A DNA stretch of 35,711 bases. Origin: Methanosarcina sp. GTDB taxonomy: Archaea; Halobacteriota; Methanosarcinia; Methanosarcinales; Methanosarcinaceae. Within the stretch, counting starts at the first letter, position 1, and the number at the start of each line of letters is the position of its first letter. Location of the stretch: positions 1 through 35,711 of the forward strand of contig NZ_JAQUVZ010000037.1 in the NCBI RefSeq assembly GCF_028693135.1, written 5' to 3'. The position numbers and the translations under genes were made by a program. Below the pieces are notes generated by a model. That model was not told where the DNA came from and did not search any database. It saw only the letters and a list, made by a program, of their open reading frames with translations. Shown here in pieces: positions 1 to 35,711 of this stretch.

Positions 1-1
1 T

Positions 2-85
2 CAGTACATATGGGATAGAGTGAGCAATAAATTTGAGATGCCACCTCTGGCTCAAATCATCAGAGAAAAAAGCTCGTTGAGTTGA
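2..85 (+). CDS. 3' end of an unidentified gene entering from the left edge
   Basis: The first bases read as an open frame of 27 codons from the window edge to a TGA at 83-85. The composition (acidic, basic and aromatic residues mixed, ending in a Lys/Glu/Ser-rich tail) looks like a protein C-terminus, but there is too little to place it in a family. It converges with the minus-strand zinc-ribbon gene that follows. It could also be chance open sequence. Confidence 0.3.
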   Translation, partial: QYIWDRVSNKFEMPPLAQIIREKSSLS

Positions 86-102
86 AAAACAGAGCTTTCC
101 AC

Positions 103-393
103 TCAATTTGAAGGGGATACGGATTTTTCTTTAAAATCTACCTTGAGACCACCAGGTTTTGTGGTTCCTACCTTTAAGATATAGAAATGCTCACCGAATT
201 CGATTGGCTGCCCACATCTTGAACATAAGAAGGGTGGATTCTCAATCGAATCAGCTGCACACTCAATGCATATCAGATCGGACTTATCCCCATGAACGTC
301 CTTGAATTTTATTGGTTTCATATCCTGGCTGGTATCCACGACCAGCACGTCTTCCTTCAGTTCCCGACCACATATATTGCAAAATTCTTTCAT
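103..393 (-). CDS. small zinc-ribbon protein, hypothetical
   Basis: A predicted 96-aa cytoplasmic protein with no membrane segment. Two Cys pairs near the start (CNICG) and about 35 residues later (CIEC), followed by CSRCG, look like one or two treble-clef or zinc-ribbon metal sites; the rest is acidic. The start at 393 is chosen because GGGAGG lies seven bases upstream, whereas the longer frame (to 492) adds 33 residues of low-quality sequence with no RBS. Such proteins are common orphans in archaeal accessory regions. Function is unknown; nucleic-acid binding is a guess based only on the Zn knuckles. It faces the truncated gene at the left edge and is transcribed away from the nuclease/polymerase remnants. 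Confidence 0.7.
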   Translation of the reverse strand: MKEFCNICGRELKEDVLVVDTSQDMKPIKFKDVHGDKSDLICIECAADSIENPPFLCSRCGQPIEFGEHFYILKVGTTKPGGLKVDFKEKSVSPSN

Positions 394-759
394 TATGTCG
401 CCTCCCTTCATTACGTCTTCCCTATTCCCAGAGGATTTCTCATAAAATCCTGTACTGTGCCTACAAGAGGTTTTTGTATTTTTGTTTTTCACTCAATTTT
501 ATTCCCCTTTTAGGCTTGCATCCTATTTATATCAAGTCTAATATTTAAAAATATTATTATTTAAGAGTATTGTCACTTGATTCAATATCTCCAACACCAG
601 ATTTTTCCTTTCCACCCTTAGAAAATTTACAAGGAATTTATTCAGGAAGGTTTGAATATTGAAGATCTCTGATACAGTAAATATATTGAGTTTTGCCCAT
701 AAGTTCTTATAAACATGATTATTTATTACCTGGTTTCCGGAAGCTTTAAAAAATCAATA

Positions 760-990
760 TATTTTTTATACATGCTAGCTCTGGAAAAACCTCGCTTTTT
801 TGAGTTGCAGAAGGATGGAAAGTACGGAAGCACTGAAGATAGGGTAAGTCCCCTTGACAGTGAAGCAATCAGTGCAATGATCCAAACTGCACGAAATATT
901 GCCCATGATTATGAGCATGGGTTTAAGGAGACAGAGGATCCTGAAATCTGCAAGGAGTGTGGGTTCAGGCTGTATTGTGATGGTATTAAT
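760..990 (+). pseudogene. remnant: C-terminus of a Cas4/AddB-like PD-(D/E)XK nuclease
   Basis: The frame running to the stop at 994-996 contains a stretch typical of the C-terminal end of a Cas4/RecB-type nuclease: a VSPLDSEAI segment, a helix, then the cysteine pattern C-x2-C-x5-C (ICKECGFRLYC). In that family this supplies three of the four ligands of an Fe-S cluster, and it often ends a helicase-nuclease fusion. The upstream half with the catalytic D, E and K is missing: sequence before about 780 is AT-rich and not family-like, so the piece cannot be an active nuclease. It runs directly into a polymerase fragment in another frame, so two unrelated coding remnants abut near base 985. Confidence 0.55.
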
Positions 991-1540
991 TTGTGAAGAA
1001 AAGTCAGGAAAGTCTTTTTATCCTCTCCTGGCTGTTATGATTACTTCAGGATCTAGGCTTTTCTTGACAATGGCTGAAGCCAGATTAAAAGAGCTTGGAT
1101 CTATTCATGCTTACATGGATACTGACTCTGTGTTTGTTACTCCTGAAAAGGCTCAGAAGCTTGCAGAGTTCTTTCAGCCTCTTAACCCTTACAACATAGA
1201 GATTCCATTGCTTAAACCTGAGAAAAAGGATCTCTGGTTCTATGGAATTGCTTCTAAAAGGTATGCTCTATACTACTATGAGAACGGAAAAATCAGGTTC
1301 ATGGAAGATGAAAGGTCTTACAAGCTTCATGGGCTTGGACATTTAACAAACCCTTTTCCTAACTCAGTTGAGGATTGGCAGGCTGAAATCTGGCAGGATA
1401 TTCTTAAACTTCATTATGGGCAGGTTACTGAAAGGGATATTGAAGAGAAATATTCTAATTTTTATGCAATTTCCAGGCTTACTATAACCACTTACAGTAT
1501 ACAAAAACTTAACTTTGAATTTACTGTAAATTATAATTAG
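983..1540 (+). pseudogene. remnant: family B DNA polymerase, palm region
   Basis: From about 983 an open frame of roughly 185 codons carries the signature of the B-family DNA polymerase palm: the segment ITSGSRLFLTMAEA followed by YMDTDSVFV, where DTDS is motif C with catalytic aspartates. After it come an SKRYALY segment (resembling the KxY region) and a HGLGHL stretch. A full polymerase of this family is several hundred residues longer. Here the exonuclease domain, motif A and motif B on the N-terminal side are absent, and the frame ends shortly after YSNFYAISRL, losing the thumb. The start is internal to the family, so this is a fragment, not a small polymerase. Plasmid- or virus-type replication genes are a plausible source (inference). 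Confidence 0.6.
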
Positions 1541-1652
1541 CCTGTATCCAATTAATTATTGGGATGCAAAGATGATACAGATAAGTGGTACAATGGAATT
1601 ACCACATTACCTACTTATATATTTTTATTCTGATCTGACAGGGGCATTTTTA

Positions 1653-2215
1653 TTGGGGTTTTGGGATTGGCTATTTGGCAATAAAAAGAACGGAGAAGAT
1701 CTCCAAATAATACTTAAGGAGATAGAAGTAATGATATTGAGCAGGCCATCGAATATTATAACTAGGCTCTGCAGGTGTTAACGTCTCGGGACTTTCCGGT
1801 TGACTGGGCTTTCACCCAGAACAATCTAATGTCGCGTCAGCGGTAAAATGTCGTATTTAATCGATTACATCTATTTAGAATCATTTAATCATTGAAGATT
1901 GACGCGACACTAGCAGTAATAATCTACAAAGACAGAATTCTGGGAGAAAGAGCTGAGAACATAGAGAAGACCATCGAATACTATAACAAGGCCTTGGAAG
2001 TGCGAACTCAGAAGGACTTTCCTATGGACTGGGCTGCGACTCTGAATAACCTGGCAAATGCCTACAAAAATCGAATCCTAGGAGATAGAGCAGAGAATAT
2101 AGAGCAGATCATTGAACACTGCAACCAGGCCCTGAAGGTTTACACTTATCAGAACTTTCCCGTGTTATGGGCATTGGTTAAAAATAACTTGGGGAATGCC
2201 TACTGGAGCTTCACT
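1653..2215 (+). pseudogene. remnant: tetratricopeptide-repeat protein
   Basis: Three degenerate copies of a TPR unit of about 45 residues can be read, each with the pattern R-A/S-E/N-(N/D)IE-x2-IE-x-(Y/C)N-x-AL followed by FP-x-x-WA-x4-NNL. A possible N-terminus FWDWLFGNKKN lies at 1659. The first repeat is broken by an in-frame TAG at 1765, the frame is then interrupted by an 88-bp inverted-repeat sequence (1826-1913), and the third repeat stops matching after GNAY near 2205, where the sequence runs into the 3' flank of the oppositely oriented alpha-amylase gene. TPR proteins of this type in methanogens and cyanobacteria often end in a CHAT protease domain. That part is missing here, so the link to the caspase/CHAT genes at 10-12 kb is suggestive only. 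Confidence 0.65.
1826..1913. repeat. 88-bp inverted-repeat (MITE-like) insertion in the TPR remnant
   Basis: The ends CTAATGTCGCGTCA (1826-1839) and TGACGCGACACTAG (1900-1913) are inverted repeats with one mismatch in 14. The 60 bases between them are AT-rich and non-coding. TPR coding sequence lies on both sides, and near-identical 9-mers (AACAATCTA before, AATAATCTA after) flank the ends, compatible with a target duplication. The family of the element is not recognised. Confidence 0.5.
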
Positions 2216-2295
2216 ACAGATTGCCGGATCCATTGGAATGACAGGTTGGCTGTTCCCCTCTCGGTCACTGGCCGAAGCATGATCTGCTCGATTTC

Positions 2296-3804
2296 TCAGG
2301 AACCATCACGGCAGAAGATATCGATTGTTTTGCCGTCAACCGTGACCAGCACCTTGCCGTTCTGCACCGTCAAGGCCTGCCCTGTCTTCCAGTGCTTCAG
2401 CCCTCCGGTTATCATTTTTACCACGCGCTTTGGGATTACCGACATATTCAGGTCCAAATAAATTGGATTCGGCATCCTGGTATATCCATTGTTTATGATC
2501 ACCAGGGCGACATCATCCGTGGCGATGCGCAAGAAAGCATAGACCAGATCGTCCGACCAGAGTGTTATAGTCGTTCCGTATTTGAGAGCTTCATTCCCCT
2601 TGCGCAGACGTATAAGATCCCTGGTCCACTCATAGATATCGTGTTCCTTTTGGAACTGCGGTCTTGGGTGATTATCACTGCCGATCACATGCCATGGGAA
2701 ATCGCGGCGAAGGTCGCGGTCATCGTCTGCCTTCCATCCCTCGAGCCCGACCTCGGTGCCGTAGTAGATCTGCGGGATTCCTCGCATGGTGAACAGAGCG
2801 CCCAGGCAGAGCTTCGTAACCTGGATTGCCCAATCAAGCCCGGCGTCTTCACCGGTGTGTTTTGTCCTGGCATGGCTCATTATGCGCCGTTCTAAGTCAT
2901 GGTTATCGAGCAGTGTGACGAGCCTGTTCGCGTTACGGTATCCACCCTTGAGCGGATTGTCATCGTCAAGCACTCCCAGCGACTCCCCATCGTTCAACCG
3001 TGGGCGTGCAAGCCAATAGCTAAGACTTCCGTCGTAAATAAGAGTGGACCGCAGGGCTGTGCACAGGGGGAAATCGAATATCGAATCGAAGTCATGGTAG
3101 TTCTGATACACCAGGAGCTTACCCACGTCATCCTTGTCTTCAAACAGCACCTCCCCAATAAGACACACATCAGGATACTCCCCGCGAATCTGGGACTTGA
3201 AGTAATGCCAGAACTTGGGCTCCACGTGTTTGACGGTGTCCATGCGAATATTTGTGACCTTGCCCTCGGTGATCCAATCTTCGATGTTGTTGATGAAAAA
3301 GTCAAGCACTTCGGGGTTATCGTGATTGAAGTCCGGCAGGCCCGCCAACTCCTTCTTGATGTCGCTGGTCCCGCCAACGTTGAACCAGGTGGGGTCAAAA
3401 TTTACCTGTGCCCCGTATCCCGCATGGTTCACGACCATGTCGAGCACTACCTTCATGCCCTTGGCTTCACATAAGTCAACGAATCTTCCGAACGTGCTCA
3501 TGTCCACTGAGTTAGGCAAGCGGGTGCCGTCGAGCAGGCGACTGTCGATCCGCTTAAAATTGAGCGGCCAATAGTAGTGGTAGGGTTCCGAGTTGTCGTG
3601 GCTTTGGATGTTCTCGTAAACCGGCGTCACCCAAATCGTCGTCACGCCAAGCTCGAGGAGATAGTCGAGCTTCTCGAGAATGCCATCGAGTTTTCCTCCG
3701 TGGATGCTCGTGTCCGATGGATCGACAGTCCGCCTGTCCCTGCCAAAGAAGCGGTCCGTCACCACGAAGTAAATGATGTCATCCTGGGTAACCTGTTTGT
3801 TCAT
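2296..3804 (-). CDS. GH13 family glycoside hydrolase (alpha-amylase type)
   Basis: A complete 502-aa cytoplasmic alpha-glucan hydrolase or glucanotransferase of the GH13 clan, with no signal peptide. The conserved regions are in order: region I DMVVNH (122-127), LPDFNHDNP (156-164), region II IRMDTVKH with nucleophile D189, region III GEV with acid/base E218, and region IV LLDNHD with D303. The catalytic triad is therefore intact, and a C-terminal beta domain follows. The start is supported by GGAGG five bases upstream. The gene is visibly richer in G+C than its flanks and sits between a destroyed TPR gene and a hairpin, which suggests acquisition from outside. Exact substrate (amylase, cyclomaltodextrinase, trehalose or sucrose enzymes) cannot be told; family assignment is firm. 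Confidence 0.93.
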   Translation of the reverse strand: MNKQVTQDDIIYFVVTDRFFGRDRRTVDPSDTSIHGGKLDGILEKLDYLLELGVTTIWVTPVYENIQSHDNSEPYHYYWPLNFKRIDSRLLDGTRLPNSVDMSTFGRFVDLCEAKGMKVVLDMVVNHAGYGAQVNFDPTWFNVGGTSDIKKELAGLPDFNHDNPEVLDFFINNIEDWITEGKVTNIRMDTVKHVEPKFWHYFKSQIRGEYPDVCLIGEVLFEDKDDVGKLLVYQNYHDFDSIFDFPLCTALRSTLIYDGSLSYWLARPRLNDGESLGVLDDDNPLKGGYRNANRLVTLLDNHDLERRIMSHARTKHTGEDAGLDWAIQVTKLCLGALFTMRGIPQIYYGTEVGLEGWKADDDRDLRRDFPWHVIGSDNHPRPQFQKEHDIYEWTRDLIRLRKGNEALKYGTTITLWSDDLVYAFLRIATDDVALVIINNGYTRMPNPIYLDLNMSVIPKRVVKMITGGLKHWKTGQALTVQNGKVLVTVDGKTIDIFCRDGS

Positions 3805-4130
3805 ATTTCCTCCAAAGAACAGTTTGATTCATTTCACCTTAACCAATGTGATACGTCAACCTTCAACACAAGTTAAAAAACCAAGTTTTGATTTTTGGGA
3901 TCAGCTCGCTAAACGAACATTAAATTCCTCAAAACTAACAGGCACAAAAAATGAAAGTACTTGAAAGTACTTTCATGCCAAATTGATTACAGAGTCACCA
4001 GAGCTATTGTAAAAATGAGCCCTCATTGTCCCCTCCTTCGCAAATCTTTCTGACAGATGTGTTCTTGTGTATTTTCAGTACTGCAGGTGGCACAATAGCA
4101 GTTCCACCGATTGTTTCAGCCAGAGAAGAT
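3805..4130. other. intergenic: AT-rich, with one palindromic site
   Basis: No coding sequence is supported between the GH13 gene start and the end of the M6 peptidase gene. The only notable structure is the tandem 10-mer/palindrome at 3952-3975, described separately. Confidence 0.6.
3952..3975. promoter_or_regulatory. palindromic tandem decamer, possible operator
   Basis: Two adjacent copies of GAAAGTACTT sit inside a perfect inverted repeat (TGAAAGTACTT, two-base spacer, AAGTACTTTCA). It lies about 150 bases upstream of the GH13 start codon on that gene's promoter side, so a regulator-binding site is possible. A transcript hairpin with such a small loop is less likely. Confidence 0.4.
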
Positions 4131-5690
4131 TCATCGAGCCAAAGTTGCCTGTCGAGCATCGGGTACATTTTCTTGACCGACGACCTTGAAGGTTACTTCT
4201 CTGCCCGCATTCATAATATCTATTATCTCGAGTCCCGATGGAGTGCCGTCCCACCATTTGCTATTAGGCTTTGTGGAGTCGCCAAACTTCTGGCCAGTAT
4301 TATTAAATAGATCAGTTGCATCGCCGGCATTGACCCCATGCTCTAGATCTTTTCGTCCGTCTGCCTGTTCAAGAGAGCACTCGTAATGCTTCCCAGAAGT
4401 CATATCTTGGTATTCATTGTCTCCGAGTTCATCACTGTGCCATATGGCAAGTCCAGAAGACGGCAGGGATTTATCCCTATTTTCAAGGTGTCTACATTCA
4501 ATTATGTAGTATTCAATCTCGGCTGGATCTTTGAAGGTTATGAAAAACTCGTTCGTTTCCGCCTTGGCCTTATATGTGCCGTCTGTGAGGGGTGTTACCT
4601 TGTTGGCCCAGCCGGCCTTGTACTTGAGGTAGGCGTTGACCTGGACCGGATTTTTGTCATCTGACCCTCCAAAGCCCATCAGGCAATAATTGCCAACGCC
4701 ACAGGACCTAAACCCGTCAAATCCGTAGTCGTAGAGATCAGGAAAGTCACAGACCATATGGCCATTCTCGTGGCAGAATGTTCCCAAAGTCAGCTCGTCG
4801 CCCATATTTGTGATCTGGTAATCATAAAATTTTTTCCCGTTTCCGATTTCGAAAGGAGTAGCCAAGGCCCAGCTATGAGGCCAAAGCCCCTTAGCCCAGT
4901 TGTTCACGATGTGTCCGGCGTAAAATATATTTAGGGAACGAATGAACCCCTCATTATCTGTGCTAAGACTGCTGAAATCGAACCCCTTTGCTTTTAGATC
5001 TTTTAGGGCCTCGAGGATCAGCTCCCTGGCCCTTATTCCTTGGCGTATGGATTCATTGGTATAGTAGTCCCTCGGATTTTTGGCAGTATAGTACTTTGTG
5101 ACTATGTTCGTATAATTTAGCTTCCCCCCTGAAACATCGGAGAAATAATCATGGACAGATCCTGCATTCTCGAAGCCTGTATAGCCCTGCATGTTGCAGA
5201 ATTTCTCTACTTCGGATTGCGGGATGGTGCATGGGACATCAGGAAACTGGACCAGAATACAAAGTCCAGTATAATCTCCCTTTGTCTCCTCACTTGGGGG
5301 AGCTGGGAGGATGTCCCTTGACATCGCTGCCATTCTTTTCGCCTGTTTTGCCTCCTGCCTCCTCTGTTCCCATCTTGTTGTGGCAGCCATCTTGTAGTAG
5401 GCCATCCTTGACTCCTGCCTGGCTGCTTCCTTTGATATCCTTATATGCCTCTTAATGCCGAGAACCGCCGGATCTACAAGCCCTACTCTGATGCCTGTAG
5501 GCTCTAGGAAGCTCTCATCGGCTGATAGCTTTGCATACCCATAATAGCCCGTGACCGGGTCCATGGTGACTGTGAATCCATCGAGCGTCTCGAAGACTGC
5601 GTAATTCTGGTTCCCCCAACCCCTAAGTTTTATCTGAGTCCCATCAGGTTGAGTAAACTCAAATTCTTTGTTGTAAAACGGATATGGCAT
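4131..5690 (-). CDS. M6-family (immune inhibitor A-like) metallopeptidase
   Basis: A 519-aa zinc protease. The N-terminal 70 residues (beginning MPYPFYNKEFEF, with GWGNQNYAVFETLDG) are the usual beta-rich lead-in of the M6 family; a Lys/Arg/Ala-rich helical linker follows (about 85-125), then the catalytic domain. The metal site is HENGH (307-311) followed by DFPDLYD (315-321), matching the HExxHxxxFPDLYD-type motif. No signal peptide or membrane segment is visible, odd for a family that is usually secreted. It is either exported by another route or acts inside the cell. RBS AAGGGGG lies upstream of the start. It is co-oriented with the deamidase cluster about 540 bases upstream, a possible functional partner. 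Confidence 0.9.
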   Translation of the reverse strand: MPYPFYNKEFEFTQPDGTQIKLRGWGNQNYAVFETLDGFTVTMDPVTGYYGYAKLSADESFLEPTGIRVGLVDPAVLGIKRHIRISKEAARQESRMAYYKMAATTRWEQRRQEAKQAKRMAAMSRDILPAPPSEETKGDYTGLCILVQFPDVPCTIPQSEVEKFCNMQGYTGFENAGSVHDYFSDVSGGKLNYTNIVTKYYTAKNPRDYYTNESIRQGIRARELILEALKDLKAKGFDFSSLSTDNEGFIRSLNIFYAGHIVNNWAKGLWPHSWALATPFEIGNGKKFYDYQITNMGDELTLGTFCHENGHMVCDFPDLYDYGFDGFRSCGVGNYCLMGFGGSDDKNPVQVNAYLKYKAGWANKVTPLTDGTYKAKAETNEFFITFKDPAEIEYYIIECRHLENRDKSLPSSGLAIWHSDELGDNEYQDMTSGKHYECSLEQADGRKDLEHGVNAGDATDLFNNTGQKFGDSTKPNSKWWDGTPSGLEIIDIMNAGREVTFKVVGQENVPDARQATLAR

Positions 5691-6231
5691 ATTTGATACC
5701 CCCTTTATTCATCTTGAGTAAATGTCAAAGTCAGATTCTAAGCTCCAAAACTAGCTGAAAAATTATCTAAACCTCCAGGAACTTAGAGTCCTTTTCAGTT
5801 AACATCGAACCTATAAAATTGTTCAACCCCCAAAAACTTTACAGAATCTGTTTGTAGTTTTACATCTTACCCGAATACTATGAATTATACTGTAAATTCT
5901 GAATACATTTTTTCCAGCAATTTTAGATTATAACCCTTGTTTGACGGTAGCCTATTTTTTCTTAAAATTTTATGGATTGTTTTTTATCTATTTGCCTGAG
6001 ATAAATTACTTAATTAAATGTAATAAGGAGCTTATCCAAAACCCACTTCATTCCTACTCATTAATAATTTTTGGAATTGTCGTCCTGAGCAGATCCCTTA
6101 GGAATGACACAAATATAACTTATAAATTTCAGTTTGGGAATTGATCTATAGTTCCATTTCCCCCAATAACCATTCTTGGTAACAAAACCCCTTGATATTA
6201 TATTTGAATCATTCCTCAGCTTTTTATTGCT
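5691..6231. other. intergenic spacer upstream of the M6 gene
   Basis: About 540 AT-rich bases with no convincing gene. A 67-codon plus-strand frame at 5941 has hydrophobic, AT-driven composition and no RBS. The right end (about 6095-6217) is one copy of a dispersed repeat whose partner is near 34010-34134. Confidence 0.55.
6095..6217. repeat. dispersed repeat, copy A (partner near 34010-34134)
   Basis: This stretch and the one at about 34010-34134 share long blocks, for example CTATAGTTCCATTTCCC, then CAACAAAA/GTAACAAAA and TTGATATTATATTTG, in the same order and orientation with scattered substitutions. Both copies lie in gene-free spacers about 28 kb apart. No coding capacity or clear terminal repeats are seen, so this is a non-autonomous element or a remnant. 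Confidence 0.65.
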
Positions 6232-6558
6232 TTACTGCTGAACAGCTTTTCCAGCATCTTTTGCTTCAGTTAGCTCTGTCAAAGATGTTCCGGCTTGCCA
6301 TCCCGATACGGCTTTGCTCTGAAACTCCTTTGGTGCTTCACCGCAATCTATTGCCATCTCTTTGGAAAAGGCCATCTGTCCCATCTCTATGGAGGGGGGC
6401 ATTGTAGCTGAGCCTGTACCAGGAGTTATAGTGGGTGCAGGCCCTGCATCCTCAGCTCCCAGAGTTGTTGCCTTTTCCAGAATCTCTGTAGGAGGAGTCT
6501 TCTGGATGGATATGGCCGAAGCAACTTCTTCTCCATCGATTTGAATAGTGATTTTCAT
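6232..6558 (-). CDS. small acidic protein, third gene of the deamidase cluster
   Basis: A predicted 108-aa soluble protein. It starts with a short beta-like segment MKITIQIDGEEVASA, passes through a segment AEDAGPAPT, then a Pro/Gly/Ser/Thr/Ala-rich low-complexity middle, and ends in a helical tail rich in Ala, Lys, Glu and Gln. The start at 6558 is chosen over 6588 because GGAGG lies eight bases upstream. It is 13 bases downstream of the 84-aa gene and co-oriented with the deamidase, so a single transcript is likely. The residues suggest a disordered or small carrier-like protein; a substrate or partner of the neighbouring enzyme is conceivable, but nothing in the sequence proves it. No established family is claimed. 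Confidence 0.75.
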   Translation of the reverse strand: MKITIQIDGEEVASAISIQKTPPTEILEKATTLGAEDAGPAPTITPGTGSATMPPSIEMGQMAFSKEMAIDCGEAPKEFQSKAVSGWQAGTSLTELTEAKDAGKAVQQ

Positions 6559-6571
6559 TCCACGAGCCTCC

Positions 6572-6826
6572 TCAGGATAAGATTGCATATCGCCCTTCGA
6601 AACTCAGCTGGATATTGGTCAAATTTTTAACCGTAATCCAGTATGTGCATTGGGTTGCGTTTGCCCTTTCCACAGCCACCTCCCAACTTAAATCCGGGGA
6701 GCCACTCTTAGGCGTTGTAGGCATCATATACCAGATTACATGTAATGCTGGATTCCATCTCCAGGTAAACCAACGTTTAGTTTCTCCAGGACCTAGCGAT
6801 CCTGTCCACTGTACACCTGTACTCAT
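6572..6826 (-). CDS. small protein paralogous to the deamidase C-terminal domain
   Basis: An 84-aa protein that is essentially one beta-rich domain. It aligns along its whole length with the last 85 or so residues of the protein encoded just upstream: both share GVQW, an aromatic-rich W-x-W centre, MP-T/I, then ERAN-x-TQCTYWITVKNLT and FEGRY. The 17-residue core identity shows a domain duplication, one copy free-standing and one fused to an enzyme. The Trp content suggests a binding domain (inference). No signal peptide. RBS GGAGG lies nine bases before the start. It lies 25 bases downstream of the deamidase gene and 13 upstream of the acidic-protein gene. Confidence 0.85.
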   Translation of the reverse strand: MSTGVQWTGSLGPGETKRWFTWRWNPALHVIWYMMPTTPKSGSPDLSWEVAVERANATQCTYWITVKNLTNIQLSFEGRYAILS

Positions 6827-6851
6827 TCTCTTTCACCTCCAATAATCAGCA

Positions 6852-8174
6852 TCATTTGCTTAAAACGTCATACCTACCCTCAAACCTCACAGGATCTCCA
6901 GTCAGGTTTTTGACTGTAATCCAATAGGTACACTGAGTTTCATTCGCCCTCTCCATCTCGACTGTCCAGGTGAGCTGCGGTCCTCCCGGACAGTGAGTTA
7001 TGGGCATTATGGTCCAGAAGACATGCCATTTTGCAGGCCAGCCCCAGGTATACCAGAGGGCTGTCGAATTTGGGCCGATTGTTCCAAACCACTGGACCCC
7101 TGCAGGAGTAATCAGGCATTTTATATAGGGCGGTGGACCGCTCGGACTGACCGACCTGATCTTGAGTTGATTTCGATAATTATTCAATACCTGATTGGTC
7201 CGCGTATAGGCTGCATCGTCATAAGAAACAGATCCACCGAATGATCTATGAAAGACCGAAGCATTGGTCGGAACCAGTACTGCCGAAGGGTCTCCTTGTA
7301 CTCCTTTCCAGGCTATTTCAGTCACAGGACCGTTGAAAAGCGAGGGATCGATTACCAGGATGCCTGAGCCGGACACCTGCACAGTCGGCGCCACATGCCA
7401 CCCCCAATTAACTATACAGTTTGGGTTGTTAGTAGCTGGGGTCTTCAGGCTGCCGTAGATCCAGACCTTATCAGGCTGGACGCCCGCTGCAATCATCAGT
7501 CTGCACATCTCATGAGCCCGTCCCCAGCATCCATCGTCGGGGTACAGAAAAGGAATACATGGCGCTGCAGCGCTGGCAGGACAGCATGTCTCGGATTTGA
7601 CCAAGTCAAAAAGCTCTTGAGCCTTTTGCGGTGATATCGAGACTAATTTTGGGGCTTCACTCACCGGCTGAGGTGATTGCACCTCAGCCGGTGCCATAGG
7701 GTTTGGGTTGGGCCTGATATCTATGATATCATGAGTGTTTGGGGCCTCTGTGACCAGTAAATCCTTATCTTCATCCTTTGCTTTTTTCAGGGCATCCAAT
7801 AACTTCTGGAAATCCGGGTTTGACCGCCTTATATAGTGCTTAGCCTGAGAGATTGTCAGCTCTACTTCGACATCAGCATTGTCTAAAGGTTTGATGATCC
7901 CTACTTTCACAGACAGTGGAACTAACACTTCGGTTATGACATTGGTTTGAGGATCGATCTCCACGTAGACGGACTGTTTCGAATGGCGTATATTGTCAAG
8001 CACATCCGCCCATACGACCGACCTGCGATCTTTCAACTCTAGGTTACCGGACCCTCCGCCATCAAAATTCACCTCGATAACCCTGGCTGACGGTTCTCCT
8101 GCCACGGCCGCCACGGCTTCAATCGGTGAAGAAAGACCTCTCACTCCATCCATAATCACATTTGGTTTGGCCAT
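6852..8174 (-). CDS. predicted protein-glutaminase-like deamidase, multidomain
   Basis: A 440-aa protein with three parts. Residues about 30-155 form an alpha/beta N-terminal domain (RSVVWADVLDNIR, YVEIDP, IRRSNPDFQKLLDAL) ending before a Pro-rich linker. Residues about 185-345 resemble the protein-glutaminase (Gln deamidase) fold: DGCWGRAHEM with candidate nucleophile C216, WGWHVAP with H260 and VIDPSLF with D276, the Cys-His-Asp order of that family. The last 85 residues repeat the domain found alone in the next gene. The enzyme class predicts conversion of protein-bound Gln to Glu, but a thiol peptidase or transglutaminase-like activity cannot be excluded. No signal peptide is seen. GGAGG lies upstream of the start; it is the first gene of the cluster. 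Confidence 0.8.
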   Translation of the reverse strand: MAKPNVIMDGVRGLSSPIEAVAAVAGEPSARVIEVNFDGGGSGNLELKDRRSVVWADVLDNIRHSKQSVYVEIDPQTNVITEVLVPLSVKVGIIKPLDNADVEVELTISQAKHYIRRSNPDFQKLLDALKKAKDEDKDLLVTEAPNTHDIIDIRPNPNPMAPAEVQSPQPVSEAPKLVSISPQKAQELFDLVKSETCCPASAAAPCIPFLYPDDGCWGRAHEMCRLMIAAGVQPDKVWIYGSLKTPATNNPNCIVNWGWHVAPTVQVSGSGILVIDPSLFNGPVTEIAWKGVQGDPSAVLVPTNASVFHRSFGGSVSYDDAAYTRTNQVLNNYRNQLKIRSVSPSGPPPYIKCLITPAGVQWFGTIGPNSTALWYTWGWPAKWHVFWTIMPITHCPGGPQLTWTVEMERANETQCTYWITVKNLTGDPVRFEGRYDVLSK

Positions 8175-8952
8175 TCTTTCATACCTCCTCAGATTGAGAT
8201 TTTCGATTCAGGATTTATTTGAACATTTTATCCGGAATTAATTAGCAACAGGTTGTCCTGTATTATTTGGTCGTGGACGTGAGTTATTGATTAAATCCGA
8301 CAAAAAGAGTAGATTCACGTTGTTTGTCCAAGTTTGAGATGTCCCTTTATGTTTGCGGTTTTCAGTAACTGACTCCACTATCCGTAAGTTCTATGATCTA
8401 ATTATATATTAACCGCTATATAAAAAAAGGAGAATATATGTTAAGAATTATAAAAACTTTTATTTTAGAACATATATTTTAGGACCAGTGTTCTCAAAAT
8501 ATGACTTCATTCCAAAATTAGGATAAAATATTTGGTAAGTCATGATGACAGTGAATGTGACAATATGCATCGATTTCAGTCATGTGTGAAGAGTTTTATA
8601 TGATCGATATATTATCAATTCTTCTTTTTATACATGTTACTTCAATATTTAGGGAATCAATTGAGTTTCTAAATATAGATTATTAGGCACATTTATAGTG
8701 GCATTACAATAAATATCTGGATGGATGTCAAATTTTGAGCATGAAAGCATAAGTTAACAATCAACAATATAAAAAATTGTCTGCCAAAAGTAATTTAATA
8801 AGGGCGAGGATCGTGATGGAAGAACATATGATCTCTTCCAACTGGAAGAGCAAGAATGCAGTCTTGTACATTCGATAAGGATTATAAGCCGTGTATTGAC
8901 TATTCTTCGGCATGCTGGTGTGAACTTTGACTAATAAAAGAAGGGGGACAAT
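8175..8952. other. intergenic, AT-rich, no gene recognised
   Basis: About 780 bases between the deamidase start and the broken caspase-like gene. All frames are short and AT-driven. The deamidase promoter should lie at its left end, but no confident TATA/BRE pair is picked out. The last 50 bases before 8953 include AGAAGGGGGAC, a good RBS for the caspase remnant. Confidence 0.5.
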
Positions 8953-9109
8953 ATGAGCGACAAGAATAACTTCGCTATGGTCGTGGGCAAGACAATTATG
9001 ACAACCCGGAATTCAATCTCACAGGCGCTGTGAGCGATGCTCTTAGTTTTGTGGAATGGGTCCTCGGGGCCGGGCGGTGTTACAGAAGAGAACCTGCGCC
9101 TGCTACTAA
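8953..9109 (+). pseudogene. 5' remnant of a caspase-like (peptidase C14) gene
   Basis: An ATG at 8953, eight bases after a strong GGGGG RBS, opens a caspase-like N-terminus: the beta strand NNFAMVVG, then after a frame change NYDNPEFNLTGAVSDALSFVEWVLG, and after another frame change GGVTEENLRLLL. This is the usual opening of caspase-domain proteins (a G-I/V-x-x-Y strand, the T/N-G-A-V-x-D-A helix and an E-N-L-x-L-L-L strand). At least two frameshifts are needed, and the sequence stops at 9109 exactly where the inverted-repeat element begins. The catalytic His and Cys are lost. It is a different copy from the intact gene at 10189. Confidence 0.6.
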
Positions 9110-9904
9110 GAGCCTATCCGAAAAGTGGTCACCTACTGTAACTTTTACAATATACAATATGTAAAACCGAAATGGATACTCTGATATTATAGACCTATTG
9201 TGACTTTTCAACATGCATTACTGACTTTTCAGATAGGTTCTCATTGGTCTTCGGTTAAGGAATTTTTTACCTGAAGGCTATCGATTTTGTACTATACGTC
9301 TACCTCTAATTTCGCCTTATTTACCCTAATTTGACAGAAGCATACATTTTATTATGTATAAATGGGCTTTATGCTCCTGTTTTCGTCATACAATTCAAAG
9401 TTCCATCGTGCGTCTTTTGATTTTTGAATGTTTTCATTTTTCCTAAATGTGCTATGCCGATGCAATGCGTTTTTTATAAAAAATACTGTACTAATTAGTG
9501 GAATCTGTCAAATTTGGGTTATTTACCTAAAATCAATTACCCTGTTTCAGTCCACAACATGTTAAAATTTCTGATAACTGTTGCGAGAATGGAGGCAATT
9601 TGTCATGATTCCTCACTTAACCGAAGACGCATGGATAGGCTCTTAGTTAAACTGATCGATGGATGATGAAAACCGTTCTGTGAAATGTAGGGCTACTGAT
9701 ACTCTTGGTTGTGTGTTTTCTCACGTGCCAGATAAAAGTCCGATCCGCAAGACAATAAAGAAACAAGAAGTTGTGGAGGGAGTATGGTCAAAAGGATTTT
9801 GTTCACGGGTAAAGTTGATCATCGGTATGCATGGGTATCCGTTCCGGTTTTGCATATTACCTAATGTAAAAGTTACAGCAGGTAACCACTTTTCGGATAG
9901 GCTC
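9110..9904. mobile_element. 795-bp element with about 40-bp terminal inverted repeats
   Basis: The left end GAGCCTATCCGAAAAGTGG and the right end (read on the minus strand) GAGCCTATCCGAAAAGTGG continue as matching inverted repeats for about 40 bases with two mismatches. The trinucleotide TAA flanks both ends (9107-9109 and 9905-9907), which fits a 3-bp target duplication of the sort described for some IS5-related groups. No transposase can be read: an 82-codon frame at 9659 runs out through the right repeat and resembles nothing I know. It is therefore a non-autonomous or degenerate element. It interrupts the caspase-like remnant and contains a second, nested inverted-repeat unit. Confidence 0.7.
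9246..9628. mobile_element. nested inverted-repeat unit inside the 795-bp element
   Basis: GGTCTTCGGTTAAGGAAT (9246-9263) is matched, inverted, by ATTCCTCACTTAACCGAAGAC (9608-9628) with a three-base insertion. Immediately left, 9221-9239 is a degenerate inverted copy of the outer terminal repeat, and immediately right, 9633-9642 reads GGATAGGCTC, another outer-end-like motif. This is best explained by one small element inserted in or beside the end of another. Confidence 0.5.
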
Positions 9905-10020
9905 TAAGTCGATACTTCATACCTATCAAAAGTTTCTTTGTTGGCAATACTGACCTCCTACCTATTGTATAAAGTTTTTATTGGAATTTAATCCTTCATT
10001 CCAATAAAAAATGTGCGCTG

Positions 10021-10200
10021 TCAAGTATTATACTTAACTGTGAAAAAAAGAAGATGTGAATCAATAAAAGAAATATATTCTCAAATATTATAATTAAATG
10101 TGAAAAACAGAGTACGTGAACCAATAAAAGAAATTTACTATCAAGTATCATAAATGAGTAACTGTGAAAAATAGTGGGGATGAACCAAATGGTAAATAAA
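10021..10200. repeat. three 60-bp direct repeats leading into the caspase gene
   Basis: Units at 10021, 10081 and 10141 each begin TCAA-A/G-TAT-T/C-ATA, continue through TGTGAAAAA and end GTGAA-C/T-CAATAAAAG or its equivalent GATGAACCAAATGGTAAA. The third copy, with small indels, contains the RBS-like GGGGATG and the start codon of the caspase gene. The array therefore amplifies the 5' leader or promoter proximal region of that gene. The first two copies carry no usable start. Confidence 0.65.
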
Positions 10201-11004
10201 GCTCTCTGTGTAGGGATCAATGATTATCCTTACGAAGGCAACGATTTGAATGGCTGTGTGAACGATGCCAAAGCTTGGGCAGATTTGCTCGTTGATCATT
10301 ATGGCTTCGCTCGGGATAATGTCAAGCTGATGCTTGACGCGGAAGCCACCAAGGCTAACATCATGGCATATCTTGAAAGTCTGGTTACAGGGGCAAAGCC
10401 TGGAGACATGTTGGTCTTCACCAATTCATCACATGGGACGTATGTTGCGGACACGAGCGGTGACGAGGAGAAGTACGACGAGGCTATTTGTCCCTACGAT
10501 ATTCCGGAGAACCTTATCATCGACGACGATTTGCGCGAGCTGTTTGCCAAACTGGCAGAAGGGGTCAGTCTGACCGTAATATCCGACTCCTGCTTCTCCG
10601 GCACGGTAACACGAGCTGCTGTCTCAGAGATCATCCCTGGTCTCAAGACACCGGATGACCGACGGATGAGATTTCTGAATCCGGCACTGATGGGCAGGCT
10701 AGTCTTGCAGAATCCATGGAAGGCTAAGCCGAAGGGAAAGACAAAGTACCCGGAGTCAAAAATGAAGGACGTCTTGCTGAGCGGATGCACGGACAAAGAA
10801 TATTCCTATGATGCGCTGATCGGTGGAACGTATCACGGGGCGATGACTTACTTTGCTTTGCAGGCTATCCAGGAGGCCAATTACCAGATTACGCTCCAAC
10901 AGCTGCATAAAAGGCTTCTCTTCCTCCTTGACAACGAGGGATACAATCAGCATCCTGAATTAGAGGGAAAGACAGCCAATAAGAAGAAGCAGATATTTGC
11001 ATGA
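10189..11004 (+). CDS. caspase-like cysteine peptidase (C14 family)
   Basis: A 271-aa single-domain caspase-like protease of the prokaryotic orthocaspase/metacaspase type. The strand KALCVGINDY opens the fold, NGCVNDAKAWADLL follows, the catalytic His is H82 in SSHGT and the catalytic Cys is C135 in SDSCFSGT. Both dyad residues are present, so the enzyme should be active. No transmembrane, TPR or death-like domain is attached. ATG 10189 is preferred because the GGGG sequence is well spaced from it; 10180 or GTG 10174 would put the RBS on the start. The stop overlaps the next gene by ATGA, so the caspase and the CHAT gene were expressed together. Such pairs are known in defence and programmed-death modules; the target is unknown. 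Confidence 0.88.
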   Translation: MVNKALCVGINDYPYEGNDLNGCVNDAKAWADLLVDHYGFARDNVKLMLDAEATKANIMAYLESLVTGAKPGDMLVFTNSSHGTYVADTSGDEEKYDEAICPYDIPENLIIDDDLRELFAKLAEGVSLTVISDSCFSGTVTRAAVSEIIPGLKTPDDRRMRFLNPALMGRLVLQNPWKAKPKGKTKYPESKMKDVLLSGCTDKEYSYDALIGGTYHGAMTYFALQAIQEANYQITLQQLHKRLLFLLDNEGYNQHPELEGKTANKKKQIFA

Positions 11005-11590
11005 TGATCGGGCTATTTGGTGAGGGAAAGGAAAAACTGCCCCGCGTGCTGCACATCTCCATTGCCCGGTATCAGAGAGACTTGCCAAAGACGGACGAGT
11101 CTCTACAATTTCTTATTTTCATCCATGAGGAAGGAGCAGGAATAACCTGGTAGCAGAACGTAACCATAGATTCAGAAAGCGAGTGCCAATTCCTCGAAAC
11201 GACCCAGGATTTGTACTGGTGGAGCAAGAATGCTACGCTAACGCTCAAGGGAGCAAAAGAGCGTGTTCGTAGATTGGGGAGTCAGCTCTATGACACCTTC
11301 ATAGGTCCTGACGGAAAGAAAGTCCTGGAAAGCATTATCTCCACCGCTGTTCTCCTTGATGTCGACGAGACGATCCTCAATCTGCCTTGGGAGCTCATTG
11401 GGGAAGAAGGAGAATATCGCAGCAAACACCCTTCGACCGACTGGTGACCACCCGTGTCATTCCCAAACCTGGCCGCAATCCACTGAAAGAGGACAACGTA
11501 GTGCGCATACTTGCAGTGGCCAATCCAACATTGGACCTTGCTGCGGGGGAACGCGAGGTTATCGCTCTTAAGGAATTGGAGGGTGAAGGA
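11001..11590 (+). pseudogene. CHAT-domain protein, N-terminal part, with in-frame UAG and a frameshift
   Basis: Starting ATG at 11001 overlaps the caspase stop. The frame reads 50 codons to a TAG (11151-11153), continues open in the same frame through a helical region to a CHAT-like core, LNLPWELIGEEGEY, then needs a one-base frameshift near 11430 to continue as FDRLVTTRVIP and VVRILAVANPTLDLAAG. These are the usual first strands of a CHAT (caspase-like) domain. The catalytic His and Cys would lie further downstream and are replaced by the DUF1998 fragment. In Methanosarcina UAG can encode pyrrolysine, so the UAG alone need not be a stop; the frameshift and missing active site make this a pseudogene or a strongly altered protein. 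Confidence 0.65.
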
Positions 11591-12541
11591 AGTCAGGTTG
11601 TAGCAGGTGGCAAGTTGTGGACAAGCCGTTATTTGAAGAGGCTTCCGCAGAGAGAGTGGCCCAAATACAGATATGCTGTATGTGAGAATTGTGAGCGGTA
11701 CCAGAGAGTTATTGCCGATTCGGATGAAAAACTTGATGTTTGTGATTCATGCGGTATGCCCCTTAAAGGTAAATCGAGGGGAACTTTTATAGTACCGGAA
11801 TTTGGCTTCATAGCAAGTAGAAAAAAACCAAAGAAGGTAGGGGAATCACGTCCTGAAAGAGCATATTCTACAAGAAGCTACTACTCAGGAGAGTGTGATA
11901 AAGATAATGAACGGATTCTCAATTTGAAGAGCAACATAGTACTCAAAGCGATATCGGCATCTCATGGGAAAATGAGTGCAATAAACCATGCTGGACATCA
12001 AAGGTTTAAGGTATGCAACTGGTGCGGTTACACCGTTCTTGGCAATGAAAAGATAGAAGAGACTCATGAAACTGTATTGGGTTCTCCATGCTCAGGTAAG
12101 CTCTACAAATACGACCTTGGCCACGAATACATGACCGATATGCTTCAGCTACATTTTGAAGGTTATTCAAATCCGGATATAGGATTCTGGCACTCTCTTT
12201 TATATGCAATTCTTGAAGGTGCCAGTGAGTCACTTGATATTGATAGACAGGATCTTGACGGTTGTTTGTATCCCACGGGAGGAGATTCATCTACTCAGTC
12301 TATCTTGCTATTTGATGATGTGCCAGGAGGAGCCGGGCATGTTAAAAGAATAGCTCAGGACGAGGATACTATTGTAGAAATATTAAAATGCACTCTTTCA
12401 AAATTAAAAAATTGTAATTGTGGAGGAGAAGGTGGAGATGCAAGTTGTTATGGCTGTTTGAGAAATTACAGAAATCAATTCTGCCATGATCAATTGAATA
12501 GGGTTGTAGTTATTCAATTTTTGGAGCAGAATATTCCGTGA
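11591..12541 (+). pseudogene. C-terminal part of a DUF1998 (DrmB/MrfB-like) protein fused to the CHAT remnant
   Basis: From about 11591 the open frame carries roughly 315 residues of a DUF1998-type C-terminal region: AGGKLWTSRYLKRLP, two zinc knuckles (CENC/CDSC), CNWC, the core LLFDDVPGGAGHVKRI and the ending CYGCLRNYRNQFCHDQ with clustered cysteines. DUF1998 is found at the end of certain helicases and in the DrmB protein of DISARM defence systems. The N-terminal parts are missing. The frame is open to the TGA at 12539-12541 and is continuous with the CHAT piece after the frameshift, so an in-frame chimera could be expressed from an internal start (ATG 11387 or later). I treat it as a recombination product. 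Confidence 0.7.
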
Positions 12542-13082
12542 TCTATAACAGTTTAAGCGTTTTTCTCAAAAATTACAGGTGATCGATATAATAGGATTTA
12601 TTCCCTGCTGAATTCTTCTGAAATTTTTGTTGAAGATAATAACGGAAGGAGAAAAGAGAGGTCGTTCATCAATAATAAGTTGAGATTTATCCCAAAATCT
12701 AACAAACTTGAGCCCTGCATATCATTTTCCACCTTGTGTACATTTCAATTTCCTACTCATGTGTAAGTTCAGAGAACAGATGCAGTTAACCAAAAGTACT
12801 CGAACGGAATATCAACAAGCTAAAAGTGTACGACCTAATTTCTGGTCGTCCATCATTATACGGTTGATGTTTCCATGATTAATTTTTAAGTTCTGGAAAT
12901 GCTTACGTTTCATGCATCGAAGCATGTCTACTATAACCTCATTGAATTGCAAAAAAATGTATGATGCGGCATAAAGGATGTTTCGGAAATAACATCAACC
13001 AACTAATAGTGCACGACCAATGGAAATGGACTACCTAAAAATCAGGATTAAACGAAAATAAGAGTTAATAAAAAGATTTAGT
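12542..13082. other. intergenic between the accessory block and tRNA-Leu, with repeat remnants
   Basis: No gene is supported. The middle and right part (12800-13021) hold the ends of a degenerate inverted-repeat element, listed separately; the rest is AT-rich. Confidence 0.5.
12842..13021. repeat. degenerate MITE-like inverted-repeat unit, about 180 bp
   Basis: TGGTCGTCCATCATTA (12843-12858) with following GGTTGATGTT is matched on the opposite strand at the right end by TGGTCGTGCACTATTAG with GGTTGATGTT (about 12985-13021). A third related end, AAAAGTGTACGACC with ATCAAC before it, sits just outside on the left at about 12806-12836. No coding capacity; element type not identified. Confidence 0.5.
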
Positions 13083-13166
13083 GCGAGGGGTGGGATTCGA
13101 ACCCACGAAATCCTTCGATACCGGATCTTAAGTCCGGCGCCTTTGACCTAGCTGGGCAACCCTCGC
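13083..13166 (-). tRNA. tRNA-Leu (anticodon UAA)
   Basis: Read on the minus strand the gene starts GCGAGGG and ends CCCTCGC, giving a seven-base-pair acceptor stem. The anticodon arm is CCGGA-CTTAAGA-TCCGG with TAA in the loop, there is a long variable arm (about 14 nt) as expected for a class II leucine tRNA, and the T arm is GTGGG-TTCGAAT-CCCAC. CCA is not encoded, usual for many archaeal tRNAs. An A/T-rich box (AAAAATAAAAAG) about 25-30 bases upstream on the minus strand is a likely TATA element. Confidence 0.96.
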
Positions 13167-13372
13167 AAATTGAAGAGTAACTTTTTATTTTTATCTGTCC
13201 TACCTTTTAACAGCCTTTTTGCTTTTAGCTCTTTTCCTCGGGGTTTTGTTCAAGCCTGTAAATAGTTCCTGAAGTTTGACACCTCTGGACTGCTGATCGA
13301 CTCTTGCGCTTGAAAAAACAGGCTGGTTTTGAGCCGCAAAAATTTCCTTATGCGGGCATGCTCTAAATAGAG

Positions 13373-13387
13373 TTAAATTATTTAAAG
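13373..13387 (+). promoter_or_regulatory. TATA-like box of the MBL-fold gene
   Basis: TTAAATTATTTAAAG lies with its centre some 20-25 bases before ATG 13403, and no Shine-Dalgarno sequence precedes that ATG. This spacing suggests a transcript starting at or near the start codon, i.e. a leaderless or nearly leaderless mRNA. Confidence 0.4.
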
Positions 13388-13402
13388 TTTATTCCTTACT
13401 TT

Positions 13403-14158
13403 ATGGAGATTACATTTCTTGGCACTGGAGTTGCTATACCTGAAAAAGGTCGGGTACAGTCCGGATTACTTGTCAGTCTTGAGGACAAACCTCTGCTTGT
13501 TGATTGTGGAAGCGGCGTCTTAAGCAGGTTTCCCGATGCCGGAATCTCACACACGGAAGTAGATACCGTACTTCTCTCACACCTTCACCTTGACCATGTA
13601 GCTGACCTGCTCCCCCTCATTAAAGCAAACTGGCTTAGAGGAAAAACCGAGATGCGAGTATATGGCCCTGAAGGGACCGACGACTGGTTTTCAAAGGTGA
13701 TTGGGGCTTATGAGTATATTCTGGACAGCGTGGATGTGGATGTTATTGAGGTATCTCCCGGAAAAGAGTTTACACTTGAGGGGTTTGATTGCGAAATAAC
13801 CTGCGCAACTGCTTCCCACAGTGTTCCGACTCTGGCATACCGCGTGACTGCAGAAGACGGAGAATTTGTTTACTCAGGGGATACCGAGCCCTGCCGGAAT
13901 ATAATGGACCTGGCAATTGAAGCCGACCTCCTGATACACGAATGCTCCTTCCCTCCCGGCACACAGGTAACAAACCATACAACCCCAGCTACGCTGGCTG
14001 AAATGCTTGAAAACTATAACAATGAAATCGGAAGTATCTGCCTTACACACTTCTATCCCGAAATGAAAGGGCATGGGAGAGAAGCAATACACCGTCTCAA
14101 AGACTATGTTGATGGAGAGGTGATCCTTGCAGAAGACCTGATGAAGCTTGAACTATAA
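13403..14158 (+). CDS. MBL-fold metal-dependent hydrolase, RNase Z-like
   Basis: A 251-aa soluble beta-lactamase-fold hydrolase. Metal ligands are all present: SHLHLDH (59-65), ASHS with H139, SGDT with D160 and LTHF with H216. The opening MEITFLGTGVAIP, the ECSF segment (180-183) and NHTTP (191-195) resemble the ELAC/RNase Z branch, but the flexible exosite arm that tRNA 3'-endonucleases use is not evident, so a true tRNA-processing role is uncertain. Substrates of this sub-branch include phosphodiesters. The start has no RBS and a TATA-like box close upstream. The tRNA-Leu gene lies upstream on the other strand, which is context only. A 19-20 bp and a 15-bp tandem array follow its stop. Confidence 0.85.
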   Translation: MEITFLGTGVAIPEKGRVQSGLLVSLEDKPLLVDCGSGVLSRFPDAGISHTEVDTVLLSHLHLDHVADLLPLIKANWLRGKTEMRVYGPEGTDDWFSKVIGAYEYILDSVDVDVIEVSPGKEFTLEGFDCEITCATASHSVPTLAYRVTAEDGEFVYSGDTEPCRNIMDLAIEADLLIHECSFPPGTQVTNHTTPATLAEMLENYNNEIGSICLTHFYPEMKGHGREAIHRLKDYVDGEVILAEDLMKLEL

Positions 14159-14213
14159 AGGAATTCGAATTGTAAAAAAGAATTCGAATTGTAAAAAAAA
14201 ATTCGAATTGTAA
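14159..14213. repeat. tandem repeat, about 20-bp unit, three copies
   Basis: GAATTCGAATTGTAAAAAA occurs three times head to tail (the first and last copies vary slightly) immediately after the MBL gene stop codon. The repeat leads directly into the 15-bp array. Confidence 0.75.
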
Positions 14214-14220
14214 AAATTGT

Positions 14221-14370
14221 AACTATGAATATTTGAACTATGAATATTTGAACTATGAATATTTGAACTATAAACATTTTAACTATGAACATTTGAACTA
14301 TGAACATTTCAACTATTAACATTTTAACTATGAACATTTTAACTATGAACATTTGAACTATAAACATTTG
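14221..14370. repeat. 15-bp tandem repeat, ten copies
   Basis: Ten head-to-tail copies of AACTATGAACATTTG with one to three substitutions per unit. There are no spacers, so it is not a CRISPR array. The 3n period makes the minus strand open as a pentapeptide repeat (MFIV-Q/K), which explains an apparent open frame there; no RBS or non-repeat domain supports a protein. Confidence 0.9.
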
Positions 14371-14402
14371 TAATTTAATTATAATCCTAAATTTTGTGGG
14401 AT

Positions 14403-14437
14403 CCGGAGAATTACAGAGATTTAAAGTCTCCGGTTTT
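14403..14437. terminator. possible hairpin terminator
   Basis: CCGGAGA (14403-14409) pairs with TCTCCGG (14427-14433) and is followed by TTTT. It lies between the MBL gene and the convergent 94-aa gene and could end plus-strand transcription. Confidence 0.4.
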
Positions 14438-14602
14438 CCACCTGCTTCAAGAATTTGAGACTTAATCCAGGATTTTAATTACTGGAATCTACTTTCTGGA
14501 TCTTTTTTTCCGTTTAATCTAAGACACATATAGCCCATCTATAATAATAGCAGCAAAATAAACAATAGTAAAAAACAGAGTCTGCTTTTGTTCACAAATC
14601 AA

Positions 14603-14662
14603 ACTTTTACAAATGAGACTTTTACAAATGAGACTTTTACAAATGAGACTTTTACAAATCAG
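14603..14662. repeat. 15-bp tandem repeat, four copies
   Basis: Four head-to-tail copies of ACTTTTACAAATGAG (last copy ACTTTTACAAATCAG). The array overlaps the last codon of the convergent 94-aa gene (stop at 14659), so it forms that gene's 3' boundary. Confidence 0.88.
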
Positions 14663-14943
14663 ACCGGGAAATCTTCGATTTTCTCTAAAATGTAGATTTC
14701 CGGTTTGCCAATAATCCCTGCTTTTTGCATCCTCTTTTTCAGGTCTTCGGATTCTACGAATTCTGTTGCGTTCTCTTTTTTATCCCATTCAAAAAGGATA
14801 AATATGTTGTTAGGTTCGTCCGAAATGTGAAAAAGCTGCCCGCCCTCGCATCCTGCTTTTTCCCTTGTCGTTCCATGTTCGTCAAAAACAGGTTTCCATC
14901 TGGAGTAGTCTTCTACTTTGTGCTTTACGACAACATATACCAT
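14659..14943 (-). CDS. small ABM-like (dimeric alpha-beta barrel) protein
   Basis: A 94-aa protein with the layout of ferredoxin-like antibiotic-biosynthesis-monooxygenase/stress-responsive small proteins: strand MVYVVVKHKV, helix DYSRWKPVFDEH, a Gly-rich strand AGCEGGQLFHI, strand NNIFILFEWD, helix KKENATEFVESEDLKKRMQKAG, final strand PEIYILEKIE. Members dimerise and may act as cofactor-free oxygenases, cyclases or binding proteins; this one lacks features that would fix a role. GGGGG lies upstream of the start at 14943. It stands alone on the minus strand, facing the MBL gene. Confidence 0.8.
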   Translation of the reverse strand: MVYVVVKHKVEDYSRWKPVFDEHGTTREKAGCEGGQLFHISDEPNNIFILFEWDKKENATEFVESEDLKKRMQKAGIIGKPEIYILEKIEDFPV

Positions 14944-15142
14944 AGTAGTCCCCCTTCTATAATATGGACGTTTTTATAAAAAAACTTATATTTAACTTTA
15001 TCCCGGGCACCAGTATAAATTAATGAGTCGGGTCTATCGGGACGCTAACCCGGTGAGCTTCGGTAATATTTATATTCTTTAATAGTCATAATTTTTCTAT
15101 CTGAATTTCCATTTCTTATTTTTGATTCCAAAGGTGACCAAA

Positions 15143-15547
15143 GTGTTTGACAAATTCATCCCAAAACAGAGGAAAATGTCCACCCGGGTAGGGGGACTGC
15201 TTACCCTCCTGGGTGAGGCAATGTTTTTGTTTTCAATCCTCAATTTCCTGATGATTTCCCGGCTTCAGTATTACAGTGAAGGGGACTCGTATATCAGGAC
15301 TGTTTTTCCGCATTATTTGTTTTTTTTGGCAGGGTTGAGTACTATAGGCGTTGTTGCGATGTGGTTAGTGTACGTTTATGTCCTGCCGAGCAAACAGCGT
15401 TTTTCCCAGGAACAGGCAGTTAAGGACTCCCGGAGCCCGATGTATGAGAGAATCATTGAGGTGCAGGGGGAGCTTGCTGAGATGAGGAAAATGATGGAAA
15501 ATCTCTCGGAAAAGGTAGAAAAGTTTTCGGAAAAAGAGTTGAGATAA
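15143..15547 (+). CDS. two-helix membrane protein with C-terminal coiled coil
   Basis: A predicted 134-aa inner-membrane protein. After a basic N-terminus there are two hydrophobic segments (GLLTLLGEAMFLFSILNFL and HYLFFLAGLSTIGVVAMWLV) separated by a short polar loop. The last 50 residues are a heptad-like coiled coil rich in Glu, Lys, Met and Leu. GTG 15143 is preferred because AAGGTGA lies five bases upstream, the same RBS and spacing used by the next gene; the frame can be extended to TTG 15122 or start later at ATG 15176 or so. No family is recognised. It is followed after 137 bases by the beta-propeller gene on the same strand. Confidence 0.75.
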   Translation: MFDKFIPKQRKMSTRVGGLLTLLGEAMFLFSILNFLMISRLQYYSEGDSYIRTVFPHYLFFLAGLSTIGVVAMWLVYVYVLPSKQRFSQEQAVKDSRSPMYERIIEVQGELAEMRKMMENLSEKVEKFSEKELR

Positions 15548-15684
15548 GCATCTGATAGCGGATTTTTATCTGTGTATATTTTATATTTTCTTTAGGGGTC
15601 ATAGAATATATATCTTTTTGTAAATTTTTATATAGTATCATCTCCGTCTCTAACTTAGTATAAATTTTCCAAAAGGTGATGTGG

Positions 15685-17316
15685 ATGAGCAAAGATTCTG
15701 GTAATTTCTATGCTGGCTTGAAGTATTTTCTGTGTTTTATTCTTGTTTTTCTCTTGATAGTGCCTGCTTCTGCGGCTTCGGACGCAGATAACGAGCTTGT
15801 TGCAAAGGGAGCTGAATCTGTTCTTGATGAGAACCTTTCTGCGGACCAGATAAATCCAATCGTTTATGAGAGCAGGATTGTCTGGCAGGAGCGGAGAGGC
15901 AGTTATTTTGATATCGTCATGTATGACCTGGCTACAGGATCGAAAACGGATATCTGTACTGCAAAGGGGAGTCAGGAATATCCGTTCATTTCCGGGGATT
16001 ACATTGTCTGGCAGGATAACCGGAGGGGAAACTGGGATATTTACATGTACGACCTGAAAACCGGGAAAGAAAAGGCTATCTGCATTGAAGACGGGGAGCA
16101 GACACACCCCGTTGTGTCGGCGGAATCCGGGATTGTTATCTGGCAGAGTGATATCGGTATGATGGCTTCAATGTATAACCTGAAGACAAAAGAAAGGGAA
16201 AATATCTCTTCATCGACTACAGAATACTCTGATCCTTTCATTGATGGGGATAACGCTGTCTGGCGGGAGAGGTGTTTTTCTGAAATCATACGCGGAAAAC
16301 CTGCATATATTCCTGATCTTATGCATGGAGTCTACTTATATAACATCGCAGGCGGCGATTCTGAGCCAGTTTACACCAGTAATTCAAATATCCCATCCAA
16401 CCCGGTAATTTCGGGTGGGATCGTTGTCTGGGAGGGACGAACAGATACCACACACGGAAAGTATGACCTGTATCTGTGCGACTATTTTTTCAATAAGACG
16501 CGGGTTACTATCTGCGAGGACGAGTACAACCACTTTGACCCCTTTATCTCGGGCCGGAACGTCGTGTGGGCCGATGACCGCAACTGTGTCCCCGGAAATT
16601 CCGGGAATTCGGACATCTACATCTACGACATAATTACAGGCACGGAAAAGCAGGTCTGCACTGCCGAAGGTGACCAGGAAAACCCCTGCATCATGAATGA
16701 CAAAATCGTCTGGCAGGATTCCCGGAACGGAAAGTGGAACATCTACCTCTTTACCCTTGACCCTTCGGAAGAAATAGGGTCTGTTCATCCTGAACCAGTG
16801 CCGGCTCTGAGTGTGGTAAAAGAGGTAATCCCTGAAACTGTGAATCCCGGGGATGAAGTCACAGTCAGGGTCACACTCAAAAATACAGGCAACGTGGAAA
16901 TTAATGACATAAAAGTAAGTGATAAGGTCCCTGAACCTTTCTCTCTCCTGAAAGGTGAAACGAGAGCAGGTTACACATCTCTTGGACCTGCTGAAACCAA
17001 ATCGTTCGAATATGTCGTGAGCTCTGAGAATCTCGGGGCTTTCGATATGGGAGCTTCAGATGTCAGGTATACCTTCAGATATTACGATGAAGTGAACGTT
17101 GAATCTAACTCTCCTGCAATTGAAGTTACGGATAAGGACATTGTCTCTCTTTCAAGCAGTGAATCCAATGGTTCTGAACCCCAGGCTTCAGGCACAGGGA
17201 ATCCCGGCTCCGAAACTTCTGACCGCGAGAGCGCCAGTTCTCCCGGGTTTGAGTTTATATCTGCGGTAGCAATCATAGCAGTTATTGTGTATGCCCGCAG
17301 GTCCGGGAAAAATTGA
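15685..17316 (+). CDS. secreted TolB-like beta-propeller protein with PGF-CTERM anchor
   Basis: A 543-aa surface protein. The N-terminus has a signal peptide (hydrophobic FLCFILVFLLIVPASA ending in Ala-x-Ala). Residues about 45-360 are repeated propeller blades with the phrase IVWQD-x-R-x-G-x-WDIY and internal motifs like YDLATG, as in TolB-like and methanogen surface-layer-associated proteins. About 370-480 is a CARDB/DUF11-like beta sandwich (VNPGDEVTVRVTLKNTGNVE). A Ser/Gly/Glu-rich spacer precedes SPGFEFISAVAIIAVIVYARR, the PGF motif, hydrophobic helix and basic end of a PGF-CTERM archaeosortase substrate. ATG 15685 has AAGGTGA five bases upstream. It is likely cell-surface anchored; ligand unknown. 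Confidence 0.9.
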   Translation: MSKDSGNFYAGLKYFLCFILVFLLIVPASAASDADNELVAKGAESVLDENLSADQINPIVYESRIVWQERRGSYFDIVMYDLATGSKTDICTAKGSQEYPFISGDYIVWQDNRRGNWDIYMYDLKTGKEKAICIEDGEQTHPVVSAESGIVIWQSDIGMMASMYNLKTKERENISSSTTEYSDPFIDGDNAVWRERCFSEIIRGKPAYIPDLMHGVYLYNIAGGDSEPVYTSNSNIPSNPVISGGIVVWEGRTDTTHGKYDLYLCDYFFNKTRVTICEDEYNHFDPFISGRNVVWADDRNCVPGNSGNSDIYIYDIITGTEKQVCTAEGDQENPCIMNDKIVWQDSRNGKWNIYLFTLDPSEEIGSVHPEPVPALSVVKEVIPETVNPGDEVTVRVTLKNTGNVEINDIKVSDKVPEPFSLLKGETRAGYTSLGPAETKSFEYVVSSENLGAFDMGASDVRYTFRYYDEVNVESNSPAIEVTDKDIVSLSSSESNGSEPQASGTGNPGSETSDRESASSPGFEFISAVAIIAVIVYARRSGKN

Positions 17317-17333
17317 ATTTTTCAAGTTGAAGA

Positions 17334-17375
17334 GAAGAAAGTCTCTTTACAGGACTTTCTTCCAATTTTGTCTTT
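17334..17375 (+). terminator. hairpin terminator after the propeller gene
   Basis: GAAGAAAGTC (17334-17343) pairs perfectly with GACTTTCTTC (17353-17362) over a nine-base loop and is followed by a T-rich tract. It lies 18 bases past the propeller gene stop. Confidence 0.6.
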
Positions 17376-17505
17376 TCTGTACCTGTTTTTACTTCTCCTT
17401 ATTTTTGAACACATCTATTATTTAAATATTGTAAACTACATATTTCTACAGATCTGAAAAGTTATGCTCTCTTTTAAAGAACGGCTCTCTTTTCAGAAAA
17501 AAAAT

Positions 17506-17601
17506 AATTTCTTCAAATCTTAATTTCTTCAAATCCTAATTTCTTCAAATCTTAATTTCTTCAAATCCTAATTTCTTCAAATCCTAATTTCTTCAAATCC
17601 T
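17506..17601. repeat. 16-bp tandem repeat, six copies
   Basis: Six head-to-tail copies of AATTTCTTCAAATC-C/T-T, almost invariant. They end 22 bases before the phosphoesterase start codon, so the array occupies the position expected for that gene's promoter and leader. Confidence 0.9.
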
Positions 17602-17623
17602 TAAAAACGATCTCCTGTTGATT

Positions 17624-18478
17624 ATGCCCCCTGAAATTACCCCAATCCTTGAAGAACCCGCCCTCACCGTCAGGAACACGGAAACTGCACTGGTAATTGC
17701 CGACATCCACCTCGGAATCGAGTGGGACCTGTACAGGAGCGGAATTAACCTGCCTAGCCGTATGAAAGACCGGCTGGACCGGGTTCTGGGATACATACAA
17801 ACATGTTCCCCTGACCGTATAGTGCTCCTTGGGGATGTGAAGCATAATGTCCCCCAGATCTCCTGGCAGGAGAAGGACGAGATCCCACACTTTCTTGAAA
17901 CGCTTGCAGAATATGTGCATGTGGATATTTTCCCGGGAAACCATGACGGGGGAATTGAGTTTCTTTTTAGTGGACAAAAGGACATCAAGGTTCATTCGGT
18001 ACGCGGTGAGGTCATTGACGGAACAGGGTATTTCCACGGGCATACCTGGCCTGCCCCTGAACTGCTGGCTGCATCCCACGTAATTACTGCCCATAACCAC
18101 CCCACAGTCCGTTTTACCGATACCTTCGGGTATTCTATAGTTGAACCCGCCTGGATCAGGACCAGATTCAACGTTGAAACCCTGAAAGCTCGTTTCGGAA
18201 ACCTAGATTTTGAAAACGGGAAAGATTGGGCAAACCCTGAGATCTTTATCATGCCTGCTTTTAATGAACTCTGCGGAGGCGTGCCCTTTAACGAGTCAAC
18301 GCAGGAAGACCTTCTGGGTCCTGTTTTTTCATCAGGGGGAATCGAACTTGAAAATGCTGAAGTTTATCTGCTTGATGGGACAAGGCTCGGACTGCTCAGG
18401 AACATCCGCAAATTGCAGCATACCAGAGTCAGGAGCAAAACCGGGGGTTGGAAACGTAACTCCAAAAGTCAATTATGA
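17624..18478 (+). CDS. archaeal SbcD-related metallophosphoesterase
   Basis: A 284-aa calcineurin-like metallophosphoesterase of the archaeal SbcD-related group. The dimetal motifs occur in order: ADIHLG, LLGDVKH, FPGNHD, TAHNHP and the final GH-type site (FHGHTWP), so both metals should bind. The C-terminal tail with a short beta segment (GGIELENAEVYLLDG) is also seen in the family. No SMC-like SbcC/Rad50 partner is next to it; the group is usually solitary and its substrate (DNA ends or a nucleotide) is not settled. ATG 17624 is chosen over the TTG at 17618; no clear RBS is seen. A remnant of a second copy's C-terminus lies at 24543. Confidence 0.9.
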   Translation: MPPEITPILEEPALTVRNTETALVIADIHLGIEWDLYRSGINLPSRMKDRLDRVLGYIQTCSPDRIVLLGDVKHNVPQISWQEKDEIPHFLETLAEYVHVDIFPGNHDGGIEFLFSGQKDIKVHSVRGEVIDGTGYFHGHTWPAPELLAASHVITAHNHPTVRFTDTFGYSIVEPAWIRTRFNVETLKARFGNLDFENGKDWANPEIFIMPAFNELCGGVPFNESTQEDLLGPVFSSGGIELENAEVYLLDGTRLGLLRNIRKLQHTRVRSKTGGWKRNSKSQL

Positions 18479-19050
18479 GATGATCGGACAGGCAGCCAGA
18501 GGTTTCCTCTCTAATTAGAGGATTTATCTTTAGAGGATTCATCTTTGATTATTAGAGCGACTTTGCTGCAAAAATAACTTTTTGGCTTGAATTTTGCAAT
18601 ATATCTCAGATTTCCAGGGAAATAATTTATGTTCTCTTTCTGACTTTTAAGCTCCCAGCCAAAAAAGACACGTTCTTCAATTTTCTTGTTCTAACCTTTC
18701 TTTTAAAACCCTTTAGCAGTAACATTTTTCCAAAGTATCCAAACATCTTTATGAAATTAACTATATGATACTAATACAAATTTTTGAGTACTTTTAATAG
18801 ATGGTCTGAAGCCTGGAAACTAATAAAAAAGTCTCTTAAATATTAATTTATCATTAATTTAAACACTTATAAACTATTAAAATTTTAACGCAGAATTATT
18901 CTGTTCTTCCTAAATGCACCATGTAATCCGTTTAATGTAACAAAGACTTTAGAATATTTTCAGGTCTCTAAATGATACTCTAAGTGGTAATTACTCACAG
19001 ATAATTAAATCGAAATTTTAAAATTATTTTTGTGACTGGAGAGAAGTGGA
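18479..19050. other. intergenic before the MEDS kinase
   Basis: About 570 AT-rich bases without a credible gene. The first part has short duplicated phrases (GAGGATT-T/C-ATCTTTA). The right end carries TTTAAAATTATTTTT-like A/T boxes and the kinase RBS (GGAG, nine bases from the ATG), so the kinase promoter should lie here. Confidence 0.5.
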
Positions 19051-22000
19051 ATGGGAGGAAACTTGAGAAAGTCTGGTATTGAAGTTATTGGAAATGTGCC
19101 CTGGGGAACACACTTCTGTCAATTCTACCAGACAAAAGAAGATTTGACGGACATACTTATCTCCTATTTCAAATCAGGGCTGGAAAATAACGAATTTTGT
19201 TTATGGGTCACATCACACCCTCTGGAAGTAGAGGAAGCAAAAGAGGGCCTGAGAAAGGCTGTTCCCGATATTGATGTTTATCTGGAGAAAGGGCAAATAG
19301 AAATTATTCCCTATACTCAAGGATATGTAAATGAGGGGGTTTTCGATTCAGAGAAGGTCATAAACGAGTGGGGAAAAAAGTTAGATCAGGTCCTTTCAAG
19401 TGGCTATGAGGGGCTCAGGGTGGCAGGGAACACTTCCTGGTTGAAAAAAGGGGACTGGGAAGATTTTGTGGATCCTGAGAAAAAAGTGGAGGGCGATATC
19501 GGCAAACGACAGGTGATATCCCTGTGCCCATATTCTCTCGATAGGTGCAGTGCAGCAGCTATTATTGACGTAGCCTTCAACCATCAATTTTCTTTGGTCA
19601 AAAGGGAAGGAAAATGGGAGCGGATAGAAAATTTCGGGTGGAAAAATGTCACTGAGCAAAAGCAGGCAGAAGAGGAGGTTCCACTTTCGAGTGAGCCACG
19701 CACAAGGCTGAAGTTGGAGAGCATTCCCTCTCCTGCCTGGGAGGGGGGGAACATGGAGCTTTCTGAAATCATTGATTTCAAGGTGGTCCAGTCCCTCATG
19801 GATGATTTCTATAAGCTAGTTCACATTCCTATAGGCCTGAATGATCTCAAAGGTAATGTTCTTGTAGGTGTTGGATGGCAGGATATCTGCACCAAATTCC
19901 ACAGGGTTCACCCCGAAGCCTGCAAGCACTGCGTGGAAAGTGACACCGAGCTATCCGCGGGCGTTGTCCCTGGAGAGTTTAAGATGTACAGGTGCAAAAA
20001 CAACATGTGGGACATAGTGACTCCCATCATGGTAGCCGGCCAGCACATCGGGTATATCTACTCAGGGCAGTTCTTTTTTGAGGATGAGCCTCCGGACTAT
20101 GAGTTTTTCCGGTCTCAGGCCAGACAATATGGCTTCAACGAGGAAGAATACATAGCAGCGCTTGAAAAAGTTCCAAGGTTGAGCAGGGAGACTGTGGATA
20201 CAGGCATGGGCTTCTTCATGACCTTTTCCAACATGCTCTCGCAACTAAGCTACAGCAATATCAAGCTGGCTCGGTCGCTGGCGGAACGCGATGCTCTGGT
20301 GGACGCGCTGCTGGAAAGTGAGACGCGGTATCGCATGCTATTCGACCATAGCACGGATGCCTTTATCCTGAGTGACCCCAGAGGAAACGGGAGAATTCTG
20401 TCAGTTAATCCAGCCACCTGCCGGGTGCTGGGATGGGCGGAAGAAGAACTGATCGGCAGGGGGCGCGAGGTAATGTTTAACCTGGAAGATCCTGCGGTAT
20501 CCGATGTATTAAACGAACTTATGCGCTCTGGATCAATAAAAGCCCAGCTCACTTACAGTCGCAAGGATGGAACTACGTTCCCTGGGGAGATAAGCAGCGC
20601 CTTTTTCACGGATAGTAATGGAGAGCCTCGGGCAGTCATTATCATCAGGGATATTACCGAGCGCAAAAAAACAGAAGAATCCCTTCAAAAAGCATACGAC
20701 AATCTGGACGAAAAAGTTAAAGAGCGCACGGCTGAACTTGAAGAAGCTTATAAGTCGTTGGAAAAAAGTGAAAAAGGTCTTGCTGAAGCTCAAAAAATAG
20801 CTCATATTGGAAACTGGGATTGGAATATTATAACTAATAAATTATACTTTTCTGATGAAGTTTATCGGATTTATGGATGCGAACCTCAAGAGTTCAGCGT
20901 AACTCGCAATGTATTTTTAAGTTATGTGCACCCCGATGATCGAGACTATGTAGATAATTCCTTTAATAAATCTTTAAACGAAAAACCCATCAGTATCGAT
21001 TATCGGATTATCTTACCTAATAAGGAAGAGCGCGTCATCCATGCACAGGGTGAAGTTATTTTTAATGACGAAAATATCCCTTTTCGAACGATAGGAACAA
21101 TCCAGGATATTACCGAGCGCATAAAATCAGAAGAGAAAAATCAGATCTTAGCGAATATTGTGGAATCATCAAATGATGCTATTGGCACTATATCCCTTGA
21201 CAGCATTATTACAAGCTGGAATAAAGGAGCAGAGCAAGTCTATGGTTATTTAGCGGAAGAAATTCTTGGAAAGCCCATATCTATCCTGGTTCCACCCCAT
21301 TTAGAGAAAGAACCACAAAAATTAAGCGAACTGATTAAACGGGGAGAAGGGATCCCCCGATATGAGACTTTACGGTTAAGAAAGGACGGGAAGATAATAT
21401 ATGTTTCAATAACTCTTTCTCCGGTTTTTGATATCCATGGAAAGCTGACCGCAATCTCGTTCATTTCCAGAGATATTACCGAAAGCAGAAGAGCAGACGA
21501 AAAACTTCGAGAAAGTGAGGTGAAGTACCGTAACATCGTTGAGACAGCCAATGAAGGTATACTCATAACTGACAATGGAGCCATAATCACTTATGCTAAC
21601 AAGAAACTAGCAGACATGCTCGGATGCACTCTGGAGGAAGTTATTGGGAGACCGACATGGGGCTTCATCAATGAGGAATATAAACCTATTGTCAAATTGA
21701 ATCTGGAAAAGAGGAGGCAGGGAATAAGTGAGAGCTATGAATTGAAATTAATATGTAAAGATGGCTCCCCCCTCTGGACACTTTTAAATGCTAAACCCCT
21801 TTTCGATGAGGATGGCATGTTTATTGGCGTTATGAATATGCTCACTGATATCGACAAAAGAAAAAGGGCAGAAGAAGCTCTGGTAAAAATTGAGATTGCC
21901 CGTAAAAAAGAAATCCACCACAGAATCAAGAACAATTTACAAGTTATATCGTCTCTTCTTGACCTCCAGGCTGAAAAGTTCAGTGAGAAAGAGGTACTTG

Positions 22001-22530
22001 AAGCTTTCAGGGAAAGTCAAAGCCGTGTACTCTCAATGTCCCTTATCCATGAAGAACTCTATAAAGGGGGGGGAACCGACACGGTGGATTTTTCGGCATA
22101 TCTTCAAAAGTTAGCTGAAAATCTTTTCAAGACTTACAGTCTTTGCAGTAAAAATATCCACCTGTACATGGATCTGGAAGAATATGCATTCTTTAATATG
22201 GATACTGCTGTCCCATTAGGAATAATTGTTAACGAACTCATTTCGAATTCTCTCAAACATGCATTTACTGAAAAAGAAGGAGAAATTCGAATCCGGCTTT
22301 GCAGGGAAGAAAAAAAGAACGAAATAAGTAAATCCCTTTTCAGCCTGACAATTTCAGATAATGGAAAAGGAATTCCTGAAAACATAGAATTGGGAAGTGT
22401 TGAATCATTAGGACTGCAGTTAGTAAGCATCCTTGTTGACCAGCTGGATGGAAAAATCGAGCTTATACGGAATCATGGGACTGAATCAAGAATTACATTC
22501 CGGGTAACGGAAAAATCAGAAATCCTGTGA
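19051..22530 (+). CDS. MEDS-PocR-PAS sensor histidine kinase (HisKA_2 type)
   Basis: A 1159-aa cytoplasmic sensor kinase with no transmembrane segments. Order: MEDS domain (about 8-195; PWGTHFCQFYQT), PocR ligand-binding domain (about 235-413; CKHCVESD, GYIYSGQFF), PAS 1 (423-543), a coiled coil (547-580), PAS 2 (580-692), PAS 3 (695-815), PAS 4 (820-940), HisKA_2 dimerisation/phosphoacceptor domain with HHRIKNNLQ (phosphoacceptor probably H957) and a HATPase domain (about 1050-1155; NELISNSLKHAF, DNGKGIP). MEDS is linked to methylated-C1 sensing in methanogens and PocR to small-molecule binding, so a C1 or metabolite signal is likely. No response regulator is adjacent. RBS GGAG precedes the start. 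Confidence 0.92.
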   Translation: MGGNLRKSGIEVIGNVPWGTHFCQFYQTKEDLTDILISYFKSGLENNEFCLWVTSHPLEVEEAKEGLRKAVPDIDVYLEKGQIEIIPYTQGYVNEGVFDSEKVINEWGKKLDQVLSSGYEGLRVAGNTSWLKKGDWEDFVDPEKKVEGDIGKRQVISLCPYSLDRCSAAAIIDVAFNHQFSLVKREGKWERIENFGWKNVTEQKQAEEEVPLSSEPRTRLKLESIPSPAWEGGNMELSEIIDFKVVQSLMDDFYKLVHIPIGLNDLKGNVLVGVGWQDICTKFHRVHPEACKHCVESDTELSAGVVPGEFKMYRCKNNMWDIVTPIMVAGQHIGYIYSGQFFFEDEPPDYEFFRSQARQYGFNEEEYIAALEKVPRLSRETVDTGMGFFMTFSNMLSQLSYSNIKLARSLAERDALVDALLESETRYRMLFDHSTDAFILSDPRGNGRILSVNPATCRVLGWAEEELIGRGREVMFNLEDPAVSDVLNELMRSGSIKAQLTYSRKDGTTFPGEISSAFFTDSNGEPRAVIIIRDITERKKTEESLQKAYDNLDEKVKERTAELEEAYKSLEKSEKGLAEAQKIAHIGNWDWNIITNKLYFSDEVYRIYGCEPQEFSVTRNVFLSYVHPDDRDYVDNSFNKSLNEKPISIDYRIILPNKEERVIHAQGEVIFNDENIPFRTIGTIQDITERIKSEEKNQILANIVESSNDAIGTISLDSIITSWNKGAEQVYGYLAEEILGKPISILVPPHLEKEPQKLSELIKRGEGIPRYETLRLRKDGKIIYVSITLSPVFDIHGKLTAISFISRDITESRRADEKLRESEVKYRNIVETANEGILITDNGAIITYANKKLADMLGCTLEEVIGRPTWGFINEEYKPIVKLNLEKRRQGISESYELKLICKDGSPLWTLLNAKPLFDEDGMFIGVMNMLTDIDKRKRAEEALVKIEIARKKEIHHRIKNNLQVISSLLDLQAEKFSEKEVLEAFRESQSRVLSMSLIHEELYKGGGTDTVDFSAYLQKLAENLFKTYSLCSKNIHLYMDLEEYAFFNMDTAVPLGIIVNELISNSLKHAFTEKEGEIRIRLCREEKKNEISKSLFSLTISDNGKGIPENIELGSVESLGLQLVSILVDQLDGKIELIRNHGTESRITFRVTEKSEIL

Positions 22531-22586
22531 ATTAATGCAGAACCCTACGGATTAATAAGCAGAATCCTATGGATTAATAAGCAAAG
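22531..22586. repeat. imperfect direct repeat, about 22 bp, 2.6 copies
   Basis: ATTAATAAGCAGAATCCTATGG and a near copy (ATTAATGCAGAACCCTACGG) are tandem just after the kinase stop, followed by a partial third copy. Short arrays of this kind occur after other genes in the window. Confidence 0.6.
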
Positions 22587-22901
22587 TACATTTCCGCAAC
22601 ATAGCCTATGGGAGCAATTTTTCTCAGTGAACAATCGAATTTTCCTTACCATGACGACTTTTTTTCTCAATGTTTATATAAAATGCGTGGATTTATGGAA
22701 AAAAATAAATGTAAAGAATCAGGCTATTAGACAGTCATTATTCTTGATAACTCAGATTTTAAGCATTTGGCCGCAGAAGTAAATACAAAATTCACGGGCC
22801 TCCGGTAGACTCTTTAAAACCTTCTTCTGCTGCTTGTCTGGGCTAATTAATTGATTATTGATTTATTAATTCGTATCACCTGAAGAGGATGTACTGATTC
22901 A
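22587..22901. other. intergenic before LysRS
   Basis: About 315 AT-rich bases with no gene. The LysRS leader at the right end has GAAGAGGATG upstream of the ATG at 22902; the spacing is long, so the in-frame ATG at 22908 is also possible. Confidence 0.5.
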
Positions 22902-24437
22902 ATGACTATGGAAATTAACAACACGGACCTGTCTGAAAAAATGCCCCTGGCTGATGACACCGATTTATCGGGCTCCAGGGCTTTTGACGACTCAAAACTT
23001 GTAAAATTAAACGGTATCATAAGCCAGGGACTCAATCCCTATCCCTATAAGTTCGAAAAGAACGGGGATATCTGCGATATCTTGAAAAAATTCGAGGACT
23101 TTGAAGAGAATGAGGGCTTATCTGTCAGGACCGCAGGAAGGCTCTACAATATCAGAAAGCATGGAAAAATGATATTTGCCGACCTTGGGGACCAGACCGG
23201 CAGGATTCAGGTGCTTGTAAGGAAAGGAAACCTCCCGGACGAGGAGTTCGAGACTTTTAAGAACCTTGTGGACACCGGAGATATCATCGGGATTCAGGGC
23301 GAAATTTTCAGGACAAAGAGAGGAGAAGATTCCATCAGTGTGTCCGAATTTGTCCTGCTTTCCAAATCTCTGTGTGCCCTCCCCGAAAAATTCCACGGCT
23401 TAAAAGACGTCGAGACCAGGTACAGGAAGAGGTATCTTGACCTCATAGTCAATGCCGAAAAGAGAGAAATTTTCGTTATGAGGAGCAAACTCATCTCCGA
23501 GATCAGAAGGTTCCTTGCCGAAAGGGAATTTCTCGAGTTTGAAACCCCTGTGCTCCAGACGGTATATGGAGGCGCAAACGCAAGGCCTTTCACGACTTTC
23601 CACAACTGCCTCGGACAGACCCTCTTTTTGAGAATTGCCCCCGAACTCTACCTCAAGAGGCTTGTTGTTGGCGGGTATGAGAAGGTCTTTGAGATTGCCA
23701 AAAACTTCAGGAACGAAGACATTGACACGACCCACAACCCTGAGTTTACGATGATCGAGGTCTACGAGGCTTACAGGGACTACAATGACATGATGGACTT
23801 AACTGAAGGTCTGGTCTCGGAACTCGTGTTCAAGCTGACAGGCGGCTACGAAGTCAAAATGGGCGAAAACACAATCAACCTTCGTTCTCCGTGGAGGAGG
23901 ATTTCCATGGAAGACGCCTTAAAGGAATATGCCGGGCTTGATGTCTTTGCTCACTCTATTGAAGAGCTGAAGAAAATCGCCATTGAGAACAGGATTGTAG
24001 ACTACGAAAAGGCAAAGAGCCACGGTGAGTTCCTTGCCCTGCTTTTTGAAGGCCTTGTAGAAGACAAGCTGATAAACCCGACTTTCATATACGATTTCCC
24101 TGTAGAAAACTCCCCCCTCGCTAAAAATCACAGGGAGAAAGCAGGTTTTGTCGAGCGTTTCGAGCTTTTCCTCAACGGCTGGGAACTGGCAAACGGCTAT
24201 TCCGAATTAAATGACCCGCTTGAACAGGAAAAGAGGTTCGAAGACCAGGATAAGAAAAGAAAGCTGGGAGACCTTGAAGCCCAGACCATCGATTACGACT
24301 TCATAACCGCCCTCGGATACGGCTTGCCCCCAACCGGCGGCATGGGGCTCGGAATCGACCGGCTTACCATGATCCTTGCAGGTCTCGAATCCATCAAGGA
24401 AGTAATCCTTTTCCCGCAGATGAAAAGGGAAGACTGA
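22902..24437 (+). CDS. lysS: lysyl-tRNA synthetase, class II
   Basis: A 511-aa class II aminoacyl-tRNA synthetase that charges tRNA-Lys. An OB-fold anticodon-binding domain (about 75-165; VRTAGRLYNIR, GRIQVLV) is followed by the catalytic domain with motif 1 (FLEFETPVL), motif 2 (FEIAKNFRNEDIDTTHNPEF) and motif 3 (MGLGIDRLTMIL), including the GGANARPF substrate loop. About 35 extra N-terminal residues precede the usual start. Methanosarcina species are established to carry both class I and class II LysRS; only the class II gene is in this window. It is monocistronic by spacing and ends before a strong terminator. Confidence 0.97.
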   Translation: MTMEINNTDLSEKMPLADDTDLSGSRAFDDSKLVKLNGIISQGLNPYPYKFEKNGDICDILKKFEDFEENEGLSVRTAGRLYNIRKHGKMIFADLGDQTGRIQVLVRKGNLPDEEFETFKNLVDTGDIIGIQGEIFRTKRGEDSISVSEFVLLSKSLCALPEKFHGLKDVETRYRKRYLDLIVNAEKREIFVMRSKLISEIRRFLAEREFLEFETPVLQTVYGGANARPFTTFHNCLGQTLFLRIAPELYLKRLVVGGYEKVFEIAKNFRNEDIDTTHNPEFTMIEVYEAYRDYNDMMDLTEGLVSELVFKLTGGYEVKMGENTINLRSPWRRISMEDALKEYAGLDVFAHSIEELKKIAIENRIVDYEKAKSHGEFLALLFEGLVEDKLINPTFIYDFPVENSPLAKNHREKAGFVERFELFLNGWELANGYSELNDPLEQEKRFEDQDKKRKLGDLEAQTIDYDFITALGYGLPPTGGMGLGIDRLTMILAGLESIKEVILFPQMKRED

Positions 24438-24500
24438 TTGATTTCTAACTTAATTTTGTTCTGCAGGTCGAGTTTGCCCTGCCAGGCGGACAGGCCAGTC

Positions 24501-24527
24501 GGGGAGAAAATCCCCTTCTTTTTTTAT
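24501..24527 (+). terminator. terminator after lysS
   Basis: GGGGA, four-base loop and TCCCC (24501-24515) followed by TTCTTTTTTTA make a compact hairpin plus T-tract 60 bases after the stop. Confidence 0.65.
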
Positions 24528-24542
24528 TTCGGAGAAGCCTGA

Positions 24543-24650
24543 AAGGCATCTTCCTCGGGCAGCATAGAACTTGATTCGGCTGAAGTCTACTTGCTGGATG
24601 AAACAAAATAAGGGACAGTAAATAATCTCAGGAAGCTATACCACATCTCA
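24543..24650 (+). pseudogene. remnant of a second SbcD-related phosphoesterase C-terminus
   Basis: In frame, this reads SSGSIELDSAEVYLLDETK, a stop, then LRKLYH. It aligns with the end of the intact phosphoesterase at 17624-18478 (SSGGIELENAEVYLLDGTR, then IRKLQH). Only this tail survives; the TAA inside and the lack of the upstream domains mark it as dead. DNA identity is modest, so it is an old copy rather than a fresh duplication. Confidence 0.65.
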
Positions 24651-24899
24651 CAAAATACTCCGGTTATGGACTTCAAAGAAATGTTTTCTTATTTTATTTA
24701 CATCCCCCCTATTTTTGAATTGGGTTTAACTTTATTATCCCTGGTCATATTATATTCAATTATATTCTCCCCAAAGATCTCATCTTCAACAATACCTCTT
24801 TATAAGAAAATAACATAAGTTATTATGCAGTATAAAATTTTCCGATTAGATGAGCTACCCATAATTTAAACCTGTTCAATCCCGGAAAAGTGCCTTTGT

Positions 24900-26486
24900 A
24901 TGCTGAACCTGAGACAAGAATCAGAAAATAATCCGTTTTTGAGTAAACCGGCCGAGGACAATCTAATGGCTAAAGAAGAAATATATAGGGTTCTATTTGA
25001 GCAGTCCAATGATGCAATTTTTATAACAAAGGGGAAGCGTATTCTGGAAGTTAACCCCAAAGGCTGTAAACTTCTCGGATATGAGAGGGCTCATCTTGAA
25101 AATATTTCTCCCCTCTTTCTCTTTACTGAAGAATCTCTTCCCGGCTTCCGGGACGCATTGAAGGTAACTCTGGAGAACGGATCGGCGTTTTTTGAGACAC
25201 AGATCAAAAGGTCAGACAATAATATCCTCGACATAGAGGTTAGTTCCTCGGTAATGGGTGAAAAAAGTAAAAAGTTCCTGATAATCGCCCGGGACATCAC
25301 TTTGCGTAAAGAATCGGAACGTTTAGTGCAAAAAGAAAGAGATAGATTGAGTGCTTTACTGGAAAAAAGCCTCTGTGGAATATTGTTAATAGAAGCCTCG
25401 AGCCACAAAATAGTTGATGTAAACCCCGTTGCAATAAAAACGATCGGAAGATCAAAAGAAGAGATCGTCGGAAATATCTGCCACCAATTCATCTGTCCGA
25501 CCGAGGTCGGAAAATGTCCTATCAGTGATCTTGGACTGAACGTGGATAATTCAGAAAAAACTATCATCAATGCTCAAAGGGAAGTTGTCCCGATCCTTAA
25601 GAGTGTGGCTCCGGTAACCATAGGGGACAGAGATTATTTTGTCGAAAGTTTCATTGACCTGTCCGAGTGTAAAAGAACTGAAAAGAAACTGCTTCAGGCA
25701 AAGTTTGCTGCAGAGAGCGCAAGCCGGGTCAAGAGTGAATTTCTGGCTACCATGAGCCACGAACTGAGGACCCCTCTTACTGCTATCTTAGGTTTTTCGG
25801 ACCTGCTGCTAGAAGGTATAAATGGAGAACTTGATGAAAGAAGTAAGCGATATTTAAATAATATTTCACGCAGTGGAAACCATCTCCTCGCCCTTATAAA
25901 CAATATTCTTGACCTTTCAAAGATTGAAGCCGGGAAAATGGAACTAAACCTGGAATGTTTTTTCATTTCCGAAGTTTTTGAAGACTTGAAGTTGATAGCC
26001 TCCTCAGGCGCATTAAATAAAGATATTTCTATGGAATTCAATGTTAAAGATAACCTGTCTATCATTGCTGACAAAATAAGATTCAAACAGATTCTTTATA
26101 ACCTCATAAGTAATGCCACCAAGTTCACCCCCGCTGGTGGGTTCGTCAGAATCTCAGCCGAGAGGGCCGAAAATATGATTCAGATACGGGTCTCAGATAC
26201 CGGCATAGGGATCTCGGAAGAAGACCGGAAATACCTCTTTGAGCCTTTCAAACAGATTGATTCGAAAATGAGCCGGCAGTACGAAGGTACTGGCCTTGGG
26301 CTTGCTCTGGTAAAACAGTTTGTTGATATGCATAAGGGCAGAATATGGTTTACAAGTGTTCAGGGAAAAGGGTCATCTTTCATATTTGAGCTGCCCGTAA
26401 ATGGACTGGATAAGACGAAAAAACCAGATAATGTATTGAAAGATATTGCCACCAAAGTTGGTGTATCTGCTAACTTCTCAGGATGA
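24900..26486 (+). CDS. PAS-PAS sensor histidine kinase (HisKA type)
   Basis: A 528-aa soluble histidine kinase. PAS 1 covers about 25-140 (YRVLFEQSNDAIFI); PAS 2 covers about 150-262 and contains a Cys-rich insert CHQFICPTEVGKC that could bind metal or sense redox (inference). A short coiled segment leads to the HisKA domain with H287 in SHELRTPL, then the HATPase with NLISNATKFTP, DTGIGIS and GTGLGLALVKQ. There is no receiver domain or transmembrane helix. The start at 24900 has no good RBS; ATG 24966 with GAGG upstream is a credible alternative and removes 22 residues. No response regulator lies nearby, so it must signal in trans. Confidence 0.92.
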   Translation: MLNLRQESENNPFLSKPAEDNLMAKEEIYRVLFEQSNDAIFITKGKRILEVNPKGCKLLGYERAHLENISPLFLFTEESLPGFRDALKVTLENGSAFFETQIKRSDNNILDIEVSSSVMGEKSKKFLIIARDITLRKESERLVQKERDRLSALLEKSLCGILLIEASSHKIVDVNPVAIKTIGRSKEEIVGNICHQFICPTEVGKCPISDLGLNVDNSEKTIINAQREVVPILKSVAPVTIGDRDYFVESFIDLSECKRTEKKLLQAKFAAESASRVKSEFLATMSHELRTPLTAILGFSDLLLEGINGELDERSKRYLNNISRSGNHLLALINNILDLSKIEAGKMELNLECFFISEVFEDLKLIASSGALNKDISMEFNVKDNLSIIADKIRFKQILYNLISNATKFTPAGGFVRISAERAENMIQIRVSDTGIGISEEDRKYLFEPFKQIDSKMSRQYEGTGLGLALVKQFVDMHKGRIWFTSVQGKGSSFIFELPVNGLDKTKKPDNVLKDIATKVGVSANFSG

Positions 26487-26740
26487 ATAATTTCAGATTT
26501 TTATGCGGTATATTTATAGGAAGGCCGTTCCCAGCCCCGGTGGTGGATAGTACATCATTTTCTCCTCAGGCGGGAAGATCCCTTTCTCGGAAGCTGCAGG
26601 TTGACAGGGAGAGTATTTCACAGTATTGGAACCTATTTAAGGTTGGACGTTCTTTCCTAAATGCTAAAGACTCAGGGTTTTCCTGCTGAGTTTTTGAGGC
26701 AGCATCAGCTACAACAGCATCAAAAATGAGTTTTTGAAAA

Positions 26741-29608
26741 ATGACGTTCAACAACACCTTCGACTCCTTCCATCCGAAAATCCAGGAAGCCCTTAAGACT
26801 CTGGGTTTCATAAAACCCACCGAACCGCAGGAAAGGGCTTTTCCCTTCATCCTTGACGGAAAACACACTCTTCTGATCGCTCCAACCGGCTCCGGGAAAA
26901 CTGAATCAGCTGTCCTGCCGGTCTTCCACGCTATCCTCAAGAAAAAACCGGAGAAACGGAGCGGGATATCTGCCCTCTACATCACTCCCCTGCGGGCGCT
27001 TAACAGGGATATGCTCTCCAGAATTGAAATTATGGGGAAGCTGCTTGATATCAAAGTCCAGGTCAGGCATGGGGACACCCCGCAGAGCGAAAGGCAGCGT
27101 CAGTCTAAAAACCCTCCTGATGTGCTGATCACAACCCCTGAGACCCTTCAGGCAATGTTTACGGGCTCCCGCCTGCGGAAGAACCTTGAGACCGTAACCC
27201 ACGTGGTTGTGGACGAAATCCATGAGCTTGCAGGCTCAAAGCGGGGAGCCCAGTTGGCTGTGGGGCTTGAGAGGCTTGTGGAAATCTCCGGGGAATTCCA
27301 GAGAATCGGGCTTTCGGCAACAGTCGGAAACCCCTGGGAGATTGCAAAGTTCCTGGCAGGGGCAAACCGGGATTTTACGGTTATTGAAGTGGCTCTTCTG
27401 AAGCTGCTGGAGTTCGATGTAATCAGCCCGCAGGTCTCGGGAGAATCCGAAGATCGGGAGGTCATGGAAATTGCAAAGACCGTGGGCTGTGAACCCGAAT
27501 TTGCATCTCAGCTTCTGTGCATCAGGAAAATCGTTGAAGAAAGCCAATCCACACTTATTTTTGTGAATACCCGGCAGAGTGCGGAAGCTCTTGCAGCAGG
27601 TTTCCGAAAGCTTGGGGCGTCAATTGGAGTGCACCACGGCTCCCTTTCCTTTGAAGCCCGCGTCGAAGCCGAAGAGGCGTTCAAGTCCGGAGCTCTCAGG
27701 GGCCTGATCTGCACCTCGTCAATGGAACTCGGGATCGATATAGGAAATGTTGACCGGGTGATTCAGTACGGCTCTCCTCGCCAGGTCTCAAGGCTGCTCC
27801 AGAGGGTAGGAAGGGCAGGGCACAGGTTGCACGAGGTTTCCCGGGGCACGATCATCTCCATGGAAGCGGATGACACCGCCGAGAGCATGGCAATTACAAA
27901 GGCTGCACTCGAAGGCAGGGTTGAAGAGATTTCCCCGCACAGGAATTCCCTTGACGTTGTGGCAAACCAGATTGCAGGCATGGTTATGGACTTCGGGGAG
28001 ATCGGAATCGACAGGATTTTCAGGATCCTCGGGTGGACCTACACGTTCAAGGATTTGCGGATTGAAGAGCTGCAGAGGGTGGTGGACCAGATAGGGGACT
28101 ACAGACTGGTCTGGCACGAGAAAGGATCAAATGTTGTGAAAAAACGCAGGAAAAGCTGGGAATATTATTACGACAACCTCTCCATGATCCCGGACGAGAA
28201 AAAGTACGAGATCTATGACATCGTGAGTGGGAAGTCCATAGGGGTGCTGGACGAAGCTTTTGTGGTAAATTTCGCCCAGCCCGGAGCCGTTTTCATAACT
28301 AAAGGGGATATGTGGCGGGTCATTGAGATGCCTGACCGCGAACGGGAACCGGGTCGGGACAGGATCAAGGTCGAGCCGGTCGAAGGCATGGGGGAAGTCC
28401 CGAGCTGGACCGGAGAAGAAATCCCTGTGCCCTTTGAAGTAGCCCAGGGCGTGGGAAAGCTCAGGGCTGAAACCGCAGCCCTCATCCGGGAAGGGCTTGA
28501 TGATGAAGCAGTTGCCAAAAAGCTGCAGTTGAAATATCCGGTCGCCAGGACAGCAGTGCTTGAATTTATCCGCCTGCTACGGGACCACGTTGAAGGAGGT
28601 TTTCCGCTTCCGGATGCCGACACAATCGTAATCGAAGACGAAGGAGACGCTGTGACCCTGAACGCCTGTTTCGGCCACAACACCAACGGGACGCTGGCAA
28701 GGGTTTTGACTTCCCTTCTGTCGGCACGTTTCGGGGGCAGCGTAGCCCAGGAGGTGGACCCGTACAGGATCAGGCTGACTCTCCCCCGCAGGGTCGGCCC
28801 TGTCCAGATCCGGGACATGCTTCTTTCTCTCCGCCCGGAACACGTTGAGCCCATCATCGAAATGACCCTGAAGAACACCACCCTCATGAAATGGAAAATG
28901 GTCCACGTAGCCCGCAAGTTTGGAGCCCTCTCCCGAAACATCGACTATGACAGGATCAGCATGAAAAAGCTCCTTGAAATCTACGAGGGCTCTTCCATGT
29001 ACGATGAGGTGGTCCGCGAGATCTTCCACGATATGCTGGACGTCCCCAGGGCAAAAGAAGTCCTGACAAAACTTGCAGCCGGCGAGATTGCAGTCGAGGT
29101 TTCGGGTCCAACCCCAATCGGTTCAGCCGGCTTTGCCATGAAAAGAGACCTTGTAGCCCCGGAAAAAGCCGACCGTTCAATTGTGCTTGCCTTAAAGGAA
29201 CGCATCATGAACGACCACATTATCCTCTTCTGCACGACCTGCAAGAAATGGACTTCCCGCCGGCAGGTCAAAAATGCTCCCGAAGAAATCATCTGCCCGG
29301 TCTGTGACTCAAGAATGGTTGCAGCCCTCAAGCCCTGGGAAGACGAGGAAATCAAACTTGTCCGGAAACAGGGAAAGGGCGTCCCGGTCTCAGCCGAGGA
29401 GAAAAAACGCATCCAGAGAGTCTACCGGAATGCCAGCATCGTGAACTCGCAGGGGAAAAAAGCCGTTATTGCGCTTGCGAGCAGGGGAGTCGGGCCTGAA
29501 ACCGCGTCAAGGGTGATTGAAAAGTTGAGGGTGGATGAAGAAGCTTTTTACAGGGATATTTTGAAGGCTGAGAGGAATTATGTGAAGACGAAGAAATTCT
29601 GGGAATAA
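26741..29608 (+). CDS. Lhr-type ATP-dependent DNA helicase
   Basis: A 955-aa superfamily 2 helicase of the archaeal Lhr family. Motifs in order: Q-like region PTEPQ, Walker A APTGSGKT (47-54), Ia TPLRALNRD, Walker B DEIH (158-161), motif III SATVG (192-196), the second RecA domain with VGRAGHR (motif VI, about 356-362), then a winged helix and Lhr-core domain. Near the C-terminus a zinc ribbon has CTTC and CPVC (about 830-855). Lhr proteins translocate on ssDNA and act in DNA repair. The start has weak SD only. The last about 370 bases have a diverged second copy at 30326-30695, and a zinc-ribbon gene lies between the copies on the other strand. Confidence 0.95.
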
Positions 29609-29734
29609 AAAGGGAAAGAATACAGGTGGACTATTAACACCAAGAAAGCTTAAAATTGAGTCACATAATTTCAATTTTTTACTTGTTTTCCTCTCCTTTT
29701 ATACATATTTTTCCAATTTTCATTTGCTGTATTT

Positions 29735-30133
29735 TTAGTATCTTAAATTGCTATATCGGTAATCATCGAGGCTCATGCCACAATCTTTGCACATATAGTA
29801 TGGTTTAATCTCCTCTGTATTGTTTTTAGCTCCACAGTTTGGGCACACAATATATTTTTCTCCAAGACCAAAGAAGGAAGAGTTTATTTCGTATTTTCTT
29901 CCATTAGGAGTGTAAAGATATCCGGAGCGTTCGACATGTTCATTCCCAAATACTTTACAGCATGATGGACATATTCCTGTGTTTACTATTTCTTCATCCA
30001 GTTCAAAACCACATTCTGGGCACTTGAATTTCTTTTTTCCAAGCCCAAAAAAAGAACTTTCTAATTTGTAGATTTCCCCATTCGTTGCATAGAAAAAATC
30101 ATCATCAAGCTGTCCATATTTTCCACTTCTCAT
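29735..30133 (-). CDS. small duplicated zinc-ribbon protein
   Basis: A predicted 132-aa protein with two similar halves: each has Y-x2-x-SSFFGLG-x-K followed by CPECG or CPNCG, and two further Cys pairs (CPSCC, CKDCG) complete two zinc ribbons. The internal duplication is clear to the eye. No membrane segment is seen. Start chosen as the first Met with reading frame; the RBS is weak. It lies between the intact and the duplicated Lhr 3' ends. Function unknown; a nucleic-acid or protein binding role would be only a guess. Confidence 0.75.
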   Translation of the reverse strand: MRSGKYGQLDDDFFYATNGEIYKLESSFFGLGKKKFKCPECGFELDEEIVNTGICPSCCKVFGNEHVERSGYLYTPNGRKYEINSSFFGLGEKYIVCPNCGAKNNTEEIKPYYMCKDCGMSLDDYRYSNLRY

Positions 30134-30325
30134 TGTATCTAACCTATATATTCAATTATTATCGTTTTTATGTATATTATCTATTTATGTCTTTTCAAAT
30201 AAATATCTTATCTAGCAATTGAAATACTGCTGCAACGATTTTTTTGGCAAAAAACACTGCCAATCGCCATTTTGCTTTCTATCTTAATATTGGTAAATTT
30301 CAATCTTAAAAATATTTCAATCCAT

Positions 30326-30695
30326 GTTGCAAGAAATGGACCTCCCGCCGCCAGGTCAAGAACGTGCCCGAAGAAATCATCTGTCCGGTCTGTGACTCAA
30401 GAATGGTTGCAGCCCTCAAGCCCTGGGAGAAGAGGAAATCAAACTGGTCAGGAAACAGGGAAAGGGCGTCCCGGTCTCAGCCGAGGAGAAGAAACGCATC
30501 CAGAGAGTCTACCGAAACGCCAGCATCGTGAACTCGCAGGGGAAAAAAGCAGTAATTGCGCTTGCGAGCAGGGGGGTCGGGCCTGAAACCGCATCAAGGG
30601 TGATTGAAAAGATGAGGGTGGACGAAGAGGCGTTTTACAGGGATATTCTGATTGCAGAGAGGAATTACGTGAAGACGAAGAAGTTTTGGGAATGA
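30326..30695 (+). pseudogene. diverged duplicate of the Lhr gene 3' end
   Basis: About 370 bases align with the last 370 bases of the helicase gene, starting at the zinc-ribbon codons for CKKW and ending at the stop codon. Most differences are silent third-position changes, with a few residue changes (for example MRVDEE for LRVDEE, LIAE for LKAE). One base is missing around 30425-30435, which breaks the frame. This pattern fits import of an orthologous gene end from a related strain, or an old duplication, not a recent copy. The piece has no start and no promoter. Confidence 0.85.
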
Positions 30696-31021
30696 AAAGC
30701 TGAGAGGGAGTTATTCATATCGAAAGAGATTATCGATTTCTATCATAGAAGAGTGATTTTTGTCTGTTACTTTTTGAAAACATTCGTTTACTTCATAAGT
30801 GTAATTTCTCCATTACTGCCAACGTAGTAGTCTAATATATTTCTACATGTCCCATATGAGGATTCTTTGATTATTATGCAATCTTGACGATTTTTTATGC
30901 GTCGGGCGTTTTTATTTTAAATATTGACTTCCATAGTCAAAAAATTAAGCATATTGAAATAATTGTAACTTTGTTTGCATTGTAACACCTATTCAAAATA
31001 GATATTCAGGAAGGAGTTACA
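30696..31021. other. intergenic, AT-rich
   Basis: About 325 bases with no gene. The right end has AGGAAGGAG, six bases before the ATG at 31022, a strong RBS for the next gene. Confidence 0.55.
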
Positions 31022-31753
31022 ATGAGTAAAATTACAGAAATTTTAGTCAAAGAAGGAGATAAGGTTTTCAATGAACCTTATAAGTTTGTTAAATTTAACA
31101 ATAATCCAAAAGCAAATGAATTATTAAATGACCTTAAGAACCATCCACATGCTTTTACCCTTGCTTGCATTATGGACCGCCAAATCAAAGCAGAAAGAGC
31201 ATGGTCAATTCCATATGAGGTTTTTGAAGATTGCGAATTTCCTAATGTTGCAAAAATGAGCCACGAAGATATATCCAAAATATTCCACAGTAAAAAACTT
31301 CATAGATTTAACGATGAAATGGCCCTATATTTCTACTTGGCAGTTCAAAAAATTAATGATGATTATGATGGAGATGCTTCTAAAATATGGAACGACGAAC
31401 CGAAGAGCGCAACATTAGTAAGAAGATTTCTTGAGTTTAAGGGAGTTGGAATAAAGATCGCAACTATGGCTTCTAATATCTTGGCTAGGAAGTTAAAGGT
31501 ACCAATGGCTGATTACTGTTGCATAGACATATCGCCTGATGTGCATGTAAAAAGAGTTTTCAGAAGGGTTGGATTTATCAATGAAAATGCAACTGTTAAC
31601 GAAATAATATATTGTGCAAAGGAGATTAACCCCGAATACCCAGGAATTCTTGATTTGCCTTGCTGGGAAGTTGGAAATAAATGGTGTAGGCCAAAAAATC
31701 CAAAGTGTAATGAGTGTTTATTGGATAAATACTGTCCTAAGATTATTGACTAA
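31022..31753 (+). CDS. endonuclease III-like HhH-GPD base-excision enzyme with FeS cluster
   Basis: A 243-aa DNA glycosylase/AP-lyase candidate. The helix-hairpin-helix is FKGVGIKIA (139-147), with K145 in the position of the catalytic Lys of EndoIII; D173 (PDVHVKRV) is the conserved Asp. The C-terminus has C222-x6-C229-x2-C232-x5-C238, the [4Fe-4S] pattern of the EndoIII family. The Lys-Asp spacing is about ten residues longer than in classic EndoIII, with an insert around 152-170 that includes a Cys pair, so it is a divergent branch and its lesion is unknown. AT-rich codon use and isolation from other repair genes are noted. RBS AGGAAGGAG. Confidence 0.85.
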   Translation: MSKITEILVKEGDKVFNEPYKFVKFNNNPKANELLNDLKNHPHAFTLACIMDRQIKAERAWSIPYEVFEDCEFPNVAKMSHEDISKIFHSKKLHRFNDEMALYFYLAVQKINDDYDGDASKIWNDEPKSATLVRRFLEFKGVGIKIATMASNILARKLKVPMADYCCIDISPDVHVKRVFRRVGFINENATVNEIIYCAKEINPEYPGILDLPCWEVGNKWCRPKNPKCNECLLDKYCPKIID

Positions 31754-32098
31754 TCTACGATCATTGACTAATTTCATAGTAATATTTTAATCGATTTAGG
31801 GTTTGCTCGAATGTGTTAATAAATCAATATTTTGGAATTTTCACCAATCTCTCAAAAATACACTGGTCATGCGATTAAAAAGTTCTATGCCAGTTACCTA
31901 TGACTCCACGAATTGAATAAACTTCAGAACAGCGGCGCAATCAAAGAATTTCCAATCGAAGGATTTGAGGGGGCTGGGGCGGAAATATAATAAAAAAGTT
32001 ATCTCGCTCTGAATCTCTCCTTTATCAAACCTATTTTTTTCTCTTAATAAGATTTAAAGAGTAAAACAGGCTTTCAGTGTAATGTAAAAGGAGAAGGT
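31754..32098. other. intergenic between the FeS glycosylase and the DUF3267 gene
   Basis: No gene. Contains copy A of the G-rich dispersed repeat (31920-31997) and, at the right end, the RBS-like AAAAGGAGAAGG before the apparent AUU start. Confidence 0.5.
31920..31997. repeat. dispersed repeat, copy A (partner near 33748-33822)
   Basis: AATCGAAGGATTTGAGGGGG (copy A) and GGTCGAAGGATTTGAGGGGG (copy B) lie in similar surroundings, both followed by G-rich sequence and GAAATATAATAAAA. The copies are about 1.8 kb apart, same orientation, in gene-free sequence. Confidence 0.65.
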
Positions 32099-32737
32099 AT
32101 TATCCGGCTGAGATACAAATTCCCTCAAGTAAACTCTGAAAGGCACTCAGAACTGATCACAAGCAACTGGATACAGCTACGTGAGCCGAAAAATTTCGTG
32201 TCCACTATACTCGCAGCAATCCCATTAATGATCCTGAATACTCTGCTTTCTATAACGGTCCTTGGTATATTTTCGCCTTTCTCTTTAGCAGATGTCGGCA
32301 TTAACCCTTCACAACCGATAATGCTAACTATACACTTACAGGATATTGCATACCTTATCGGGCTGGTTTTTATTCATGAACTTATTCATCTTGTCTTTAT
32401 CCCGGACTTTTTAATTTCGGATAAAACATTTTTAGGAATTACTTATTTTGGCGGATTTGTTTATTCTGAAGAAGCGATATCAAAATCAAGGTATATTCTT
32501 ATCACACTGGCACCTTTTGTCTTGCTTTCAATAATACTGCCTGGCATTCTGGGGGCTCTGGGTCTATTAAATCCGTTAGCAAAGATCCTTATATTGTTAA
32601 ACGCTATGAGTTCTGGCGTGGACATGCTGGGTTTGATCCTTATACTGATCCAGGTGCCTGATGGTGCATATTTAACTTCCAACGGGATAAGGATTTACTG
32701 GAAAAGGATAGATAAGAGCATTCCCGGAAGCAACTGA
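32099..32737 (+). CDS. DUF3267-type integral membrane zincin (putative metallopeptidase)
   Basis: A membrane protein with about four hydrophobic segments and the zinc site HELIH in the second or third helix (residue about 99 of the long form). DUF3267 members look like small site-2-like or M50-like zincins of unknown substrate. The usual GTG start would be 32198. However, 33 upstream codons are open and read like coding sequence (SNWIQLREPKNF, typical of the family lead-in), with AAAGGAG placed correctly for an ATT at 32099, and no ATG, GTG or TTG occurs between the previous in-frame stop and 32198. I annotate the long form; the GTG form (179 aa) is the alternative. A lost ATG would equally explain it. 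Confidence 0.75.
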   Translation: MIRLRYKFPQVNSERHSELITSNWIQLREPKNFVSTILAAIPLMILNTLLSITVLGIFSPFSLADVGINPSQPIMLTIHLQDIAYLIGLVFIHELIHLVFIPDFLISDKTFLGITYFGGFVYSEEAISKSRYILITLAPFVLLSIILPGILGALGLLNPLAKILILLNAMSSGVDMLGLILILIQVPDGAYLTSNGIRIYWKRIDKSIPGSN

Positions 32738-32848
32738 AGATGTATGATCTGAAGGTAGACAAGCAAAAATCTCTTTTTTCAAAAATTTCCTTGTGTCCTG
32801 CCGGTAACAGCTTTAAACACTCACAGATTAAACGTTATTCTGGTAAAG

Positions 32849-33014
32849 ATGGAAGGTAAGAGCTTGAATTATACGGTCCTGATCGCGCAGGAAGAAGACG
32901 GGATATATTGCGAAAGTTCCTGACATCTCTGGTTGTTATACTCAGGGAAAAACAGTTGAACAGGCCATGGAGCGTATAAGGGAAGCGATCCAAGTCTGCC
33001 TTGAGGCCGAATAA
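32849..33014 (+). pseudogene. frameshifted HicB-like antitoxin
   Basis: ATG 32849 opens MEGKSLNYTVLIAQEEDGIY; after a one-base frameshift near 32915 it continues KVPDISGCYTQGKTVEQAMERIREAIQVCLEAE and stops at TAA. The beta-beta-alpha shape with the P-D-I-S-G-C and T-V-E-Q-A segments is that of the HicB/UPF0150 fold. No HicA toxin is seen beside it, so it is a broken orphan antitoxin, unless the indel is a sequencing error. Confidence 0.65.
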
Positions 33015-33035
33015 CACGAAAAGTATTTTTTAATA

Positions 33036-33158
33036 TTAGAGTCCCAGCTCTTTCTTGAACTCTGAAAGGGGTATCAACGTTCCTTTTTTCTGGTTCTCAT
33101 AACTTTCATCTACGAGCTTCCTCTCTTCATCAGTGAGTATGCGGTCTGCATCTACCAT
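33036..33158 (-). CDS. small 40-aa antitoxin-like protein
   Basis: A short minus-strand frame (ATG at 33158 to TAA at 33036) encodes 40 residues beginning MVDADRILTDEERKL and ending SEFKKELGL. The composition (acidic and Lys-rich helix, then a PLSEFKKEL tail) resembles small antitoxins of RelE-type systems. No RelE-like toxin is found next to it. Convergent with the HicB-like remnant. The RBS (GTGAG-like) is weak; the call rests on the coding-like composition. Confidence 0.5.
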   Translation of the reverse strand: MVDADRILTDEERKLVDESYENQKKGTLIPLSEFKKELGL

Positions 33159-33214
33159 ATGATATCTCACTCGATCTCAACCATAATAAATGGTCAGTAT
33201 TAATAAAATCAATA

Positions 33215-33607
33215 TCAGTAACTCGTTTTCCAGGCTCGGTATTTTTCCAGGTCATCTTTAATAAGGCTAAATGCAAAAGCAAGCACAGCGACATCATCCA
33301 CAAATCCAATTAAAGGAAGGATATCCGGAGAGATGTCAACCGGATTTATGAGATACAGAAGAGCGAATGTTATCACTAATACCGTTTTCTTCGGAACCGG
33401 GTATTTCTTATTAAAGGAATCTGCTAACATTGAAAACAATAATTCTAAATAATCCAAAATTTTCCTGAGATCTGCTCGGCGGTGATGAACGCCTCCTACT
33501 TCTTCAGGAAAAACCGTGCTGATATCAGAAGCTTGATCTGGATTTTCATTAAATTGGTCAAGATTTGATCCAACTTTCTTCGCTCTGAAGTTATTGGTTT
33601 TATCCAT
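33215..33607 (-). CDS. DUF1232 (YkvA-type) small membrane protein
   Basis: About 130 residues. The C-terminal half has the DUF1232 signature YLINPVDISPDILPLIGFVDD followed by a hydrophobic helix, in a family of small membrane-associated proteins of unknown role. The frame can extend to 33694, but the Met at 33607 has GGAAGA about seven bases upstream, while the longer form has no RBS. The N-terminal part is hydrophilic and variable. It is preceded and followed by repeat-rich spacers and has no obvious partner gene. Confidence 0.8.
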   Translation of the reverse strand: MDKTNNFRAKKVGSNLDQFNENPDQASDISTVFPEEVGGVHHRRADLRKILDYLELLFSMLADSFNKKYPVPKKTVLVITFALLYLINPVDISPDILPLIGFVDDVAVLAFAFSLIKDDLEKYRAWKTSY

Positions 33608-33747
33608 GATAATCTTCCAATCTTGTATTAAATTGTATATCGAGTCTCTTATACTAACTATCAAATTGAATAGTATTTCTCTTTTTTGCATCAATTAAGG
33701 CAATATCTGAGTTTTCAACACTGCGCCTTTTAAAAACTGAGTTGATT

Positions 33748-33822
33748 GAAAAGAAGCGGTGCAATCGGAGGATTTTCGGTCGAAGGATTTGAGGGGGGCG
33801 GGGGAGGAAATATAATAAAACA
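33748..33822. repeat. dispersed repeat, copy B (partner near 31920-31997)
   Basis: Matches the copy at 31920-31997 over about 75 bases with substitutions, including TCGAAGGATTTGAGGGGG and GAAATATAATAAAA. Confidence 0.65.
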
Positions 33823-34009
33823 GTTCTTTTTGGGTTATTGGGTAAGAATTCATCGTCAGTGGTTCTGTTGAAAAGTGGTGTCCACTTCTATTGAATTCGG
33901 AAACTTGAGAGGAGTTTTAGCGTTGTTTTTTGGAGCGGGGGCACGAACATACTCCATTGCAGGGGTGCACCAGGTCAACTTTGATCGGTTTAAATCAAGG
34001 ATTTCTGCA

Positions 34010-34134
34010 TAGCTAAGGAATGATCAAAATATAGCTTCACTGTTTAGTTCGGGAATTGCTCTATAGTTCCATTTCCCTAACTAATCATTCCTGGCAACAA
34101 AAATTCTTGATATTATATTTGTATTGTTCCTAAA
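34010..34134. repeat. dispersed repeat, copy B (partner near 6095-6217)
   Basis: Shares CTATAGTTCCATTTCCC and TTGATATTATATTTG with the copy at 6095-6217 in the same order and orientation. Confidence 0.65.
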
Positions 34135-34286
34135 TAATGGACATAATAGGGAATCTGATCCTGGATTGTATCAATATTTCATAAATGGTGATTAAACATC
34201 ATATAAATTAAAAATATTTTATAATTAGTTACAAAAAAATCAAAAAGTTTTTATTCAATTTTGTTTTCTTTTTTAGAGAGGATAAT

Positions 34287-35249
34287 ATGAAAAGCATAAA
34301 AGAGTTTAAATCAGTGGAAAAACTTGCCGTTATAGTATCAATAGTTGTCGGGATGTTAGGCATATATACCATAGTTGTAACCACAGATTTCGGTATCTCT
34401 GTGTCCCCCATGAGTGGTGATGCAATTCAGGGGACTCCCATACAAACAACAGTTACTGTAAAGGATGAAAGTCCGATTCTAAAGCACTATAATTATGAGG
34501 TTACTCTCGCAGCAAATAATCTTCCAAATGGAATTTCAGTTACCTTTTCACCCAATGGGGGCCCAAAACCTACCTATGTGTCCAATCTAATAATAAATGT
34601 AGACAAGATGGTGCCACCAGGTGATCATGTAATCGAAATCACAGGTACATCACAAGACGGGAGTGAAAGGACTTGTAAGTATATGCTCAATGTTAAACCT
34701 AGTCCAGGAGAAAATTTCGATATGGACCCAATAGGGCGTAGTGAATTTCAGGGAGATGTTGATGAAAACATAATTGATACCATGGACAGTACTCTTGGCT
34801 GGCTTCCTTTTGATGAAAAAATGGGATCCACAGAAAAAGTGAATTCCGTATCAGGAATGGAAAATGACGCTGTCGAAATAGCTTATAATCTTATGAAAGA
34901 TGGATTTGTGGGTATTTCAAAAAATATTGATTCTGAAAAGCTAGCAGATGCAAAAGGAATAAGGTTTTACTACAAACTTAGTGGTGAGCCAAATACTATT
35001 CAGATCAAACTCATAGATCAAGACGGATTACACTTTGGAACATTATTTGCACAAACAAAAGCTGTAGATGACTGGACACCCATAGAAGTTTCCTTTAGTA
35101 ATTTTGATCTCTGGAGTTCCGAGTCAGCTAAAAGCCTGAACCTGAAAAGCATTGAAAAACTAGAATTTGTTATTGCAAACAAACCCGAATTTGGGGATTC
35201 TCCGGGCACTGGAAGTGTCTTTATCGATAAGATTGAAGTGATTGAATAA
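34287..35249 (+). CDS. membrane-anchored or secreted two-domain protein (Ig-like + CBM-like)
   Basis: A 320-aa protein. The N-terminus has one hydrophobic segment (LAVIVSIVVGMLGIYTIVV), acting as signal anchor or uncleaved signal. Residues about 40-140 are an Ig-like beta sandwich (PIQTTVTVKDES, PPGDHVIEITGTSQDG), and about 165-320 form a galactose-binding-like domain of the CBM11/CIA30 kind (GIRFYYKLSGEPNTIQIKLID, WTPIEVSFSNFDLW, GSVFIDKIEVIE). Likely an extracellular binding protein, perhaps for polysaccharide; no catalytic residues seen. RBS GAGAGGAT lies three bases before the ATG. Gene is alone, AT-rich, flanked by repeats. Confidence 0.8.
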   Translation: MKSIKEFKSVEKLAVIVSIVVGMLGIYTIVVTTDFGISVSPMSGDAIQGTPIQTTVTVKDESPILKHYNYEVTLAANNLPNGISVTFSPNGGPKPTYVSNLIINVDKMVPPGDHVIEITGTSQDGSERTCKYMLNVKPSPGENFDMDPIGRSEFQGDVDENIIDTMDSTLGWLPFDEKMGSTEKVNSVSGMENDAVEIAYNLMKDGFVGISKNIDSEKLADAKGIRFYYKLSGEPNTIQIKLIDQDGLHFGTLFAQTKAVDDWTPIEVSFSNFDLWSSESAKSLNLKSIEKLEFVIANKPEFGDSPGTGSVFIDKIEVIE

Positions 35250-35711
35250 TTAAAGTCTCAATAAATTTATTATCAGTCGAATACCCCGCTAGCTTGCTGC
35301 GGGGATGGAAAACTTCCCCGATAACCGTTAATGATAATATGTAATTTATCAATTCCATTTTCCGGTTGTTAACTTCTACTCAAACTAAAGTTTTTAGGGT
35401 TATTGTTTTCTTTAACGAAATTTGGAGCGGTGGCGCGAACATACCCCGTTGCTTGCGGCGGGGTGCGCCAGCGCAACTTTGATTTCCGCCGAATACCCCG
35501 CAGCTTACTGCGGGGATGGACAACGGAATTTTGAAGCGGGGGGCGCCAGTGCAACATTGATTTGAGCTTATTCCAAAACAGATCTATTTGGCATGAAAGT
35601 ACCTCTGATTTCGCACTCCGGACCCTCATTCTGAATTTATGATTATGTTGGAAGCAAATATAGCATTTTTGTCCTGTTAAATTGAAGTCAGGGTCCGGAA
35701 TGTGGACGTGA
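35250..35711. other. intergenic with GC-rich hairpin repeats and an inverted repeat
   Basis: No gene is seen to the end of the window. Contents: three GC-rich hairpin units (35280-35530), then at 35615 and 35691 an inverted repeat around TCCGGACCCT. Confidence 0.5.
35280..35530. repeat. GC-rich hairpin repeats (REP-like), three units
   Basis: The unit CGAATACCCCGC, a short A/T-rich loop (AGCTTACT or TAGCTTGCT), then GCGGGGATGG occurs at 35279-35309 and about 35490-35520. A related inverted stem (CATACCCCGTTGC, GGCGGGGTGCGCC) lies at 35440-35470. Each can form a stable stem-loop. A decayed relative (CATACTCCATTGC, GGGGTGCACC) is at 33948-33971. They are far more G+C-rich than the surrounding DNA. 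Confidence 0.65.

What the first reader, a model, noticed from the sequence alone, without database searches (positions are those of the whole stretch)
4131..8174. Predicted protein-deamidase cluster: protein-glutaminase-like enzyme, free-standing copy of its C-terminal domain, an acidic small protein and an M6 protease
Three tightly packed minus-strand genes encode a protein with protein-glutaminase-like Cys-His-Asp motifs, an 84-aa single-domain paralogue of its C-terminus and a 108-aa acidic protein with a Pro/Ala-rich middle. A co-oriented M6 metalloprotease follows about 540 bases later. None has a signal peptide. The set suggests an intracellular system in which a deamidase acts on, or is guided to, a partner through the shared domain, with the small acidic protein as a possible substrate. 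Family assignments are from motifs; the joint role is inference.
Basis: partly seen in the sequence, partly recalled or inferred. Interest (0 to 1): 0.75.

Follow-up and report, generated by a model that had tools for sequence, protein, structure and literature searches.

The report
Swappable-enzyme cassette with paired C-terminal domains
A methanogen carries a leaderless protein-glutaminase (a protein-deamidating enzyme) as one version of a small, apparently undescribed gene cassette found in archaea and at least seven bacterial phyla, in which quite different protein-acting modules are fused to the same new 84-residue domain and are accompanied by a free copy of that domain and a small protein with repeated 'DAGxAP' motifs.

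Summary
Gene A (440 aa) is a protein-glutaminase with its pro-region and full Cys-His-Asp triad. Gene B (84 aa) is a free paralogue of A's C-terminal domain (CTD). Gene C (108 aa) is a small acidic protein, and an M6 protease follows. All lack signal peptides.

In all 25 loci examined in detail (Methanosarcinaceae, Haloferax and seven bacterial phyla) a fused CTD is followed by a free CTD gene, normally once per genome. The N-terminal module is swapped: glutaminase, S8 subtilase, sortilin-like propeller and, in further actinobacteria, astacin. Fused and free CTDs form two old classes (Thr versus Tyr at position 33). Gene C accompanies nearly every readable pair; its conserved part is 1-4 [DSN][AG]GxAP motifs. 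Four glutaminase cassettes have a C without any glutamine, which argues against C being the substrate. M6 is not a general partner.

Best reading: a carrier/tether module for leaderless, zymogen-like protein-acting enzymes. CTD pairing and motif binding are inferred. [quoted passage not shown] CTD and C match no family in the libraries searched.

The parts
6852..8174 (-). Gene A, 440 aa: leaderless pro-protein-glutaminase with C-terminal CTD (fused CTD)
   Evidence: PF18626 E 3e-29; 3a54 pro-PG over aa 91-350 E 2e-27; NF040782 E 9e-29, below its equivalog cut-off; Foldseek of the model to 3a54 E 4e-12, model confidence only moderate
7695..8174 (-). Pro-region of A, aa 1-160 (approximate)
   Evidence: aa 91 onwards aligns with the pro-region of 3a54/3a56; encoded as a separate upstream gene in L011, L013, L019 and L020
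7125..7622 (-). Catalytic domain of A, aa 185-350; C216 (7527-7529), H260 (7395-7397), D276 (7347-7349)
   Evidence: C216, H260 and D276 invariant in 9 homologues
6858..7109 (-). Fused CTD, aa 356-439 of A
   Evidence: HMM match; Thr at the position where free CTDs have Tyr33
6572..6826 (-). Gene B, 84 aa: free-standing CTD; predicted all-beta sandwich
   Evidence: 56% identical to the CTD of A; AlphaFold2 pLDDT 94; orthologue class 'free' in the tree
6232..6558 (-). Gene C, 108 aa: strand-like N-terminus MKITIQID plus motifs DAGPAP, DCGEAP, DAGKAV
   Evidence: Homologues downstream of the free CTD in 24 loci including the window; motif enrichment 38 against 0.4 in shuffles
4131..5690 (-). M6 metallopeptidase, 519 aa, leaderless; lineage-specific neighbour, possible activator
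   Evidence: TIGR03296 E 2e-49; 80% identical orthologue in G053; M6 homologue in Arthrobacter L018

Best explanation
The cassette is a modular carrier for a swappable, leaderless, zymogen-like protein-acting enzyme. Gene A supplies the enzyme (here protein-glutaminase held inactive by its pro-region) with a beta-sandwich CTD. Gene B supplies the matching CTD of a second, permanently distinct class, which most likely pairs with the fused CTD. Gene C supplies two to four short [DSN][AG]GxAP motifs that most likely bind the CTD pair and tether or load the complex at a common site. Activity is released when the pro-region is removed (in this lineage possibly by the M6 protease) and the enzyme then modifies target proteins. 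Shown by sequence: cassette order, exchange of the N-terminal module, two CTD classes, motif enrichment, pro-region fused or split, absence of leaders. Inferred: CTD heterodimer, motif binding, tethering or loading, activation by M6, and the targets.
For: (1) All 25 loci examined in detail have a fused CTD followed by a free CTD gene, in nine phyla; 23 of 24 genomes or records reached through loci carry exactly two CTDs, the other being the Sinorhizobium glutaminase plasmid with none. Among 298 Lentzea relatives, 15 of 16 CTD genomes have two and one has four, as two pairs. (2) The N-terminal module is glutaminase, Sortilin-Vps10/BNR propeller or S8, and astacin in seven further genomes. (3) Fused and free CTDs need 2 label changes on the tree against 17 in shuffles; position 33 is Thr in 23 of 24 fused CTDs (Ser in one) and Tyr in 24 of 24 free CTDs. 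The astacin group, not in that count, shows Thr and Met. (4) C homologues follow the free CTD in 24 of 25 loci (the contig of L030 ends there) and lie between effector and free CTD in six of seven astacin loci read. 38 motifs against 0.4 in shuffles; where a locus of the main set has an ORF with two or more strict motifs, it is always C. (5) The pro-region is fused in some loci and a separate upstream gene in four, as expected of an inhibitor that can act in trans; cleaved propeptide is reported to stay bound to known protein-glutaminases (PMC13139226). (6) Unrelated modules share B and C, so B and C serve placement or assembly, not one catalytic reaction (inference).
Against: No binding, cellular location or activity was measured. 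No complex could be modelled, as only single chains could be predicted. In the Haloferax pairs fused and free CTDs cluster together in the tree. C is very short in some Lentzea (48 aa, one motif). The propeller module is not a demonstrated enzyme and has no known pro-region. One pro-domain gene (L013) may carry a lipoprotein-type signal, which would place it outside the cytoplasm.
Confidence: 0.45

Rival explanations
1. The cassette is cargo of an extracellular contractile injection system (eCIS): CTD pair and C load the enzyme into the injector, which delivers it into other cells.
For: In G053 the cassette (C20:20997-22592) lies about 5-6 kb from a complete-looking eCIS on the same contig: sheath, tube, AAA ATPase and three DUF4157 proteins. 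The tube family PF06841 occurs in 16 of 24 CTD genomes. In archaea 3 of 4 CTD genomes have it against 30 of 295 in the phylum. Known eCIS cargo is leaderless and often enzymatic, including a transglutaminase-like toxin (PMC11297309, PMC8894135).
Against: Among Lentzea relatives the tube family is no commoner with the cassette (6 of 11) than without (36 of 88). Background is 32 of 146 among relatives of the Desulfogranum genome. Phycisphaerales bin11 (complete chromosome) and Haloferax mucosum have the cassette but no tube or sheath hit. Physical linkage was seen in one genome only. No CTD relative was found in viral contigs.
Confidence: 0.2
2. An intracellular self-directed conflict system: C is a sensor or restraint bound to the CTDs, and its loss or modification frees the zymogen to damage the cell's own proteins (abortive-infection-like).
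For: All parts lack leaders; the modules include three protein-damaging enzyme types kept as zymogens; distribution is patchy and horizontal; a caspase-like gene lies downstream in the window.
Against: No PADLOC family matches A, B, C or M6 and no defence family recurs among 112 neighbours. No conserved sensor or NTPase accompanies the cassette.
Confidence: 0.2
3. One reading: a deamidase system with C as its substrate and M6 as a regular component.
For: C in the window has seven glutamines; M6 is next to the cassette in both Methanosarcinaceae.
Against: C occurs with proteases and propellers as well, and has no glutamine in glutaminase cassettes L020, L023, L024 and L025. M6 was not found near the other cassettes except a distant one in Arthrobacter.
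Confidence: 0.04

Closest known systems
Protein-glutaminase of Chryseobacterium proteolyticum (PDB 3a54, 3a56, 2zk9; PF18626; NF040782)
   Same: Catalytic domain with Cys-His-Asp triad and N-terminal pro-region
   Different: No signal peptide; extra 84-aa CTD; companion genes B and C; pro-region sometimes a separate gene; below the NF040782 equivalog cut-off (100.8 against 250 bits)
Pre-peptidase C-terminal (PPC)-type and related beta-sandwich domains (Tk-SP C-terminal domain 3afg, ColG/ColH collagen-binding domains)
   Same: Best structural matches of the CTD model, Z 7.9 to 6.3; both are C-terminal domains of protein-acting enzymes
   Different: No sequence match to any Pfam family; Foldseek E above 0.2; Z under 8 may be only a common arrangement; a free paralogue and obligate pairing are not, to my knowledge, typical of PPC domains
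Polymorphic effector or toxin systems with adaptors (T6SS, eCIS effectors)
   Same: One conserved module with exchangeable catalytic parts, plus small companion proteins
   Different: The constant part is C-terminal with a free paralogue; no immunity gene recurs; no secretion machine is consistently linked
eCIS-associated toxin EAT14 (PMC11297309)
   Same: Transglutaminase-like Cys-His-Asp enzyme linked to eCIS
   Different: EAT14 has a DUF4157 domain and no CTD, B or C; gene A has no DUF4157

Membership tests
Protein-glutaminase (PF18626) | Match to the family profile above the curated cut-off | tested here: met
   101.6 bits against 25
Protein-glutaminase (PF18626) | Cys-His-Asp catalytic triad | tested here: met
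   C216, H260, D276 invariant in nine homologues and aligned with 3a54
Protein-glutaminase (PF18626) | N-terminal inhibitory pro-region | tested here: met
   Sequence homology of aa 91 onwards and Foldseek to 3a54; inhibition itself not tested
Chryseobacterium-type secreted protein-glutaminase (NF040782) | Equivalog cut-off 250 bits | tested here: not met
   100.8 bits
Chryseobacterium-type secreted protein-glutaminase (NF040782) | Sec signal peptide | tested here: not met
   No hydrophobic N-terminal stretch by simple hydropathy; clear RBS at the start
Protein-glutaminase (PF18626) | Deamidates glutamine in proteins | not testable with these tools
   Needs an assay
eCIS cargo | Gene linked to an eCIS cluster | tested here: inconclusive
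   Linked in G053; on other contigs elsewhere; absent in some genomes
eCIS cargo | Co-occurrence with eCIS above lineage background | tested here: inconclusive
   Archaea 3/4 against 30/295; Lentzea relatives 6/11 against 36/88
PPC domain | Sequence match to a Pfam domain family | tested here: not met
   No Pfam family for B at E 1
PPC domain | PPC-like beta-sandwich fold | tested here: inconclusive
   Z 7.9 to Tk-SP C-terminal domain, 6.3-6.7 to collagenase domains
Anti-phage defence system | Match to a PADLOC family or defence neighbourhood | tested here: not met
M6 metallopeptidase | Family profile above cut-off | tested here: met
   TIGR03296 169.1 bits against 110.8; PF05547 27.8 against 22

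The most novel reading that the evidence does not exclude
A new kind of polymorphic enzyme system spread between bacteria and archaea: one C-terminal beta-sandwich domain, an obligate free partner of a distinct class and a short-motif protein together form a universal carrier for exchangeable leaderless protein-acting enzymes.
Probability: 0.4. Interest if true: 0.85.

Novelty: new variant of a known kind. Interest (0 to 1): 0.68.

Why it matters
Two of the three conserved proteins belong to families absent from Pfam, NCBIfam, PHROGs and PADLOC, yet they travel together across archaea and many bacterial phyla with unrelated protein-acting modules. If the pairing and motif binding are real, this is a general way to carry or hold dangerous protein-modifying enzymes without a secretion leader, and it gives protein-glutaminase, best known as a food enzyme, a natural context. 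The question is directly testable, because the parts are small and soluble-looking and several hosts (Haloferax, Lentzea) can be cultured.

Tried and rejected
C as deamidase substrate: rejected as a general role. M6 as a regular component: rejected beyond Methanosarcinaceae, with one Arthrobacter exception. Strict eCIS dependence: 16 of 24 genomes looked striking but the background was high in actinobacteria and two well-covered genomes lack eCIS. Defence island: no recurrent defence family. Recurrent neighbours beyond the cassette: none across phyla. Phage or viral origin: no phage record matched A, no viral contig encodes a CTD, no PHROG matches A, B or C. Fold of the CTD in the viral structure library: no match under E 0.05. 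A Gln in the active-site position of the pro-region was considered, but the two printed alignments to the wild-type and A47Q forms place the residue differently, so it is not claimed. The full-length model of A has mean pLDDT 65 and only supports the glutaminase match. Reading the original pro-enzyme structure paper failed as it is not held. Literature searches found no description of this cassette, within open-licence papers only.
Full report
What is in the window. The window is contig C61 (35,711 bases) of a Methanosarcinaceae-type genome (kinship). A-B and B-C gaps are 25 and 13 bp; C-M6 is 541 bp. B's stop region overlaps the longest ORF of C, but the ATG at 6558 (108 aa) has its own GAGGAGG and is the start used by the homologue, which is also exactly 108 aa.

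What A is. A matches PF18626 (E 3e-29) and, by phmmer, pro-protein-glutaminase 3a54 over residues 91-350 (E 2e-27), so the homology covers pro-region and catalytic domain. C216, H260 and D276 are invariant among nine homologues. It falls below the NCBI equivalog for the Chryseobacterium enzyme. There is no signal peptide-like stretch. A Sinorhizobium plasmid carries the pro-region and catalytic domain without the CTD, ending exactly where the CTD would start.

The CTD is the key. B is 56% identical to A residues 356-439 and matches no Pfam family. A plasmid search found the domain on a Haloferax mediterranei S8 peptidase, followed by a separate 84-aa copy. A scan of 84,980 species genomes with the CTD alignment returned 23 good loci. 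Including the window and the plasmid, every one of 25 loci has a CTD fused to a longer protein and, directly downstream, a free CTD gene. The N-terminal module is protein-glutaminase in 12, a roughly 750-aa Sortilin-Vps10/BNR propeller in 10 (one of them, L018, read only as a C-terminal piece) and S8 in 3. A search of Lentzea relatives added four glutaminase genomes and seven genomes with astacin (PF01400, E 1e-46) fused to a more distant CTD. Hosts are Methanosarcinaceae and Haloferax among archaea, and Actinomycetota, Chloroflexota, Planctomycetota, Acidobacteriota, Desulfobacterota, Pseudomonadota and Bacteroidota. It is rare and patchy: A is in 1 of 150 relatives besides the window's own genome, the CTD in 3 of 393 genomes of the phylum and in 2 of 399 Chloroflexota-type relatives.

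Two CTD classes. Each genome normally has exactly one fused and one free CTD. On a tree of 50 CTDs the fused/free label needs 2 changes against 17 in shuffles; the exception is Haloferax, where both classes cluster. Position 33 is Thr in 23 of 24 fused copies (Ser in one) and Tyr in 24 of 24 free copies; the more distant astacin group shows Thr and Met. Fused CTDs further split by N-terminal module. This is what two subunits with distinct, conserved roles would give, most simply a heterodimer (inference). The free CTD is predicted with pLDDT 94 as a six-strand beta sandwich. Foldseek finds no confident relative; the second look puts PPC-like C-terminal domains of secreted proteases first (Z 7.9 and below), which is within the range of a common arrangement.

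Gene C. In 24 of 25 loci an ORF starting 9-42 bp after the free CTD (16-60 bp in a few less certain cases) encodes a 48-215-aa protein that mostly begins MRIIIEID and carries [DSN][AG]GxAP motifs (the contig of L030 ends there). Thirty-eight strict motifs occur in 23 proteins against 0.4 in composition-preserving shuffles. Among ORFs of 50 codons or more in all frames, those with two or more strict motifs are C in every locus that has one (the L028 ORF is C's reading frame extended upstream). In astacin cassettes C lies between effector and free CTD and lacks the MRIIIEID start, but keeps two or three motifs in six of seven loci, so the motifs are the conserved core. C homologues in four glutaminase cassettes have no glutamine, which argues against a substrate role.

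The pro-region. In L011, L013, L019 and L020 the pro-region is a separate gene overlapping or abutting the catalytic-CTD gene; in the window, G053, Lentzea and relatives it is fused. Known pro-glutaminases are activated by extracellular peptidases and the cleaved propeptide stays attached (PMC13139226). A pro-domain acting in trans is therefore reasonable (inference). The S8 and astacin modules also have N-terminal extensions of the kind expected of pro-domains (read by eye; not tested). The M6 protease could be an activator in Methanosarcinaceae; a distant M6 homologue sits about 3 kb downstream of the Arthrobacter cassette. Both lack leaders.

Is it eCIS cargo? In G053 the cassette lies on the same contig as an eCIS: sheath ORF from 27856, tube at 30250, AAA ATPase and three DUF4157 proteins follow. 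The tube family occurs in 16 of 24 cassette genomes. Controls weaken the general case: 42 of 99 Lentzea relatives have it, and by shared handles it is in 6 of 11 with the cassette and 36 of 88 without. Background is 30 of 295 in the archaeal phylum and 32 of 146 around the Desulfogranum genome. Cassette genomes in archaea have it in 3 of 4. Related genomes are not independent. I keep eCIS delivery as a serious rival, not the main claim.

Other contexts. No neighbour family recurs across phyla, and no PADLOC family recurs. No phage record matched A and no viral contig encodes a CTD.

Conclusion. The larger finding is a three-gene cassette, effector-CTD, free CTD and a DAGxAP-motif protein, with exchangeable protein-acting modules, across two domains of life. 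Exchange of the enzyme with constant B and C says that B and C act in placing or holding the enzyme. The mechanism proposed (CTD pairing, motif tether, release from the pro-region) is inference at confidence 0.45.

Noticed in passing
window 10174-11004 (+): Caspase-like gene (VGINDYPYEGNDLNGC ... SSHGTY ... DSCFSGT) followed by a protein with cysteine-rich, helicase-associated-looking sequence (11387-12541).
   Followed up: no
L013 6332-7177: The separate pro-domain gene of an Anaerolineae MAG has in frame upstream a lipoprotein-like signal (MLVIRRFLKTNSVGYLLLGLMTLYIFLGGC); an RBS-like AAGGAG also precedes the shorter start, so the true start is unsure.
   Followed up: partly
L008 6660-7247 and 14492-15079: Two near-identical 195-aa genes flank the cassette region in G053, as if it had been inserted or duplicated.
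   Followed up: no
L008 7930-10272 against window 4131-5690: The G053 M6 protease (780 aa) has P_proprotein domains at its C-terminus that the window's M6 (519 aa) lacks.
   Followed up: partly
L006 8001-9113: Sinorhizobium sp. BG8 plasmid carries a leaderless pro-protein-glutaminase homologue without CTD or companions.
   Followed up: partly
L031 8266-8862 and L032 8268-8912: Haloferax C proteins have four motif-like repeats and an extra C-terminal helical-looking segment (MDYEAIVSGTVEEVKDRV...LIEAERAG...LIEWLE).
   Followed up: no
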